A stretch of DNA of 64,000 nucleotides. Source: Kineothrix sp. MB12-C1 (GTDB lineage Bacteria > Bacillota > Clostridia > Lachnospirales > Lachnospiraceae). Positions 1-64,000 of this stretch are shown piece after piece (within the stretch, counting starts at the first letter, position 1; each line of letters begins with the position of its first letter). The stretch is taken from assembly GCF_030863805.1 (NCBI RefSeq), contig NZ_CP132957.1, forward strand, positions 2,666,001 through 2,730,000. The letters are read 5' to 3'. The notes beneath the pieces are model-generated. The model searched no databases. It was not told the origin of the DNA and saw only the letters and a program-made list of their open reading frames with translations. A program made the translations under genes and the position numbers.

Positions 1-868
1 TGAGCCTTTCGCGGATAGTTCCCAGATTCCGACTATGCTCGTATCAGCTCTTGCCAAAGAGCATGTGACAGTGGCTCTTTCTGGCGACGGCGGCGATGAA
101 TTTTTCTGCGGGTATAACATTTATGAGAATGTAGCTCAGGCACAAATGCTCGATTTGGCAGGGGCAGCGGTATATGGTGTTAGCCATTTTCCGCTTATAG
201 AGCGCCTGAAATTGGCGGACAAGCTGCCTTTTAGGGTACGGGTTATTGCACAGAACCGGAATAAGGAGACGAAAACCCAGTTCGGAGCGAGCAATTACAT
301 CATACGTGCCAATGAAATGGTACAAAATAACGGGAATCAATTACCTTGCCATTATGAAATCGAGAGCAAATATGGGGAGGATAAGTGGCAGATTCGCCGC
401 ATGCTCTTGGATATGGACACTTATTTGCCAGGGGATATTCTCTGCAAGGTGGATAGGGCTTCCATGAAATATTCTCTGGAGACGAGATGCCCGATTCTCG
501 ACCGCGATGTGATGGAGTACTCTTACCGGATACCACATGAGTATAAGTATTACAAAGGGGATAAAAAACATATTTTAAAAGATATTGCGTATGATTATAT
601 TCCGAAAGAACTGCTGGATAGGCCTAAGGTAGGATTTGGCGTTCCTTTGGATCAATGGCTTAGAGGGCCTTTAAAGGAACAGCTTCTTGCCTACAGTGAG
701 AAGGATTATCTGGAAAAGCAGGGAATCTTCTGTGCCGATTATGTATCCGGCATGATAAGAGAGTACTTAAGAACAGGGGATGGCGGTCCTGCTACAGGAG
801 CGAATTATTCTAAGCTTTCTTGGTCCTTCTATATCTTTGAGCAGTGGTATAGGCATTATTTTGAATAA
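1..868 (+). CDS. asnB: Asparagine synthase-like amidotransferase, C-terminal part (5' end outside window)
   Basis: The reading frame is open from the first base (first whole codon at 2), so the gene starts upstream; ATG at 35 is internal. What is visible is the C-terminal part of the ATP-dependent synthetase domain, with the motifs LSGDGGDEFFCGY and VDRASMKYSLETRCPILD typical of AsnB-type enzymes. The family transfers glutamine-derived ammonia to an acyl-adenylate. It is clearly a paralogue of the complete gene at 3129-5012, which carries the same motif as LSGDAGDELFCGY. In glycan loci such proteins (for example WbpS of Pseudomonas) are thought to amidate uronic acids; that role here is inference. 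The glutaminase domain and PP-loop cannot be seen. Confidence 0.9.
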   Translation, partial: EPFADSSQIPTMLVSALAKEHVTVALSGDGGDEFFCGYNIYENVAQAQMLDLAGAAVYGVSHFPLIERLKLADKLPFRVRVIAQNRNKETKTQFGASNYIIRANEMVQNNGNQLPCHYEIESKYGEDKWQIRRMLLDMDTYLPGDILCKVDRASMKYSLETRCPILDRDVMEYSYRIPHEYKYYKGDKKHILKDIAYDYIPKELLDRPKVGFGVPLDQWLRGPLKEQLLAYSEKDYLEKQGIFCADYVSGMIREYLRTGDGGPATGANYSKLSWSFYIFEQWYRHYFE

Positions 869-887
869 AATAAACGGGGATTTAACT

Positions 888-2024
888 ATGGAAAAAAGGC
901 ATTTAGCCTTATTTATCAGTTCTTTGAATAAGGGTGGTTCTGAAAGAGTGTTGGTCAATCTTGCTGAATACTTTTTTGCGCAGGGGTATCGCATAACGAT
1001 TGTGACGCAGTATCGTTCAGAGAGCGAATATACGGTCAGTGAAGGCATAGAAAGAGTGTTGTCCGATATTACAGAAAATGAGAAGAAGAAAAGTCGTGTG
1101 GTCAACTTCTATAGACGCTTTATGAAGCTTCGTGATATTTGGAAGAAAGAAAAACCGGATTTGATTCTCTCTTTTATTGGAAAAAATAACATTATGGCAA
1201 TAGCGTCTTCTCGTTTTCTCCGTATTCCCGTTGTTGTATCGGTAAGAGGGGAACCGGAGTTGGAGTATTACTCCAGAGGGCTTCGCTTCGCGGCCAGAAC
1301 AATGTTTTGCCTTGCAGACGGTGTCGTATTACAGACAAGCAGGTGTCTGGACTTCTTTCCTTTACCGGTGAGAAGGAAGGCAATTATCTTGAAAAATTCT
1401 CTTCATCCTGCATTTATCAGGGAAAGTTATGAGGGGGAACGGGAAAAGCGTATCGTGGCAGTGGGGCGTGTAGACGCGAATAAGAACCATGAAATGATTA
1501 TTCGCGCCTTTGCTCAAATTGCACCTGAATATCCTGAGTATACGCTCACCATATACGGAGAAGGAGACTTAAGGCCAAAACTATTAAAACTAGTGGAGGA
1601 GATGGGGGTATCGGAACGAGTTGCTCTTCCGGGGGCTGTAATGAATGTGGCTGATTCTATTTACAAAGCCTCGGTGTTCGTACTCTCTTCCTTTTCTGAG
1701 GGAATGCCTAATACGCTGTTAGAAGCGATGGCCTTAGGACTTCCGGTAATATCCACGGATTGTCCCCCCGGAGGCCCCGGGGAATTAATTGATCATGGGA
1801 AGAATGGGTTACTCATTCAACCAGGCGATACAGAGGGATTGGCAGAAAACTTGCAGAAAATATTAAATAACAGCAGTTATATGGAAGAAATGGGTAAAAA
1901 TGCTTCAAAAGTGAAAGAAGATTTCAATCCGGAAACGATTAATGGAACATGGCAAAATTACTTGGAAAAGATAATAAAAGAAAAGTCTCAAGATTTTAAA
2001 TTCACAGGCGGATATGGGAGATAA
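888..2024 (+). CDS. Glycosyltransferase family 4 (GT-B fold)
   Basis: A 378-residue GT4 enzyme, expected to act at the cytoplasmic face of the membrane on a lipid-linked glycan. The N-terminal acceptor-side domain opens with a Gly-Gly loop (LNKGGSERV, residues 13-21). The C-terminal domain has VGRVDANKNH and the nucleotide-sugar-binding E-x7-E motif at E271/E279 (EGMPNTLLEAMALGLP). The overall look resembles the GalNAc transferases PglH/PglJ, but the sugar cannot be read from sequence. I chose ATG 888 over the in-frame start at 780 because the upstream codons overlap the preceding gene and homology begins at MEKRHLALFISS. It follows the amidotransferase by 19 bases and precedes the SGNH-like gene by 2. 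A close relative lies at 35314-36360. Confidence 0.9.
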   Translation: MEKRHLALFISSLNKGGSERVLVNLAEYFFAQGYRITIVTQYRSESEYTVSEGIERVLSDITENEKKKSRVVNFYRRFMKLRDIWKKEKPDLILSFIGKNNIMAIASSRFLRIPVVVSVRGEPELEYYSRGLRFAARTMFCLADGVVLQTSRCLDFFPLPVRRKAIILKNSLHPAFIRESYEGEREKRIVAVGRVDANKNHEMIIRAFAQIAPEYPEYTLTIYGEGDLRPKLLKLVEEMGVSERVALPGAVMNVADSIYKASVFVLSSFSEGMPNTLLEAMALGLPVISTDCPPGGPGELIDHGKNGLLIQPGDTEGLAENLQKILNNSSYMEEMGKNASKVKEDFNPETINGTWQNYLEKIIKEKSQDFKFTGGYGR

Positions 2025-2026
2025 AG

Positions 2027-3103
2027 ATGACTTTAAAGCAAGCAGTCAAATCAATTATTTTCATCATTATTTTCATATATATCCTCATAAGTGTTACTTA
2101 TATGATAAGAACAAATGGGGATGTAAAGGATAGGTTCACAGGATTTTATGCGGAGCCGGACAATACGATCGATATGGTAATGATAGGATCCAGTCCGGTA
2201 TACCCTTATTATTCCACCCCTCAGCTATGGGGAGAGTATGGGATTACAGCCTATCCGATTTCTACTAATCTACAAAGACCGGTAGCAGCTCCTTATCTTG
2301 TAGAGGAAGTGAGAAAGACTCAGAATCCTTCATTGTATGTATTTGAAATGCGTATGTATACGGCAAGAGAAGGAGATCTTGTCAACAACATGGCGTATAC
2401 GAGAGGGGTAACGGACAACATGAAATATTCATGGAACCGAATAAAGACTATTAATGCCATGGTGGAGGATAAGGCGGAAAGATATACTTATTATTTTGAT
2501 ATTTTCAAATACCATTCCAATTGGAAAACCATTGTCCTGCCAAAGCAGATGGCAAGCTTCCGATATGAGTTATTGGATGAGAGAAAGGGCTATGTACCGA
2601 CGGACGAGGTTGGTCCATGTGAAGCATACGATACGTCTATGATTGAGGACAAACTTTCGATGCCAGCGGAGCAGGAGGAGCATCTATATGAGCTTCTCGA
2701 TTACTTGAAAAAAGAAAGATTACAAGCGTTATTTATTCTTTCTCCGACTGTTATGGAGGAGGAAAAGCAGATGATGTATAATTATATGGAAGATATCATT
2801 GAAAGCTACGGATATGAATTCTTAAATATGAATAATTACTACGAAGAAATTGGAATTGACTTCGCCACTGATTTCAGCGATTATGGCGGACATACCAATG
2901 CCCTTGGAGCGGAGAAGTGCACTGTATTTCTTGCGGATTATATTCAAGCAAATTACTCCTTGGCAGACCGAAGAGGGAATAAAGGCTATGAAACATGGGA
3001 TGCAGCCTATGAACAGTGGAAAGAGGAAGCGATAAAAGCGAAAGAAGTGATTGTCCGCAGGATAGAGAATGGTGATTTTGCAGAAGTCGCTGCGGAAGAA
3101 TAA
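2027..3103 (+). CDS. SGNH-hydrolase-like membrane-anchored protein
   Basis: A 358-residue protein with one N-terminal membrane segment (about residues 9-26) and an extracytoplasmic domain. The block I signature is MIGSSPVYPYY (G54-S55-S56), the GSS variant seen in DltD/AlgX/AlgJ-like SGNH proteins; the C-terminal block has D285 and H289 in FSDYGGHTNALGAEK, matching the catalytic Asp-x-x-His region. Family members act on acyl groups of cell-surface polymers. Inference: it could finish O-acylation of the glycan together with one of the acyltransferase-3 proteins at 19616 or 63389, but neither is adjacent. It starts 2 bases after the GT4 gene, so the two are probably translated together. No closer family name is recognised. 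Confidence 0.6.
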   Translation: MTLKQAVKSIIFIIIFIYILISVTYMIRTNGDVKDRFTGFYAEPDNTIDMVMIGSSPVYPYYSTPQLWGEYGITAYPISTNLQRPVAAPYLVEEVRKTQNPSLYVFEMRMYTAREGDLVNNMAYTRGVTDNMKYSWNRIKTINAMVEDKAERYTYYFDIFKYHSNWKTIVLPKQMASFRYELLDERKGYVPTDEVGPCEAYDTSMIEDKLSMPAEQEEHLYELLDYLKKERLQALFILSPTVMEEEKQMMYNYMEDIIESYGYEFLNMNNYYEEIGIDFATDFSDYGGHTNALGAEKCTVFLADYIQANYSLADRRGNKGYETWDAAYEQWKEEAIKAKEVIVRRIENGDFAEVAAEE

Positions 3104-3128
3104 GGGGAACAATAAGGAGATTAATGGT

Positions 3129-5012
3129 ATGTGCGGTATTGTGGGATTGTGCAACTTAAAAGGCGATTGGCAAGGGAATATAGGCAGGATGAATGCGCGT
3201 ATGCTTCATCGGGGCCCGGATGCAGAAGGTGTATGGATGAGTGAGGATAGGGATGTAGTATTAGGGCATCAACGTCTTTCCATTGTGGACCTTACTCCTA
3301 CCGGGGCGCAGCCGATGGAATCCCATAGTGGGCGTTATGTCATTGTATTCAATGGAGAAATTTATAACTATAGAAAGATTGCCGAAAGGCTCATCGAGGA
3401 AAAAAAGGTTACCCGCTTCCGGGGAACTAGTGACACAGAAGTGCTCTTAGAGGCTATGGAGGCTTACGGAGTAGAAAGAGCAATTTCTATGTGCAAAGGA
3501 ATGTTCGCTATCGCCTTATACGACAAAAAAGAACAAGTGTTATTTTTGGCGCGGGACAGAGTGGGAGAAAAACCACTCTATTATAGTGCGATGGAAAACG
3601 GAACTTTTGCTTTTGCATCTGAGATAGGCTGTATCGCTGCCTTAGATGGCTTTGAAAAGGAAATTAATACAGCAGTGTTGGATATTTATTTTACCCATGG
3701 ATATATTCCGGCACCCTATTCTATCTATAAAAATGTATATAAATTAGAAGCAGGCAGCATCTTAAAGATAAAGGCTCCTTATCGTAGCGAAGATATCTCG
3801 ATATCACAATTTTGGTCGATGACCGAAGCGGCGAAGAAAGGACAGGCCAACCTTTTTACAGGGAGCAGGGAAGAGGCTTCTCTCGAATTGGAACGTTTAT
3901 TGAAGGAGTCTATTCGAAATCAAATGGTAGCAGATGTTCCGGTAGGTGCTTTCTTGTCGGCAGGTATTGATAGCAGCACAATCGTGGCGTTAATGCAGTC
4001 ACTAGGTAGTAGTAAGGTAAGAAGTTTTACGATCGGTATGAGTGAAGAAGGCTACAATGAAGCAGATGCTGCGAAAGAGATTGCGAAGCATTTGGGAACA
4101 GATCATACAGAACTATATATTACGAAGCAGGATGCCATCGATGTGATTCCTAAGTTAGCTTATATATTTGGAGAGCCATTTGCAGATTCTTCTCAGATTC
4201 CTACCTACTTGGTAAGTAAGATGACGAGAGAACATGTGACAGTGTCCTTAAGCGGGGATGCGGGAGATGAACTCTTCTGTGGTTATACTTCTTATGAGTC
4301 GGTAAGCCGCATATGGGGGAAAATGAAAAATGTTCCTTATTTCTTAAGAAAGCCTTGCAGCGAATTACTGCTTCACAGTCCTCTTGCAAAGAATCATATG
4401 TATCGTACAAAGGCTGCCTTATTAGGTGCAAAGGATTCGGGAAGGCTATATGAAATTTCTTACGAGACGGATCCCATTACGAAAAGAATCAGCAAAACTC
4501 ATGAAAAGTGTCCATATAAATACAATCAGTTTACGAATGAGCTAGAGGAAGTAAATCATAATATCATGCTAATGGATATGTTGATGTATCATCCCGATGA
4601 TATCCTCGTGAAGGTAGATCGATCGGCAATGGCAGTTTCCTTGGAGACTAGAGTTCCTATGCTAGACAAGGATGTAGTCGAATTCGCATGGACGCTTCCG
4701 ATAGAGTATAAACGACAGGGCAAAGTAGGAAAACAGGTGCTCCGGGATGTGTTATACCGATATGTACCAAAGGAAATGATGGAGCGCCCTAAAAAGGGAT
4801 TCAGCATTCCTATCGATAAATGGCTATTAGAGCCTGCACTAAGAGGATGGGCAGAGTCGCTTATCGACAGAAAAGTGCTGGAGAAACAAGGAGTACTCGA
4901 CCCTGATGTGGTGTGGGAAATCTGGGAAGACTATACGAAACGCGGTGTGTGGCGCATTCAGATATGGTTTATCTTGATGTTTCAAGAGTGGATGTTGCTT
5001 AGTAATTTTTGA
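3129..5012 (+). CDS. asnB: Asparagine synthase (glutamine-hydrolysing)-like amidotransferase, complete
   Basis: A 627-residue protein with the normal two-domain AsnB layout. The start at 3129 gives MCGIVGL, placing the N-terminal nucleophile Cys2 correctly; the longer in-frame start at 3069 would bury it. Glutaminase motifs include LHRGPDAEG and FNGEIYNY. The synthetase PP-loop reads LSAGIDSS (S277-A278-G279-I280-D281-S282), where AsnB enzymes normally have SGGxDS, so one glycine is alanine. Further synthetase motifs are LSGDAGDELFCGY and VDRSAMAVSLETRVPMLD. Beside glycosyltransferases such enzymes may amidate a uronic acid rather than make asparagine; this is inferred from context and from the UDP-glucose dehydrogenase at 42904. 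It is paralogous to the truncated gene at the window start. Confidence 0.9.
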   Translation: MCGIVGLCNLKGDWQGNIGRMNARMLHRGPDAEGVWMSEDRDVVLGHQRLSIVDLTPTGAQPMESHSGRYVIVFNGEIYNYRKIAERLIEEKKVTRFRGTSDTEVLLEAMEAYGVERAISMCKGMFAIALYDKKEQVLFLARDRVGEKPLYYSAMENGTFAFASEIGCIAALDGFEKEINTAVLDIYFTHGYIPAPYSIYKNVYKLEAGSILKIKAPYRSEDISISQFWSMTEAAKKGQANLFTGSREEASLELERLLKESIRNQMVADVPVGAFLSAGIDSSTIVALMQSLGSSKVRSFTIGMSEEGYNEADAAKEIAKHLGTDHTELYITKQDAIDVIPKLAYIFGEPFADSSQIPTYLVSKMTREHVTVSLSGDAGDELFCGYTSYESVSRIWGKMKNVPYFLRKPCSELLLHSPLAKNHMYRTKAALLGAKDSGRLYEISYETDPITKRISKTHEKCPYKYNQFTNELEEVNHNIMLMDMLMYHPDDILVKVDRSAMAVSLETRVPMLDKDVVEFAWTLPIEYKRQGKVGKQVLRDVLYRYVPKEMMERPKKGFSIPIDKWLLEPALRGWAESLIDRKVLEKQGVLDPDVVWEIWEDYTKRGVWRIQIWFILMFQEWMLLSNF

Positions 5013-5036
5013 ATGTGGTGAGTGTATTGTATTGAG

Positions 5037-5267
5037 GGCTCACTTTCGTCCATAGTGGTTGGGGCTCCGTGCGCATGTGGCTGTATTTTCTAAATGGAGC
5101 CGTAACGTGATTGGTAGCGGTCGGGTCGGCAGCAAGGTACATCCTTGTACCGTTCTGCCTAAATAGCGCATCCGTGCGCTATTTGCCCTGCATTCCATAG
5201 ACTCCATTAAGAAAATGCAAGCCACACGCTAAAAGGAATCTCCAACCACTATGGATGAAAGTAAGCC
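5037..5267 (+). repeat. Miniature inverted-repeat element, copy 1
   Basis: The ends are imperfect inverted repeats: 5037-5062 pairs with 5242-5267 at 24 of 26 positions, and pairing continues inward with gaps (around 5076-5100 against 5201-5227). Inside are a hairpin at 5128-5159 (GGCAG...CTGCC outside, GGTACA-TCCT-TGTACC inside) and a perfect 10-bp stem with a 4-base loop at 5161-5184. A core segment, GGCTGTATTTTCTAAATGGA (5079-5098), and the 5128-5159 hairpin recur in copy 2. No transposase gene is present and no clear target duplication is visible. It could be a MITE-like non-autonomous element or a structured RNA. Confidence 0.7.
5128..5159 (+). other. Conserved core hairpin of element copy 1
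   Basis: A stem-loop with outer pairing GGCAG/CTGCC and inner pairing GGTACA/TGTACC around a TCCT loop. The reverse complement of 5528-5559 in copy 2 matches it at 30 of 32 bases, so the hairpin is the best-conserved part of the two elements. Confidence 0.65.
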
Positions 5268-5358
5268 ATTCACTATGCTATTAGTTGAAGGAGAACTTCT
5301 CTAAAGCTTGGAGGTTGTCGCAGTTCCGGGGTATGTTGCTTTATCCTATGGGAGAGAT

Positions 5359-5387
5359 TTGTTATTACAGTATTATTTTAGTATTAT
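5359..5387 (+). promoter_or_regulatory. Possible sigma-A-type promoter between the two elements
   Basis: TTGTTA (5359-5364), a 17-base gap and TATTAT (5382-5387) match the -35/-10 consensus at 4 of 6 and 5 of 6 positions. If real, it would start a transcript with a long leader that contains element copy 2 and runs into the GT11 gene at 5700. The region is AT-rich, so chance matches are likely. Confidence 0.3.
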
Positions 5388-5477
5388 AAAGTGTATGTGT
5401 AGAAAGTAAAACTAGAGTGACTATATATTCTTTCATAATTTTTATAATTCCCTGCGCACCTTTAGATTACTGAGATG

Positions 5478-5648
5478 GCTTGGATTCACTGCTATTAATT
5501 TTGCGGCCGTTAAGCAGGCGGCATTTAGGCAGAACGGTACAAGGAGGTACCTTTCTGCCGCCCCGGACGTTGCAATTATGTAATAGTTCCATTTAGAAAA
5601 TACAGCCGATTGCGCCAGACCGCAAAACTAATAGCAGTAAATCCAAGC
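5478..5648 (-). repeat. Miniature inverted-repeat element, copy 2 (reverse orientation)
   Basis: The ends 5478-5506 and 5620-5648 are inverted repeats matching at 27 of 29 positions; weaker pairing may extend further out. Read on the minus strand, it has the same order as copy 1: terminal arm, the segment GGCTGTATTTTCTAAATGGA (reverse complement at 5586-5605), then the GGCAG...CTGCC hairpin (5528-5559). The terminal arms differ in sequence from those of copy 1, yet each pair is self-complementary. It lies 50 bases before the GT11 gene and could affect its transcript. Confidence 0.7.
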
Positions 5649-5681
5649 AGATAGTTACCTAATAAAATATCTCAGCCCATG

Positions 5682-5689
5682 AAAGGAGG
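5682..5689 (+). promoter_or_regulatory. Ribosome binding site that fixes the GT11 start
   Basis: AAAGGAGG lies 10 bases before ATG 5700. An earlier in-frame ATG at 5679 would place this strong site inside the coding region, so 5700 is the better start. Confidence 0.8.
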
Positions 5690-5699
5690 ACTGCATCCG

Positions 5700-6623
5700 A
5701 TGAATATTATTAGGATGTCCGGCGGAATCGGAAACCAAATGTTCCAATATGCTCTGTATTTGAAACTAACTTCGCTCGGCAGGGAAGTGAAGTTCGACGA
5801 TGTGACGGAGTATGCGCTGGATAATGCAAGACCGATCATGCTTTCTGTTTTCGGTATCGATTATCCGAGGGCGACGAGTGAAGAAATAATAGAGATAACA
5901 GATGGTTCTCTTCATTTTGCGGATAGGGTAAGGCGGAAGCTGTTTGGACGAAGAAGCAGGCAATATACGGAAAAAACACTTGGATACGACGAGGAAGTGA
6001 TGGGAAAAGAATCCGCTTATCTGTGCGGTTGTTTCCAAAGTGAAAAGTATTTCAAGGATATCGAAGGGAAGGTGCGGGAAGCCTTTCGTTTCCGGCAGGT
6101 ACAAATACCAGGAGATATAGCGAGGCAGATTAGAGACTATGAAGAGCAAATTGAGAAGGATACTTCCATAAGTCTTCATATCAGACGGGGAGATTACTTG
6201 CAGGTATCGGAGGTGTACGGTGGTATTTGTACAGAAGCTTATTATGAAAAGGCAATAGAATATATGACGGAGAAATATCCGGAATCCCACTTTTTCGTGT
6301 TTACCAACGATACTCCTTGGGCGGATGCATGGTGTGAGGAGAAAAAGGCGGCGAATAAAAAGTTGAATTTCACGGTGATTAAGGGGACGAAGGAGGATAC
6401 GGGTTATATTGATTTGATGTTGATGAGTAAATGCAAACATCATATTATTGCAAACAGTAGCTTTAGTTGGTGGGGCGCCTGGTTGAATGCTTCCCTGGAT
6501 AAATGTGTAATTGCCCCTGTAAAATGGCTGAATACATGCGAGGTGCATGATATTTTCACGCCGGATATGGTTAGGATTGATGCATATGGAAAAATTGATT
6601 TCGGTCATCGTACCGGTTTATAA
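5700..6623 (+). CDS. GT11 family glycosyltransferase, alpha-1,2-fucosyltransferase type
   Basis: A 307-residue GT11 enzyme. It opens with MNIIRMSGGIGNQMFQYA, the family N-terminus, and has the GDP-fucose-binding motif HIRRGDYL beginning at H160, then the C-terminal motif NSSFSWWGAWLN. The family moves L-fucose from GDP-fucose to O-2 of galactose or a related sugar; acceptor and linkage are inferred from the family. No GDP-fucose synthesis genes (gmd, fcl) are in the window. The start is set by the ribosome site at 5682-5689. The gene overlaps the following GT2 gene by 38 bases, implying coupled translation. A second GT11 of nearly the same length lies at 28206. Confidence 0.92.
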   Translation: MNIIRMSGGIGNQMFQYALYLKLTSLGREVKFDDVTEYALDNARPIMLSVFGIDYPRATSEEIIEITDGSLHFADRVRRKLFGRRSRQYTEKTLGYDEEVMGKESAYLCGCFQSEKYFKDIEGKVREAFRFRQVQIPGDIARQIRDYEEQIEKDTSISLHIRRGDYLQVSEVYGGICTEAYYEKAIEYMTEKYPESHFFVFTNDTPWADAWCEEKKAANKKLNFTVIKGTKEDTGYIDLMLMSKCKHHIIANSSFSWWGAWLNASLDKCVIAPVKWLNTCEVHDIFTPDMVRIDAYGKIDFGHRTGL

Positions 6624-7611
6624 TATAGAAGATTACTTGCCAAGATGTGTGGATTCCCTTTTGGCACAGACCTATCAGAATCTGGAGATTATCCTGGTGG
6701 ATGACGGCTCTGTCGATACATCCGGCGTCATCTGTGACGGCTATGCAAAAAAGGATGCCCGGATCAAAGTGGTACATAAGAAAAATGGCGGTCTGTCCGA
6801 TGCGAGAAATGCGGGAATGGATGTGGCTACAGGGAAATATATCGGTTTTGTGGACGGTGATGATTGGATCGATCAAGATATGTACCGGTCGATGTATGAA
6901 GCGTGTGAGAAAGAACAGGCGCAGATTGCAGTATGCCGCTACAAGCAGATACGGACTTCGTCAGGAGAGACCTTCGTACCTGAGATTGACGCATCTACGG
7001 GTAATAGTGTATTATTATCAAAAACCCGTGCCCTGGAGGCTTATCTGTGTGAGGATGAACAGTATGTCATCTATAACTCTGTTTGGAGTAAGCTCTTTTT
7101 GGCGGAGATGGTAAAGGATATGCGTTTTCCGGTAGGGAAGAACTCTGAAGATATTATGTTTACCACAAAAGCATTTTGTAAGATGGAACGCCTGGCCTAT
7201 CTGAATGCACCTTATTATAATTATGTGCTTGACAGAGAGGGCAGCATCATGAATGAGAAGGTAGGGCAACGCAGGCTCAGGGATGAGATTCCATTTTGGC
7301 AGGAACAGATTTCTCATCTTGCAAAGGAAGGTATGACAGAACTTTCGGATAAGGCAGCGTATCGCTTCTATCGTCGATTGCTTTTTTACTATATTGACTT
7401 TATGGAGAATAAGGATACGAGAGGCTTTGCGGGAGAAATCATAAAAGAGTTGAAAAAAGAGAAAGAAAATATTGTAAGAATATATAAGAAAGATTATGTG
7501 GCCACGGGGGATAAGGTACGCATGAAGTTAGTGCTTGCGTTTCCGTTCGCATATTATTGTGCTGTAAAAGGGTATGATAAGTATGTGATTCCGCTTCGGG
7601 CCAAGGCATAA
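6586..7611 (+). CDS. Glycosyltransferase family 2 (GT-A fold)
   Basis: A 341-residue GT2 enzyme. The N-terminal catalytic domain has VPVYNIEDYLPRCVDSLLAQ, then VDDGSVDTSG, then the metal-binding acidic motif D90-G-D92-D93 (FVDGDDWID). About 220 C-terminal residues are helical and acceptor-specific, with no recognisable domain. I took ATG 6586 (MEKLISVIVPVYN) as the start; ATG 6580 is equally close and cannot be excluded, while 6547 would add residues before the conserved first strand. The start lies inside the end of the GT11 gene. The family uses many nucleotide sugars, so the donor cannot be named. Confidence 0.9.
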   Translation: MEKLISVIVPVYNIEDYLPRCVDSLLAQTYQNLEIILVDDGSVDTSGVICDGYAKKDARIKVVHKKNGGLSDARNAGMDVATGKYIGFVDGDDWIDQDMYRSMYEACEKEQAQIAVCRYKQIRTSSGETFVPEIDASTGNSVLLSKTRALEAYLCEDEQYVIYNSVWSKLFLAEMVKDMRFPVGKNSEDIMFTTKAFCKMERLAYLNAPYYNYVLDREGSIMNEKVGQRRLRDEIPFWQEQISHLAKEGMTELSDKAAYRFYRRLLFYYIDFMENKDTRGFAGEIIKELKKEKENIVRIYKKDYVATGDKVRMKLVLAFPFAYYCAVKGYDKYVIPLRAKA

Positions 7612-7629
7612 CAGGAGACGGATATCGAT

Positions 7630-9372
7630 ATGGATTTATTGAAACGAGTATCAAAAATTTTAACGAATAGACAAAGAAAATTGCTGTTGCTTCTGCTTTT
7701 CATGATGCTGATCGGTGCGGGACTCGAAACGGTAGGAACCTCTTTGCTCATTCCCTTTATTACGGTGGCGATGGATCCAAATAGTATTGTGGAAAATGAT
7801 TACCTGAAGTACTTTTATGATTTATTCCATCTAAACGATGCGAACGGTTTTCTCATTATGCTGGCCATCGTACTCATCATTGTCTTTTTTATAAAAAATA
7901 TCTATTTGTATTTTATGTATTATGCGCAGTACCGTTTTATTTATAACGGACAGTTCAACACATCCAGAAACCTATTTAAGGATTACGTAAGGCGTCCCTA
8001 TGAATTTTATTTAGATGCCAGTACGCCGGTACTTATGCGCCATATTATGAGCGATGTAAATGGTTCTTATAATCTTTTGCTTACCTTTTTGCAGTTATTC
8101 ACGGAATTATTTATTTTTACAGCCCTGCTGATTCTGGCACTGGCAATCAGCCCGGCTATGACGATTATCATATGTGGAGTTCTGGGTATCATTTTATTGT
8201 TGAATAAAAAGGTATTGGGCCCCGTCCTTCGGAGATTCGGGCATGAGGTACAGACCAATAGTGCTCTTACTACGAAGTGGATCATGCAGGCAGTAAATGG
8301 TATGAAGGAAACGAAGGTACTGAATAAGGAGCGCTATTTTGTGGAGCAGTATGAGAAAAGTGCCTCCAGACTTAATACGATTCAGAAACGGCAAAATTCC
8401 ATGCAGAATATTCCGAGGCTTACGATAGAAACGGTATGTATGGCAGGAATTCTTGCAATTGTAGCTGTTTTTCTGGCAGTGGGAAATAATATCAGCGAGA
8501 TGATCAAGCAGGTGGGTATGCTGGCGGCAGTTGCTATTAAGCTTATGCCTAGTGCGAACAAACTTTCTACTTATATAAATAACATCGCTTATTACGAACC
8601 TTCTTTAAAGGCAGTGGAGGATATCATTATCCGCAGCCATGAGAAAGATGTGAATACAGATGTCCTTTTCCTAAAAGAGGAAGAAATTGTTCCGATGGGC
8701 TTTACGAAGGAAGTGAAGCTGGAGGATATTACTTACGCGTATCCGAATACGGAACTGAATATTTTGGAAAATGCAGGTGTTACCATTCCTATCGGGAAAT
8801 CGGTGGGATTTATTGGTCCTTCCGGTGCCGGAAAGTCTACTACAGTGGATATTCTCCTGGGATTGTTACAACCGCAGAAGGGACAAGTTACCGTAGACGG
8901 CGTGGATATCAGAACGAATTATCCCGGCTGGTATGCGAAAATAGGCTATGTTCCCCAGATGATCTTCATGCTGGATGATACGATAAGAAATAATGTGGCA
9001 TATGGTGTGGATACGGAAGATATCGATGAAGAACAAGTGTGGTACGCATTGAAAGAGGCGCAGATGGATGAATTCGTAAGAGGACTTCCGGAAGGCCTCG
9101 ATACAAGCATTGGCGAGCGAGGAGTACGTATATCCGGAGGACAAAGACAGCGCCTTGGCATTGCCAGAGCTTTATATACGTCACCTGAGATTATGATCTT
9201 CGATGAAGCGACTTCGGCACTCGATAACGATACAGAGCAGGCGATCATGGAGGCGATCGAACGGCTGCATGGCAAGAAGACACTTGTGATTATCGCACAT
9301 CGTCTCACGACGATTGAGAAATGTGACTCCGTATACCGGGTGGAGAACCAGATATTCAAAAAGGAGCGATGA
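7630..9372 (+). CDS. ABC transporter, fused membrane and ATPase domains (PglK/MsbA-like flippase)
   Basis: A 580-residue half-transporter. The first ~320 residues hold about six membrane helices; the ATPase domain has a Walker A motif GPSGAGKSTT near residue 397, signature ISGGQRQRLGIARAL near 501, Walker B with IMIFDEATSALD, and an H-loop in IIAHRLTT. The family exports lipids or lipid-linked sugars; in glycan loci the best-known member, PglK of Campylobacter, flips lipid-linked oligosaccharide. Flippase function is inferred from context. It shares strong similarity with the protein at 39618-41375, including the membrane domain motif KE-KVLN(K/R)E near the coupling region. Spacing to the preceding GT2 gene is 18 bases. 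Confidence 0.9.
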   Translation: MDLLKRVSKILTNRQRKLLLLLLFMMLIGAGLETVGTSLLIPFITVAMDPNSIVENDYLKYFYDLFHLNDANGFLIMLAIVLIIVFFIKNIYLYFMYYAQYRFIYNGQFNTSRNLFKDYVRRPYEFYLDASTPVLMRHIMSDVNGSYNLLLTFLQLFTELFIFTALLILALAISPAMTIIICGVLGIILLLNKKVLGPVLRRFGHEVQTNSALTTKWIMQAVNGMKETKVLNKERYFVEQYEKSASRLNTIQKRQNSMQNIPRLTIETVCMAGILAIVAVFLAVGNNISEMIKQVGMLAAVAIKLMPSANKLSTYINNIAYYEPSLKAVEDIIIRSHEKDVNTDVLFLKEEEIVPMGFTKEVKLEDITYAYPNTELNILENAGVTIPIGKSVGFIGPSGAGKSTTVDILLGLLQPQKGQVTVDGVDIRTNYPGWYAKIGYVPQMIFMLDDTIRNNVAYGVDTEDIDEEQVWYALKEAQMDEFVRGLPEGLDTSIGERGVRISGGQRQRLGIARALYTSPEIMIFDEATSALDNDTEQAIMEAIERLHGKKTLVIIAHRLTTIEKCDSVYRVENQIFKKER

Positions 9373-9396
9373 TGCAGGGGAGGAAAACGAAGTAAG

Positions 9397-10113
9397 ATGA
9401 GTGAATATAGCGATAAAAATAGCAATAGCGATAGCAATAGCAATAACAACGGTAGATTACAGTTGCCGAATGTGACATTAGCGGCGATGACAAGCGTTAA
9501 AGTGAAGGAAACGGTAAAGGCACTTGCCTATAGTATGAAGGATATCGATTTCGGTGAAGTGGTGCTGATTAGTCATAGAAAGCCCTTTTTCTTACCGAAG
9601 GGAATTACTTACAAGCATATCGACAAGTTAAAGACCATCGATCACTTCAATTACAATATGATTTATAAGATTCATGAATACATCGATACTGAATTTATGC
9701 TTCTCGTGCATTATGATGGCTTCGTGGTGAATCCGGATATGTGGCGGGATGAATTCCTGGATTACGATTATATCGGTTCACCGTTCCCTCTTCCGAAGGA
9801 TGATTTTTCTTACAGGGACGTGAACGGTAGTATTTGCCGGGTAGGGAACAGCGTATCCATCAGGAGTAAAAGGCTGTTGGAGTTTCCTGAAAAGACGAAT
9901 ATCCCATTTGAAGCAGATCATGGTTTCTTTAACGAGGATGGATTCATTTGCTGTAAGAATAAGCACTTGTTCGAGGCAGCAGGGATGAAATATGCGCCCT
10001 TGGAAGTTGCTAGATATTTCGGACACGAATCCATGATACCTGAAGTTGCGGGAATCCGCCCTTTCGTTTTCCACAAGTGGGCAGGGACGAATGCGGAATA
10101 TCCAAGGTTTTAA
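9397..10113 (+). CDS. DUF5672 family protein, probable glycosyltransferase
   Basis: A 238-residue protein resembling DUF5672 family members, which accompany glycosyltransferases. Visible family-like segments include LPNVTLAAMTSVKVKETVKAL, then FMLLVHYDGFVVNPDMW and YDYIGSPFPLP, and NEDGFICCKNK. No membrane segment is seen. The biochemical role of the family is not established as far as I know; a GT-A-like sugar transferase is plausible because of the acidic segments and the neighbours. The first ~18 residues are a low-complexity Ser/Asn/Asp stretch encoded by a hexanucleotide repeat (9409-9450), after which the conserved part starts near LPNVTLAAM. It sits 24 bases after the ABC transporter and 15 before the GT17 gene. 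Confidence 0.7.
   Translation: MSEYSDKNSNSDSNSNNNGRLQLPNVTLAAMTSVKVKETVKALAYSMKDIDFGEVVLISHRKPFFLPKGITYKHIDKLKTIDHFNYNMIYKIHEYIDTEFMLLVHYDGFVVNPDMWRDEFLDYDYIGSPFPLPKDDFSYRDVNGSICRVGNSVSIRSKRLLEFPEKTNIPFEADHGFFNEDGFICCKNKHLFEAAGMKYAPLEVARYFGHESMIPEVAGIRPFVFHKWAGTNAEYPRF
9409..9450 (+). repeat. Hexanucleotide repeat inside the DUF5672 gene
   Basis: Seven consecutive hexamers close to AGCRAT (AGCGAT, AAAAAT, AGCAAT, AGCGAT, AGCAAT, AGCAAT, AACAAC) encode an N-terminal Ser-Asn/Asp tract. The unit is a multiple of three, so gain or loss of copies would change length but not frame. Confidence 0.8.
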
Positions 10114-10128
10114 AAAGGAGAAGAATTT

Positions 10129-11004
10129 ATGGTTTATGATAGTTTTCAGTTTTTTAACGAATTGGATATTTTACTGCTTCGTATGCATATTCTGAATGAT
10201 GTGGTGGATAAGTTCGTTATCAGTGAATCCACAGTTACCTTTTCTGGGGACAAAAAGCCTTTGTTTTATGAAGAAAATAAGGAAATGTTCAAGGCGTTTG
10301 AACACAAGATTATTCATAATGTAGTCGATGATACACCTATGGACTGCGATGCATTTACGCGCGATCATCATCAAAAGTGTGCGGTAGCGAGGGGATTAGC
10401 GGGATGTAAGCCCGATGATATCGTTATTTTCAGCGATGTGGATGAGATTCCCAATCCTGAGACATTGAAAACGCTTATTCCGAAGGTGGAAAATGGGAAA
10501 ATCTATATGCTGGCGCAGCGCCTCTTCTACTGTTATCTGGATATGGAAGAGGTGTCAGGCCGGCTTCTTTCTGTAACGGGAGAATTCGAAGGCGTGGAGA
10601 AGCCGATGTGGCTCGGTACCAAAGTGTGTCGTTATGAAATGCTCAGCCACTATACGACGGAAGAACTGCGTAATAAAGAACAGAAAGCGATTGGAGTCAG
10701 GGTCCCTGATGGCGGTTGGCATTTCAGTTATATGGGCGGCGGTAAGAATCAATCGGTAGAAGAGCGGGTGAAATATAAAATAAAAAGTGCGGCACATCAA
10801 GAGTACAATAACCGCTCTACCTTATCCAAAGTGAGAAAAAATATTAAAAACCGCCAGGATATTTTCGGCAGAGACGCACAGATAGTAAAGGTGAAAATCG
10901 ATGAGACTTTCCCGGCGTACTTGCGGGAAAATATCGATAAATATCAGTATTTACTTTATAAAGAACCTAAGTGGTATGATAACCTGACTATAAAGAAAAG
11001 GTAA
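10129..11004 (+). CDS. Glycosyltransferase family 17-like protein
   Basis: A 291-residue protein with the hallmarks of GT17, the family of beta-1,4-mannosyl-glycoprotein beta-1,4-N-acetylglucosaminyltransferase (MGAT3) and bacterial relatives. The N-terminus reads MVYDSFQFFNELDILLLR; then come VISESTVTFSG and the acidic motif SDVDEIPNP (D103-V-D105-E106), which probably binds metal and donor; later GGWHFSYMGG. There is no signal peptide. Likely role: transfer of a GlcNAc-type sugar within the cytoplasm; the actual sugar and acceptor are unknown. The stop codon lies within the first of two 35-base direct repeats (10995-11029 and 11135-11169). Confidence 0.82.
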   Translation: MVYDSFQFFNELDILLLRMHILNDVVDKFVISESTVTFSGDKKPLFYEENKEMFKAFEHKIIHNVVDDTPMDCDAFTRDHHQKCAVARGLAGCKPDDIVIFSDVDEIPNPETLKTLIPKVENGKIYMLAQRLFYCYLDMEEVSGRLLSVTGEFEGVEKPMWLGTKVCRYEMLSHYTTEELRNKEQKAIGVRVPDGGWHFSYMGGGKNQSVEERVKYKIKSAAHQEYNNRSTLSKVRKNIKNRQDIFGRDAQIVKVKIDETFPAYLRENIDKYQYLLYKEPKWYDNLTIKKR

Positions 11005-11169
11005 CTATCCAGCAGGTCTGCGCATTTACTGCGCTGACCGTAAGAAAATGTGGAACAGCAAGTGAAAATCCCATCACCGAAGGTGATTTTAATGGATTTT
11101 CGCATGTAGCTGCGAAGGTACTGAGTAGTTACATGAAAAGGTAACCATCCAGCAGGTCTGCGCATTTAC
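10995..11169 (+). repeat. 35-base direct repeats flanking a hairpin-rich spacer
   Basis: Bases 10995-11029 and 11135-11169 are the same except for one T/C difference. The first copy contains the last codons and stop of the GT17 gene; the second lies 20 bases before the next start. The 105-base spacer has a hairpin at 11064-11101 (8-bp outer stem, 6-bp inner stem ATCACC/GGTGAT) and a small one at 11100-11115. The first repeat also pairs with spacer bases (11015-11039, GGTC/GACC and GCGCA/TGCGC). The stretch looks like a small insertion with duplication, or a structured intergenic RNA. Confidence 0.7.
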
Positions 11170-11188
11170 AAGAAAGGTATGATTCTGA

Positions 11189-12049
11189 ATGAAAAAAACG
11201 GATAATTTTTTCCTCATTCATAACTTTAATACGGTTCCGGAGACGCTTCTATCGTATTGTGAAGATTATCTCATCGTGGATGCTTCGACGGATGAAGGCA
11301 TAAAGAGACAACTAAAGGAAATGGGATATTCTCGAGGGGGCTCCTATATTCATGTGGATAACACCGGGCATAATATTACGACCTACTTCGAGTATTTCGC
11401 AGAACATTATGAACAGTTGCCGGAGGTCATTTGTCTTTGCAAAGGAAACATGCTGGGACGCCATCTTTCGGAGGAATATTTCCGCAGAGTTTATGATAAT
11501 AAATATTTCACCTACCTGTATGAAGACAAGGATAGCAGAGAAAAGTTTTCTAAAGTGCCAGATGGAGAAAATAAAAAAGCCGGGATAAGCAGTATATCCA
11601 GTCTTGTAACGGAGAGCCAATATATCGAAGAGAATACTTCCTGGTATGTGGATTCCCCTAACCATCCCCATAGATACTTCGATAATTTTGACGATTTATT
11701 AAGCTTTATTTATAAAGATCCTGTGATTCCCAGATATTGTTTATTTTCACCGGGGGCTTGTTATATCGTAAGGCGGGAGCAGATAAAGAAACATAGCCCG
11801 TCTTTTTATCGTAATTTGAATAAAATTATGAATTATGGGTTGAATCCTAATTTTCCATCCGAAGCCCATATGGTGGAGCGTATGCTTCCCGTTATCTTTG
11901 AGGCGGCCTATGAGGAAAATAAATGGATAAATGATGAAGCTGCTTTCGATAAGAAATTATTGGAGCGCTTGGAAATCATAAAGAAAAAGGATGAGTGGAA
12001 CAGCAAACGTTTTAAAAGATTGCGGAAGCTCATTGGCCGGCAATCATAA
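11189..12049 (+). CDS. DUF3431-like protein, probable glycosyltransferase-associated
   Basis: A 286-residue soluble protein. The region GGSYIHVDNTGHNITTYFEYF, followed by LPEVICLCKGNMLGRH, resembles the DUF3431 pattern of a nearby Gly-His/Asn signature, a 'household' segment and a hydrophobic strand ending near a His. The later segment YCLFSPGACYIVRREQI resembles the strand and specificity region of GT-A-like proteins. I do not know a proven activity for this family. It stands alone between two gaps (184 bases before, containing the direct repeats; 65 bases after) and starts with ATG 11189 preceded by AAGAAAGG. Its place among GT17, DUF5672 and GT11-like genes argues for a role in side-chain assembly, which is inference. 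Confidence 0.5.
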   Translation: MKKTDNFFLIHNFNTVPETLLSYCEDYLIVDASTDEGIKRQLKEMGYSRGGSYIHVDNTGHNITTYFEYFAEHYEQLPEVICLCKGNMLGRHLSEEYFRRVYDNKYFTYLYEDKDSREKFSKVPDGENKKAGISSISSLVTESQYIEENTSWYVDSPNHPHRYFDNFDDLLSFIYKDPVIPRYCLFSPGACYIVRREQIKKHSPSFYRNLNKIMNYGLNPNFPSEAHMVERMLPVIFEAAYEENKWINDEAAFDKKLLERLEIIKKKDEWNSKRFKRLRKLIGRQS

Positions 12050-12114
12050 ACTAAGAACGCTCAGAAAAGGAAATAAGGGTAGAATCATAGAGTAGGGATA
12101 GAAGGTAATAGCGC

Positions 12115-13137
12115 ATGATTGGAACAGAATTTTTGAAAGGACAGGGGCTCGGTAATCAGCTATTTTGTTATATATCAGCCAGATGTATTGCCAAAGACTT
12201 GGGCTGTGAATTCGGAACAGCAGGGCAGGAACAGCTTGCAGTAAATATCCACAGCAAAAAGGGCATGTATTTTATGGATATGGATTTGGGAAGTCCTATT
12301 GTGAATGTGGATGATTTCCACATTTATAAAGAGGCTGAAGAGCGTCTATATCTGAAGAATTGTGTCCACGATATGGTATATGGATGTTATGTGGCAGGAT
12401 CAGACGAGAAGCTGTATCATATAAAAGATAATACTCTTATCTATGGCAACCTTCAGGCACAGCGGTATTTTCTTGCTCACAAGGAGGATATTAAGCAATG
12501 GCTGCGAGTGAAGGAGGAATACGATTCCTACGAGTTCACCAGGGACAACCTGTGCATAATGAATGTGCGCGGCGGCGAATATGTGGATAACCGCTCTCTT
12601 TTTTTAAGAAGAAGCTATTGGTTGAATGCCATGAAACATATGAAAAGCATTCGAAGCGATATGGAATTCATGATCGTCACGGATGATTTAGAAGCGGCGG
12701 GAAGGCTCCTGCCGGGTATACCTGCGTATCATTTTGATTTGGCAGGGGATTATGTAACGATTAAAAATGCTAAATATCTAGTTTTGTCCAACTCTACCTT
12801 TGCTTTCTTTCCTGCTTTCACGAGTGAGACTGCGATGAAAATTATAGCTCCTAAATATTGGGCGAGGCATAATGTGTCGGACGGCTATTGGGCCAGCGAG
12901 CAGAATATCTACGAGGAGTTTATGTATTTGGATCGAAAAGGAAAGCTTTTTACGGCGGAAGAATGCCGCGAGGAGCTGGAGGAATATAAACGCCGGAGGT
13001 GGACTCTGATGCGGACTGTGAAGTATGAGGATTCAGCGGTCAGACGACAGGCCGGGAAAGATAAATTCCTTTATTGGTGGGATAAGGTAAGGAATAAAAT
13101 ATACAGAATTCATAAAGCAGAAATAGCGAAGGATTAG
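12115..13137 (+). CDS. Divergent GT11-like glycosyltransferase
   Basis: A 340-residue protein whose N-terminus, LKGQGLGNQLFCYISARCIA, matches the GT11 Gly-Asn-Gln loop. The donor-binding motif is altered: NVRGGEYVDN occupies the place of HxRRGDY, so the usual His and one Arg are absent. A C-terminal NSTFAFFPAF segment matches the GT11 NSSFSWWGA block. It is probably a sugar transferase of the GT11/O-fucosyltransferase superfamily with a different donor or mechanism. The last ~60 residues are basic and may contact the membrane. It ends one base before the GTG start of the next gene, so the two are likely coupled. Confidence 0.65.
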   Translation: MIGTEFLKGQGLGNQLFCYISARCIAKDLGCEFGTAGQEQLAVNIHSKKGMYFMDMDLGSPIVNVDDFHIYKEAEERLYLKNCVHDMVYGCYVAGSDEKLYHIKDNTLIYGNLQAQRYFLAHKEDIKQWLRVKEEYDSYEFTRDNLCIMNVRGGEYVDNRSLFLRRSYWLNAMKHMKSIRSDMEFMIVTDDLEAAGRLLPGIPAYHFDLAGDYVTIKNAKYLVLSNSTFAFFPAFTSETAMKIIAPKYWARHNVSDGYWASEQNIYEEFMYLDRKGKLFTAEECREELEEYKRRRWTLMRTVKYEDSAVRRQAGKDKFLYWWDKVRNKIYRIHKAEIAKD

Positions 13138-13138
13138 T

Positions 13139-14839
13139 GTGAAAGACATGGCCATTACTATGAAAGAACGACTGCAACAATTAGCAGGAATATGCAGAAG
13201 AAACAGATTAGTGCTTGCGATAGCGCTGCTTTCTGTTTTCCTTATATATTCCCCGCACTTGCAGAAAGGAATTCTCACAGGCTCTGATGCGCCCTTTCAT
13301 CTTTCCAGAATGGAGAGTTTGGCGGCAGAATTAGAAAATGGAACTTTTCCGGTAAAGGTACATTCAATGCTTAGCTATGGTTATGGATATGGAGTAGGTT
13401 TTTTTTATCAGAACCATTTGCTGTATATTCCTGCATTCTTACAGTTTTTGGGGCTTTCGTTAGAAGTTTCCTTTAAGATATTCGCTGCAATGATGATAGC
13501 GGCTACATATGGATTGACGTTTTATGGAGCGTTGCGCATAACAGAGGATCGCTATTGCGCCACGCTGGCGGCGGTCGCGTTCTTGTTTTCCGGTCAGTTG
13601 TTAAGCAGTTATTACCAGGCTTTTACTCTCGGTAGTTCTCTTGGTATGATTTTTATTCCCCTTGCCATTGCAGGAATGATAGAATTTTTGATGAAAGATA
13701 AACCGCCGGTAATGCTGGCGATCGGCTTTTTAGGTTTGGCATGTACCCATTTAATTTCGGCATACATGACATTTTTTGTATGTGCAGTTCTGCTTTTAGC
13801 ATATGGTAAGAAGATGGTTCAAACTCCAAAAAAGCTACTGCAGCTACTGCTGGCGGTCAGCATCGTTTTAGGGCTTTCCCTTTCTTTTTGGCTACCCATG
13901 TGGGAACAGTTCAGGCAGCAGATATATAAAGTGTCAACTCCTTGGACGACACCGGAAGAGCATATAGTGACATTTTGGGGACTTTTTGGTTATGATAGCT
14001 TCGGATGGCTATTTATGATATATCTATTTGTTTCAGGAGTATTGATCTTTTCTAGAAGAAAGACGATTACAAATGCTAAACTGCTCATTACTTTATTTTT
14101 TATCGCGATAGGAATTATAGCTACTCAACTTATCAAAAGCTTTTGGATTATAGCTAAGCCGGTAGCAGGAATGCTTCAATTTCCAAGACGGCTCGTTGCT
14201 GTGGGAGTAGTGGTTGTTATTTTCATGGCGGTTTTACTTATAAGTCAATGGAAAATTGAAGGGCAGCAAAAGAAAATCTTCCTGATTATAAATGTCAGTA
14301 TCGTTATGTTATATGCGGGCTTAAGTTCCATAGGGAATCTGAGGACGGAGAGGGAAGACTTTACAGACAGAGTTCTATATAATGAAATTGCAGGAATTGG
14401 AGCAGGGGAAGAATGGCTTCCCATAGAGACCACAAGGGAAATGATGAATGCCCCTAATACGGCAACGGCGAACGATGGAACAATTGTTAATGGAAAGAAA
14501 GTAAGTGGTAAATTTACTTTTAAGGCAGATTTATCAAAGGAGTACTATGATATACCTTTTATATGGTACCGCGGATACAAAGCGGTCAGCAATAAGGGGG
14601 ATGTATTTGAGATAGATAAGAATCCAGAAACCTCAATGGTGAGGGTATACGTAGAAGAAAGCAATTATTCTGGAGAGGAAGAGGTCACTGTGTGGTATAA
14701 TGGCACAAAAATACAGAAACTTGCTTATGTTTCCAATATCATGGCGATATTTGGTCTGATTAGTGTGATTCTATTACGACCTTGGATGAGTAAGAAATGG
14801 AGGGAGAAAAGTGAAAAAAGTCATAGGTTGGTTGGATAA
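13139..14839 (+). CDS. Large polytopic membrane protein, GT-C/YfhO-like ('6-pyruvoyl-tetrahydropterin synthase-related' type)
   Basis: A 566-residue protein with about ten membrane helices and a C-terminal extracytoplasmic part (about residues 415-535) before a last helix. The first loop has an acidic motif in SDAPFHLSRMESL, as in GT-C transferases, whose first outside loop carries catalytic Asp/Glu. It resembles the membrane proteins named after a PTPS-related domain; YfhO-type lipid-linked sugar transferases are the closest functional idea. Likely role: moving a sugar from a polyprenyl-phosphate donor outside the membrane. I used the GTG at 13139, one base after the preceding stop; ATG 13148 is possible. 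It overlaps the next gene by 29 bases. Confidence 0.6.
   Translation: MKDMAITMKERLQQLAGICRRNRLVLAIALLSVFLIYSPHLQKGILTGSDAPFHLSRMESLAAELENGTFPVKVHSMLSYGYGYGVGFFYQNHLLYIPAFLQFLGLSLEVSFKIFAAMMIAATYGLTFYGALRITEDRYCATLAAVAFLFSGQLLSSYYQAFTLGSSLGMIFIPLAIAGMIEFLMKDKPPVMLAIGFLGLACTHLISAYMTFFVCAVLLLAYGKKMVQTPKKLLQLLLAVSIVLGLSLSFWLPMWEQFRQQIYKVSTPWTTPEEHIVTFWGLFGYDSFGWLFMIYLFVSGVLIFSRRKTITNAKLLITLFFIAIGIIATQLIKSFWIIAKPVAGMLQFPRRLVAVGVVVVIFMAVLLISQWKIEGQQKKIFLIINVSIVMLYAGLSSIGNLRTEREDFTDRVLYNEIAGIGAGEEWLPIETTREMMNAPNTATANDGTIVNGKKVSGKFTFKADLSKEYYDIPFIWYRGYKAVSNKGDVFEIDKNPETSMVRVYVEESNYSGEEEVTVWYNGTKIQKLAYVSNIMAIFGLISVILLRPWMSKKWREKSEKSHRLVG
14799..14803 (+). promoter_or_regulatory. Ribosome binding site supporting a GTG start
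   Basis: GGAGG lies 7 bases before GTG 14811, inside the end of the preceding gene, and supports the use of this non-ATG start. Confidence 0.7.
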
Positions 14840-16307
14840 TAAAAAAATAGCTGTATTATCAATTATCTTTTTTACTATAAGTACCATACCCGTTTTGTAT
14901 TTAGCTAAATATGCGCGTCCGAGCGGTGACGATTATGGCTACAGTGTTCTGACCCGTGCAGCATGGGTGGAGACTCATTCTTTGATAGAGGTAATAAAGG
15001 CTGCGTGTAAGACTGTGCAGCAGATGTATATCGGATGGAATGGGGATTGGTTCACTACTTTTTTATTTTCTTTGATGCCGGAAGTTTTTGTTACTTATAG
15101 CTTTGTAATCGTGCCTTATATTATGGTAGGCGCTTTGATTCTGGGAACCAGTGTATTTCTTTATGATGCTCTGGTTAAGATTGTTGGAATCGGTTGGGAG
15201 TATGCGGCGATTTTTGCTTCACTTCTATTGTTTGCTTCTATACAGTTCATTCCCAGTACGGCTATCGGAATGTATTGGTATGTGGGAGCCACGCATTATA
15301 TTATTCCTCATATGCTGGCACTTTTCGCTCTCGCTTTCGGCTTTCGGTTTTATCGGACAGACAGAAAAAGAGAGATTGCTTATGCAACTCTTTGCATGTT
15401 TGCAGTAGGAGGCAGCAGTTTCTTTTCTTCGCTTTTGGTGTTTATGATTTATGGAGTTTTGATGATACTATTTTTCCGCAAAAAAAAGAATATTTTGCTT
15501 TTAATCCTTCCTTTTGCGGTAGGTGTGATTGGCTTTATTATTCAGTGTATCGCTCCGGGTAATAAGGTCCGTGCAGGAGAAAGCTTTGGTTTTCATATAT
15601 CGGATGCTTTTCTGACGGTATGGAATTCATTGTATAGCGGATGGACGACGATATGGAGCTATTTGGAAGAAAAGACGTTTATTTTTGTCTTGCTGTTCCT
15701 GTGTGCAGTATTCGGCTGGCAGGCGCTCTTAGAGAGGAAGAGCAGTTTTCGTTTCCGATATCCGTTATTATTCGTCATTTTCATGTATGGTATTTACAGC
15801 GCAATGTGGGCACCGGCCATATATTCGGCGGTGGATGTTTCTTTAGGTCCGGCAACGATTGTATACTTCACATTCCTTCTGACTTCGCTTTTTTCAATAT
15901 TATATGTGGAGGGATGGCTGATAGAATTGCTCAGGGAGAAAGGGAAGAATGCAAGGATAGGGCGGATATTCTTAGAAGAAAGCGAGTACCGGAATAAGGT
16001 GGCAGTTCCTCTTATCGTAATAGGGATACTCATTACAGTAGTAAACTTGAATTGGTTTGGAAATAGTACGGATAAAAGAGTATATGACTATGTGAGTAGT
16101 GGTCAGGCGGAGGACTTTAAGAGACAAATAGAGTCTCATATGGAAATCCTATTGGACGATTCCATCAAGGAAGCTTATTTGACACCAATTAATGATAACC
16201 AGGGTCCCCTGATGCATATGCCGGTCACGGAGGACCCGGAGGAATTTACAAATCGTGTGGTAAGGGATTTTTATCGCAAGGATAAAGTGGTTATGGTGGT
16301 ACCGTAG
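14811..16307 (+). CDS. DUF6056-like membrane protein, probable GT-C glycosyltransferase
   Basis: A 498-residue membrane protein with about eleven helices. The first outside loop has ARPSGDDYGYSV, an Asp-Asp-Tyr motif, followed by GWNGDWFTTFLFS; later IAPGNKVRAG. These three segments are what I associate with DUF6056 and related GT-C-like proteins. The likely activity is sugar transfer from a lipid carrier on the outer face of the membrane, inferred from topology and motif position. The GTG start is supported by GGAGG at 14799. The C-terminus (about residues 425-498) is soluble. It follows the YfhO-like gene with a 29-base overlap and is followed by another membrane protein, forming a trio. 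Confidence 0.65.
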   Translation: MKKVIGWLDNKKIAVLSIIFFTISTIPVLYLAKYARPSGDDYGYSVLTRAAWVETHSLIEVIKAACKTVQQMYIGWNGDWFTTFLFSLMPEVFVTYSFVIVPYIMVGALILGTSVFLYDALVKIVGIGWEYAAIFASLLLFASIQFIPSTAIGMYWYVGATHYIIPHMLALFALAFGFRFYRTDRKREIAYATLCMFAVGGSSFFSSLLVFMIYGVLMILFFRKKKNILLLILPFAVGVIGFIIQCIAPGNKVRAGESFGFHISDAFLTVWNSLYSGWTTIWSYLEEKTFIFVLLFLCAVFGWQALLERKSSFRFRYPLLFVIFMYGIYSAMWAPAIYSAVDVSLGPATIVYFTFLLTSLFSILYVEGWLIELLREKGKNARIGRIFLEESEYRNKVAVPLIVIGILITVVNLNWFGNSTDKRVYDYVSSGQAEDFKRQIESHMEILLDDSIKEAYLTPINDNQGPLMHMPVTEDPEEFTNRVVRDFYRKDKVVMVVP

Positions 16308-16343
16308 GGTTGATACTTACAAAAGAGAAGGGGATAAAGGTTC

Positions 16344-17618
16344 ATGCGGAATAAAGCAACAGGAGAAATATTGGTAAAGATTGTACTATGTCTGCTTTTA
16401 AGTTCGATAGCAGGGCTTGCATTGCTGGTTTTAGTATATTTGCTTCCGGTAAAAGGGATGGAATCTCATGTTTTGGAGTCTATAGAAATTTTCTATACGG
16501 AAGGGGTTTATCCGCAGGTCGTTTCCGGATATAAAGGAAGTCAATTAGATAATGAAACAGATGCGATTATGATTTTAAAGGCTATTTATCCCGGGAAGGA
16601 AGAAGGAGTGTTTGAGAAGGCATTATCGATTCCCAGTGTGGCAATTACAGGGGAATTTTCCGGATGCAGAAGCCTGGTCGCCTACCTGTGGGAGGGAGTA
16701 CAGACGGATGGAGTGTCTGAGTATGGACGGTATTGGCATGGCTATCTCGTTATTTTAAAGCCATTATTGATTCTGTTCAACTATGCAGATATCAGGTACT
16801 TGAATATGTTTGCCCAATTTTTCCTGCTAGCTTATGTTCTCGTTCTTATGATAGAAAGAGGTATGAAAAAGTATCTGATATCTTTACTGACCGCGATAAT
16901 GATAGTTAATCCGGTGGCAACGGCAATGTCCATGCAGTTTTCCTCAGTTTATTATGTATCCTTGCTCTCTTGCATTTTCTTACTAAAGAAAAAGGCATGG
17001 TTGGAGAAAGACGATAAGAGATATTATTACTTTTTCTTTATTATTGGGATTGCTACGTCCTATTTTGATTTTCTTACCTATCCTACAGCTTCGTTGACTA
17101 TGCCGTTGGTATTGGTATTACTGATGGAACGGCTGAATTTAAAGGAGGCCGTGAAACGAGTGATTATACTCAGTTTATTCTGGGGAACAGGTTATATAGG
17201 AATGTGGATGATGAAATGGGTTATTTATTATATTGTGTTACATTATAATATTTTTGCTGAGATATCAGCAAGAGTTCAGGTACATACCGGAGAAGTAGTG
17301 GTTTCCGGCGAGGAATTAAATACATTTGAGGTAGCAATAAAGAACCTGAAAGTCTTTGCGAGAAGCCCTTATTTGATGCTGGGTACTGCAATCGTTGTAT
17401 ATTTTCTTGTAAAGGAAAGAAAGAATATAAAAAAAGCATGTAAAAATGTGCTTTATCTGATTCCCTTCTTTATGATAGCTGTCATTCCGATTATTTGGTT
17501 GATGCTTACTAAGAATCATGCAGGATGGCTCTATTGGTATACAAGCAGAGGATTGATGGGGATGGTATTTTCTTTGATAAGTTCTGTTATTTATATAACA
17601 GAATATGGTAAGGAATAG
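16344..17618 (+). CDS. Polytopic membrane protein of unknown function
   Basis: A 424-residue protein that I do not recognise. It has an N-terminal helix (about 10-33), an extracytoplasmic stretch of about 100 residues including NETDAIMILKAIYPGKEEGV and RYWHGYLVILKP, and then about eight further helices. The order of first helix, long outside loop with acidic residues, then many helices resembles GT-C transferases, and it is the third consecutive gene of this kind. A flippase or polymerase role is less likely because a Wzy-like protein is encoded just downstream (18471). The gene starts with ATG 16344 after AGAAGGGGATAAAGG and ends 22 bases before the GT2 gene. Confidence 0.6.
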   Translation: MRNKATGEILVKIVLCLLLSSIAGLALLVLVYLLPVKGMESHVLESIEIFYTEGVYPQVVSGYKGSQLDNETDAIMILKAIYPGKEEGVFEKALSIPSVAITGEFSGCRSLVAYLWEGVQTDGVSEYGRYWHGYLVILKPLLILFNYADIRYLNMFAQFFLLAYVLVLMIERGMKKYLISLLTAIMIVNPVATAMSMQFSSVYYVSLLSCIFLLKKKAWLEKDDKRYYYFFFIIGIATSYFDFLTYPTASLTMPLVLVLLMERLNLKEAVKRVIILSLFWGTGYIGMWMMKWVIYYIVLHYNIFAEISARVQVHTGEVVVSGEELNTFEVAIKNLKVFARSPYLMLGTAIVVYFLVKERKNIKKACKNVLYLIPFFMIAVIPIIWLMLTKNHAGWLYWYTSRGLMGMVFSLISSVIYITEYGKE

Positions 17619-17640
17619 ACCAGGAAGGAGTTGATGCGTT

Positions 17641-18495
17641 ATGGCAAAGGTTTCGATTTGTATTCCGGCCTACAATAACGTAGAAGGCATAGAACGATTG
17701 CTTGGAAGCATTGCTAAGCAGGATTATACGGACTATGAAATTATTATTACCGATGATTCTACGGATGATAAAGTATACGAACTCGTGAAAGGCAGGCCGG
17801 AGCTGCAATATTATCGGAATGAGAGAAGGCTTGGATCTACGGCGAATTGGAATGAGGCCATGAACAAATGCAGTGGTGAATATGTAAAAATTATGCACCA
17901 CGATGATTGGTTCACGGAAAGGGAAAGTCTTGGGAAATTTGTCCGCCTTTTGGCAGAGTGCCCGGAAGCAGATTTCGCCTTTTGCGGAACGAGACAGGTG
18001 GAAGCCGAGAGAAGCTATGACAGACATATTTCCGATGCGGATGTTTCTTTGATAAAAGAGAATTATAGGAATTTATATCTTGGAAATACCATAGGAGCTC
18101 CCAGTGCAACGATATACAAAAGGTCGGCGGGTGCTTATGATGAAAGTTTGGTATGGCTTGTAGATATGGAATTCTATATGCGAATATTGAAGAATAATCC
18201 ACAGTTTGCTTATACGAAGGAGCCTCTTATTTCCATAGGGGTAAGCAGTACGCAGCTTACCGAAAAGTGTATTGGTGATGAAAAGGTAAATATTCAAGAA
18301 TATGGTTATATTTATAAGAAATATCGATTGGATGAAGTGAAGGAATATAGAGCTAAGCTATTTCAGGTTTTTATGGATAATAACGCTTCTTATGAAATTG
18401 TCAGGAGCTTTGGGATATCGCACCTTACCTATAGCAGGGGAAGGCTGGCGAAGTGGATGGGGAAAGTAAAATGGAAATTGGGAATACGAAAATAA
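17641..18495 (+). CDS. Glycosyltransferase family 2 (GT-A fold), short form
   Basis: A 284-residue GT2 enzyme with ICIPAYNNVEGIERLLGSIA at the N-terminus, ITDDSTDDK, and the acidic motif HHDDWF (D88-D89) that corresponds to the DxD site. It ends with a basic region (RLAKWMGKVKWKLGIRK) that may bind the membrane. The SD-like AAGGAG occurs 8 bases before the start. The gene overlaps the next one (start 18471) by 25 bases. Donor and acceptor cannot be read from the sequence. Confidence 0.9.
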   Translation: MAKVSICIPAYNNVEGIERLLGSIAKQDYTDYEIIITDDSTDDKVYELVKGRPELQYYRNERRLGSTANWNEAMNKCSGEYVKIMHHDDWFTERESLGKFVRLLAECPEADFAFCGTRQVEAERSYDRHISDADVSLIKENYRNLYLGNTIGAPSATIYKRSAGAYDESLVWLVDMEFYMRILKNNPQFAYTKEPLISIGVSSTQLTEKCIGDEKVNIQEYGYIYKKYRLDEVKEYRAKLFQVFMDNNASYEIVRSFGISHLTYSRGRLAKWMGKVKWKLGIRK

Positions 18496-19619
18496 ACAGG
18501 GAAAAAGTTGCGAATGTCATTTTTTATATGATGCTTTTATTGGAGATTATAATCGTTGTTGTGGATAAGAGCGACTATATCAATCCGCTGGAAGGACAAT
18601 TGTTCCGTATTACATTTGTGCTTGCGGTGACGAAAATTATTCTGACCCAATATTCTATGAAGGAATGGATATGGATTTTTCTGTTTGGCGTGCTAGGGTT
18701 CATTTCCTATAAAATAACGGGGAGAAATGAAATATTACGAATTGTAGCATTTGTGGCATCGTGTAAGAATGTAGAACTGCATAAAATGATACGTTTTGTC
18801 TTTTATACGACGTTAGCAGGCTGCCTTTTGCTTATGTCTCTGTCGCTGGCAGGAATTTACGGCAATCTGGGGATTACGACAGATTTTGGCAGAGGGGTTG
18901 TGGAAACGAGATATTGCATAGGACTGGGGCATCCCAATGCGTTGCATTGTATGTTCTTTATGCTGGCCATTTTATATTTCTATCTTTATGAGAGTAAAAT
19001 GAGGTGGTACCACTTTGCCGCAGTATTGCTGTTAAATATGGGGCTTTTTATGCTTACGGATTCCAGAACAGGAATGCTTATAACGACAGCCACAATCTTG
19101 CTTGCGGCATTTTTTCACTATTTTCCTAAAGCTAGAAAGAATAAGTGGGTTTATATTGCGGGAATCTTAGTGTTCTTAGGCTGCCTGCTTTTATCGATAG
19201 CAGCCTCCAAATATGGATTGACGAATCCGCTTTTGGCAAAGCTGGATGGATTTTTGAACGGGCGGATTCTGGATTTGTATTGGGGATCGGTAAATCATGA
19301 AGGAACGATGGCGCATTGGAGTCTCTTTTCAGATGCCGGCAATAATTACTACTTCGATATGGGATTTGTAAGGGTATTCTATTGGTATGGTATCATTCCG
19401 GCAATTGTATATTTTACACTGAATATCATGCTGATATGGGAATGTTATAAGAAAAGAGATGCTATGGGATTTGTTATGATGGTAGTGCTTGCAATTTATA
19501 CTATTGTCGAAGCGCATATTATTTCTGTTTATATCGGCCGAAATTATATTCTGATGTTGCTCGCTGCTTATTGGGGGGACATGCTGATTCCGGAAAGGCG
19601 CAAGGGCGATGGTGTATGA
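18471..19619 (+). CDS. wzy: Wzy-like polysaccharide polymerase (no extra domain)
   Basis: A 382-residue membrane protein with about eleven helices. It carries the outside-loop sequence LGHPNALH and the downstream TDSRTGM, both seen in O-antigen polymerase/ligase (Wzy/WaaL)-like proteins. Such proteins join lipid-linked repeat units on the outer face of the membrane. ATG 18471 (MEIGNTK) is preferred to GTG 18453 because GGGGA lies at a good distance before it. It resembles the proteins at 29141 and 44241, which have the same membrane core plus C-terminal additions. The stop overlaps the next start in an ATGA arrangement. Confidence 0.78.
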   Translation: MEIGNTKINREKVANVIFYMMLLLEIIIVVVDKSDYINPLEGQLFRITFVLAVTKIILTQYSMKEWIWIFLFGVLGFISYKITGRNEILRIVAFVASCKNVELHKMIRFVFYTTLAGCLLLMSLSLAGIYGNLGITTDFGRGVVETRYCIGLGHPNALHCMFFMLAILYFYLYESKMRWYHFAAVLLLNMGLFMLTDSRTGMLITTATILLAAFFHYFPKARKNKWVYIAGILVFLGCLLLSIAASKYGLTNPLLAKLDGFLNGRILDLYWGSVNHEGTMAHWSLFSDAGNNYYFDMGFVRVFYWYGIIPAIVYFTLNIMLIWECYKKRDAMGFVMMVVLAIYTIVEAHIISVYIGRNYILMLLAAYWGDMLIPERRKGDGV

Positions 19620-20647
19620 GGAAGGCACTGCATTTGGAAATTATAAGATTTTTGGCAATCTGTCTGGTGGTTTTTAATCATACGGATGGGTATTTTATCC
19701 ATTTTGCGACGACAGACAACTCGCTGACTTATTGTATTTCTATGGCTGTTTCTGTTATTTGCAGGATAAATGTACCTTTGTTTTTCATGGTATCAGGGGC
19801 GCTTTTGCTTAGGAAAGAAGAGGATTTATCTACCTTATACAAGAAAAGGATTGTGAGAATTGCGGCAGTAATTATAATTTTCTCTGCTATTCAGTATACA
19901 GCGAATCAGATAGCTGGCAAATTGACAGGAGAGTGGAGCGTTATAAGTTTTTTGAAAAGTTTGTATACGGCCGATGTGACGGAATCTTATTGGTTTTTAT
20001 ATTCCTACATGGCAATATTACTGATGCTGCCTTTTCTGCGCAAGATGGCAAGAGGAATGACAGAACAGGAATTTCGATATCTGTTTCTTTTGAAGATTAT
20101 ATTTGATGTCGTATTACGGGTAATAGCTACTTACTCCGGTATTTCCGTCGGACTTTCCTTATGGATACTGACAGATAATGTATTTTATGTGATGTTTGGA
20201 TATTATATGGAACATATTTTGACGAAGAGGCGGTATGAAATGTTCCATATGGGTAAGATAACGGCACTTTTCCTTGTCTTTGTTCTTCTATCGATGGGAG
20301 CAGTGGTTGCAGAGTATTTGGTAAAAGGAGAATATTCTCAAAGCTATTTAGGGATTTTCACTCCGGTATTAGCCATAATGGTATATTATATGGTAAAATC
20401 AATCTGTATGAAATATACATTGCCGGAGATAGGCTATAAGACAGCGGTTTATCTGGGTGGATCGGCATTTGGTATTTATCTGATAGAAAAGCTGGTAAGG
20501 CGTCAGCTTCTGCCGTTGTATCTTTATCTTTGCCAGGTAACGGTAGGACCGTTGGCCAATACGGTATATGTGCTTGGAACGATAGGGCTTGCCCTTATCT
20601 ATGTAAGTATAATGAAAAAAGTTCCGGGAATTAGGCAACTGATTTAA
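19616..20647 (+). CDS. Acyltransferase family 3 protein
   Basis: A 343-residue integral membrane protein with about ten helices. The first helix carries LEIIRFLAICLVVFNHTDGY, where the His after the helix matches the essential His of acyltransferase-3 proteins (OafA, NolL type). These enzymes move acetyl or other acyl groups across the membrane onto sugars. The real start is ATG 19616, which overlaps the TGA of the Wzy-like gene (ATGA); the earlier start at 19571 would add residues without homology. Inference: O-acylation of the glycan built by this group. The next gene is 70 bases away, over a small hairpin at 20679-20692. Confidence 0.85.
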   Translation: MRKALHLEIIRFLAICLVVFNHTDGYFIHFATTDNSLTYCISMAVSVICRINVPLFFMVSGALLLRKEEDLSTLYKKRIVRIAAVIIIFSAIQYTANQIAGKLTGEWSVISFLKSLYTADVTESYWFLYSYMAILLMLPFLRKMARGMTEQEFRYLFLLKIIFDVVLRVIATYSGISVGLSLWILTDNVFYVMFGYYMEHILTKRRYEMFHMGKITALFLVFVLLSMGAVVAEYLVKGEYSQSYLGIFTPVLAIMVYYMVKSICMKYTLPEIGYKTAVYLGGSAFGIYLIEKLVRRQLLPLYLYLCQVTVGPLANTVYVLGTIGLALIYVSIMKKVPGIRQLI

Positions 20648-20717
20648 ACTATTTACGCAGAAACATATTGATTTAGGGTCCGCTGAGGCGGATATAGCGA
20701 ATAAAGGTGAGAAGACG

Positions 20718-22130
20718 ATGAAACAGAAAAATAAGATTATAGAAGTATATGGACTATGGTTTGCAGACCTCATATGTATTGTGATTTCTTTTGTTGTTGC
20801 GACCTATATCCGTTTCGGCAATTTCAAAGATATGGGAGATCAAAGCATACATTTTCTCGTATGCCTATGTCTGATGCTCTTTGGAACCGTCTATAATTTC
20901 TTCATCGACTGGAACCGCAATTTCCTAAGAAGAAGCATATGGAAGGAAGCTTACCGCGTGTTGCAATATAACGCTATCATGATTCTTGTGGTAACATTTC
21001 TTATGGTGCTCGTAAAATGGGCGGATGTATTTTCCCGTTTGGTACTCGGTTATTTCTTCCTGTTAAACTTCTTCCTTTGTCTGGCAGTGCATACGGTGAT
21101 TAAGAAGTTTCTTCATACGTATTATTCTTCGGAGCAGAACTCTGTTAAGGTAATGGTGGTAACGGAGAGCAGCCAGATTGATTTTACACTTGATCGCCTG
21201 GAAAAAGAATTGGATATTTATTATCAGGTAGTAGCCCTGGTCTGCATGAATGAGGATCTTCGGGGAAAAGAAATAAGAGGAATTCCTGTGGTTGCCGACA
21301 AAGGGGACTTAATCGAGGTCGCTACCCAGATGGCTTTGGACGAAGTATTCTTGAGCCTGCCGGATATTTCCCAGAATAAGCTGGAAGAGATTATCCGGGG
21401 GTTTGGCGATATGGGTGTGAACTGTCACTATAGTTTGGAGCTTCCGGGCATGGAAGCCAATAGAAGTAAAGTGGACAGCTTCGGAAATTATACGGTGATT
21501 ACTTATACGCGTTTCCAGAGCAGCTATAAGAGGATGATGATAAAGCGCTGGATGGACATAGCCGGAGGGCTTGTGGGGATGCTGATTACCCTTATTTGTC
21601 TGCCCTTTGTAGCAGTTGCTATTAAGCTCGATTCCAAAGGACCGATATTTTTCTCACAGGTAAGAATCGGCCGTAATGGAAGGCGGTTTAAGATATATAA
21701 GTTCCGCTCCATGTATCTGGATGCGGAGGAGAGAAAGAAGGAACTGGAAGCCAAAAATGAAATGCAAGGGCTTATGTTCAAGATGGAAAATGATCCGCGA
21801 ATTACGAAAGTGGGGGCCTTTCTCCGTAAAACGAGTATTGATGAGCTTCCACAGTTCTATAATGTATTCAAAGGCGACATGAGTCTTGTTGGGACGAGGC
21901 CCCCCACACAGGATGAATTCGAGAAATATAATCAATATTACCGACGCCGTATCAGCATGACTCCCGGACTTACCGGCATGTGGCAGGTAAGCGGGCGGAG
22001 CAATATCGAGGACTTCGATGATGTAGTAAAATATGATCTCGAGTATATCGATAATTGGTCTTTGAGTCTGGATATTAAAATATTATTTCAGACGGTAGTT
22101 GTTGTTTTATTTGGAAAAGGAGCGAAATAA
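20718..22130 (+). CDS. Polyprenyl-phosphate sugar phosphotransferase (initiating transferase)
   Basis: A 470-residue enzyme of the exopolysaccharide polyprenyl glycosylphosphotransferase type (CpsE/WbaP family). The N-terminal half has four membrane helices and a CoA-binding-like domain (about 130-265). The C-terminal catalytic domain (about 276-470) includes KRWMDIAGG, the re-entrant hydrophobic segment, VRIGRNGRRFKIYKFRSMY, KTSIDELPQFYNVFKGDMSLVG and PGLTGMWQVSGRS. It transfers a sugar-1-phosphate from a UDP-sugar to undecaprenyl phosphate, the first step of repeat-unit synthesis. This is the only such initiator in the window. It is preceded by a 70-base gap and overlaps the following GT4 start by one base (TAATG). 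Confidence 0.95.
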   Translation: MKQKNKIIEVYGLWFADLICIVISFVVATYIRFGNFKDMGDQSIHFLVCLCLMLFGTVYNFFIDWNRNFLRRSIWKEAYRVLQYNAIMILVVTFLMVLVKWADVFSRLVLGYFFLLNFFLCLAVHTVIKKFLHTYYSSEQNSVKVMVVTESSQIDFTLDRLEKELDIYYQVVALVCMNEDLRGKEIRGIPVVADKGDLIEVATQMALDEVFLSLPDISQNKLEEIIRGFGDMGVNCHYSLELPGMEANRSKVDSFGNYTVITYTRFQSSYKRMMIKRWMDIAGGLVGMLITLICLPFVAVAIKLDSKGPIFFSQVRIGRNGRRFKIYKFRSMYLDAEERKKELEAKNEMQGLMFKMENDPRITKVGAFLRKTSIDELPQFYNVFKGDMSLVGTRPPTQDEFEKYNQYYRRRISMTPGLTGMWQVSGRSNIEDFDDVVKYDLEYIDNWSLSLDIKILFQTVVVVLFGKGAK

Positions 22131-23320
22131 TGAATCTTGTGATTGATTGTTTTAAGCTTGTGAAAGGTGCAGGAAAAAGCATCGGTATTTATAATCTTGC
22201 CCAAAGTGTTGTTTCGCACTTGGGTGAGCGAGCAGAATGCGAAACAGAAGGGAAGCAGGGAAACTCGATTATTGTACTCGGCAATTCCTATAACAAAAAG
22301 GACTTTGACGTGCCGGGAGTGACTTTCGTGGAGATGAAGGGCGACCCTTTAAATAAAATATACTGCATCTTCTGGGAACTGTTTTTGGTACCCGGATATG
22401 CGAAGAAATATAGAGCGGATAGGATTCTGTTTCCTCGTGGATTCGCCCCCCTCGGGATTGCGAAGACTTTGACCGGAGGAGCGAAAGGGAAAATGAAGGA
22501 TACGATTATCATTCATGACTTGATTCCCTTCTTTTATGATAAATATTATCCGGGCGTATTTAATCGTCTGGAAAATGCCTACATTATGAATCGTTTGAAA
22601 GCCTCTATCCGACAGGCTGACCGAGTGATTACTATCTCGGAGCACTCACGGGAAGATATTCTCGATAAGGTGCCGGGGGGCGGGAAGAAGATAACGATCA
22701 TTCACAATGGATTAAATGATGTTTCTTATAAAAATGTCACTGATAAAGCAGAAACGCAGACATATCATGAGCAAGAGGGAAGCGGGAAAGAATATATCGT
22801 AGCTATGACCTCCGGTCTTCCGCATAAGAATGCTGCCGGAATTTTACGATCTTATGAAGCTTATTATCAATTAGTCAAGGCAGATAACAGAGAACCCTTA
22901 GAGCTTGCGGTTATCGGTATTGGAGATGCCTCAGCGTATGAAGGGATGTCAGAGGAAGCGAAAGCCCACGTAAGGTGTTATAAATTCTTCGAAGACTTTG
23001 CGGATATGTGTAAGATGATTGCAGGAGGAAAGGCTTACTTGTTTCTTTCCTATGCGGAAGGCTTTGGATTCCCCCCTTTAGAAGCGATGCAGATGGGACT
23101 TCCTGTCGTATGCTCTAACCGGAGTTCACTGCCCGAGGTAGTAGGAAATGCAGGGCTTCTTGTGGATCCCGATGAAACGGATGCGGTGGCAAAGGCTCTC
23201 GATCAAATTGTGACAGACACAGCTTTACGCGAGGATTTAGTGAAGAAGGGCTATGAGAATATCAAACGTTTTTCCTGGGAGACGCGAACGGACTTATATT
23301 GGAAGGAATTATTGCAGTGA
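22130..23320 (+). CDS. Glycosyltransferase family 4
   Basis: A 396-residue GT4 enzyme. Motifs: KGAGKSIGIYNLAQ near the N-terminus, IIHDLIPFFYDKYYPGVF, and the donor-binding segment YAEGFGFPPLEAMQMGLP with E-x7-E. The pattern IxHD...P resembles mannosyl- or rhamnosyltransferases of the WbaZ kind, but the sugar is uncertain. The start overlaps the stop of the initiating transferase (TAATG), and the stop overlaps the GTG of the next gene, so three genes are linked by translational coupling; this enzyme may add the second sugar. Confidence 0.9.
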   Translation: MNLVIDCFKLVKGAGKSIGIYNLAQSVVSHLGERAECETEGKQGNSIIVLGNSYNKKDFDVPGVTFVEMKGDPLNKIYCIFWELFLVPGYAKKYRADRILFPRGFAPLGIAKTLTGGAKGKMKDTIIIHDLIPFFYDKYYPGVFNRLENAYIMNRLKASIRQADRVITISEHSREDILDKVPGGGKKITIIHNGLNDVSYKNVTDKAETQTYHEQEGSGKEYIVAMTSGLPHKNAAGILRSYEAYYQLVKADNREPLELAVIGIGDASAYEGMSEEAKAHVRCYKFFEDFADMCKMIAGGKAYLFLSYAEGFGFPPLEAMQMGLPVVCSNRSSLPEVVGNAGLLVDPDETDAVAKALDQIVTDTALREDLVKKGYENIKRFSWETRTDLYWKELLQ

Positions 23321-24471
23321 GCAGATTACTTATATATGATACCTCTAATTTCATAGATTTCCCAATTGGCGGACAATTGACGAGTATCGGCAACTTCTTG
23401 CGCTTTCTTTGCGAGGAACATCCGCAGCGGACGAAGGATATTCTTCTGATAGGAGTCACTTTGGAACCCGATCAAGTAGGGAAAATGAAAAAAATAAAGC
23501 TGCATGGAAGAGAATTCGATTTTCTTCCTGTAGCTATAGCACAACGGGACTTGGGCAATACCTCCAAGTCCCTGCGTCTGCAATATATGAAGGGGCTGCT
23601 AAGATATAGAAAGCTATTGAAAATCACCAAAAAGGACTGTAACTATATTCACACACCGGAGGCATATGGTGTTGTGAAGTTTTTTTCTATAAATTCCAAA
23701 TATATTATTTTTTCTCATGGAAGCTACTTTAACATGGAGCGGGGGTTCCGTTTTTTTCAGAAAAATATATTGGTTAAAAAAGGGTTTGTAGCTTATCTGA
23801 AATGGATTCTTAGGAATGCTGATATGATTTTTTTATTGGATAAAGATAGCTTAAGAGATTATTCTCGCTACAACGATAATTTGGTAGAGGTTTTAAACTC
23901 CATTATCCGCCCGGATATTCCGGAAGGTAAGAAACGTCTGAAAGATGGGAAACTTCGAGAGATTTTATTCGTTGGACGGCTTTCTAAAGATAAGCAGGTA
24001 GAGCCGATTATCCGGGCGGTTATCGATGATAATCCCTTCGAAGGAATGGAAGACTTACACCTTACGGTTGTGGGAGATGGAGAAGAATACCATAATTTGA
24101 TAAACTATGAAAGTGATAAGGTTCATTTCACCGGTGCAGTGCCCCCTGAGAAAGTAAAAGACTATATGGAAAAAGCGGATATTCTCGTTATGAACTCAGC
24201 TTTTGAAGGAATACCGATGACAATATTGGAGGGAATCAGCCAGGCTCTTCCGGTCGTTAGTACGAATGTGGGAGGAATTGGACAGGCGCTTCATTTCGGT
24301 CAGGACTCAGAGGAAACCGATGCGACGGCAGAGAGCATACAAAGGGCAATAAAGAAAATTCTTGCTCATTATGAATGCTATTCTGAAAATGCATATGCCA
24401 ATTCAGAGACTTTTGATTATAGGATAGTCAATAAAAAGGTATATGAACGGCTGAATACTTATTGGAAATAA
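23317..24471 (+). CDS. Glycosyltransferase family 4
   Basis: A 384-residue GT4 enzyme. It begins SRLLIYDTSNFIDFPIGGQL; the GG loop, the VGRLSKDKQVEPIIRA strand and AFEGIPMTILEGISQALPVVS fit the family (E-x7-E). I chose GTG 23317, preceded by GGAAGGA and overlapping the TGA of the previous gene (GTGA); the TTG at 23299 is less likely. Donor and acceptor are unknown. It is followed 21 bases later by a GT2 gene. Confidence 0.88.
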   Translation: MSRLLIYDTSNFIDFPIGGQLTSIGNFLRFLCEEHPQRTKDILLIGVTLEPDQVGKMKKIKLHGREFDFLPVAIAQRDLGNTSKSLRLQYMKGLLRYRKLLKITKKDCNYIHTPEAYGVVKFFSINSKYIIFSHGSYFNMERGFRFFQKNILVKKGFVAYLKWILRNADMIFLLDKDSLRDYSRYNDNLVEVLNSIIRPDIPEGKKRLKDGKLREILFVGRLSKDKQVEPIIRAVIDDNPFEGMEDLHLTVVGDGEEYHNLINYESDKVHFTGAVPPEKVKDYMEKADILVMNSAFEGIPMTILEGISQALPVVSTNVGGIGQALHFGQDSEETDATAESIQRAIKKILAHYECYSENAYANSETFDYRIVNKKVYERLNTYWK

Positions 24472-24492
24472 AGAATGTAGCAAGGAGCGTAT

Positions 24493-25530
24493 ATGGAGAA
24501 AAAGGTAAGTATTATAGTTCCGGTATATAATGCAGAAAAGTATGTTGAACGTTGCCTGAATAGCTTGCTGGCGCAGACATATACGAATATAGAAATTATA
24601 GTAATAGATGATGGATCAAAGGATGGCAGTTCACGTATATGTGATAACTATGCTGGGAAATATGAGCGGATAAAAGTGGTTCATACCTCCAATGGGGGAG
24701 TGTCGGCTGCGCGAAATCGTGGTATTGAGGAAGCACAAGGGGAATATTTGACTTTTGTGGATTCGGATGATTGCCTTAACCATGATATGATAGAGTATCT
24801 TGTTTTCTGTCTGGAGAAAACGGAAAGCGATGTGGCAGGCTGTGACTTTTATCCGTATTCTGGTGTAAGGGACGCGGAGGGCGGAGAAGGAAGCGGGACT
24901 ATCGGGGAAAGAGCGGCGATCCTAAGACAAGAAAGCAAAAAAGAAGAGTGGGAGATTTATGGTGAGCTGGAATTGTCAGACGGAGAAACCTTTATAAAAG
25001 GCGGGATCTTAAATGGAGATACCAGGTGCTGGAGTAAAGTTTATCGGAAAACAGCGGTCGGAAGTATTCGCTATGAAGAAGGGATCTCCATAGGAGAGGA
25101 CATGTTGTTTCTTCTCGCTCTCGCAGAGAGGGGAGTAAGGTTTTGCCGGAGCCGCTACAGAGGCTATGCGTATTTTTCCAATGAAGCTGGAGCGATGAAT
25201 CGCAAGTTCAAAAGCAGTTATATGGATCAGATAACCTGCTGGAGAATGGCCATGGAGCAAATTGGCAGAATAGTCCCTCCTCTACAGGTTAAGGCAGCCT
25301 CTATACTGATGATTTCCACGATGCTCGTTGTAGGTAAGCTGGCAGTCTTGGAAGGCGCAGAGAGGAAGGAATATGAGGAATATGTGATAGCCTGCCGGAA
25401 GCAATTGGAAGAATGCAGGAAGGTAAAAGGTGCATTTAGGATGCTTTCTTTTGGATATCGGGTAAAAGTAACTGTTTATGAGATATGCCCTCGCCTGTAT
25501 CTGTGGGGATATCATTTACTGAAAGCGTAG
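24493..25530 (+). CDS. Glycosyltransferase family 2 (GT-A fold)
   Basis: A 345-residue GT2 enzyme with VSIIVPVYNAEKYVERCLNS, IDDGSKDGSS, and the metal site D90-S-D92-D93 in FVDSDDCL. It has an inserted acidic stretch (about 125-165) before SKVYRKTAVG. It resembles the GT2 at 6586 in length and layout. It sits 21 bases after the GT4 gene and 11 bases before the flippase, in the core group that starts at 20718. Confidence 0.9.
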   Translation: MEKKVSIIVPVYNAEKYVERCLNSLLAQTYTNIEIIVIDDGSKDGSSRICDNYAGKYERIKVVHTSNGGVSAARNRGIEEAQGEYLTFVDSDDCLNHDMIEYLVFCLEKTESDVAGCDFYPYSGVRDAEGGEGSGTIGERAAILRQESKKEEWEIYGELELSDGETFIKGGILNGDTRCWSKVYRKTAVGSIRYEEGISIGEDMLFLLALAERGVRFCRSRYRGYAYFSNEAGAMNRKFKSSYMDQITCWRMAMEQIGRIVPPLQVKAASILMISTMLVVGKLAVLEGAERKEYEEYVIACRKQLEECRKVKGAFRMLSFGYRVKVTVYEICPRLYLWGYHLLKA

Positions 25531-25541
25531 AACACAAGAAT

Positions 25542-27089
25542 ATGGGAAGAGTAAAATATGCAACAAAAAATATTGCCTTCGGCTGGATGGGAAACATAGC
25601 TACGCTTCTGCTGGGAGCAATATTAAGGCAAGTCTTTATCGGGCGGCTGGGCGATACTTTGCTCGGTGTAAACGATTATTATACAAGCATACTTACCGTA
25701 TTGTCTCTGGCGGAGCTCGGAGTCGGTACGGCATTTAATTACAGCCTTTACGGACCGGTAGCGAGGAACGATTATGAAAAAATAAAGTCTTATATGCAGC
25801 TTTATAGGAAGGCTTATATGGTTATCGCTTGTGTAATTGCGGTAATCGGTCTGGCATTGGCTCCATTTTTAAAATATCTTATAAAGAGTCCGGGAAACAA
25901 TTCATGGGAAGATTTGACGGTATATTATTTTATTTTTCTGTTCAATACGGTCAGTACCTATTTCGTTGCCTACAAATACAGCCTTGTCAATGCGCAGCAA
26001 AAGAATTATATCCAGACTAATGTGATTACAATTACCAAGGTGGTTACAGTAACCTTGCAGATTATTGGGTTGTTTATTCTTCCCAACTTTTATCTCTATC
26101 TGTTCACATTGGCGGTGATAGAGCTGTTACAGAAGATTTTCGTAAGCTATTATTTGAATAAAATGTATCCGTACCTGTTGGAAAAAGGGGTGAAAAAGCT
26201 TTCGAAAGAGGAAGTAGGAGAAATCATCCGACAGACGAAAGCGCTTGTGCTTCATAGAATTGGGGATATGGCAAGACTTCAGACAGATACGGCAATTATT
26301 GGAGCATTTATCGATGTTACGACCGTAGGTTTCGTAGGAACTTATAACTATGTAATTTCCTCCGTCTCCAATTTCGTAAATATTATTTTTAATTCAGTAC
26401 TGTCAAGCTTTGGAAACTTAATTGCGACAGAAAGCAAAGAGAAGCAATATCTGATGTTTCGTATATATCGCTTTTTCGCTTGTTGGATCTATGGATTTTC
26501 AGCGATTGGTTTCTATCTTCTTCTAACGCCCCTCATTACTCTTTGGGTGGGAGAAGCACGTATTCTCAGTGACTTAGTCATTGGCTGTATTATGATTGAT
26601 TATTATTTTAAAGGAGAGCGTATTGTACTCTCCAATTATAAGACAGCGGCAGGTGTATTTGAGCAGGATAAATATTTACCATTAATTCAAGGTGTGGTGA
26701 ATCTTGTGATTTCTATTGTACTTGTGAACAAAATGGGGCTTGTAGGAATCTATATCGGTACGATTATTTCAGGGATTCTTGCAAATTTGATTAGGCCGTT
26801 TATTATTTATAGAGTATGTTTCGATAAAAGTACCGTTGCCTATTTTGGGGATTCTTTTAAATATATCGGAACGAACATTGCAGCACTTTTGCTTTTGTTG
26901 ATGATAAAGAACGCTGTAATGACCGAAGTATCTATTATACTCTTTTTAGCGATGGCAGTTATTATTACCATTGTATTTAATAGTTTGTTTTTACTTATCT
27001 TCGGCAGATGTGAAGAATTTAAATATATATGCAATCTTATGATTGGAAAGAAAAGAAAGTTATTGAACAGGGGAAAACCTTCTGATTGA
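25542..27089 (+). CDS. wzx: Wzx-type oligosaccharide flippase
   Basis: A 515-residue membrane protein with about fourteen helices of the polysaccharide synthesis/MOP superfamily. The N-terminus KNIAFGWMGNIATLLLGAILRQ and the long, mostly hydrophobic sequence fit Wzx proteins, which move undecaprenyl-diphosphate-linked repeat units across the membrane. ATG 25542 (MGRVKYATKN) is the likely start; an upstream in-frame start at 25485 lies inside the GT2 gene. With the initiator at 20718 and the Wzy-like protein at 29141 it could complete a Wzx/Wzy pathway. The next gene begins within 40 bases. Confidence 0.88.
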   Translation: MGRVKYATKNIAFGWMGNIATLLLGAILRQVFIGRLGDTLLGVNDYYTSILTVLSLAELGVGTAFNYSLYGPVARNDYEKIKSYMQLYRKAYMVIACVIAVIGLALAPFLKYLIKSPGNNSWEDLTVYYFIFLFNTVSTYFVAYKYSLVNAQQKNYIQTNVITITKVVTVTLQIIGLFILPNFYLYLFTLAVIELLQKIFVSYYLNKMYPYLLEKGVKKLSKEEVGEIIRQTKALVLHRIGDMARLQTDTAIIGAFIDVTTVGFVGTYNYVISSVSNFVNIIFNSVLSSFGNLIATESKEKQYLMFRIYRFFACWIYGFSAIGFYLLLTPLITLWVGEARILSDLVIGCIMIDYYFKGERIVLSNYKTAAGVFEQDKYLPLIQGVVNLVISIVLVNKMGLVGIYIGTIISGILANLIRPFIIYRVCFDKSTVAYFGDSFKYIGTNIAALLLLLMIKNAVMTEVSIILFLAMAVIITIVFNSLFLLIFGRCEEFKYICNLMIGKKRKLLNRGKPSD

Positions 27090-27123
27090 TATGCGTGCTG
27101 GAGCATGCAGATGGGAGCCGGGA

Positions 27124-28209
27124 ATGACGGAACAAATTAAGAGAATGGAAAAAGAGGCGAGGCAGCAGTTGCTTCACTATCATGAAAAAGGCATTCCTCA
27201 GACAGTGAAAAACCTCATAAAAAAGACGGCGGGACGTTATGTGCCGCCGAATGACCTGATTTTCTGGCCGACAGGACTGCTCGCTAACGTGCTTATGGAA
27301 AGTTATGAGATGTGGGAAGATAAGGAAGCGGTTCTTATGGCGCTGACTACTTATTTTGACCGATGGATCGATAAGGGAATGCCTATTTATTATATGGATG
27401 ATATATTATGCGGTGTCGGACTTATCGATATATATAAAATGACTGGGAAAGAAATATACCGGATGGCGGCACATAAGATGGCAGAATTTCTGTATCAAAT
27501 GGAAGAGAAGGACGCGGACCGGGCAGGAAATCTTCCTTACCGCCCGACTCAAAAGAATTATCATATCTATGTGGACGGAATAGGAATGATCTGTCCGTTT
27601 CTTTGTAAATACGGGGTGGAGTTTGGAGAAGAGAGAGCGATACATCTCGCTATGAAGCAGATAAAGAATATGCTGTCTTATGGAATGGATGAAAAACTCG
27701 GATTACCATATCACGGTTATATGTATGAAAGTAAGGTGAAATATGGTATTATCGGATGGGGACGTGCAGTGGGCTGGCTTCTTCTCGGAATGGCCGGTAC
27801 CCTTAAATTCCTGCCTGCGGGATATGGAGGCAGTGAAGAAATTGTAAATGCGTTCAGAAAGTTGATATATAGTACATCGTCTTATCAGAAAGAAAACGGA
27901 GCTTTTGCATGGCAGCTGCAGGCGATGGAAGGACCGGAAGACAGTTCTGCTACAGCGATGATCGCACAAGCCATTTTGACAGGGATACAATGTGGTATTA
28001 TGGATAATGACAGTATGTGCCGGGAATTGACAAGAAAAGCCGGAGAATATCTTTCAAAATGCGAGAAGGATGGTCAAGTATATCATTGTTCCGGCGAATG
28101 TTTGGGATTTTCACAGTATCCACAAGTTTACGGAGCTTATCCGTGGTCGTTGGGACCGGGACTCGCTGTATTGTTAGGAACGAAAATGGAGGACTATAAT
28201 CAGTTATGA
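27124..28209 (+). CDS. GH88/GH105-like six-hairpin glycoside hydrolase
   Basis: A 361-residue soluble protein without signal peptide. Segments match the unsaturated uronyl hydrolase fold (GH88/GH105, YteR type): YMDDILCGVGL; IYVDGIGMICPFLCKYG, whose D151 corresponds to the catalytic Asp in the D-x-x-x-M-x-x-PF motif; WGRAVGWLLLG; and EDSSATAMIAQAI. In this family the enzyme removes an unsaturated uronic acid from a cleaved polysaccharide. Its occurrence in a synthesis locus between a flippase and a GT11 is unusual. ATG 27124 is preferred over 27091 because GGGAG lies 6 bases before it. The stop overlaps the next start (ATGA). Confidence 0.78.
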   Translation: MTEQIKRMEKEARQQLLHYHEKGIPQTVKNLIKKTAGRYVPPNDLIFWPTGLLANVLMESYEMWEDKEAVLMALTTYFDRWIDKGMPIYYMDDILCGVGLIDIYKMTGKEIYRMAAHKMAEFLYQMEEKDADRAGNLPYRPTQKNYHIYVDGIGMICPFLCKYGVEFGEERAIHLAMKQIKNMLSYGMDEKLGLPYHGYMYESKVKYGIIGWGRAVGWLLLGMAGTLKFLPAGYGGSEEIVNAFRKLIYSTSSYQKENGAFAWQLQAMEGPEDSSATAMIAQAILTGIQCGIMDNDSMCRELTRKAGEYLSKCEKDGQVYHCSGECLGFSQYPQVYGAYPWSLGPGLAVLLGTKMEDYNQL

Positions 28210-29105
28210 TTATTATACAGGTAGCCGGCGGGCTTGGCAATCAGATGCAGCAATACGCTTTATATCGGAAGTTCTTAAACCTTGGAATAGAAGCGAAGCT
28301 GGATATTTCCTGGTTTACGGAAGAAAAAAGACAAAGCGGTGTATTGGCGAAACGAGAGTTGGAACTGAATTATTTCGAAGGACTTGCATATGAAGTATGC
28401 ACGGAAGAAGAAAAACAAATACTAATTGGAAGAGGAAGATTTTTTGAGAAGGTAAAAGGAAAATTGTTTCCTCAGACGAAGAAAGTTTTCTATGAGACGG
28501 ATATGTACCATCAGGAAATTTTCAGTTTCCGGGATAAATATTTGTGCGGTTACTGGGCGTGCGAAAAGTATTATGCAGATATCGTGAGCCTTCTAAGGGA
28601 AGAAATAAGATTTCCGACAAGCGGTGATTTCAGAAATTTAGAGATGGCCGATCGAATGGCAAAAGAGGAGTCCGTCAGTATTCATATCCGTAGAGGGGAC
28701 TATCTCGATGCGGAGAATGAAGCGATGTTCGGCAATATATGCACGGAGGCTTATTATGAGGGAGCGATAAAAGAAATGAAGCGTCTCTATCCGAAGGCTC
28801 ATTTCTATCTATTTTCGGATGATATAGAATACGTAAAAAGGGCCTATAGAGGGGAAGAATATACAGTTCTGGATATTAACAAAGGCAAAGACAGCTTTTA
28901 TGATATATGGTTGATGAGCCGATGCAAACACAATATATGTGCCAATTCCACCTTCAGCTTATGGGGTGCCAGACTGAACGATAATTCGGAGAAGGTGGTG
29001 ATAAGGCCTTCTATCCATAAGAATTCGCAGAAATTTGACCCGCAGCTTATGCATGAACTGTGGAAGGGATGGATGCTCTTAGATAATGAAGGAAGAGTCG
29101 TATAG
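28206..29105 (+). CDS. GT11 family glycosyltransferase, alpha-1,2-fucosyltransferase type (second copy)
   Basis: A 299-residue GT11 enzyme with MIIIQVAGGLGNQMQQYALY, HIRRGDYL (H160, the same position as in the protein at 5700) and NSTFSLWGARLN. The insertion YLDAENEAMFGNICTEAYYE is also shared. Likely reaction: L-fucose from GDP-fucose to a hydroxyl (often O-2) of a galactose-like acceptor. It starts in an ATGA overlap with the hydrolase gene. It is similar to but clearly diverged from the first GT11, so the two probably serve different glycans or acceptors. Confidence 0.92.
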   Translation: MIIIQVAGGLGNQMQQYALYRKFLNLGIEAKLDISWFTEEKRQSGVLAKRELELNYFEGLAYEVCTEEEKQILIGRGRFFEKVKGKLFPQTKKVFYETDMYHQEIFSFRDKYLCGYWACEKYYADIVSLLREEIRFPTSGDFRNLEMADRMAKEESVSIHIRRGDYLDAENEAMFGNICTEAYYEGAIKEMKRLYPKAHFYLFSDDIEYVKRAYRGEEYTVLDINKGKDSFYDIWLMSRCKHNICANSTFSLWGARLNDNSEKVVIRPSIHKNSQKFDPQLMHELWKGWMLLDNEGRVV

Positions 29106-29123
29106 ACGATAGTGGAGGCAGGT

Positions 29124-29131
29124 TAAGGAGG
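29124..29131 (+). promoter_or_regulatory. Ribosome binding site supporting a TTG start
   Basis: TAAGGAGG lies 9 bases before TTG 29141. No ATG or GTG occurs at a matching distance, so this strong site supports TTG as the start of the Wzy-like gene. Confidence 0.75.
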
Positions 29132-29140
29132 AAATAAGTT

Positions 29141-30694
29141 TTGGAGAATTTAAAGCTAAAAATCACAGTACAGGAAATTTGCTATTACTTATTTTTTTCA
29201 TTACTGTTTTTTGCAAAAGGAGCCGGATTATATGATGGACAGAATATTTTTAAAATATGTTTAATTCTGGGTGGAATTTGTCTGGCAGCAAAGCTTTTGT
29301 TTACGGAATATAAAGTGAAGGAATTAGTAATTATAGCAGTATTGTGCCTTGTAAGCATGCTTAGCTATTACCAAACCAGGGAAAAGGGAATTCTTTTTTC
29401 CCTTATGATGGTAATAGGATTAAAGAATATTCCATTAAAACGTCTGTTTAAAGTAGCACTTTTTGTATGGAGCATATCATTTATTCCTATGGTAATCATG
29501 ACTACACTCGGTTTGGTTTCAAGTCCATTCCGTGTACATGTGCGCCCCTTAGTAGGATTTGTTATCCGTTGGGGACTGGGAAGTGCACATCCTAATGTGG
29601 GTCATATGTCATATCTAATACTCGTTATATTGATTGTATATATTTTGGATAAAAAGGTATCATGGAAGTCCTGTGCACTCTTATTTATGGGAAACTGTTT
29701 TGTCTTTTTATATACGGTGAGTCAGACCGGATTTATCATGACGACATTTTATTTAATGGTCATTATGTATCTTTCGTATAGAAAGCAGCCTTCAAAATGG
29801 GAGTATGGGATGGTGGAATGCGTGCTTCCGGGATGTATTCTGGCATCCTTAGTACTTCCGATTCTCCTTACAGGAAAAGCTTTTGATATCTTGAATAAAT
29901 TGATGAATACAAGGGTTATGCAGTCAAAGCGCTATCTGACAGAAGAAAGGATTACCTTATTCGGCTCCAGGCTCGGACTAAATGATGCGGTTAATACAAT
30001 GGATAATTCTTATTTATTTGCATTTATGACATATGGAGTAATTACATTTATTATTTTAATGGCAGCCTATTTTTTTGTTATCAGAAGATATATAAAGGAA
30101 CGGAAAAATAAGGAATTAGCTATCATAGTAACGCTGCTGATTGCGGGGCTTTCAGAACCTTTCTTGTTTAATACTTCATTTAAAAACCTATCACTTTTAT
30201 TTTGGGGTGGTCTGATTTTCACGCCTATGAAACAGAATAGTTCATTATGGGGCAGGACTGTCTGTATTCTAAAAGGTGGGGATAGAGAAATGGAAATAGC
30301 GTTAGAGAAGGCCGTGAACGTATGCAGTAATATAAAAAAGTGTATTTCTGATTATAAGAAAGTTTTAGTAATTGGAGCAGTTATTTTCGCTTTACTTTGG
30401 CCTGGATCTTATATGATCACGGCGGTGAAACATACGGAAATCATCGTACCGAGAAACTTGTGCGACTCGACTGATTTGCCATCTGTCTATGTCGAGGATG
30501 GGATAGCCGCGGGGGGTGGACTAATTCTTGGATACAAGGATAAAGAAACACCGATGGTAGCATTTGAAGGTACGCTTCCCTCCGTTGAGTATATAAGAGG
30601 CATTATATGCAGGGCCGCTTATGGAGGGATGTTAGGTTTTATAGTTGTGTTAGGTGAACGTTATATGATAAAATATAGAGATTCAAGGAAATAA
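29141..30694 (+). CDS. wzy: Wzy-like polymerase with a short C-terminal two-helix module
   Basis: A 517-residue protein. Residues ~10-365 form a polymerase-like membrane core with about eleven helices, including GSAHPNVGHMSYL, the equivalent of GHPN in the protein at 18471, and SQTGFIMTTFY. Beyond the core a cytoplasmic stretch leads to a new helix (about 408-426), an outside segment of about 60 residues (about 430-488) and a last helix (about 489-505). This add-on resembles in layout, though not in length, the Wzz-like end of the protein at 44241. The TTG start rests on the strong ribosome site at 29124-29131. Likely role: polymerising repeat units, perhaps with built-in length control. Confidence 0.72.
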   Translation: MENLKLKITVQEICYYLFFSLLFFAKGAGLYDGQNIFKICLILGGICLAAKLLFTEYKVKELVIIAVLCLVSMLSYYQTREKGILFSLMMVIGLKNIPLKRLFKVALFVWSISFIPMVIMTTLGLVSSPFRVHVRPLVGFVIRWGLGSAHPNVGHMSYLILVILIVYILDKKVSWKSCALLFMGNCFVFLYTVSQTGFIMTTFYLMVIMYLSYRKQPSKWEYGMVECVLPGCILASLVLPILLTGKAFDILNKLMNTRVMQSKRYLTEERITLFGSRLGLNDAVNTMDNSYLFAFMTYGVITFIILMAAYFFVIRRYIKERKNKELAIIVTLLIAGLSEPFLFNTSFKNLSLLFWGGLIFTPMKQNSSLWGRTVCILKGGDREMEIALEKAVNVCSNIKKCISDYKKVLVIGAVIFALLWPGSYMITAVKHTEIIVPRNLCDSTDLPSVYVEDGIAAGGGLILGYKDKETPMVAFEGTLPSVEYIRGIICRAAYGGMLGFIVVLGERYMIKYRDSRK

Positions 30695-30706
30695 GGAGTT
30701 TTATCC

Positions 30707-31849
30707 ATGAGCAACCGAAAGAAGCACAAAAAAATAGCAATGATAGGTCATAAACGGATACCTTCAAGGGAAGGAGGCGTTGAAATCGTAGTGGACGAGT
30801 TATCCACTAGATTGGTAGAACGCAGCTTCTTTGTAGATGCATATAATCGTTCAGGTTATCATGTGTCAGGAAAGGAATTTGATGAGAAAAGAGGAAAGGT
30901 TTATAATGGTGTTAATCTGATTACCATTCCTACCTTTAAGAATAGTAAGTTAAATGCTATTGTTTATTCTTTTTTGGCGACAATCAGAGCTTTATTTGGA
31001 GGCTATAACGCAATACACTATCATGCGGAAGGCCCTTGTGCCATGATTTTTATTCCTAAGTTATTCGGAATCCGAGTAGTAGCTACTATTCATGGATTAG
31101 ATTGGCAAAGGGCAAAATGGGGAAACTTTGCTTCCAAGGTACTTAAGTTCGGGGAGGCCATGGCTGCGAAGTATGCGGATGAGGTGATTGTTCTTTCCAA
31201 GAATGTACAAGACTATTTCAAAGATACTTATCAAAGAGAGACGGCGTATATTCCAAACGGAATTAGCAGACCGGAGATAAAAGAGCCTAAGCTTATAAAA
31301 GAAAAACTTGGTCTGGAGAAGGACGGATATATTTTATTCTTGGCCAGATTGGTACCCGAAAAAGGTATTCATTATCTTATCAGAGCCTTTAAGAAGATAG
31401 ATACAGATAAGAAATTGGTGATTGCAGGCGGCAATAGCCATGCGGTGGAATATGTGGAAAAGATAAGAAAAATGGCTGAGAAGGATGAACGTATTATATT
31501 CACAGGCTTTGTACAGGGCAGGGAACTGGAAGAATTATATTCCAATGCATATGTCTTCGTACTTCCCAGCGATATCGAAGGGATGGCGATTAGCCTTTTG
31601 GAAGCGATGAGTTATAGTAACTGCTGTCTGGTAAGCGATATTCGAGAGAATATGGAAGTTGTAGAGGATAAAGCAGCTTCTTTTAGACAAGGAAGCGTGG
31701 AAAGCTTACGCAAGGAATTGGAAAGACTGATACGGGAAGAAGCTGTGACGGCTCATTATAAAGCTGTGAGCGGTGACTTCATTTGTAATAAATATAGTTG
31801 GGATGATGTTGTGGATAAGACAATAAAGTTATATTTGGGGAATAAATAG
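30707..31849 (+). CDS. Glycosyltransferase family 4 with DUF1972-like N-terminus (rhamnosyltransferase type)
   Basis: A 380-residue GT4 enzyme. The N-terminal segment IGHKRIPSREGGVEIVVDEL is characteristic of DUF1972-type GT4 enzymes, several of which are described as rhamnosyltransferases. Then come IHYHAEGPC, TIHGLDWQRAKWG, and the donor site SDIEGMAISLLEAMSYSNC (E-x7-E). Rhamnose as the donor sugar is an inference. It follows the polymerase gene by 12 bases and the next GT4 starts two bases after its stop. Confidence 0.88.
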   Translation: MSNRKKHKKIAMIGHKRIPSREGGVEIVVDELSTRLVERSFFVDAYNRSGYHVSGKEFDEKRGKVYNGVNLITIPTFKNSKLNAIVYSFLATIRALFGGYNAIHYHAEGPCAMIFIPKLFGIRVVATIHGLDWQRAKWGNFASKVLKFGEAMAAKYADEVIVLSKNVQDYFKDTYQRETAYIPNGISRPEIKEPKLIKEKLGLEKDGYILFLARLVPEKGIHYLIRAFKKIDTDKKLVIAGGNSHAVEYVEKIRKMAEKDERIIFTGFVQGRELEELYSNAYVFVLPSDIEGMAISLLEAMSYSNCCLVSDIRENMEVVEDKAASFRQGSVESLRKELERLIREEAVTAHYKAVSGDFICNKYSWDDVVDKTIKLYLGNK

Positions 31850-31850
31850 T

Positions 31851-33056
31851 ATGAAGATACTGATGGTTAATAAGTTTCTTTATCCAAATGGAGGTTCTGA
31901 GACTTATATTTTTAAATTAGGACAACAATTGGAACAAATGGGACATCAGGTACAGTTTTTTGGAATGGAGCATGAAGGGCGTATTGTAGGTAATCAGATG
32001 GAATGTTATACATCTGGTATGGATTTTCACAGCAGTAAACTGCAAAAGTTTCTTTATCCATTTAAAATTTTATATTCAACAGAAGCGAAGAAGAAAATAA
32101 TAAGGGTGCTTGAGGGCTTTAAGCCTCAAGTTGTTCATTTAAATAATTTCAACTTCCAATTGACACCGTCCATTTTATATGGAATTAGGGACTACGAGAG
32201 AAGAAGCGGAGAAAAAATCAAAGTGATTTTCACTGCTCATGATAGTCAGTTAGTATGCCCGAATCATTTGATGCAAAGATATGATACCGGTGAGAAATGT
32301 CAAGATTGTCTTAGGGGAAGTGCTTTTAACTGTACGAAGAACAGATGCGTACACGGTTCTTTGGTGAAAAGCTTTTTGGGAAGTATAGAAGGGTATTTAT
32401 ATAGAAAAATAAAGACATATCGTTTTATAGATCAGGTGATAAGTCCCAGCTATTTTATGAAGGAAGTGCTTTCTACCAGCGCTGTGCTTAAGGATAAGAT
32501 AATGGTAATGCATAACTTCGTGGATAAGCCCGTAACAATGGACGAGGAAGATAAAGGAAAAAAGGATTATGTTTTATATTTCGGGAGATATTCTGAGGAG
32601 AAAGGAATACGAACCCTTTTAAAGGTTTGTGAGGAGCTTCCGGATATCCCTTTTGTATTTATCGGCAGCGGCCCTTTGGAAGAGAAGGTAAATCGGCTTC
32701 CGAATGTGGAAAACAGAGGATTTCTCATAGGTGAAGAATTGTATGAGGGAATTCGCCGGGCGAAGTTCAGCGTATTTACTTCGGAATGCTATGAGAATTG
32801 CCCTTTTGCCGTTATGGAAGCTCAAATGTATGGAACTCCGGTGATAGGAGCTAATATCGGAGGAGTGCCGGAATTGATTGCTGAGGGTCAAACAGGGGAA
32901 CTGTTTGAAAGCGGCAATGCGTCGGAACTTAGAGATAAAATAAAGTCCTTATGGGAGAACGAAGAGAAGATCAACAGATACACAAAAGCTTGTCAGGAAG
33001 TGGAATTCGACAGTTTGAAGACTTATTGTGATAAGCTTCTTCAAGTTTATTCATAG
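31851..33056 (+). CDS. Glycosyltransferase family 4 with cysteine-rich insertion
   Basis: A 401-residue GT4 enzyme starting MKILMVNKFLYPNGGSE. Between the two Rossmann domains a segment of about 40 residues holds several Cys residues (VCPNHLMQRYD, CQDCLRG, FNCTKNRCVHG), a pattern I have seen in a subgroup of GT4 proteins and that could bind a metal. The donor site is CYENCPFAVMEAQMYGTPV. It begins with ATG two bases after the previous stop. A 92-base gap with a perfect 6-bp hairpin (33100-33114) follows. Confidence 0.87.
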   Translation: MKILMVNKFLYPNGGSETYIFKLGQQLEQMGHQVQFFGMEHEGRIVGNQMECYTSGMDFHSSKLQKFLYPFKILYSTEAKKKIIRVLEGFKPQVVHLNNFNFQLTPSILYGIRDYERRSGEKIKVIFTAHDSQLVCPNHLMQRYDTGEKCQDCLRGSAFNCTKNRCVHGSLVKSFLGSIEGYLYRKIKTYRFIDQVISPSYFMKEVLSTSAVLKDKIMVMHNFVDKPVTMDEEDKGKKDYVLYFGRYSEEKGIRTLLKVCEELPDIPFVFIGSGPLEEKVNRLPNVENRGFLIGEELYEGIRRAKFSVFTSECYENCPFAVMEAQMYGTPVIGANIGGVPELIAEGQTGELFESGNASELRDKIKSLWENEEKINRYTKACQEVEFDSLKTYCDKLLQVYS

Positions 33057-33148
33057 GCAACTGATAAATATGAAAATTATGAGCGGGGTACAGCATATCG
33101 CAGCCTACGGCTGCAATCTAATAAATTTGAAAATAGAGGATATACATT

Positions 33149-34156
33149 ATGGCTAAAAGAACATTATACGGTACGGTAATAGTAACATATAGATGTAACG
33201 CACGATGCAATATGTGTGATTGTTTCAAGGACCCAACCAAACCCAGCGAGGAAATAACGCTTGAGGATATCAAGAAGTTACCGGAAATGGCATTCACTAA
33301 TATTACCGGAGGAGAACCATTTATCCGGCAGGATATACCGGATATCGTGCGTGAGCTCTATAAGAAGAGTGATCGAATCGTAATATCTACGAACGGATAC
33401 TTTACGGATCGGATTATTGCCTTATGCAAAGAATTTCCGAAGGTCGGTATTCGAATAAGCATCGAAGGCCTTCAGGCGACAAACGATGCAATAAGGGGAA
33501 TCCCAGATGGCTTTAATAGAGGCTATAATACCTTGAAAACGTTAGTGGAAATGAAACATCCCGATGTGGGATTCGGCATGACGGTTCAGGATATGAACTG
33601 TGAGGACTTGGTTCCTCTTTATAAGATATCCGATGAGCTAGGAATGGAATTTGCCACAGCAACGTTACACAATTCCTTTTATTTCAGGAAAACGGACAAT
33701 AAAATCGATCATAAGTTGAAAGTATCCGAGAATTTTGAGAAGTTGATTAACGAACTATTGAAAAGCAAATCGCCAAAGAAATGGTTCCGAGCTTACTTCA
33801 ATCACGGTTTGATCAATTATATTTATGGAAATAAAAGGCTGCTTCCCTGTGATATGTCTAAAAATGCATTTTTTATTGATCCGTTCTGCGATGTGTTGCC
33901 TTGTAACGGAATGGAGCAGAAAGCAGTTATGGGTAATTTGAGAGAACAGTCATGGGAAGAGTTATGGACTTCCAAGCAAGCGGACGAGGTTCGGGTATGT
34001 GCCAAGAATTGCGGAAGAAATTGCTGGATGATAGGCAGTGCGTCTCCTGCCATGCATAAGTATATATGGGTACCTGGGTGGTGGGTTATTAAGCATAAAA
34101 TATTTAAAGGCGGAAAATACAGCCTGAAGGAAAATAAATTTATCTCTTTTGATTGA
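33149..34156 (+). CDS. Radical SAM protein with SPASM-like C-terminal cysteines
   Basis: A 335-residue protein. The radical SAM cluster motif is C16-x3-C20-x2-C23 (RCNARCNMCDCF), followed by GGEPF and ISTNGYF. The C-terminal part has further Cys residues (FCDVLPCNG and VCAKNCGRNCWM), as in SPASM or twitch domains that hold extra iron-sulphur clusters. The reaction cannot be predicted; family members modify peptides, or sugars and aminoglycosides (epimerisation, dehydrogenation). Within a glycan locus a sugar or lipid-carrier substrate is plausible. GAGG lies 9 bases before ATG 33149. I see no convincing precursor-peptide gene, although a 28-codon frame overlaps the start (33070-33156). Confidence 0.88.
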   Translation: MAKRTLYGTVIVTYRCNARCNMCDCFKDPTKPSEEITLEDIKKLPEMAFTNITGGEPFIRQDIPDIVRELYKKSDRIVISTNGYFTDRIIALCKEFPKVGIRISIEGLQATNDAIRGIPDGFNRGYNTLKTLVEMKHPDVGFGMTVQDMNCEDLVPLYKISDELGMEFATATLHNSFYFRKTDNKIDHKLKVSENFEKLINELLKSKSPKKWFRAYFNHGLINYIYGNKRLLPCDMSKNAFFIDPFCDVLPCNGMEQKAVMGNLREQSWEELWTSKQADEVRVCAKNCGRNCWMIGSASPAMHKYIWVPGWWVIKHKIFKGGKYSLKENKFISFD

Positions 34157-34181
34157 TTGTGTAACAGTAGATTGGTAAAGT

Positions 34182-35294
34182 GTGAAAATGAAAGTATTAA
34201 TGCTTGTGAATTGGAAAGTAGAACATGGTGTCGAGAGACCTTCGGACAGGCAGCCTCCTGATTATTATATAAAAGGTGAGATGTATTGGTTCTATCGGTA
34301 TTTCAAACAATCGGTGGAAGTCGATGTGATAGATATCAGTTCCTTTCCGTGGCTAGAGCATTTCGAGAAAGAAAAACTCCGCTTTTATGTAGTGCAGGCA
34401 TTGCGAGCGATACCGAAGCTATGGCATTATGACCTCGTTGTATCTCATGGGATGCAAAGTGCTGTAGTTTTGAGTTTGTTTCGTAGGCTATTTCCTATGA
34501 AAACGAAACATGTTGTATTTGAAATCGGTTCCTTCAATAGTGCTGCGGAGAGCGGAGCGGCTTTGAAGCTCATGCAGTTTGCGAGTAAGTCTATCGATGG
34601 ATTCATTTATCATACGAGCGGGCAAAAAGAATATTATAAAAGGTTCTTTCCGTGGATTGTAGGGAAATCACGTTTTATTCCGTTCGGAACGGATGCGGAT
34701 TTTTTCTCAGGAACAGAGAATGAGGATGTACAGAAGTCTGTAGTCTGTGAAAGCAGAAGGACAATAATCTGCGTGGGATACGCGAAGCGGGATTGGGACA
34801 CTCTGTACCAGGCCTTTTGTGGTTTGCAAAAAGATGAGAGAATAGAAGCGGAAGAAAGAGAATGTCTACGTTTGAAATTAATAGGGAATCCTTCTTTCCA
34901 GTATGAAAATGATAAAGTGGAGGTTATGCCTTACATCCCGATAAAGCGATTGATAGAGGAAATTGAAAACGCTCATTTTTGTGTAGTACCTTTAAAGGAA
35001 TTAAATTATTCTTTTGGCCAGATGACCTTGCTTCAACAGATGGCTCTCGGGAAAGCTGTTATCGCATCGAAAGTATCCAGTCTGAAGGATTATATAAAAG
35101 ATAGGGAGACAGCTTTATTTTACGAACCTGAATCTGCAGAAGAGCTGGAGGACAGGATGAAAGAACTTCTTTTGAATGCTGTATTGAGAGATACTTTAGG
35201 GCGGAATGCCAGAATATCAGTAAAAGATCGATTTAATGAAGAAAGAATGGCAGAGGATATAGAAGAATACTTTCATATGCTATGTAAAAGCTGA
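34182..35294 (+). CDS. Glycosyltransferase family 4-like protein with altered donor motif
   Basis: A 370-residue GT-B-type protein. It has KVLMLVNWKVEHG, LVVSHGMQSAVVLSLF, IPFGTDADFF, CVGYAKRDWDTLYQAF, and FGQMTLLQQMALGKAVIAS where GT4 enzymes normally have E-x7-E; here the second Glu is Gln and the first is not evident. It could be a GT4 with a different donor or an inactive relative. The start is uncertain: GTG 34182 or ATG 34188 (MKVLMLV). It follows the radical SAM gene by 25 bases and is followed 19 bases later by another GT4. Confidence 0.75.
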   Translation: MKMKVLMLVNWKVEHGVERPSDRQPPDYYIKGEMYWFYRYFKQSVEVDVIDISSFPWLEHFEKEKLRFYVVQALRAIPKLWHYDLVVSHGMQSAVVLSLFRRLFPMKTKHVVFEIGSFNSAAESGAALKLMQFASKSIDGFIYHTSGQKEYYKRFFPWIVGKSRFIPFGTDADFFSGTENEDVQKSVVCESRRTIICVGYAKRDWDTLYQAFCGLQKDERIEAEERECLRLKLIGNPSFQYENDKVEVMPYIPIKRLIEEIENAHFCVVPLKELNYSFGQMTLLQQMALGKAVIASKVSSLKDYIKDRETALFYEPESAEELEDRMKELLLNAVLRDTLGRNARISVKDRFNEERMAEDIEEYFHMLCKS

Positions 35295-35313
35295 AGAATA
35301 AGGGCGATTGATT

Positions 35314-36360
35314 ATGAAAAAAGTAATATTTGTCATTGTCAGCATGGCTGGCGGAGGAGCAGAAAGAGTCATTTCCATATTGGCGAATCAATTTGCGAGA
35401 CAGAATATTGAAGTGACAATACTGATGACGGCAGGGGATACAGTATCGTATCATTTGGATGAGAAGATTCGACTGATATCTGCAGGCGGAGTCTCTGGCG
35501 GCAGCTTGAAATTAAGGTGGAAACGAATTTGTAAGATGCGGGAAGTATTTAGAGCAAATAGAGATGCGACAATTATATCCTTTGGGCCGGGAACTAGTTT
35601 TTTTGCAGTGATTGCAGATTTATTTCTTGGAAATAGGATGATTATCTCCGAGCGCAATGATCCGGCGGTGTGTCCCTATCCGCATCTGAGAAACTTGATA
35701 TATCATAGAGGACATAAGTTGGTGTTCCAAACGGAGGATGCCAAAGCATGCTTTCCAAAGTATTTGCGTAATAAGGGAGTGGTGATTCCTAATCCGATAG
35801 AAGAAGGACTTCCAAGCCCTTACCGGGGAGAGCGTAAGAAAACGGTAGTGTCAGTAGGCAGGCTGGAACCACAGAAAAATCATATGCTTTTATTGGAAGC
35901 ATTCGCAGAGTTTCACGAACATCTTCCGGAATATACTCTTCACTTATATGGCGACGGAAGTTTGAAAAAAGATTTGGAAGAGCATGCCGAATTGTTGGGA
36001 ATTCAGAGTGTTGTCGTATTCGAAGGTTTTACGAAGAATGTAACGAATAAAATAAAAGATGCGGGTATGTATGTCCTTTCCTCCGATTATGAAGGTATAT
36101 CCAATTCCCTCTTGGAAGCGATGGCGACAGGGATACCATCAATTTCTACAGATTGTCCGATTGGGGGCTCCAGGCTCTGTATAGAATCTTATGAGAACGG
36201 TATTCTGGTAAAGATCGGAGACCGAGAAGGACTTATGAAAGCTATGTATGATATTGCATCGAGCGAAGTGCTCGCAGTAAAGTTAAGTGAGAACGGAGCT
36301 AAGTTAAAAGAGAAGTATTCAGAGCGAAGTATAGCAGAAATATGGCAGGAGATTATTTAG
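35314..36360 (+). CDS. Glycosyltransferase family 4
   Basis: A 348-residue GT4 enzyme: MKKVIFVIVSMAGGGAERVIS, SERNDPAVCPYP, VGRLEPQKNH, and EGISNSLLEAMATGIPSIS (E-x7-E). It resembles the protein at 888-2024 and both look like the PglH/PglJ GalNAc transferase group, which is only a hint at the sugar. ATG 35314 is preferred to TTG 35308. It is separated from the next gene by 44 bases. Confidence 0.88.
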   Translation: MKKVIFVIVSMAGGGAERVISILANQFARQNIEVTILMTAGDTVSYHLDEKIRLISAGGVSGGSLKLRWKRICKMREVFRANRDATIISFGPGTSFFAVIADLFLGNRMIISERNDPAVCPYPHLRNLIYHRGHKLVFQTEDAKACFPKYLRNKGVVIPNPIEEGLPSPYRGERKKTVVSVGRLEPQKNHMLLLEAFAEFHEHLPEYTLHLYGDGSLKKDLEEHAELLGIQSVVVFEGFTKNVTNKIKDAGMYVLSSDYEGISNSLLEAMATGIPSISTDCPIGGSRLCIESYENGILVKIGDREGLMKAMYDIASSEVLAVKLSENGAKLKEKYSERSIAEIWQEII

Positions 36361-36404
36361 AATTGATTCAAAGATTATGAGAAAGGTATGATTTGGAAGA
36401 AACT

Positions 36405-37535
36405 ATGAAGGTTATGTATATTGCACCACGTTATCATACAAATCAGACGGCAATTATGAAGGGCTTTGTGGAAAATGGACACAAGGTTCGTTTTTTGAGT
36501 CATTATAGAGGGAAAATAGAGGATTATACTTATACGGAACCGGTGATTGTAGGATATTCTCCGGTTTTTCATCTGTTTGAAAAAATATATATAAGCCTGC
36601 ATAGGAAAAATCCCCAGGCAGCAGATATCAAGTTAAAGACAGGATTTCCTTCTATATGGAAGTTAAATAATTATATGAAAGACTTTAAGCCAGATATCGT
36701 TATTTTAAGAGAACGGTCGGTTTATTCTATTGTTGCCTATTTGATCTGCTGCATAAGAAAATATCCCTCTATTCTATACAATCAAAGCCCATTATGGGAA
36801 AAGGAGATAAAGAATGATTTTCTCCATAAGCTTGTGAGACTTTTTTCTCCAAAGGTGAGGATTACGCCGGTTTATGGAGATGAGAAAAAGAATCATGCAA
36901 AAGAGTATAATGCATATTTTGTACCTTTTGTTATGGAATCTAAGTTATCTCCGGAGGAAAGAACTTATTTTAGGAGAGAGAAGATTAATGTTCTTGCAAT
37001 AGGCAAATATGAGGAACGGAAAAATCATAAGATGCTCATTGATATATTTGCAAAGTTATCTGAACGTTATGACCTTACGCTCACTCTGATAGGAGAATGC
37101 TCCACGGTATATCATGAAGAATATTATGCTGAATTAGAGAAAATCATACTGGATAAAAAGCTTGAGGATAAGGTGCGAACCCTTAAGAACTTATCGAGAG
37201 AACAGGTTGAATCAGAATATCAGAACGCAGACTTATTTATAATCCCGAGTACAAGGGAGCCGGCTTCTATTTCCCAGTTGGAGGCGATGGCATTTTCTCT
37301 TCCTGTGATATGCAGCGATACAAATGGCACTGCATGCTATGTAGAAGATGGAATAAATGGATATCACTTTCAAGATAACAATGCTGCTGATTTGGAAGAG
37401 AAGATAGAAGCAATTATATCCGATAAGAAGAAATTACAGTATATGGGACGGGGGAGTTATCGGATGATAAAGGAAAAGTATGGATTCCATAGGTATTATA
37501 GGAGCATTGTAGAGATAATGGAGAAAGAATTATAA
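36405..37535 (+). CDS. Glycosyltransferase family 4
   Basis: A 376-residue GT4 enzyme with MKVMYIAPRYHTNQ, RERSVYSIVAYL, IGKYEERKNH, and STREPASISQLEAMAFSLPVIC (E-x7-E) followed by CYVEDGINGYHF. ATG 36405 (MKVMYIA) with GGAAGA nearby is preferred to the TTG at 36393. Acceptor and donor are unknown. It is followed closely by the GT-D gene. Confidence 0.86.
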   Translation: MKVMYIAPRYHTNQTAIMKGFVENGHKVRFLSHYRGKIEDYTYTEPVIVGYSPVFHLFEKIYISLHRKNPQAADIKLKTGFPSIWKLNNYMKDFKPDIVILRERSVYSIVAYLICCIRKYPSILYNQSPLWEKEIKNDFLHKLVRLFSPKVRITPVYGDEKKNHAKEYNAYFVPFVMESKLSPEERTYFRREKINVLAIGKYEERKNHKMLIDIFAKLSERYDLTLTLIGECSTVYHEEYYAELEKIILDKKLEDKVRTLKNLSREQVESEYQNADLFIIPSTREPASISQLEAMAFSLPVICSDTNGTACYVEDGINGYHFQDNNAADLEEKIEAIISDKKKLQYMGRGSYRMIKEKYGFHRYYRSIVEIMEKEL

Positions 37536-37582
37536 ACAACTTGATTTTACTAGCGGAGGATAAGACTGAAAGGGGCATGGTT

Positions 37583-38455
37583 ATGAAAATGAAGGAAAAA
37601 TTAAGGTGTACCTTGTTTCATATGGTTTATATGCTATATCGCAGAGATATAATTCATAACGACTTGCAAGTATTATCGATTGATGAAACGATTAGTGAAT
37701 TAATTCATTCAGATAAAAGCCTTGTAAGATATGGCGATGCTGAAATAAGCATGATAGAGGGAATCTCTGTTGAGTATCAGGAATATGATCAGGAACTATC
37801 GAAGAAGATGAAAGAGATACTGCAATTTGAGAACGAGAATCTACTGGTGGCAATCCCTGATATCTTTGGAACTTTAGAACACTACACAAAAAGGAGCCAG
37901 AGATTTTGGAAGGAGCATCTCTTCTTCTTTAGAAAGAGGTATTATAAGAACTGCAACATATCAAAGACCTACTATAATGCTTTTGTATCACGTTGTTATT
38001 ACATGATTCAAGATAAAAGTCAATGTGAAAATTGGTTTCATAATATAGGGAAAATATGGGAAAATAAAGATATCATTATTGTAGAAGGCGATGCTTCACA
38101 CAATGGTGTGGGTAATGACTTGTTTGTGAAAGCAAAAAGTGTAGAACGTATTATTTGCCCGGGAAAAGACGCCTATCGAGTCTACGATAAGATTCTGAAT
38201 GCTTGCCTTACTTATCCGAAAGACAGGCTGTTTCTTACAGCAGTAGGGAATACGGCGAAAATCCTGACAGCACGTCTTGTGGAAGAGCGGTATCGAGTGA
38301 TTGATATTGGGAATTTGGATATGGAGTACGAATGGTATTTGAAAGGGGCCGAACTAAAAGAAGCTCTGGAAAAACATAACTATCTAACGGTAGAAGAAAA
38401 TCTTCAAGCAGGCTATACTGAGTATATCAACGAGATTAGCCATAGAATAAGTTAA
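37583..38455 (+). CDS. GT-D fold glycosyltransferase (SP_1767/DUF1792-like)
   Basis: A 290-residue protein with the motif SLVRYGDAEISMIEG, matching the DUF1792/SP_1767 family; the solved member, dGT1 of Streptococcus parasanguinis, defines the GT-D fold and uses a DxE motif, here D-A-E. Later segments CNISKTYYNAFVSRCYY, VEGDASHNGVGNDLF and ALGNTAKILTARL-like VGNTAKILTARL fit. It probably transfers a hexose. ATG 37583 is chosen because AAAGGGG lies 7 bases before it; the ORF could be extended to TTG 37541 without homology. It lies between a GT4 and an O-fucosyltransferase-fold gene. Confidence 0.8.
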   Translation: MKMKEKLRCTLFHMVYMLYRRDIIHNDLQVLSIDETISELIHSDKSLVRYGDAEISMIEGISVEYQEYDQELSKKMKEILQFENENLLVAIPDIFGTLEHYTKRSQRFWKEHLFFFRKRYYKNCNISKTYYNAFVSRCYYMIQDKSQCENWFHNIGKIWENKDIIIVEGDASHNGVGNDLFVKAKSVERIICPGKDAYRVYDKILNACLTYPKDRLFLTAVGNTAKILTARLVEERYRVIDIGNLDMEYEWYLKGAELKEALEKHNYLTVEENLQAGYTEYINEISHRIS

Positions 38456-38499
38456 AAGAAAATAGTCCGATACATGTCACGAAAGGGTGAAACAAGAAA

Positions 38500-39519
38500 A
38501 TGGATTTGAGAGAACAGCTGAAGTTCTTAAGCTATTGTATCAAGAAGAGAAATGATACGAGGTTTATTAAAAATGTATATAAGCTTGGAAATGAATATAA
38601 TATGGTGGCTTTAGAAAAGGGTGAACAGATGCCGGCGGATAAAGTAGTATACCATATCGTCATGGAGCCCTCCTATTCAGGTTTTTTTGCAGACCATAAC
38701 AAGTTGCTTAGCTTATTGTATTTTGCAGATTACTATGGAATGATTCCGGTAGTTGAATATGGAAAAGAATATTCTTATGCAGAAGATCATCCAGTTAATG
38801 GAACAGAGAATCCTTTTGAATATTACTTTATGCAGCCGGGAGGTCTTACTCCTGAGGATGCAAGGAAATATAGTGTTAGAGTTTGCAGCAGAAAAGAAAA
38901 TTCAGCACTCGCCGGTCGTTTTAATGAGAAAAGCGGAGGCTACGGAATGTCTGAGGAGTATATTGTTCATCTTGGAAGGATATCAGAAAAATATATTTCT
39001 TTGAATGAACAAACGAAAGATAAGGTGCTTACAGATATTAAAGAGTTATTAGAGGGAAAGAAAAGTATTGGTGTTCATGTAAGAGGGACGGATTTTAAGC
39101 AGAATTATAATGGACATCCTATACAAATATCAACACAAGAATATTTGGAGGAAACGAAGCGGTTATTAGAAAAAGGGATTTATGAATTGGTATTTCTTGC
39201 GACAGATGATGTGGAGGCAATTGCATTATTCCAGAAAGAACTAGGAGATAAGGTGCGTTTCTATGAAGATGTAACGAGAAGTAATGGAAAAGAAACGGTA
39301 ATGAAGAGTGAATCCGGACGGGAAAATCACCATTATTTGTTAGGACTTGAGGTATTAAGAGATATGTATACTTTGGCAGCTTGTGATGGGCTGATAGCCG
39401 GCCTTTCGCAAGTAAGTTATGCAGCACGTATACAAAAGGCAGCGCAAAAGGAAGAATATTCCGATATGGTAATTATTAATAAGGGAATTAATAGGCATAG
39501 GGAGAATTGTCCGACATAA
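38500..39519 (+). CDS. O-fucosyltransferase-fold glycosyltransferase (GT23/GT65/GT68-like)
   Basis: A 339-residue soluble protein. Segment IGVHVRGTDFKQNYNGHP matches the H-x-R-x-x-D/N-F motif of the alpha-1,6-fucosyltransferase/O-fucosyltransferase superfamily (NodZ, FUT8, POFUT), in which the Arg binds GDP-fucose. Later VFLATDDVEAIALFQ and AACDGLIAGLSQVSYAARIQ fit the C-terminal donor domain. The donor is therefore probably a GDP-sugar, possibly fucose, but this is inferred. It ends the run of genes before the promoter-like site at 39557 and the second ABC flippase. Confidence 0.68.
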   Translation: MDLREQLKFLSYCIKKRNDTRFIKNVYKLGNEYNMVALEKGEQMPADKVVYHIVMEPSYSGFFADHNKLLSLLYFADYYGMIPVVEYGKEYSYAEDHPVNGTENPFEYYFMQPGGLTPEDARKYSVRVCSRKENSALAGRFNEKSGGYGMSEEYIVHLGRISEKYISLNEQTKDKVLTDIKELLEGKKSIGVHVRGTDFKQNYNGHPIQISTQEYLEETKRLLEKGIYELVFLATDDVEAIALFQKELGDKVRFYEDVTRSNGKETVMKSESGRENHHYLLGLEVLRDMYTLAACDGLIAGLSQVSYAARIQKAAQKEEYSDMVIINKGINRHRENCPT

Positions 39520-39556
39520 AAGATGATAGATTAACCTTTTGTGAGAAAATAGTATA

Positions 39557-39565
39557 TGCTATAAT
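39557..39565 (+). promoter_or_regulatory. Extended -10 promoter before the second ABC flippase
   Basis: TGCTATAAT is a perfect extended -10 (TGn plus TATAAT). The best upstream -35 (TTGTGA, 39539-39544) has a short 15-base gap, so recognition would depend on the TG. The predicted start of transcription, near 39572, lies 46 bases before ATG 39618 and within the 98-base gap between genes. Confidence 0.5.
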
Positions 39566-39617
39566 ACAACAGTGTACGTAAGTATGATGAAAGTTCATAA
39601 AGGAGTAGAAGTATAAA

Positions 39618-41375
39618 ATGATAAAAAAGCTAGGGTATATTTTTAACAAACAAGATAAGATAAAAATGGTCGGACTGCTGTTCTTAGTAGTGATAGGAAG
39701 CTTTTTGGAATTGTTAGGAGTTACCATTTTCATGCCGTTTATTGAAATTATAATGGACTCCTCTAAAATTAACGAAAACGAGATTCTGAAGTTTTTATAT
39801 ACAGAAGGGAATTTTCAAGCGGTGGAAAGCTTTCTCGCTTTTATAGCAGCAGTAATTATAGCAGTATATATTGTTAAAAATATTTTTCTATGGGTGGAGC
39901 AGGACTGTATTTTGAAGTTTTCCTATAATACGCAAAGAAAGCTATCCACTAAGCTTTTGACAACCTACTTGAATGAACCGTATACGTTTCATTTGAGAAA
40001 AAATGTGGCAGAATTGCAAAGAAGTACACAGGAAGATACCGGATTATTTACGCAGGCATTAATGCATGCATTACAGTTAATCGCAGAATTGGCAGTATGT
40101 ATGGTTCTTGGCATTTACTTATTTGTTGTCAGTCAATCGATTACTATGGTTATCTTAGTCTTATTGGTCGCGTGTGTAGCTGTCTTTACATATACCACCA
40201 AGAAATTTGCAAAAACGTTGGGCAAAGAAGCACAAGTCTATAAAGCTAAGCTGTATCAATGGGTGAATCAGTCTATCGGTGGTGTAAAAGAGGTGAAGGT
40301 TCTTAATCGTGAAAGCTTCTTTGTAGATTCCTATCAAAAGTATTATAAGCTCTATATAAGAGGTTTACGAATTAATAGATTGCTTGGAATGACACCGAAG
40401 TATATTGTAGAAGCGGTATGTATGACCGGCCTTTTGTGTGCAGTTATTGTCAAACTGTTTTTTGGCAGGAGGGATATTGAGAGTTTTATTCCACAGTTAG
40501 CAGTCTTTGCCGTGGCGGCATTCCGACTGTTACCTGCAGTTGGCCGTATCAATGAACATGTAAATAATATATTATATGCTTCTCCTTCTGTGGATTTAAT
40601 TTATCATGATCTGAGGGAGATAGAAAACTATCAGGAACAAATTGGCGAAGAGGAGAATAAAATCTGGAGCTTCGAACGAGGAATCGCGGTAAAAAGTATA
40701 ACGTATTCTTATCCGGAGTCAGAAAATCCTGTATTGAACCAAGTGAGCTGCTTTATTCCAAAAGGGAAGACGGTAGCCTTTATTGGAAGTTCGGGAGCAG
40801 GAAAGACAACTATGGTAGATATTATCCTTGGCTTACTTCCGCCGCAATTCGGAAAGATAAGAGTGGATGATATGAATGTCTATAAGAACCTATCCACATG
40901 GCATAAACATCTGGGATATATTCCGCAGGCAATTTATCTTTCTGACGATACGATTCGTAATAATGTAGCGTTTGGGATTCTACAAGAAGAAATTGATGAT
41001 GTGGCAATTATGGAGGCACTGAAGAAGGCTCAGTTATGGGAATTCATCGATAATCTTCCGGAAGGGCTGGATACTTTTGTAGGAGATAGAGGTGTTCGTT
41101 TGTCGGGAGGACAGCGTCAGCGAATTGGAATTGCAAGAGCGTTATATCATGATCCGGAGATTCTCGTGTTAGATGAGGCGACTTCCGCCCTTGATAGTGA
41201 AACAGAGACGGCAGTTATGGAGGCGATTGAAAGCCTGCAAGGTATGAAAACAATCATCATTATTGCACACCGCCTCACAACGATACGTAATGCGGATGTT
41301 ATTTATGAAGTAGTGGATGGGAATGTAATTGAACGTGAAAAAAGTTATGTTTTTAAAGAAGAAATGGAAAAATAA
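39618..41375 (+). CDS. ABC transporter, fused membrane and ATPase domains (PglK/MsbA-like flippase), second copy
   Basis: A 585-residue half-transporter with about six N-terminal helices and an ATPase domain: GSSGAGKTTM near residue 390, LSGGQRQRIGIARALYHDPEI, LVLDEATSALDSETE, and IIAHRLTT. It resembles the protein at 7630-9372 along its full length, including the shared SVEEAVCMTGLL/TIETVCMAGIL region, so they are paralogues. Lipid-linked oligosaccharide flipping is inferred from the PglK group. An extended -10 promoter lies just upstream. A ~37-base gap leads to the AT-rich membrane protein. Confidence 0.9.
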   Translation: MIKKLGYIFNKQDKIKMVGLLFLVVIGSFLELLGVTIFMPFIEIIMDSSKINENEILKFLYTEGNFQAVESFLAFIAAVIIAVYIVKNIFLWVEQDCILKFSYNTQRKLSTKLLTTYLNEPYTFHLRKNVAELQRSTQEDTGLFTQALMHALQLIAELAVCMVLGIYLFVVSQSITMVILVLLVACVAVFTYTTKKFAKTLGKEAQVYKAKLYQWVNQSIGGVKEVKVLNRESFFVDSYQKYYKLYIRGLRINRLLGMTPKYIVEAVCMTGLLCAVIVKLFFGRRDIESFIPQLAVFAVAAFRLLPAVGRINEHVNNILYASPSVDLIYHDLREIENYQEQIGEEENKIWSFERGIAVKSITYSYPESENPVLNQVSCFIPKGKTVAFIGSSGAGKTTMVDIILGLLPPQFGKIRVDDMNVYKNLSTWHKHLGYIPQAIYLSDDTIRNNVAFGILQEEIDDVAIMEALKKAQLWEFIDNLPEGLDTFVGDRGVRLSGGQRQRIGIARALYHDPEILVLDEATSALDSETETAVMEAIESLQGMKTIIIIAHRLTTIRNADVIYEVVDGNVIEREKSYVFKEEMEK

Positions 41376-41412
41376 TAGATATATGGAACGCTGAATATGG
41401 AGATCTTCATTG

Positions 41413-42816
41413 ATGAACGACAAGATAAGAAGAATAAGTAAAATAAATTATAAATACGAATGGCTTACTACGTTCTCTATCGGTCTGCTATCATTTTTTG
41501 TTTTTACTTATATAGATAATGTTTCCATGACGGTTTGGAGTTTAAATATTTTGGATTGTTTATGGAACGGAAATATCTTAGACTTTTACAATTACACAGC
41601 TTTAAACTTACACGATGTGCATCATCAATATTGTGGAAGCATGTATCTGGGATTCATTCCTCATGCGATATGGAATATACCGATATGGATTGCCCATTAC
41701 TTTGGAGGGGTAGAAATAACGAAGTCAGTAATTTGCATGTTATGGGCAAAGTTATATTATGTAGTTATCTTAATTATTCTTATTCGCTATTCTATGAAAT
41801 GTATAGGTGAGAACAGCAGTGAAAAGGACAAGTCATTATTGGCATTACTAATCAGTTCTTCTGTCTATGTATTAATTGCGATAGGTTATGCAGGGCAAAA
41901 TGATATTCTGTGGGTAACATTAGGTCTCATATCGTTCCATTACTATTTAAATAATGATGTGAAAAAATTTATTATCTTTGCTGCCTTGTCTATGTTAGTA
42001 AAACCTTATTTCTTAATCCCATGCATAGGTTTGATTTTGCTTTCGGAAAAATGTGTCATAAAGATTGTAGTAAAAAGTACTCTTATTGTTAGTGCGACCG
42101 TTGTATTTCAGTGTATATTTTTCTTTATTCCGGGTTATCGAATGTCTACGAGTGCTAACAATATACAAAGTAGTATGTTGGATAATTATCTTAGTGACAC
42201 CTTATCTATTTCCTATGGATCCATTAGTAAGATTATTTTTATTTTGTTAATGATATATATAGGGTGTTATATTTTTAATACGACGGATCAAGGGAAATGG
42301 AAAGAATATTCGATATACTATATGCTCGTCATTAACTTCATTTGGCTAGTTTTTAGCTATGAACATTTTTATAGAATAATCATGGTATTACCATACTTAT
42401 ATATAACAATAATTAGTAGAAAAAAACTGTTTGAAATCAATATGTGGTTAGATAATATCATAAGTGGCAGCTTCATTGCTGTTTATATAGGAAGTGCAAG
42501 TACATTTTTAACACCAAGGTGGTCAGTGAAGCCTTCGGTTATAAGAGATATCGATTATGAGAATATCTTATCTGTCTTTGACTTACTGAATAAAATTTAT
42601 TCAGAACATACGTTGAATTCTATATTTGTACTAATGAGAACGGTGTGGATAGGAGCTGTAACTGCTTTATTACTTTTTAATAGTCCTAAAATAAGTGAAT
42701 ATATGGAAAGAAACCAGTGCTCTAATAGGTATGTAAGTAGAGGTCTGATTTGGATTCATATTTTGATTTTTATTTCATTTATTATGCTATGTAGTTTTTT
42801 GGCATATCGAGGATAG
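41413..42816 (+). CDS. AT-rich polytopic membrane protein of unknown function (GT-C-like layout)
   Basis: A 467-residue protein with about eleven helices. After the first helix, an outside loop has SLNILDCLWNGNILDFYNY and LHDVHHQYCGSMYLGF, acidic and His-rich, in the place where GT-C enzymes have catalytic residues; GQNDILWV follows. I do not recognise a named family. The start is ATG 41413; TTG 41410 directly before it is less likely. Base composition is clearly lower in G+C (a sampled line near 42.2 kb is 27%) than the flanking flippase and dehydrogenase genes (about 43% near 43.7 kb), which suggests separate acquisition. Confidence 0.62.
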   Translation: MNDKIRRISKINYKYEWLTTFSIGLLSFFVFTYIDNVSMTVWSLNILDCLWNGNILDFYNYTALNLHDVHHQYCGSMYLGFIPHAIWNIPIWIAHYFGGVEITKSVICMLWAKLYYVVILIILIRYSMKCIGENSSEKDKSLLALLISSSVYVLIAIGYAGQNDILWVTLGLISFHYYLNNDVKKFIIFAALSMLVKPYFLIPCIGLILLSEKCVIKIVVKSTLIVSATVVFQCIFFFIPGYRMSTSANNIQSSMLDNYLSDTLSISYGSISKIIFILLMIYIGCYIFNTTDQGKWKEYSIYYMLVINFIWLVFSYEHFYRIIMVLPYLYITIISRKKLFEINMWLDNIISGSFIAVYIGSASTFLTPRWSVKPSVIRDIDYENILSVFDLLNKIYSEHTLNSIFVLMRTVWIGAVTALLLFNSPKISEYMERNQCSNRYVSRGLIWIHILIFISFIMLCSFLAYRG

Positions 42817-42903
42817 ATGCATCGGAATAATAAAATTTTTTGATGTTTAAAAAAAATTTAAGGAAAAAAGAAGTAAAAAGTAAAAGGTTGGAGGTTTATA
42901 GGG

Positions 42904-44214
42904 ATGAAATTAGTAGTGGCAGGAACTGGTTATGTAGGTTTGGTGGCAGGAGTATGTTTTGCAGAAGTAGGCCATGATGTAACCTGTGTGGATGTGGATG
43001 AGAAGAAAGTAAAGTTAATGGAGTCTGGTATTTCTCCGATTTATGAAGAAGGGCTGGAGGAGTTGATGCAGAGAAATTATGCAGCAGGAAGACTTCATTA
43101 TACGGTAGATTACCAAAATGCTTATCGAGATGCGGATGCCATTTTTATTGGAGTGGGCACGCCGGAACAGCCGGATGGTTCGGCAAACTTAAGCTATATT
43201 GCAACGGTATCCAGACAGATTGCTGAATCGGTGGAAAGAGATTGTCTTGTAGTGGTGAAGTCTACGGTTCCGGTTGGGACGAACGATAAGGTGGAACAGT
43301 TTATTCGAGACTTCCTCATTAGAGATGTTAAGGTAGAGGTGGCTTCTAATCCGGAATTTCTCGCACAGGGTTCTGCTGTTCATGATACCCTTCATGCAGC
43401 TCGTATTATTATCGGCACGGAAACCAAAGAGGCAGAAGGACTGCTGATGAAGATTTATGAGCCGTTCCAAATACCGATTGTATCGGTTAGTAGACGAAGT
43501 GCGGAGATGACAAAATATGCTGCTAATGATTTTCTTGCACTTAAAATATCTTATATGAATGATATCGCGAATCTATGTGAATTAGTGGGAGCCAATATTG
43601 AGGATGTAGCGAAAGGAATGAGTTATGATGAAAGAATAGGTTCGAACTTCTTGAAGGCAGGTATCGGATATGGTGGAAGCTGCTTTCCCAAGGACACGAA
43701 GGCCTTAAAGTTTCTGGCTATTAATGCAGGATATCATCTGGAGACGGTAGAGGCGGCAGTGGAAGTTAATGTAAGGCAGAAAACAAGACTATTTAAGAAG
43801 GCAAGTAATCGAATGATTACTTTTGAGGGATTGAAAGTAGCGGTATTAGGGCTTGCTTTCAAACCAGGAACAGATGATTTAAGAGAAGCTCCGTCAATCG
43901 ATAATGTAGAACTTCTGCTAGCCCATGGAGCAGAAATCTATGCGTATGATCCAGTAGCGGTGGAAAATTTTAAAAGAAAATATCCAGAAGGTACGAATGG
44001 AAGAGGAAGAATTACATATGTAGATAATCCGGAAGAGGCTTTAAAGGGAGCGAATCTTTGCTTTATCTTCACAGAGTGGAAGGATATAAAGGAGATTTCT
44101 GAAGATACCTTTAAAAAGCTTATGCAGACACCGCTTGTGTACGATGGACGAAATGTTTATAACGTAGAATCTATGAAAGAACAAGGTGTGGAATATTATA
44201 GTATTGGTAGATAA
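42904..44214 (+). CDS. ugd: UDP-glucose 6-dehydrogenase
   Basis: A 436-residue enzyme that oxidises UDP-glucose to UDP-glucuronic acid with two NAD+. Visible are the NAD-binding GTGYVG (residues 7-12), GTPEQPDGSANL, KSTVPVGT, NPEFLAQGSAVHD, the catalytic Cys260 in GGSCFPKDTKAL, and GLAFKPGTDDLREAPS. It is full length for the TuaD/Ugd family. A GGAGG site lies 8 bases before the start. It is one of only two nucleotide-sugar enzymes I can identify in the window, and it implies a uronic acid in at least one glycan; this also gives the AsnB-like proteins a possible substrate. The next gene starts 26 bases after the stop. Confidence 0.96.
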   Translation: MKLVVAGTGYVGLVAGVCFAEVGHDVTCVDVDEKKVKLMESGISPIYEEGLEELMQRNYAAGRLHYTVDYQNAYRDADAIFIGVGTPEQPDGSANLSYIATVSRQIAESVERDCLVVVKSTVPVGTNDKVEQFIRDFLIRDVKVEVASNPEFLAQGSAVHDTLHAARIIIGTETKEAEGLLMKIYEPFQIPIVSVSRRSAEMTKYAANDFLALKISYMNDIANLCELVGANIEDVAKGMSYDERIGSNFLKAGIGYGGSCFPKDTKALKFLAINAGYHLETVEAAVEVNVRQKTRLFKKASNRMITFEGLKVAVLGLAFKPGTDDLREAPSIDNVELLLAHGAEIYAYDPVAVENFKRKYPEGTNGRGRITYVDNPEEALKGANLCFIFTEWKDIKEISEDTFKKLMQTPLVYDGRNVYNVESMKEQGVEYYSIGR

Positions 44215-44240
44215 TGATAGAAGGATAGGATGGATATTTC

Positions 44241-46088
44241 ATGACGAAGAACAATTTAAAGGAGTTTTCCTATTACCTGTTTTTCGGGTTAATGATTTTT
44301 GCAAAAGGAATAGGGCTGGATAGCGGAGATAAAATATATTACCTTTTAAGCGCGGTGGCATGTGTTTGTGTGGCCTTAAAACTTGTATTGACCCAATATA
44401 ATAAAAAGCAAGTCGTGGCTATGATACTTTTATGTCTCATAGCCTTTGTTGCATATAGGAATTCGGGGAGAATGGGAATTGTACTAACTACACTTACCGT
44501 TGTTGGAATGAAGGATATGAAGGTGCATAAGTTGTTTCACTTAGGGGCAGTCATTTATGGAATTTCTTTCATGTTAACAGTAATTTTGGCCGGAGCTGGA
44601 GTTATAACTAACCCAATGGTAGTACATGAAAAGGGCGGAATTGGCGAAGTTATCCGATGGGGAATGGGATATAGTACAGGGAATGTATTCCACATATCTT
44701 ACTTTATATTAACTGCATTCCTATGCTATTGTTGGGGAAGAAATTATAGGTGGAAGAAGATGCTGGCACTTATGACTGGTAATATACTTGTTTTCCTGTT
44801 TTCCCTCAGTTATACAGGTGTAGTAGTAACTACTTTCTATCTCCTGCTTAATTTATATGCAGTAAAGCGTCAACGCTTGAATAAAGTCGAAAAGATAATC
44901 TGCCAGCTTGTCCTACCTTTTAGCGTGTTATTTTCTCTTTTAGCTCCTTTGATATTACAATATCCACTGATGCAGAAATTAGATCATATGTTACAAGCGC
45001 GATTATCCTTTTCCGGTTATTATCTGTTGAATCAGCCGATTACGATGTTTGGGGCAAGAATGCGAGATATCCCGGGGTTCTGGGTTATTATGGATAATGG
45101 ATACGTTTATTTCTTAATGACTTTTGGTATAGTAGCTTTTATTTTATTTTATGTGGGATATGCTATTATAGTAGCACGGATGACAAGGAAGCAGAAAGAA
45201 AGGCTTCCGGCATTGGCTATGATATTTTCCTTTTTATTGTATGGGATTATGGAGCAGTTTATCTCCAATGCGTTTATGAATATTTCCCTTATTTTCTTAG
45301 GGGAAGTTCTATTCGGTGAGGAGGCAGGGGAAGAGGTGTCTTCACCTATTGCAGAAAAATGGAGATATGCACTTAACGAAGTTATAAAGAATAGAAAATA
45401 TATTTTGGCAGGAAGCATTAGTTTCGGTGCTATAGGGGTAGTTGCTTATCTTTCGCTTGGTGTTTCTCCGCTATATGTAGATGTTCCGATAGGGGCATTG
45501 AACTATGTGGATGCACAAAGTGTTATTGTGAATGTGAGAAATGAAGAGGGAACGAAAGATGCCCTGAACGAGGAAATGAATCGTTATCGGGAGTTGATAG
45601 AAGAAGATATCATTCTCAAGAATGCATTAGATGAGGCTGGATTATCCGATAAACTGACAGAAAATGAGATAAGATTTGCGTTGGAGTTCTCTCTTCCGCA
45701 GTCCATTCATAGAAGCGGTGATTACCATTCCTTCCGCATTCGATTGTTGGAGCTGTATTATGATGTGACGGAAGAAGAATATCGGGAAGTACTCCAATAT
45801 CTCATGGCAGAGGCTAGCGAGCGCCTTGATGTTATCGATATTGACAATGAAGTATCCGGCAGTGTTTATTCGGAAAGAATAGGGAAAAGTTTCGGTGAAG
45901 ACCGAATTGAGCATATTGATATTGAGAAAAACTATCTCGTGGAAAAAAGCGGTAGCATTGTACGGATTGAATATTTCAGGAATAGTATCTTGAGTGCGCT
46001 GGGGGGAGCTCTTGCCGGTGGTATATTGATTGTAATAGTAGATCTGATTCGCTATAATATAGGAAAACAAAGGAAGATAGAACGGTGA
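44241..46088 (+). CDS. Wzy-like polymerase fused to a Wzz-like chain-length domain
   Basis: A 615-residue protein. Residues ~8-365 form a polymerase-like core with about eleven helices, similar in order to the proteins at 18471 and 29141, including WGMGYSTGNVFHISYF in the place of GHPN and LSYTGVVVTTFY. After a linker, a new helix (about 388-406) is followed by ~175 outside residues (about 407-581) rich in charged helices, then a final helix (about 582-602, SALGGALAGGILIVIV) and a basic tail. That two-helix layout is the hallmark of Wzz/PCP co-polymerases that set chain length, and the Ala/Gly-rich last helix also fits. Separate Wzy and Wzz proteins are the rule, so a fusion is unusual. The assignment of the second half is by layout, not by firm homology. 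Confidence 0.62.
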   Translation: MTKNNLKEFSYYLFFGLMIFAKGIGLDSGDKIYYLLSAVACVCVALKLVLTQYNKKQVVAMILLCLIAFVAYRNSGRMGIVLTTLTVVGMKDMKVHKLFHLGAVIYGISFMLTVILAGAGVITNPMVVHEKGGIGEVIRWGMGYSTGNVFHISYFILTAFLCYCWGRNYRWKKMLALMTGNILVFLFSLSYTGVVVTTFYLLLNLYAVKRQRLNKVEKIICQLVLPFSVLFSLLAPLILQYPLMQKLDHMLQARLSFSGYYLLNQPITMFGARMRDIPGFWVIMDNGYVYFLMTFGIVAFILFYVGYAIIVARMTRKQKERLPALAMIFSFLLYGIMEQFISNAFMNISLIFLGEVLFGEEAGEEVSSPIAEKWRYALNEVIKNRKYILAGSISFGAIGVVAYLSLGVSPLYVDVPIGALNYVDAQSVIVNVRNEEGTKDALNEEMNRYRELIEEDIILKNALDEAGLSDKLTENEIRFALEFSLPQSIHRSGDYHSFRIRLLELYYDVTEEEYREVLQYLMAEASERLDVIDIDNEVSGSVYSERIGKSFGEDRIEHIDIEKNYLVEKSGSIVRIEYFRNSILSALGGALAGGILIVIVDLIRYNIGKQRKIER

Positions 46089-46101
46089 GGAAAGTAAATA
46101 T

Positions 46102-47283
46102 ATGAGAATAGCAATTGATTTGACTTCTCTGGCGGACAATTTTTCGGGGATAGAGCGTTATGCGATGAGTATCACACAGGAATTAATTGATCTGGACAGC
46201 GAGCAAAAACATACTTATATCTTGTTATTTAAAAATAAAGTCCATGAAGATTTCAGGAGATATGCAGACAAAAAAAATGTTGTCTGTAAGGTGTATAAAG
46301 GGCAGAATAAACTGGTATTCCAACAGATTATTTTGCCATTCCATCTCTATGGAATCAAGGCAGACCGCTATCTCTTTCTGGCCTTTCAAAGCCCGGTTCT
46401 CTTCTGGAAAAGAGGAATATACAATACGATACACGATCTTACCAGTTGGGACTGCCCTGAGACGATGAAGAAGAAGATGGAATTATATTTTAAGCTGACC
46501 ATTCGCAGTGCACTGCTTGTCAGTGAAGGAATTATTGTGAATTCGAAGTTCACGCGGGACAGAATTATGGACAAGTTCCGTTATAATAAAAATAAAATTA
46601 CACTTGCCTATTGTGGAATCTCGGATGTGTTTATGGATTATGTGGCAGACCAGCCACAAGCTGCGGCACAGGGAGAAGAAAAGAAAGAAGAAACGATAGA
46701 CCGGTTGGAGAAAATAAGAAACCGTTCTCTAGATATCCGCCGTAAATATCATCTTCCTGAGCAGTATCTTCTCTGCCTTGCGACTTTGGAGCCTCGCAAG
46801 AATCTTCCCTTTCTTGTGGAAGCTTATGTGGAGTTGCTAGAGGAAGGAAGTGTAGATATTCCTCTTGTCCTAGCAGGAAGAAAAGGATGGAAGATGGACG
46901 AATTCCTCGATAGAATTGAGGAAGACTATAGAAGGAATATAGTGGTGACAGGATTTATCGACGATGAAGACCTGCCATATGTATACCATATGGCGGACTG
47001 TTTTATATTTCCATCTATCTACGAAGGCTTCGGTATGCCTCCCTTAGAGGCCATGACAGTAGGAACTATGGTGATTTCCTCCGATGCGGCATCCTTGCCG
47101 GAGGTTCTTGGAATGGCAGCATCTTATTTTCGTTCCGGTGATAAAGAAGAACTGAAAGAAAAAATGCGCCAGGGAATTCATCAGGAATGTGATGCAGTGA
47201 CGATAAAGGAGATTAAGAAAAGGGTGGAAATGTTCCAATGGAGAAGATCTGCTGAGAAGGTTTATAGAAGAATGAGATTGTAA
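46102..47283 (+). CDS. Glycosyltransferase family 4
   Basis: A 393-residue GT4 enzyme: MRIAIDLTSLADNFSGIERYA, NTIHDLTSWDCPE, ATLEPRKNLPFLVEAY, and SIYEGFGMPPLEAMTVGTMV (E-x7-E). It resembles the GT4 at 22130 and mannosyl/rhamnosyl transferases. An insertion of about 35 charged residues (AAAQGEEKKEETIDRLEKIR) lies between the domains. The stop codon sits in a possible terminator hairpin (47266-47298), followed by a promoter, so this gene probably ends a transcription unit. Confidence 0.9.
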   Translation: MRIAIDLTSLADNFSGIERYAMSITQELIDLDSEQKHTYILLFKNKVHEDFRRYADKKNVVCKVYKGQNKLVFQQIILPFHLYGIKADRYLFLAFQSPVLFWKRGIYNTIHDLTSWDCPETMKKKMELYFKLTIRSALLVSEGIIVNSKFTRDRIMDKFRYNKNKITLAYCGISDVFMDYVADQPQAAAQGEEKKEETIDRLEKIRNRSLDIRRKYHLPEQYLLCLATLEPRKNLPFLVEAYVELLEEGSVDIPLVLAGRKGWKMDEFLDRIEEDYRRNIVVTGFIDDEDLPYVYHMADCFIFPSIYEGFGMPPLEAMTVGTMVISSDAASLPEVLGMAASYFRSGDKEELKEKMRQGIHQECDAVTIKEIKKRVEMFQWRRSAEKVYRRMRL

Positions 47284-47298
47284 GGCCTCTTCTTTTTT
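47266..47298 (+). terminator. Possible intrinsic terminator
   Basis: AAGAA (47268-47272) and GAG (47274-47276) pair with CTC (47287-47289) and TTCTT (47290-47294), with T47273 bulged, followed by TTTT. The stem is AU-rich and the 5' arm overlaps the end of the GT4 gene. The promoter 50 bases downstream makes a boundary here plausible. Confidence 0.4.
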
Positions 47299-47348
47299 AA
47301 GAAACTTTTGATGACTTAGCCAACGAAGTGCACATTGACGCCGAAAGA

Positions 47349-47377
47349 TTGTAATTAACGGGAAAGTCCGTTATAAT
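47349..47377 (+). promoter_or_regulatory. Sigma-A-type promoter before the GT4 gene at 47417
   Basis: TTGTAA (47349-47354), a 17-base gap, and a perfect TATAAT (47372-47377). It is the best promoter match in the window and lies 40 bases before the start at 47417, in a 133-base gap. Confidence 0.6.
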
Positions 47378-47416
47378 GTAAAAATAGTAAGCCTGTATAG
47401 CAGAGGATTGTTGTAA

Positions 47417-48679
47417 ATGAAAATGAAACAAGCAGTTAGAAGAATACTTCCGGATGCCGCCGCTTTAAAGCTGAAAAAGGCGATAGGTATGAGGAATAGT
47501 CAGAAAATGTTAGAAAGAAAGAAGCAGGTACAGCCTTACCGGCAGGGATATTATCAACAAGGCATCAACCTGATTGGAGATGTTCAGGCAGAGACAGGAC
47601 TTGGACAGAGTATGAGAATTTTGGCTGGAATGATAGAAAAGAGTGAGATCCCTTTTGAGATCAAACAGACTAACCTGCACGGGAATCTGGAGCATAATGA
47701 TAATGCATGGGCACACAAACTTGTGGAAAACGTGAAGTATGATGTGAATATAATCCATTGGATTCCCGAGACATGGGCAGCAGACTATAACGAAGCAGAT
47801 AATAGCCTCTTTGATTATCGTTATAATATTGCTTATTGGCTGTGGGAATTGGAGGATTTTCCGGACAGGTGGCTTCCTGGTATCCAAACAGTGGACGAGA
47901 TATGGACACCTTCCGAATTCATAAGTAATAGCATAAGAAAAAAGACGGATAAACCGGTAATCACAATTCCCTATGCGATTGAAGTGAAAAAAGAAGGCTA
48001 TCTGGACAGAAAATATTTTTCTTTACCGGAGGATAAGCTACTCTTTTTGACTATGTATGATTTTATTAGCATCAGTGAAAGGAAGAATCCTGAAGCAGTA
48101 ATTGATGCGTATATGAAAGCATTTCCAGTGGGGGATTTCCACGTGGAAAATGACACGGTAGGAATTGTAATCAAGGTGAATCATGCGGAAGAGAAAAAAT
48201 TAGTAGAGTTAAAAGATAAACTGAAGAATTATAAAAATGTTTATTTTATTACTAAGAATCTTACAAGGCTTGAGGTGGATTCCTTGCTTAATATGTGTGA
48301 TATTCTCGTTTCCTTGCATCGATCAGAAGGATTCGGTCTTCCCTTGGCAGAGGCTATGGCACTTGGAAAACCCGTTATTGCAACCAATTGGTCAGCTTCC
48401 ATAGAGTTCATGAATGAGGAAAATGCTTGCCTTGTGGACTACAAACTAATAAAGTTGAAGAAAACCATTGGTCCGTACGAAAAGGGAAATTATTGGGCGG
48501 ATGCGGATACATCACACGCAGCCTACTATATGAAAAAATTATGGGAAGACAAAGAATATCGGGAGTTAATAGGGAAGGATGCTGAAAACCATGTGAAGGA
48601 ACATCTGACCTATACATGTTCAGCGGATAGGATGAAAAATAGATTGAAGGAAATATATGAAGCGAATAGCATTTGTTAA
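47417..48679 (+). CDS. Glycosyltransferase family 4
   Basis: A 420-residue GT4-type enzyme. The N-terminal ~45 residues are basic; then GINLIGDVQAETGLGQSMR, IIHWIPETWAADYNEAD, YNIAYWLWELEDFPDRW, TPSEFISNSI, and HRSEGFGLPLAEAMALGKPVIATNWS (E-x7-E). This type occurs in surface polysaccharide loci. Its own promoter (47349-47377) lies upstream. The end overlaps the next start by 23 bases, so the two are translated together. Confidence 0.87.
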   Translation: MKMKQAVRRILPDAAALKLKKAIGMRNSQKMLERKKQVQPYRQGYYQQGINLIGDVQAETGLGQSMRILAGMIEKSEIPFEIKQTNLHGNLEHNDNAWAHKLVENVKYDVNIIHWIPETWAADYNEADNSLFDYRYNIAYWLWELEDFPDRWLPGIQTVDEIWTPSEFISNSIRKKTDKPVITIPYAIEVKKEGYLDRKYFSLPEDKLLFLTMYDFISISERKNPEAVIDAYMKAFPVGDFHVENDTVGIVIKVNHAEEKKLVELKDKLKNYKNVYFITKNLTRLEVDSLLNMCDILVSLHRSEGFGLPLAEAMALGKPVIATNWSASIEFMNEENACLVDYKLIKLKKTIGPYEKGNYWADADTSHAAYYMKKLWEDKEYRELIGKDAENHVKEHLTYTCSADRMKNRLKEIYEANSIC

Positions 48680-49814
48680 TCAAAGATATGGTAAAGAGGT
48701 AAATGGCGGTTCCGAATATTATACGATGCTTATGGCTCAGAAGCTGAAAGAATATTATGAAGTAGAGGTACTGACATCGAAAGCCCTCACTTATGAAAAG
48801 TGGGAAGACTATTACAAAGAGGATGTAGAAGACATTGATGGAGTAAGGGTAAGGAGGTTTTCTGTAAAAAGGAAGCGCAGCCGCGGCAGCCAAAGACTTC
48901 TTAAGATTCTTATTACTCGGTTTGGCGTAAATACCCGCAGAATGACGGAGACATGGAATAAAGTATTGGGGCCATATGTTCCCGATCTGGTGAAATATAT
49001 ACGGGAAAATAAGGACGAATATGATGCCTTTATATTTGTTACCTATATGTATTATCCCACAGTGTTCGGTATGCGTGAAGCGGCGGAGAAAGCTATATTT
49101 GTGCCTACAGCTCATGATGAGTACTGCATTTATTTCAAATTATATGAGAAAGTATTCCGACTTCCCAGAAAAATAGTATTTCTGACACCGGAAGAAAGAG
49201 ATTTTGTGCATCGCTTATTTCATAATGAGGAAATTGACAGTGAAGTGATCAGTGTTGGTATAGATTTGCCGGCCAATGTTGATGCAGAGAGTTTTCGGAA
49301 AAAATATGGAATTGAAGGGGAATATATGCTCTACGCAGGAAGGGTGGATGCAGAGAAAGGCTGCGATGAGATGTTTGCCTATTTTCAAAGATTCAGTGAG
49401 AATAGCAAAGATTTACAACTTGTGGTGATAGGGAAAGCTTATATGGATATTCCTGAGCAAGATAATATTCAGTACCTTGGATTTGTTCCTGAGGAAGATA
49501 AATATAACGCGATAAAGGGGGCCAAGATTCTTTGGCTACCGTCTCAGTTTGAGAGCTTGTCCATTGCGGTTCTTGAGGCCATGGCCTTGGGAGTGCCGGT
49601 AGTAGTAAATGGGAAATGTGAGGTGCTGCGGGGGCATTGCGAGAGAAGCGATGCGGGAATGTGGTATAATAATTATAATGAAATGGAACAAATTGTTTCT
49701 CACATAAAAAACAGCGAAAATGTTGAAATGAGAATTAAGGCAAGAAAATATATTGGTAATTGTTTTCAGTGGAATAAAATTATCAAAAAGTGGAAAATGA
49801 TTATTGAGGATTAA
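48657..49814 (+). CDS. Glycosyltransferase family 4 with composition break at the 3' end
   Basis: A 385-residue GT4 enzyme: MKRIAFVNQRYGKEVNGGSE, VTYMYYPTVFG, PTAHDEYCIYFKLYEK, LYAGRVDAEKGCDEMF, PSQFESLSIAVLEAMALGVPVV (E-x7-E), GHCERSDAGMWY. Bases up to about 49,650 are high in G+C (a sampled 60-base line at 49561 is 55%), while the last ~150 bases drop to about 28% and the next genes stay low. The sequence stays in frame and matches GT4 C-termini, so the protein seems intact, but the gene may be a recombinant. GAAGGAAATAT precedes the start. It is the last gene of the higher-GC part. Confidence 0.87.
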   Translation: MKRIAFVNQRYGKEVNGGSEYYTMLMAQKLKEYYEVEVLTSKALTYEKWEDYYKEDVEDIDGVRVRRFSVKRKRSRGSQRLLKILITRFGVNTRRMTETWNKVLGPYVPDLVKYIRENKDEYDAFIFVTYMYYPTVFGMREAAEKAIFVPTAHDEYCIYFKLYEKVFRLPRKIVFLTPEERDFVHRLFHNEEIDSEVISVGIDLPANVDAESFRKKYGIEGEYMLYAGRVDAEKGCDEMFAYFQRFSENSKDLQLVVIGKAYMDIPEQDNIQYLGFVPEEDKYNAIKGAKILWLPSQFESLSIAVLEAMALGVPVVVNGKCEVLRGHCERSDAGMWYNNYNEMEQIVSHIKNSENVEMRIKARKYIGNCFQWNKIIKKWKMIIED

Positions 49815-49819
49815 AAAGT

Positions 49820-51217
49820 ATGAGAAGTGTGACTATCGTAGTACCAATATATAATGATTGGAATTCTTTATCGGTCTGTATTGAATCACTTAAGTTGTAT
49901 GTAAACACATGTCATACAATTCTATTAATAAATGATATTGGCCCAGAGGCAGACGGTATTGAAAGAAGAATACTAAATATTATACGAGATGATAAAAGGT
50001 TTAAATATGTAAGAAATCCTCAAAACATTGGGTTCGTGAAAACTTGTAATAGAGCTGTTTTTGAATTGGATAAAAGTGATAATGACATTATGTTGCTTAA
50101 CTCAGATACACGAGTGACATCAGATTTTTTGGAAGAAATGCAAAATGTATTATATGATGATGCATGGAACGGAGTAGTTTGTCCAAGGAGTAATAATGCT
50201 ACTTTTTTATCAGTTCCGGTAAATAAGATGAAAAATGAATATTCGGCAGATGAAAGTTATGCTATCTACCAAAAAATTAAAGAGTATTTACCTCTAATGT
50301 ACGACCTTGTAACTGGAGTGGGATTTGCTTTTTTAATTAAACGGGAATTGATTAAAAAGTATGGGCTATTTGATGAAGTTTTTAGTCCTGGTTATAATGA
50401 AGAAAATGATTTTTGCATGAGAGTAAGAAAATATGGATATAAAATAATTGCTGCAAATAAAGCATATATTTTTCACGATGAATCAAAATCATTTGGAAGT
50501 AAAAAAAAAGAATTAGAGTTAAAAAATAGTGCCGTTTTACTTAAAAGATACCCGGAGTATTGGGAGTTGACGGAGCGATTTCTTAAATATAGTTATTGTG
50601 CGGTTGACTATTTTGCAAATGCCATAGTCAAAGACGCTGATGATATGATAAGAATTATTATAGACCTGAGGAATATAAGTGTAAATACAAATAAGGAATT
50701 CAAGAATTGCTTTCTTTTTTTGAAAAAGGTATTTGAGATAAAAGGAATGAAGAAGAATCAGGAAATATATATTTTAGCCTCTGCTGGCAATTTGAGAAAA
50801 ATTAAAAGATATTTTAATGAGAAGATCGAAAGTTTTAGGATATTTAAAGAAAATCAACTTCCGACAGGATTGTACGATGCGGCTATTGTATATGGAAAAC
50901 TTGAAACAGAGAGGCAAAAAGTATTTCTTAATAATAGAGCATTAAGAATCTTTGAGATTTGCTATGATAATAACAATGAGTTCTTGGAAGAAATAAGTCT
51001 AAAAATAAATGAGAAAATAAATATTAGTCAACTGGAAAGACGATTCGTGGAAATTAAAACTATTGAAAAATTAATTGATATGAAAAGTTCAGAGAAGTTT
51101 TCTTATTATAATTTATTATTTAATATAAAAAAAACTATATTCATATACTGTAATTTTATTTTTGTATTAAAATTGAGGGTTAAATCGCTGGCTGATAAAG
51201 TTATTCGTAATAAATGA
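49820..51217 (+). CDS. GT2 glycosyltransferase with truncated second domain
   Basis: A 465-residue protein. The first ~250 residues are a GT2 domain: VTIVVPIYNDWNSLSVCIES, NPQNIGFVKTCNRAV, and MLLNSDTRVT (N94-S-D96), FDEVFSPGYNEENDFCMRV. It resembles rhamnosyltransferase-like GT2 proteins. The rest begins with IRIIIDLRNISVN, like the first strand of a GT4 domain, but stops before any E-x7-E donor motif. The gene directly downstream has the same GT2 domain and a full GT4 domain, so this copy looks like a duplicate with a shortened end. The gene is very AT-rich, with a run of nine A at 50501-50509. Confidence 0.8.
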   Translation: MRSVTIVVPIYNDWNSLSVCIESLKLYVNTCHTILLINDIGPEADGIERRILNIIRDDKRFKYVRNPQNIGFVKTCNRAVFELDKSDNDIMLLNSDTRVTSDFLEEMQNVLYDDAWNGVVCPRSNNATFLSVPVNKMKNEYSADESYAIYQKIKEYLPLMYDLVTGVGFAFLIKRELIKKYGLFDEVFSPGYNEENDFCMRVRKYGYKIIAANKAYIFHDESKSFGSKKKELELKNSAVLLKRYPEYWELTERFLKYSYCAVDYFANAIVKDADDMIRIIIDLRNISVNTNKEFKNCFLFLKKVFEIKGMKKNQEIYILASAGNLRKIKRYFNEKIESFRIFKENQLPTGLYDAAIVYGKLETERQKVFLNNRALRIFEICYDNNNEFLEEISLKINEKINISQLERRFVEIKTIEKLIDMKSSEKFSYYNLLFNIKKTIFIYCNFIFVLKLRVKSLADKVIRNK

Positions 51218-51236
51218 TGGATTAATAGAGGAAAAA

Positions 51237-53297
51237 ATGATGAAGGCTGTGACAATAATAATACCAGTTTATAAGGACTGGGAAACTTTGGAGATATGTT
51301 TAAATTCTCTTATAAAATATATTCCTGATGGAAATAAAATATTAATTATTAATGACATGGGTCCGCAATGGAGACAAATGGAAAATAATATTAAAGATTT
51401 GATTGAAGGACACCCAATGTTTATTTATGAAAGAAATCCTAATAATGTTGGCTTTATAAAGACCTGCAACAGAGGAGTTTTTGAATCTGATAATTCTGAT
51501 AATGATATTTTGCTGCTGAACTCGGATACTTGTGTTACCGAAGGATTTCTTGAAGAGATGTTGTATGTGTTGTATTCTAATGAACGCCATGGGGCGGTAT
51601 GTCCGCGAAGCAATAATGCAACGCTATTGACTGTTCCTATCAACAACAATTTAAAGCGAAAAGTAACATTTGAGGAGAGCTATAAAATATATCAAGCAAT
51701 AAAGGATAAACTACCGCGGCAAGCTGTTATACCTACTGGTGTAGGTTTTGCGATTTTAATAAAAAGAGAAATAATTAGGAAATTCGGGTTATTTGATGAA
51801 ATATATGGGGCGGGATATCAGGAAGAAAACGATTTTTGTCAAAGGATTAATAGATATGGATATAATACATTGATGTCAAATTACTCTTTTGTATATCATT
51901 TTGAAGGAAGGAGCTTTGGCGAAAAAAACAAACAATTACTTGAAGAAAAAAATTCTAATATTTTATTGGACAGATATCCTTATTATGAAAAAATAATAAA
52001 AGATTATTTCAATAATCAAGTAGATGTTATCGATTATTTTTCAGACATGATTAGTGAATGTATTTATAGAAAAAAAAGAATATTAATAAGTCTATATGAG
52101 CTGCCTTCTATTTATAATGGTTCAACTGAATATAATTTAGCTTTTATAGAAGAATTCTACAAAAAATATAAAGAAAAGTATGAAATTTTTATTTTAGTTA
52201 ATCGACGTGCAGATAATTTTTTTAAAATTTCCGATATATATCCTAACGTTTTATTTCCGGATACAATAAAAGAAACTTTTCATCTGGCATTTGTTCCGTC
52301 ACAGATATATCACATAGAACACCTTCTCATACTAAATAAGACTAGTTTGAAGTTTATTTTTTGTATGCAAGATATTATTAGTATAAGAACTAATCATTTA
52401 TTAATTTTAGATTACGAAAGACAAGAAGTTTTTCGCAAAGCTATCAGATATTGTGATGGTATGACTTCAATTAGTGAGTTTTCGTTAAAAGATACTACTG
52501 ATTATTATTTCAAAGAATTTGAACAACGAAATATTGAAACAAAAATAATTTATCATGGAGTAAATAATAAAAAGCCAGTAAATAAAGAAGATTTTTCTAT
52601 ACCATTTGAAGAATATTTTATCGTCTTCGGTAACTTTTATGAACATAAATGGTTAAAAGAGACGTTACCTTTTTTAATAGAATCTGTTTATAACTATGTT
52701 ATAATAGGAATGAACGAGACGGGATTCGAAGCTAAAAATATATATGGACTGAAAAGTGGAGAAATAGAAGATGAACACATGAATTATTTGACAGAACGAT
52801 CAATTGGGATATTGTTTCCGAGTATATATGAAGGTTTTGGACTTCCAATTGTTAATGCTATACAATTTAGAAAAAAGATAATTTTACAAAGAAATGAGTT
52901 AAATATAGAGTTGAAAAATTATTTTAAGTATTATGAAAGTAACTTTTTTTTGTATGATTATGGTGAAGAACTAGAAAATATATTTAAATTGATTTTATCA
53001 AATCAAAAATGCCATATTGATGTAGACTTATATTTTGATAGAACCTGGCAGGATGTTACAGAAGAGACAGAAAATTTTATAAATAAGGTATTGGAAGAGC
53101 CGTTAGATTATAACAAACTGTATAGTAGGTGGGATGATTTAAAAGGAAATGAAAAAATAAATGATTATCAAAATACTCCTATTTATAAAGTGAGTTCCGA
53201 ATGGTTAATTAAATGTATAAAATATAAGACTAAAATGAAAATAAAAGAGAAGTTTCCCAAACTGTTAAAATATATAAAAAGAAGGAGTTCTCAATGA
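51237..53297 (+). CDS. Bifunctional GT2-GT4 glycosyltransferase
   Basis: A 686-residue protein with two transferase domains. GT2 part (about 1-260): VTIIIPVYKDWETLEICLNS, NPNNVGFIKTCNRGV, LLNSDTCVTEGFLEEM, CPRSNNATLLTVP, FDEIYGAGYQEENDFCQR. GT4 part (about 275-640): ILISLYELPSIYNGSTEYN, FCMQDIIS, YHGVNNKKPV, and PSIYEGFGLPIVNAIQF, where the second Glu of E-x7-E is Asn. The final residues are basic (FPKLLKYIKRRSS). Two linked activities would let one protein add two sugars in turn, as in polymer-building enzymes. The start is 51237 or 51240. The stop overlaps the methyltransferase start (ATGA). Confidence 0.85.
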   Translation: MMKAVTIIIPVYKDWETLEICLNSLIKYIPDGNKILIINDMGPQWRQMENNIKDLIEGHPMFIYERNPNNVGFIKTCNRGVFESDNSDNDILLLNSDTCVTEGFLEEMLYVLYSNERHGAVCPRSNNATLLTVPINNNLKRKVTFEESYKIYQAIKDKLPRQAVIPTGVGFAILIKREIIRKFGLFDEIYGAGYQEENDFCQRINRYGYNTLMSNYSFVYHFEGRSFGEKNKQLLEEKNSNILLDRYPYYEKIIKDYFNNQVDVIDYFSDMISECIYRKKRILISLYELPSIYNGSTEYNLAFIEEFYKKYKEKYEIFILVNRRADNFFKISDIYPNVLFPDTIKETFHLAFVPSQIYHIEHLLILNKTSLKFIFCMQDIISIRTNHLLILDYERQEVFRKAIRYCDGMTSISEFSLKDTTDYYFKEFEQRNIETKIIYHGVNNKKPVNKEDFSIPFEEYFIVFGNFYEHKWLKETLPFLIESVYNYVIIGMNETGFEAKNIYGLKSGEIEDEHMNYLTERSIGILFPSIYEGFGLPIVNAIQFRKKIILQRNELNIELKNYFKYYESNFFLYDYGEELENIFKLILSNQKCHIDVDLYFDRTWQDVTEETENFINKVLEEPLDYNKLYSRWDDLKGNEKINDYQNTPIYKVSSEWLIKCIKYKTKMKIKEKFPKLLKYIKRRSSQ

Positions 53298-54427
53298 AGT
53301 ATGATTTTAAGTTAGACATGATATACAATAATTCGTTGTCAATAATAGCAAAACAAATTCGCAAAGGGTCTTGCGTATTGGAATTTGGTCCTGCAAATGG
53401 AAGACTGACGAAATACATGAAAGAAGAATTGGAATGTGAAATTTATTTAGTAGAAATAGATGAGACAGCCGGAAGACAAGCTTTAATGTATGCAGAAGAC
53501 TTGCTTACAGGCGATATCGAAGACTACGAATGGGTAGAGCGTTATAGAGAAATAAAGTTTGATTACATTATATTAGCAGATGTGTTGGAACATTTGCATG
53601 ATCCTGGACTTTTGCTGCATAAAGCTAAATTATTGCTGAGCGAGACCGGGTCCATTTTGATTTCTGTACCTAACATAGCACATAATTCTGTTGCGATAAA
53701 TTTGATTAATAATAAATTTATGTATACCGATACTGGGCTTTTAGATAATACGCATATTCATTTCTTTACAAAGGATAGTTTAGAGAGTATCCTATTGGAA
53801 GCAGGATTATTTCCTATTAAAAAATTTGGTACATATAATGAAGTAGGAGATAATGAGATTGAAAATACCTATCATTCTGTTTTGGGAGTTCCGGCATCAT
53901 TTTGGAAAATGCGTCCGTACGGGTCTGTTTATCAATATGTTTACGAGGTTAAAACTGGAAAAGAGTATTTAGATATACAGACTGATAGAATAGTAAAATA
54001 TTATCCATCCTTTTTTGTGACATTTAAATACGATTTAGGGGATAATTATCAAAATGAATTGCAGGATAAATTTCCCATATGGGGGTTGGGAACAGATTTT
54101 ATTTGGGAAATAAACGTTCCGCCAATGGCAAAGAGCATATGTGTAGATATTGGGGACGGTAAATGTGTCATAGAAAATGTAAAGGCTGAGATAAAGAATG
54201 AATCAGGAAAAATGGACATTCTATATGAACATTCTAATTTAGATGCTTTAGAGGCAGGGCAATACTTTTTCTTTTGCGATAATCCTCAATTATATTATAA
54301 AGTAAACCAGCTTGATAGGTGTCAGACTTTCACTTTTGGAATGAGTATGGTTTCTGTTGATACCAGGGAGATAAACTTAATGTATAATACCCTGATTAAA
54401 GTAAAGGCGGAGTATCAAAATAGATAA
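53294..54427 (+). CDS. Class I SAM-dependent methyltransferase with C-terminal extra domain
   Basis: A 377-residue protein. The first ~235 residues form a methyltransferase: VLEFGPANGRL (motif I at E30), YLVEIDETAG, FDYIILADVLEHLHDPG, ILISVPNIAHNS and HIHFFTKDSL. The last ~150 residues (KYYPSFFVTFKYDLGDNYQN to the end) look like beta-strands and match nothing I recognise. It starts in an ATGA overlap with the bifunctional transferase and is 17 bases before the Wzt gene. In ABC-dependent polymers a methyl group on the last sugar can end the chain and be recognised by Wzt; that role is inferred from position. Confidence 0.83.
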   Translation: MKYDFKLDMIYNNSLSIIAKQIRKGSCVLEFGPANGRLTKYMKEELECEIYLVEIDETAGRQALMYAEDLLTGDIEDYEWVERYREIKFDYIILADVLEHLHDPGLLLHKAKLLLSETGSILISVPNIAHNSVAINLINNKFMYTDTGLLDNTHIHFFTKDSLESILLEAGLFPIKKFGTYNEVGDNEIENTYHSVLGVPASFWKMRPYGSVYQYVYEVKTGKEYLDIQTDRIVKYYPSFFVTFKYDLGDNYQNELQDKFPIWGLGTDFIWEINVPPMAKSICVDIGDGKCVIENVKAEIKNESGKMDILYEHSNLDALEAGQYFFFCDNPQLYYKVNQLDRCQTFTFGMSMVSVDTREINLMYNTLIKVKAEYQNR

Positions 54428-54444
54428 AGGAGAAATGATATTTC

Positions 54445-55671
54445 ATGATAGAGGAAGTTTTGGGTATAGATTGTGTTAGCAAAGTATATAGGCTATATGA
54501 AAAGCCTACTGACAGAATAAAAGAAACCTTTCTAAAAAATAAAAAATACCACAATGAGTTTTACGCCTTAAAGGATATAAACATAAATATAAATAAAGGA
54601 GAAACGGTTGGAATAATTGGGAGAAATGGTTCCGGAAAGTCTACTTTATTAAAGATAATTACTGGTGTACTTAATCCAACAGAAGGAGAAGTGCGTCATG
54701 AGGGAAGAATATCGGCTTTATTAGAGTTGGGTACTGGATTTAACATGGAGTATACAGGTATTCAAAATATTTATTTTAATGGAACACTTATGGGACTGAC
54801 CAAAAAAGATGTTGATAGGAAGATAAATGATATTATTGAATTTGCGGACATAGGGGATTATATTAATCAACCGGTAAAGACATATTCAAGCGGTATGTTT
54901 GTGAGGTTGGCATTTGCAGTTGCCATTAGCGTAGAACCAGAAATATTAATTGTAGATGAAGCATTAGCTGTGGGAGATACAAGGTTCCAGGTAAAATGCA
55001 TGAATAAGTTTACGGAGTTTATGGAACAAGGCAGGACAATACTGTTTGTCAGTCATGATTTGAATTCAGTAAAAAGGTTTTGTAAAAGAACGATTTGGAT
55101 AAATAACGGAACAGTAATCATGGATGGAGACACAGATGAAGTAACAGATAGCTATAATGATTTTTTGGGCAGTGATTTGTCATATGAAATGTATTCAAAA
55201 GAAAAGAAAAAGTTTATTACCCCTCAGCAAGAAGATTCTGAATATGATTTACAAGGAGTTGATATTGCTAAGATTACAGATGTAAAGCTTTATAACGAAA
55301 AGAGGAAGGAAACAGAATGCGTTAATTTTGGGGAAGACGTGTTTTTACGCATAAAGTATTTAGTTAAAGATACAACGATAAACGATCCAGTCTTAGGTGT
55401 TGCAATAAGGACTATAAATAACGAATATATTTGCGGTTTAAATACTTTGCTTGATGGTATTCATATACCATGGAAAAAAGGCATTAATGAAGTTGTCTTA
55501 AAATATAATACTTTGAACATAACTGGTGGACATTATTATTTTGATGTAGCTTTATTTGATAGTACAGCAATAGTTCAATTTGATTATCAAACACAATACC
55601 TTAATTTTTTTGTTAATATGAATTATATTGCAGAAGGTAAAGTGGTTTTAAAACATGTATGGGAAATTTGA
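54445..55671 (+). CDS. wzt: Wzt-type polysaccharide ABC transporter ATPase with C-terminal binding domain
   Basis: A 408-residue ATPase subunit. Walker A: GRNGSGKSTLLK from G59; the signature YSSGMFVRLAFAVAI near 147; Walker B with ILIVDEALAVGD; and LFVSHDLNSVKRFC as H-loop. Residues ~250-408 form the extra beta-rich domain typical of the Wzt subgroup (DVKLYNEKRKETECVNFGEDV, HYYFDVALFD) that in E. coli O8/O9a binds the capped end of the glycan. Together with the next gene it would export a finished polymer. It is likely in one transcript with the methyltransferase before it. Confidence 0.92.
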   Translation: MIEEVLGIDCVSKVYRLYEKPTDRIKETFLKNKKYHNEFYALKDINININKGETVGIIGRNGSGKSTLLKIITGVLNPTEGEVRHEGRISALLELGTGFNMEYTGIQNIYFNGTLMGLTKKDVDRKINDIIEFADIGDYINQPVKTYSSGMFVRLAFAVAISVEPEILIVDEALAVGDTRFQVKCMNKFTEFMEQGRTILFVSHDLNSVKRFCKRTIWINNGTVIMDGDTDEVTDSYNDFLGSDLSYEMYSKEKKKFITPQQEDSEYDLQGVDIAKITDVKLYNEKRKETECVNFGEDVFLRIKYLVKDTTINDPVLGVAIRTINNEYICGLNTLLDGIHIPWKKGINEVVLKYNTLNITGGHYYFDVALFDSTAIVQFDYQTQYLNFFVNMNYIAEGKVVLKHVWEI

Positions 55672-55681
55672 GGAATGACTT

Positions 55682-57043
55682 ATGAAGGTTAAAAGATTGA
55701 TATTATCTTTTGTAATAGGAATACTTTTTGCATTTATTTTAATATATTCTTTTGAATTGAATATCAATAAATATTGCATAGAATATACAATAGAGTATCT
55801 TCAGCATGGAAATAATCAGATATTTTATAGTGATAAACCTGAACACTTTAATGAAGAAAACGCATTTTTATATGATATCAGTGCAAAAAAGCCTATAACT
55901 ATTACAGAGGAAATTAATAACAATAATACTTTTTTGAGAATTGATCTTGGGTATAATGACAATACTGTTCAAATCTCGGACTTGAACATTAGCAGATATA
56001 ATATTAAAGAAAATATTACGAATAAAAGTATTATACAAGAAAATGGTATACAAGGGATTAAATATGACGAAGGAATATACAGTATTGCCGTTGAAGGAAC
56101 TGATCCATATATTATTTTAGATTTGAGTCATTTGATAGATAAGACAGATGATAATATACGGCAGCTCCAAATCATTAAAAATGCAGCATCTTGGATTGCT
56201 GCTTTATTCTTAATGATAATTGTTTATATCAAATATAAATTTTTTTGGCGAACTTTTTGTTGGATATTGGATATAATAAGGGAATGGAGATTAATATTAA
56301 ATCTGGCAGGTAATGACTTTAAAATGAAATATGCTGCCTCATATTTTGGGGCTGTATGGGCATTTATACAGCCGATGATCACAGTTATAATATATGTTAT
56401 TATATTTGGTGTGGGCTTTAGGTCTTTGCCGGTTGAAGGGGTATCATATGCCTTATGGCTTACGGTGGGAATAATACCATGGTTTTTTTTCTCGGAAGCG
56501 TTATCAAGTGCGACAAATTCATTGGTAGAATATAATTATTTAGTAAAGAAAGTTGTATTTAAAATAGAAGTATTACCAATAGTTAAGATTGTTTCTTCTA
56601 TAATTGTTCATATGTTTTTCTTGATAATTGCAATTATTATGCAGTTGATTTATGGGATACCGTTGACCATATATTTATGCCAGTTTATATATTATACATT
56701 TTGCGTTATAATACTTGCATGGGGGATTGCAAATATAACTTCTGCAATAACAGTTTTTTTCAAGGATATGAATTATATAATTAATATAATATTACAGCTT
56801 GGCATGTGGGCAACGCCTATAATGTATAATATTACAATATTTGGTAAGACCGGAGAGAAAATCTTAAAGCTAAATCCAATGTGTTATATAGTAGAAGGAT
56901 ATAGAGATGCCTTCTTTCAGCACATATGGTTTTGGGAAAAACCACAGATGATGTTATATTTTTGGTCTGTAACTGGTATTATTTTATTGCTTGGAATAAT
57001 TGTTTTTAGTAGTTTAAAGAAACATTTTGCCGATGTTTTATAA
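55682..57043 (+). CDS. wzm: Wzm-type polysaccharide ABC transporter permease with N-terminal extracytoplasmic domain
   Basis: A 453-residue protein. The C-terminal part (about 195-453) is an ABC-2 permease: LAGNDFKMKYAASYFGAVWAF, FIQPMITVIIYVIIFGVGF, SSATNSLVEYNYLVKK, LNPMCYIVEGYRDAFF. Normal Wzm proteins have about 260 residues. Here an added N-terminal part has a helix (about 5-26), an outside domain of about 140 residues (about 27-168) and another helix (about 168-185). The segment TFLRIDLGYNDNTVQISDLNI resembles the LRIDPG-type beta-sandwich found in some membrane glycosyltransferases. It may bind glycan or the cell wall outside; that is inference. It ends the unit before a 127-base gap. 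Confidence 0.85.
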   Translation: MKVKRLILSFVIGILFAFILIYSFELNINKYCIEYTIEYLQHGNNQIFYSDKPEHFNEENAFLYDISAKKPITITEEINNNNTFLRIDLGYNDNTVQISDLNISRYNIKENITNKSIIQENGIQGIKYDEGIYSIAVEGTDPYIILDLSHLIDKTDDNIRQLQIIKNAASWIAALFLMIIVYIKYKFFWRTFCWILDIIREWRLILNLAGNDFKMKYAASYFGAVWAFIQPMITVIIYVIIFGVGFRSLPVEGVSYALWLTVGIIPWFFFSEALSSATNSLVEYNYLVKKVVFKIEVLPIVKIVSSIIVHMFFLIIAIIMQLIYGIPLTIYLCQFIYYTFCVIILAWGIANITSAITVFFKDMNYIINIILQLGMWATPIMYNITIFGKTGEKILKLNPMCYIVEGYRDAFFQHIWFWEKPQMMLYFWSVTGIILLLGIIVFSSLKKHFADVL

Positions 57044-57104
57044 TTATTTTATATAAATACAGAAAAAGATTATTATGCATGTTATATGTTATGTAGGAAT
57101 ATAC

Positions 57105-57158
57105 TTGCAATTTTAAGGAAAGGAAAAGCATAATGTATTTGGCTTATTATACATTATG
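57105..57158 (+). promoter_or_regulatory. Promoter-like pair overlapping a 10-bp inverted repeat
   Basis: TTGCAA (57105-57110), an 18-base gap and CATAAT (57129-57134) fit a promoter at 4/6 and 5/6. The -10 is part of a perfect inverted repeat, CATAATGTAT (57129-57138) and ATACATTATG (57149-57158), with a 10-base spacer. The repeat could be an operator or an RNA hairpin just before the start at 57171. AT-rich DNA makes chance matches likely. Confidence 0.4.
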
Positions 57159-57170
57159 TAAGAATGGAAA

Positions 57171-58007
57171 ATGAGAGTATTAGTTACAGGAGCAGGGGGA
57201 TACATAGGGCGCCATGTCGTTAAAAAGTTATTAGATGAAGGGCATATAGTAATTGCTTCTGACTTCGATAAAAAGGGAATTGATAGCAGAGCAGAATTGT
57301 CCGATGTTCCTATATTTAGTGGCGATAAAGATATTTATAAACAGTTGGGTGAGCCAGATGCTTGTATACATATGGCATGGAAGGATGGATTTATTCATAA
57401 TTCGGATGCACATATGCAAGAAGTATCCAATCACTATTTGTTTTTGCTCAATATGATTAAAGGTGGTTTGAAAAGAGTCAGCGTTATGGGGACAATGCAT
57501 GAAATCGGCTATTGGGAGGGCTCTGTCGATGAGAATACACCTTGTAATCCATTATCAAAATATGGAATTGCTAAAAATGCATTGCGGCAAGCGTTACTAA
57601 TACTTGCTCAAGAATATCATGTTAATTTATATTGGCTGAGGGCATATTATATTCTTGGAGATGAATCTAAAAGTAGTTCCATTTTTTCTAAAATATTGCA
57701 GGCAGAGGAAGATGGGAAGGAATTATTCCCTTTTACGTCAGGAAAAAATCAATATGATTTCATCCAGGTTAAAAAATTGGCGGAGCAAATAGTAATGGCC
57801 AGTGTCCAAGATGAAGTGAAAGGAATTATTAATGTGTGTACAGGTCAACCTAAATCATTGGGACAACAGGTAGAAGAATTCATAGCAGAGCATAATTTGA
57901 ATATTAGGCTTGATTATGGTGCTTTTCCCGATAGAAAATATGATTCTCCCGGTGTATGGGGAGATCCTACGAAAATTAATCTAATTATGGAGAAAGTAAG
58001 TAAATAA
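57171..58007 (+). CDS. NAD(P)-dependent sugar epimerase/dehydratase or reductase (SDR family)
   Basis: A 278-residue extended SDR enzyme: MRVLVTGAGGYIGRHVVKKL (GxxGxxG), MGTMHEIGYWEG, and the catalytic Y131-x3-K135 in KYGIAKNALRQ. The size and the missing central insert resemble 4-keto-sugar reductases such as RmlD or 6-deoxy-talose synthases more than UDP-galactose epimerases. The product could be a deoxysugar precursor for the enzymes downstream. Only a weak ribosome site (GGAAA) is seen before ATG. It is 12 bases before the GT2 gene with the coiled coil. Confidence 0.82.
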   Translation: MRVLVTGAGGYIGRHVVKKLLDEGHIVIASDFDKKGIDSRAELSDVPIFSGDKDIYKQLGEPDACIHMAWKDGFIHNSDAHMQEVSNHYLFLLNMIKGGLKRVSVMGTMHEIGYWEGSVDENTPCNPLSKYGIAKNALRQALLILAQEYHVNLYWLRAYYILGDESKSSSIFSKILQAEEDGKELFPFTSGKNQYDFIQVKKLAEQIVMASVQDEVKGIINVCTGQPKSLGQQVEEFIAEHNLNIRLDYGAFPDRKYDSPGVWGDPTKINLIMEKVSK

Positions 58008-58018
58008 GGAATACTTTA

Positions 58019-59563
58019 ATGGAAAAAAAGAAAGTTAGTGTCATACTTACCAGTTATAATAAAGAAAAATATATAAATCAGGCAATTGAAAGTGTATTGA
58101 CACAATCATATCAGGATTTTGAATTAATTATTGTAGATGATGGGTCAACAGATAATTCGCGCCAAATTATAGAGGCGCTGTCAGCGGATGATCAAAGAAT
58201 AAAAACATTTTATTTTGAAAAAAATAAAGGAATACCATCAGCACATAATTTTGCTATTTCTCAGGCACAAGGCGAGTACTGTGCCGTGATAGATTGTGAT
58301 GATTTTTGGGAAAAAGACAAATTACAAAAGCAAGTGGAATTTTTGGAAAAAAATAAAGAATACGGGGCTTGTTTTACTTGGATTAGTGTTGTAGATGAAA
58401 ATGAGCTGCCAGTTCCATCTGAATTATGTGAGAATAGAGATATAATGTGGAATTCCCAAAATCATACACAAGGAGAGTGGTTGAAGCTTTTTTTTACAGA
58501 AGGATGTAAACTTGGAAACCCTTCTATGATGATAAAGACTTCAGTTTTTGAAAATATAGGCTATTATTCTTATGGTTTAAAACAGCTTCAGGATTATGAG
58601 CTGTTTATTAGAATTCTTAAATATTGTAATGTTTATGTTATTAATGAACGTTTAGTAAATTATCGTTGGTTTTGTGGAGCGGAAAAAAATACAAGTAACG
58701 CAAATTTAGAAAATACTAATCGGACTAATTTTGAATACTATTTAGTATGTAAAAAATTCTTTGATAACATGTCGAATGAAATTTTTATGGATGGATTTTC
58801 AAAGTTTATTAATAACGAAGACTATAATCGGGAAGAAGTAATTGAGTATAAAAAAATCATTTTATACTTAAATTATTTTTTGTTATCAGAAGCTGGAAAA
58901 GTTGTGGCGTATGAAAAGATTTATGATTATATGAATAATAAGATTTGTCAAGTGTCAATTGATGAGTATTTAGGTATGACTTCTTCGCAATTTGCACAAG
59001 GGTTATCAGCACCTTTGATAATGGATGCTAATAGATATATGCCGATAGAACAGGATAAATACATTAAAGAAATGAAAGAAAAGCTTAAAAAAGAGCAAGG
59101 GGAATTAAATAGAACATTAATTTATTTGCAGGAGCTGACCAAGAGCAATAAAGATATCGAGGTGGTTAAGGAAGAACAGGAAAGGTATATAAAGGAATTA
59201 GAGAATAATTTGAAAAAAGCAAGTCAAGAAATAGAAAAAAAGAAAAACTATATAGAAATATTGGAAAACAATTCGAAAAAAACAAGTGAACAAATAGAGA
59301 AATATAAAAACTATATAGAAAAGTTAGAAAGTAGTATAAAAGAAATAAATCAAGAAATTAAGAACCAAAAAAGTTATATAGAAGAATTGGAAGAAAGTTT
59401 AAAGCGAGTTAGTAAGGAAGTTGAAAATCAAAGAAATTATATAGAGGAATTAGAAAATAAAAATATAGAAATAAATAAATTATATGAAATGAGCCGTGAT
59501 TATTCAAAACAACTTGAGGCTCGCATACAAGAAAAGGAAAAAGGACAAAATCATGAACGGTAA
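58019..59563 (+). CDS. GT2 glycosyltransferase with C-terminal tandem-repeat coiled coil
   Basis: A 514-residue protein. The N-terminal GT2 domain (about 1-240) has VSVILTSYNKEKYINQAIES, VDDGSTDNSR and D92-C-D94-D95 (VIDCDDFW). After a helical middle region, residues ~345-512 form a long charged coiled coil. Within it 21-residue units repeat from Y390, Y411, Y432, Y453 and Y474, each starting YI-x-(E/I)-L-E, which corresponds to three heptads. Such a rod could act as a spacer or ruler. The end overlaps the start of the RgpF-like gene by 11 bases. Confidence 0.87.
   Translation: MEKKKVSVILTSYNKEKYINQAIESVLTQSYQDFELIIVDDGSTDNSRQIIEALSADDQRIKTFYFEKNKGIPSAHNFAISQAQGEYCAVIDCDDFWEKDKLQKQVEFLEKNKEYGACFTWISVVDENELPVPSELCENRDIMWNSQNHTQGEWLKLFFTEGCKLGNPSMMIKTSVFENIGYYSYGLKQLQDYELFIRILKYCNVYVINERLVNYRWFCGAEKNTSNANLENTNRTNFEYYLVCKKFFDNMSNEIFMDGFSKFINNEDYNREEVIEYKKIILYLNYFLLSEAGKVVAYEKIYDYMNNKICQVSIDEYLGMTSSQFAQGLSAPLIMDANRYMPIEQDKYIKEMKEKLKKEQGELNRTLIYLQELTKSNKDIEVVKEEQERYIKELENNLKKASQEIEKKKNYIEILENNSKKTSEQIEKYKNYIEKLESSIKEINQEIKNQKSYIEELEESLKRVSKEVENQRNYIEELENKNIEINKLYEMSRDYSKQLEARIQEKEKGQNHER
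59186..59500 (+). repeat. 63-base tandem repeat coding for the coiled coil
   Basis: Units begin at 59186, 59249, 59312, 59375 and 59438 (the last partial), all at 63-base spacing, in frame within the GT2 gene. The copies are diverged at DNA level but keep the TATATAGAA start and the heptad spacing, so the array is old or under selection for protein shape. Copy number change would alter coil length by 21 residues without frameshift. Confidence 0.8.
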
Positions 59564-61421
59564 AAGATGGTTGATATATTATGTGACTACTACAAATCAG
59601 CAACTTGAAAAATACTCTTCTTATTTTATAAAGTGTATGAAGGAGTATATAGATGATGTACTAATAATATCCAAGTATAATAAGGATATTGAGGCGGCTA
59701 TAGTTGACAGTTCTATTAGTAATGCATGGGATGCGTATAAAAGGGGATTTGAAGTTCTAGGATGGGATAATTTGAACAATGTAGATTTCGTCTTATGCGC
59801 TACCGATAATATAATGGGGCCTGTTTGTAACATAAATAATATGATGGATGCTATGAGCAAAAAAAAGCTGGGATGTTGGAGTTTATCAAAGCAAAATCCG
59901 ACACCAATGAACTATCTGGACTATTCAGGAGAAAACCTTCAAGAAGAGTATTTATGTGCAGATTTCATCGTATTTGAAAAGAAAATATTACAAAACAAAT
60001 GCCTTTCAACCATTTTTGATAAACTGGAGTTAGTTAAGGATGAAAATCATTCATGGATTGATAATAAGGCGTTGGTATTTTCTAAAGAATTAAGAAAAAA
60101 ACATATAGAATTAGGCGCTTTTATTGATTCTGACGATTTGACAAATCTATATTATAATCCATTATTATACAATCCAAAAGATATGATAAAATATAAATAC
60201 TCTCCCTTTTTTCTTCAGGAAAGTTTTATTGGTTCTTATGAAGGAGCTGTTTCTAATTCGCTTGGAGATGGGGCAGGGGAGCTTTTGGATTACTTATCTC
60301 AATTCACGGATTATGATATAGATTTAATATGGGATTCTATTTTGAAATGTGGGAATCAGCAAGATATTCATCATAACTTACATCTAAATTATATTTTAAA
60401 GAAAAATGAGAGCAACATTAAAAAGACTGAAAGCATATTGGAAGAAAAAAAGGTTGCATTGATTATGCACCTTTATTTTATGGATCTGTTAGAGACATCA
60501 TATCAATATGCACAGTCAATGCCTGATAAAACGGACTTATACATAACTACAAGTAGTGAATTAAAAAAAGAACAGATTTTATTGCAGTTTTCAAATAGTA
60601 AGTGGAACTATATAGAAGTAAGAGTAATTGAAAATAGAGGAAGAGATGTAAGTTCTTTATTAGTTGGGGTAAAGGATATAATAGACAAATATGATTATGC
60701 TTGTTTTGTTCATGATAAGAAAAGTGCGCAGCTTACCCCGGGATCTATTGGAAATGACTTTGGCATTCAATGCTTTGAAAATACGATAGGATCAAAGGAT
60801 TTTGTAAATAATATTATATGTACTTTATATGATAATCCAAGGCTTGGAATGTTGTCTCCAGTTTATCCTTTACATGGAAATTACTTTGCAGTGTATGGAC
60901 ATGCTGATTGGGGAAATAATTACGATATAACAAGGAATTTGGCGGATAAATTAAAGCTGGCAATACCGATTAGTGCTGATAAAACACCCATTTGTCCATT
61001 AGGGACGATGTTTTGGTTTAAGGTGCCGGCACTTAAACGGCTATATGATGCAGATTGGGAATATAACGATTTTCCGGCGGAGCCTAATGGTGTTGATGGA
61101 ACTTTGCTTCATGCGGTAGAGCGGATATATTCGTTGGTTGCTCAAGAAGAAGGATACTATCCGGCGATTGTTTTAAATGAAAAGTATTCTAATATTATGC
61201 TAACTAATTTGTTTACCTTTCTGCATGGGCTGAACTTAAGCATAGAGGATTATTTAGGATATTGCAGTTATAATCAGGCAATATATGTGATAGAAAAAAT
61301 GAAGTATGATAACAGACAGTTACAAAATAGGATAACTGAATTGGAATCTTCAAATAGGCTGTTAATACTTGTCAGAGAATTAAAACAATTAGCCAAATCG
61401 CTTATGAAACACAAAAAATAG
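59553..61421 (+). CDS. RgpF-like rhamnan synthesis protein (copy 1)
   Basis: A 622-residue protein. The C-terminal half carries the RgpF family pattern: VALIMHLYFMDLLETSYQYA, ENRGRDVSSLLVGV, CFVHDKKSAQ, RLGMLSPVYPLHGNYF, CPLGTMFWFKVPAL, EPNGVDGTLLHAVER and QEEGYYPAIV. The N-terminal half has a GT-like domain with YDWDN-type segments (GWDNLNNVDFVLCATDNIMG). RgpF proteins take part in rhamnose-glucose polysaccharide synthesis in streptococci. ATG 59553 (MNGKRW) is chosen: AAAGGA lies ahead and the earlier start (59496) lies inside the GT2 gene. The gene resembles the next one. Confidence 0.83.
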   Translation: MNGKRWLIYYVTTTNQQLEKYSSYFIKCMKEYIDDVLIISKYNKDIEAAIVDSSISNAWDAYKRGFEVLGWDNLNNVDFVLCATDNIMGPVCNINNMMDAMSKKKLGCWSLSKQNPTPMNYLDYSGENLQEEYLCADFIVFEKKILQNKCLSTIFDKLELVKDENHSWIDNKALVFSKELRKKHIELGAFIDSDDLTNLYYNPLLYNPKDMIKYKYSPFFLQESFIGSYEGAVSNSLGDGAGELLDYLSQFTDYDIDLIWDSILKCGNQQDIHHNLHLNYILKKNESNIKKTESILEEKKVALIMHLYFMDLLETSYQYAQSMPDKTDLYITTSSELKKEQILLQFSNSKWNYIEVRVIENRGRDVSSLLVGVKDIIDKYDYACFVHDKKSAQLTPGSIGNDFGIQCFENTIGSKDFVNNIICTLYDNPRLGMLSPVYPLHGNYFAVYGHADWGNNYDITRNLADKLKLAIPISADKTPICPLGTMFWFKVPALKRLYDADWEYNDFPAEPNGVDGTLLHAVERIYSLVAQEEGYYPAIVLNEKYSNIMLTNLFTFLHGLNLSIEDYLGYCSYNQAIYVIEKMKYDNRQLQNRITELESSNRLLILVRELKQLAKSLMKHKK

Positions 61422-61431
61422 GGAGAATTTT

Positions 61432-63369
61432 ATGGTATTTAATAATGAAAAAGCTAAAAGAGTAGCAATTTATGTTTTCCATGATAAAGACGGAATTGTA
61501 GATGAATATGCAATCGTTTTTTTGAAGGAATTGAAAAGATTTACTGAGCATTTATTAGTGGTAATAAATGGGGATGTTAATGATCAGGGAAAGCATAAAT
61601 TTAAACAGGTTGCAGATGATCTTTTAATTCGTAAAAATGAAGGTTATGATATTACGGGATATTCAGCAGGTATAAAACATATTTCATGGGAAGTGCTAGA
61701 CACATATGATGAATGTTTGTTAGTAAATTCAACTCTTTATGGTCCTATTTATCCATTTGATGAAATGTTTGCATCTATGAATAAACGAGATGTAGATTTT
61801 TGGGGAATAACCAAACATCATGAAGTTCCATATGATTGTTTTGGTACATGTAAATATGGATATATACCGGAACATATTCAGTCCAGTTTCCTTGTTATAC
61901 GAAAGAGTATGGGGAATACTGGCTTATATAAGAAAGTGTGGGATGAGTTACCTGTAATAAATACATATGGAGAAGCAATCGGGCTTTTTGAAGTTATATT
62001 TACAAAGGAATTTAATGAAAAAGGTTTTAAATCAGATGTATATGTGGACACTTCAGATTTGGAAGGGTTCACAAGATACCCTTTAATGATGATGTCGAAT
62101 GAATTGGTAATAAACAGGAAATGTCCAGTAATAAAGCAAAAGTCTTTCTCGCAAAATTATTATGATATGTTGACGGACACGGTAGGACAGGCTACGAGGG
62201 ATACATATGATTATCTAAGAGAGCATACTGATTATGATGTAAACTTGATTTGGGACAATATTTTGCGGCTGAATAATATGGATGAAATTAAAACAATCAT
62301 GCATTTAAACTATATTTTGCCTCAAAAGTATAAGATAGAGCCGTTGCAGAATAAAGCAGCAAAAGTAGCTTTAATGATGCATATATACTATGCTGATTTA
62401 ATTGACTATTGTTTTTCCTATGTTCAATCTATGCCTAGTGGAACAGATATTTTTATTACCACGCCTTTAGAAGCTACTCAAAAGGCATTGAAAGAAAAGG
62501 TAAAAGATCTAAGTGATTATAATGTAAAAATAATTTTAATTGAAAATAGAGGAAGGGATGTATCTTCTTTACTTGTTGGCTGTGCGCCTTACTTATATAA
62601 TTATGATTATATATGTTACGCGCATGATAAGAAGACAAAACAAATGGAGCCGTATTGTAATGGGGAATCTTTCTCTTATCAATGTTTTGAAAACATACTT
62701 GCAAGTAAGGAATTTGTATCGAATATAATAAAGACCTTTGATGATAATCCCCGATTAGGGTTATTAACACCGCCGGTACCGTCTCATGGGAATTTTTATC
62801 AGATGGTAGGATCTGAATGGGCCGCAAATTATGAAAACACGTTAGATTTAATGGAAAAGTTGGGTATAAGCTTAAATATAAAGCCTAACCGTGCCCCCAT
62901 AGCACCGTTGGGAACAATGTTTTGGTTTAGGCCTCAGGCCCTTAAAACATTAATTGATTATGGCTGGAAATATAGTGATTTTCCACAAGAGCCGAACGGT
63001 AACGATGGGACTATTTTGCATGCGATTGAGAGAGGATATGGTTTTGTGACTCAGCATGAAGGTTATTATCCGGCCTGGTTAATGACCGATAAGTTTGCTA
63101 ATATTGAGGTTACAAATTTGTATTTTATGCTTAGAGAATTAAATTTAAAAATTTTTGAAAATTATTATACTTCAAATTTATTGGATGTAGTTTGGAATTT
63201 TGATGCGTTTGTGGCGCATAGAGATTTATTGGACCAAAGGGAGCGGGAAATAGCAAGATTAACTGAAGACTATTCTTTGAAAGTCTGGCTAAAGTTTAAA
63301 ATAAAAAAGAATATTCCAGATAACATACTGGAAGTTTATAGAAAATGGAAAAGAAAAGCCAAAAAGTAA
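61432..63369 (+). CDS. rgpF: RgpF-like rhamnan synthesis protein (copy 2)
   Basis: A 645-residue protein, the more typical RgpF of the pair: RVAIYVFHDKDGIVDEYA, LLVNSTLYGPIYPFDEMF, VALMMHIYYADLIDYCFSY, ENRGRDVSSLLVGC, YICYAHDKKTKQ, RLGLLTPPVPSHGNF, APLGTMFWFRPQAL, EPNGNDGTILHAIER, QHEGYYPAWLMTD. RgpF acts in rhamnan backbone or side-chain synthesis on the cytoplasmic side. Both copies share the same C-terminal block, so they are tandem paralogues, 10 bases apart. A polymer containing rhamnose is therefore likely. The next gene starts 19 bases after the stop. Confidence 0.9.
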   Translation: MVFNNEKAKRVAIYVFHDKDGIVDEYAIVFLKELKRFTEHLLVVINGDVNDQGKHKFKQVADDLLIRKNEGYDITGYSAGIKHISWEVLDTYDECLLVNSTLYGPIYPFDEMFASMNKRDVDFWGITKHHEVPYDCFGTCKYGYIPEHIQSSFLVIRKSMGNTGLYKKVWDELPVINTYGEAIGLFEVIFTKEFNEKGFKSDVYVDTSDLEGFTRYPLMMMSNELVINRKCPVIKQKSFSQNYYDMLTDTVGQATRDTYDYLREHTDYDVNLIWDNILRLNNMDEIKTIMHLNYILPQKYKIEPLQNKAAKVALMMHIYYADLIDYCFSYVQSMPSGTDIFITTPLEATQKALKEKVKDLSDYNVKIILIENRGRDVSSLLVGCAPYLYNYDYICYAHDKKTKQMEPYCNGESFSYQCFENILASKEFVSNIIKTFDDNPRLGLLTPPVPSHGNFYQMVGSEWAANYENTLDLMEKLGISLNIKPNRAPIAPLGTMFWFRPQALKTLIDYGWKYSDFPQEPNGNDGTILHAIERGYGFVTQHEGYYPAWLMTDKFANIEVTNLYFMLRELNLKIFENYYTSNLLDVVWNFDAFVAHRDLLDQREREIARLTEDYSLKVWLKFKIKKNIPDNILEVYRKWKRKAKK

Positions 63370-63388
63370 ATTAATCGGGAGAGATTTA

Positions 63389-64000
63389 ATGTATAATAAA
63401 AAAGAAAAGCTTTTTTATTTAGATTATATAAGTGCTATTGCAGTTATTATAATAGTGTGTTTTCATTTTAATTATCATTGTGAATATACTTTTAAAATAG
63501 GCGGATTTCATGCTTTCTTTTTTAAGTATGCAAATGGTACATGGGCAGAAATAGGTGTGATTTTATTTTTCATAATTAGTGGTGCAAAGCTAATGTATAA
63601 TTATGGAAATGCAATCAATATTAAAAAGTTTTATATTAGCCGATTTAAAAGAGTATATCCATTATTTTGGTGTGTATATCTTATATTTACTTTTTGGAAC
63701 TTGTTTTTAGGGCTTATGCCTGATCTACCTAAAATAAGATTGCTACTTTCTGTAGCAGGGATGGATGGCTATTTTTCTTATTTAGTGCCCAATTATTATA
63801 TATGCGGAGAATGGTTTTTGGGTGCGATTATCATATTTTATATTCTTTTTCCCTTCATGAGAAAAGCAATGATTAAAGCACCTAAAACAGTAGGAATTGT
63901 CGCAACGGTAGTATACATTCTTGTAATTGCTTTTAATCCTTTCCAAGTTATAGTATCAAGAAATTTAGTAGTATGTATTTATTATACACTTTTAGGTATG
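63389..64000 (+). CDS. Acyltransferase family 3 protein, N-terminal part (3' end outside window)
   Basis: The frame opens with ATG 63389 (GGGAGAG lies 6 bases before) and runs to the window edge without a stop: 204 residues. The N-terminus reads KLFYLDYISAIAVIIIVCFHF, then GTWAEIGVILFFIISGAKL and RFKRVYPLFW, later YYICGEWFLGAIIIFYILFP. These are features of acyltransferase-3 proteins of the OafA type, with the His after the first helix. Likely role: O-acetylation of the polymer of part D. It is a distant relative of the protein at 19616. Confidence 0.85.
   Translation, partial: MYNKKEKLFYLDYISAIAVIIIVCFHFNYHCEYTFKIGGFHAFFFKYANGTWAEIGVILFFIISGAKLMYNYGNAINIKKFYISRFKRVYPLFWCVYLIFTFWNLFLGLMPDLPKIRLLLSVAGMDGYFSYLVPNYYICGEWFLGAIIIFYILFPFMRKAMIKAPKTVGIVATVVYILVIAFNPFQVIVSRNLVVCIYYTLLGM

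Follow-up and report, generated by a model that had tools for sequence, protein, structure and literature searches.

A Wzy-type protein of Kineothrix carrying a C-terminal polysaccharide co-polymerase-like module on the same chain

Chain length is normally set by Wzz, a partner protein separate from the Wzy polymerase, and how Wzz and Wzy set length jointly is unsettled. In the published WzyE-WzzE complex, approximately eight WzzE accompany each WzyE, the Wzy occupying the lumen, and Wzy polymerases are paired with known polysaccharide co-polymerase (PCP) partners (PMC10030265). In the PCP-2a class, the membrane part is joined in one protein to a kinase domain, not to a polymerase (PMC12220298). 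No description of a natural Wzy-Wzz fusion was found in the open-access literature searched. Here, we describe a gene whose product combines a Wzy-like core and a PCP-like module. An initial sequence-only reading took it for a Wzy polymerase fused to a Wzz-like co-polymerase domain, and the analysis below supports this. Both parts are already known; their covalent pairing and the existence of a mini-to-full series are, as far as we have seen, new.

Kineothrix sp. MB12-C1, a member of a genus of gut bacteria, was isolated from black soldier fly larvae faeces and has a chromosome (CP132957) of 3,935,490 bases (PMC10793289). The window analysed, 64,000 nucleotides at 2666001-2730000, consists of an extended series of glycan genes, many of them GT4 and GT2 glycosyltransferases. 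The gene and the parts of its product, in window coordinates, are as follows:

44241..46088, + strand: fused Wzy-PCP gene, 615 amino acids, stop codon within the coordinates
44241..45314, + strand: polytopic core, residues 1-358, assigned to the Wzy_C superfamily by relatedness to the 29141 and 18453 proteins and by profile comparison
45315..45401, + strand: linker, residues 359-387, predicted to be cytoplasmic
45402..45458, + strand: first module helix (TM1), residues 388-406, from hydropathy; helix 8-29 in the module model
45459..45983, + strand: PCP-like ectodomain, residues 407-581, from the AF2 model, VIA-align and hhalign to Wzz with controls
within the ectodomain, + strand: conserved GEDRIEH near TM2, residues 552-558, from motif comparison
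45984..46040, + strand: second module helix (TM2), residues 582-600, from hydropathy, followed by a short basic tail

A search with the fused protein found two relatives in the same genome, both inside the window:

29141..30694, + strand: sister Wzy whose two-helix module is of the mini type, its ectodomain having about 60 residues, from homology, alignment and tree
18453..19619, + strand: more distant Wzy without a module, from homology and tree

The reading frame contains no internal stop, and the same one-frame layout is found in all 16 genomes of the genus searched (this one and 15 assigned to the same genus in the genome search), so it is no artefact of sequencing or frame. Hydropathy places the two helices within the interval proposed earlier for a two-helix layout (residues 388-602), with an ectodomain of approximately 175 residues between them, as had been expected. 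The ectodomain is acidic (19 K/R versus 38 D/E), the C-terminal tail is basic, and the ectodomain probably lies outside the membrane. The two hydrophobic segments of the module are present in 16/16 proteins; the orientation with both ends inside was judged by charge in one protein only. Mean column identity over the 16 proteins is 62% in the core and 37% in the module. The module is thus the faster-evolving part, yet it keeps invariant residues beside TM2, namely G552, D554, R555, I556, E557 and H558 (GxDRIEH); FR.R positions are invariant too. For 14 pairs with at least 60% identity, drawn from 14 of the 16 fused proteins, the core gave dN/dS values of 0.05-0.16 (dS finite in 13 pairs) and the module values of 0.08-0.37 (10 pairs), many dS values being near saturation.

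What is the core? The earlier reading had placed a Wzy-like protein at residues 1-365, and comparisons at the sequence level identify residues 1-358 as a polytopic member of the Wzy_C superfamily. In the genome search the core is 35% identical to the 29141 protein (residues 5-358) and 25% identical to the 18453 protein. A profile built from fused and mini cores together matched 30 PF04932-type proteins over 192 columns, scoring 57.6 against 19.2 for the best of 30 shuffles and 21.5 for the reversed control, and the 16 fused cores alone gave no match to these 30 proteins (score 20.5, P 0.07). The likeness to this superfamily (Wzy_C/O-antigen ligase, PF04932) lies in colinear landmarks of the core, PN, S.TG, an Arg and (H/D)N.Y...G, whereas the fused proteins differ in falling below the Pfam cut-off, in having Asp for His and in carrying the added C-terminal two-helix module. 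The substitution is at 45093-45104 (residues 285-288), where the fused family has 'DN[SG]Y' and PF04932-type proteins have 'HN.y'. Pfam matches to the 16 fused proteins were below cut-off, PF11846 (E 0.017; 15.5 bits against a cut-off of 28.5) and PF04932 (E 0.65), each in one protein of the 16. Matches of the core to curated Wzy models were likewise weak and below cut-off, and among the sequences of solved structures there were two weak matches (E 0.34 and 1.1).

The module was compared both as a predicted structure and as a profile. Its AlphaFold (AF2) model has a pLDDT of 86.4, and when it was aligned with the best 1000 entries from Foldseek (VIA-align), polysaccharide co-polymerases came first, in line with the Wzz (PCP)-like character previously proposed: the 17 best rows were all Wzc and KpsE entries, and FepE and WzzE were also matched. 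The best structural match is Wzc, with an alignment spanning TM1 to TM2, and the outside lobe, as modelled, has the PCP fold. In this it resembles PCP-2a proteins, in which the membrane part is joined to a kinase domain (PMC12220298); here the fusion partner is the polymerase-like core. In hhalign, the module profile scored above column-shuffled and reversed controls against 24 Wzz/CpsC proteins, and in an ectodomain-only comparison the matching region was the helical part around the Wzz motif 'SR.VLE.VI..L.L'. The module thus shares with the Wzz/CpsC proteins (PCP-1 and PCP-2b; PF02706) two helices around an alpha/beta lobe, the predicted fold and this motif alignment. It differs from them in several respects. 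They are stand-alone proteins with prolines before TM2 and a cytoplasmic tail. In the modules, the last 30 ectodomain residues contain no proline in 14/16 and one in 2/16, whereas each of the 24 proteins of the Wzz set has one to three in the corresponding 30-residue stretch ahead of TM2. The tail following TM2 in the Wzz set (consensus DDTIK..EDVEKYL, a PCP-2b/CpsC trait) is absent from the alignment of the 16 fused proteins. PF02706 matched 0/16 modules at E ≤ 1, and no Pfam model matches the module at residues 388-600. The module has PCP architecture and is no textbook Wzz: having neither the prolines nor the tail, it is built as a PCP without being filed as a Wzz. Three weak matches to sequences of solved structures (best E 0.023, ancMT) were judged to be chance. 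A sensor, a protease or another known domain as the C-terminal part, the outcome that would have spoken against the earlier reading, was considered and set aside, as neither Pfam nor NCBIfam yielded a substantial match.

On the basis of these results, the protein is rather likely a Wzy-type enzyme that polymerises lipid-linked sugar repeats and bears a C-terminal PCP lobe that sets chain length in cis. Domain order, fold class, likely topology and genus-wide conservation come directly from the computation, and chain-length control by the lobe is what we infer from them. Other explanations concern either the role of the lobe or the identity of the parts. The lobe could be a PCP-derived fold that has no role in length and instead docks the polymerase to a flippase or to an enzyme attaching the glycan to the wall. 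This would account for the highly conserved GEDRIEH by TM2, which is not seen in the Wzz set, for the missing proline segment of Wzz and for the fact that the shorter sister modules have only the last strand and TM2 in common with the module; however, the retained Wzz-like helical part with 'SR.VLE.VI..L.L' would be superfluous in a simple docking tail, and we regard docking as unlikely, if the most serious of the competing views. By comparison, it is very improbable that the C-terminal part is a two-helix alpha/beta domain unrelated to PCPs and similar to them only through a common sandwich fold, since the structural list includes several PCP classes with two kinds at the top, Wzc is aligned from TM1 to TM2, and the profile-profile score exceeds those of column-shuffled and reversed controls.

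The core could also be a WaaL-like ligase of the same superfamily, making the whole protein a ligase with a PCP lobe. Pfam describes Wzy_C as O-antigen ligase, its model spans polymerases and ligases alike, and curated Wzy models match only weakly, under their cut-offs. The His of 'HN.y' is catalytic in WaaL, however, and the fused family has Asp at this position ('DN[SG]Y'). In addition, we know of no PCP partner for ligases, whereas polymerases are described with one (PMC10030265). Both the PCP lobe and the replacement of this His by Asp thus favour a polymerase over a ligase, and a ligase seems improbable, its standing lying between the two alternatives above.

Other genes of the window include the following:

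7630: ABC transporter of the same type as that at 39618
20718: polyprenyl-phosphate sugar transferase
25485: flippase, a weak match below the Pfam cut-off
39618..41375, + strand: candidate flippase of the ABC transporter type; PglK is its best NCBIfam match, below cut-off
42904..44214, + strand: UDP-glucose dehydrogenase family gene directly upstream of the fused gene
46102..47283, + strand: GT4 glycosyltransferase downstream of the fused gene
54445 and 55682: ABC pair with a Wzt C-terminal domain
61432: RgpF

Taking ORFs of at least 180 residues as neighbours, a relative of the 46102 GT4 gene lies downstream of the fused gene at 10 of the 11 loci compared from relatives, adjoining it in seven; the eleventh locus (L005) ends about 2 kb past the fused gene, before any such relative appears. 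The genes upstream vary among the 11 loci. The fused gene thus stands between a conserved glycosyltransferase set and a variable part, which would fit a repeat-unit polymerase. Within the glycan cluster, 27091-29105 of the window holds genes for a GH88 glycoside hydrolase and for a GT11 enzyme; in L008, L009 and L011 relatives of these genes immediately precede the fused gene on its upstream side.

Is a stand-alone Wzz also present? The genome has one Wzz match (PF02706), approximately 680 kb from the fused gene, whose best NCBI model is a CspC-family chain-length one, below its cut-off. Wzz above the Pfam cut-off was found in 8/16 genomes of the genus; seven had no PF02706 match at E ≤ 0.01, and one further genome had a sub-threshold, flagellar-like match. 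Of these eight genomes without Wzz above the cut-off, seven are at least 92% complete and one 83%. In about half of the genus, as far as PF02706 detects, the fused lobe may thus be the sole co-polymerase.

Kineothrix alysoides is among the closest relatives. In the nearest 98 genomes, the fused protein occurs as one frame in all 16 genus members, this genome included, and four of the other 82 matched, to the core only. With up to the nine best candidates scored per genome, a search for the module in 298 other Lachnospiraceae genomes (299 genera with this one) gave four weak matches (E 0.002-0.005), judged to be chance; by eye, three are histidine kinases and one is a regulator-like protein. 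No module was found in 390 other genomes of the class, a set partly shared with the former, with up to seven best candidates scored per genome, nor in virus contigs. The core occurs at E ≤ 1e-10 in 16/299 Lachnospiraceae genomes; beyond this genome, judged by eye, nine of the core-bearing genomes have a short module and six none or a different C-terminus. One matched protein (L151) has 407 residues and no module. A core-plus-module profile matched in 15 of 391 class genomes. Outside the family, two of the frames listed exceed 600 residues (L141 and L152), and their tail differs from the module and contains one helix; the others listed there have 156-385 residues. A canonical Wzz fused to Wzy was also looked for with PF02706 over the 391 class genomes, the longest frame among the matches listed being 505 residues. 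A 61-genome PF02706 search gave long frames of 592, 541 and 529 residues, in which by eye an N-terminal Wzz is followed by a kinase-like part, and a sub-threshold frame of 537 residues resembling a flagellar ring protein; no Wzy part was seen by eye in these four.

Several other frames were noted. L085 (G243) has a mini-module Wzy in a 1211-residue frame with WecG/TagA-like and GT4 parts (by eye, 861 residues seen), and L089 (G147; 815 residues) and L093 (G218; 769 residues) join a Wzy core and a glycosyltransferase-like C-terminal part in one frame, again by eye. The two Wzy-like proteins at L141:964-2784 and L152:1261-3075 (both G434), each about 605 residues long, have a single additional helix and a large tail that differs from the PCP module. 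Upstream of the window, at C1:2647798-2648082, there is a Wzy_C-type match in a 907-residue frame, and similar matches turn up repeatedly across the genus, in frames of 901-976 residues.

The series of none, short and full modules noticed in the window holds, with no module in the 18453 protein, an ectodomain of about 60 residues in the 29141 protein and about 175 residues in the fused protein. In 17 mini proteins the ectodomain between the helices has 59-81 residues, except for L084, with 36 residues and a weak second helix. Judged from match and frame length, the mini type accompanies the fused type in 13/16 genus genomes. In a core tree with a midpoint root and several long branches, from which 5 of the 13 genus mini copies were left out, the fused clade (16 rows; support 100/99) and the mini clade (17 rows; 95/92) are sisters (33 rows; 96/98), with six module-less cores outside. 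The fused and mini modules agree in their last strand, in TM2 and in an E..R motif (41 columns; score 43.7, against no more than 18.7 in 100 shuffles, which also broke up TM2); a smaller sequence set gave a probability value of 47.7. Between the mini module and Wzz, only the surroundings of TM1 matched (score 26.6, against no more than 16.9 in 100 shuffles), and this may reflect nothing beyond a general likeness of helices. From the common last strand and TM2, the two-helix module was probably gained once and later enlarged in Kineothrix or shortened elsewhere. A recent fusion of a canonical wzz gene, or a later swap-in of a Wzz lobe, would explain why the helical part of the fused module, which the mini form lacks, resembles Wzz; it is not favoured, because the fused and mini clades are sisters and their modules share the final strand and TM2.

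How might such a polymerase work? The lobe would sit next to the polymerase active site at the outer face and would grip the growing chain, setting processivity and length in cis, so that each polymerase would carry its own regulator. Because both parts are on one chain, they are always produced 1:1. The arrangement would resemble WzyE-WzzE in that polymerase and co-polymerase act jointly, and it differs in being 1:1 by construction, the published complex consisting of two proteins at about 8:1 (PMC10030265). With one Wzy and one lobe per chain, an eight-to-one ring around a single Wzy is impossible from the fused protein alone. The protein might act as a monomer, a small oligomer or a ring whose Wzy bodies lie on the outside; the linker, which varies from 22 to 95 residues across the 16 proteins, allows either kind of arrangement.

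The natural one-chain form cannot build an approximately 8:1 complex without extra subunits, which bears on the unsettled joint setting of length by Wzz and Wzy. In a single construct the lobe can be removed or swapped, and the none, mini and full forms within one genome offer a ready comparison. As a more tentative proposal, which we hold to be possible rather than probable, a branch of the Lachnospiraceae would have gained a module once in a Wzy lineage, kept as a short clamp elsewhere and as a full PCP lobe in Kineothrix, where length would be set in cis without a Wzz ring. If this is true, Wzy proteins with 'extra' C-terminal helices would be cryptic polymerase-co-polymerase fusions.
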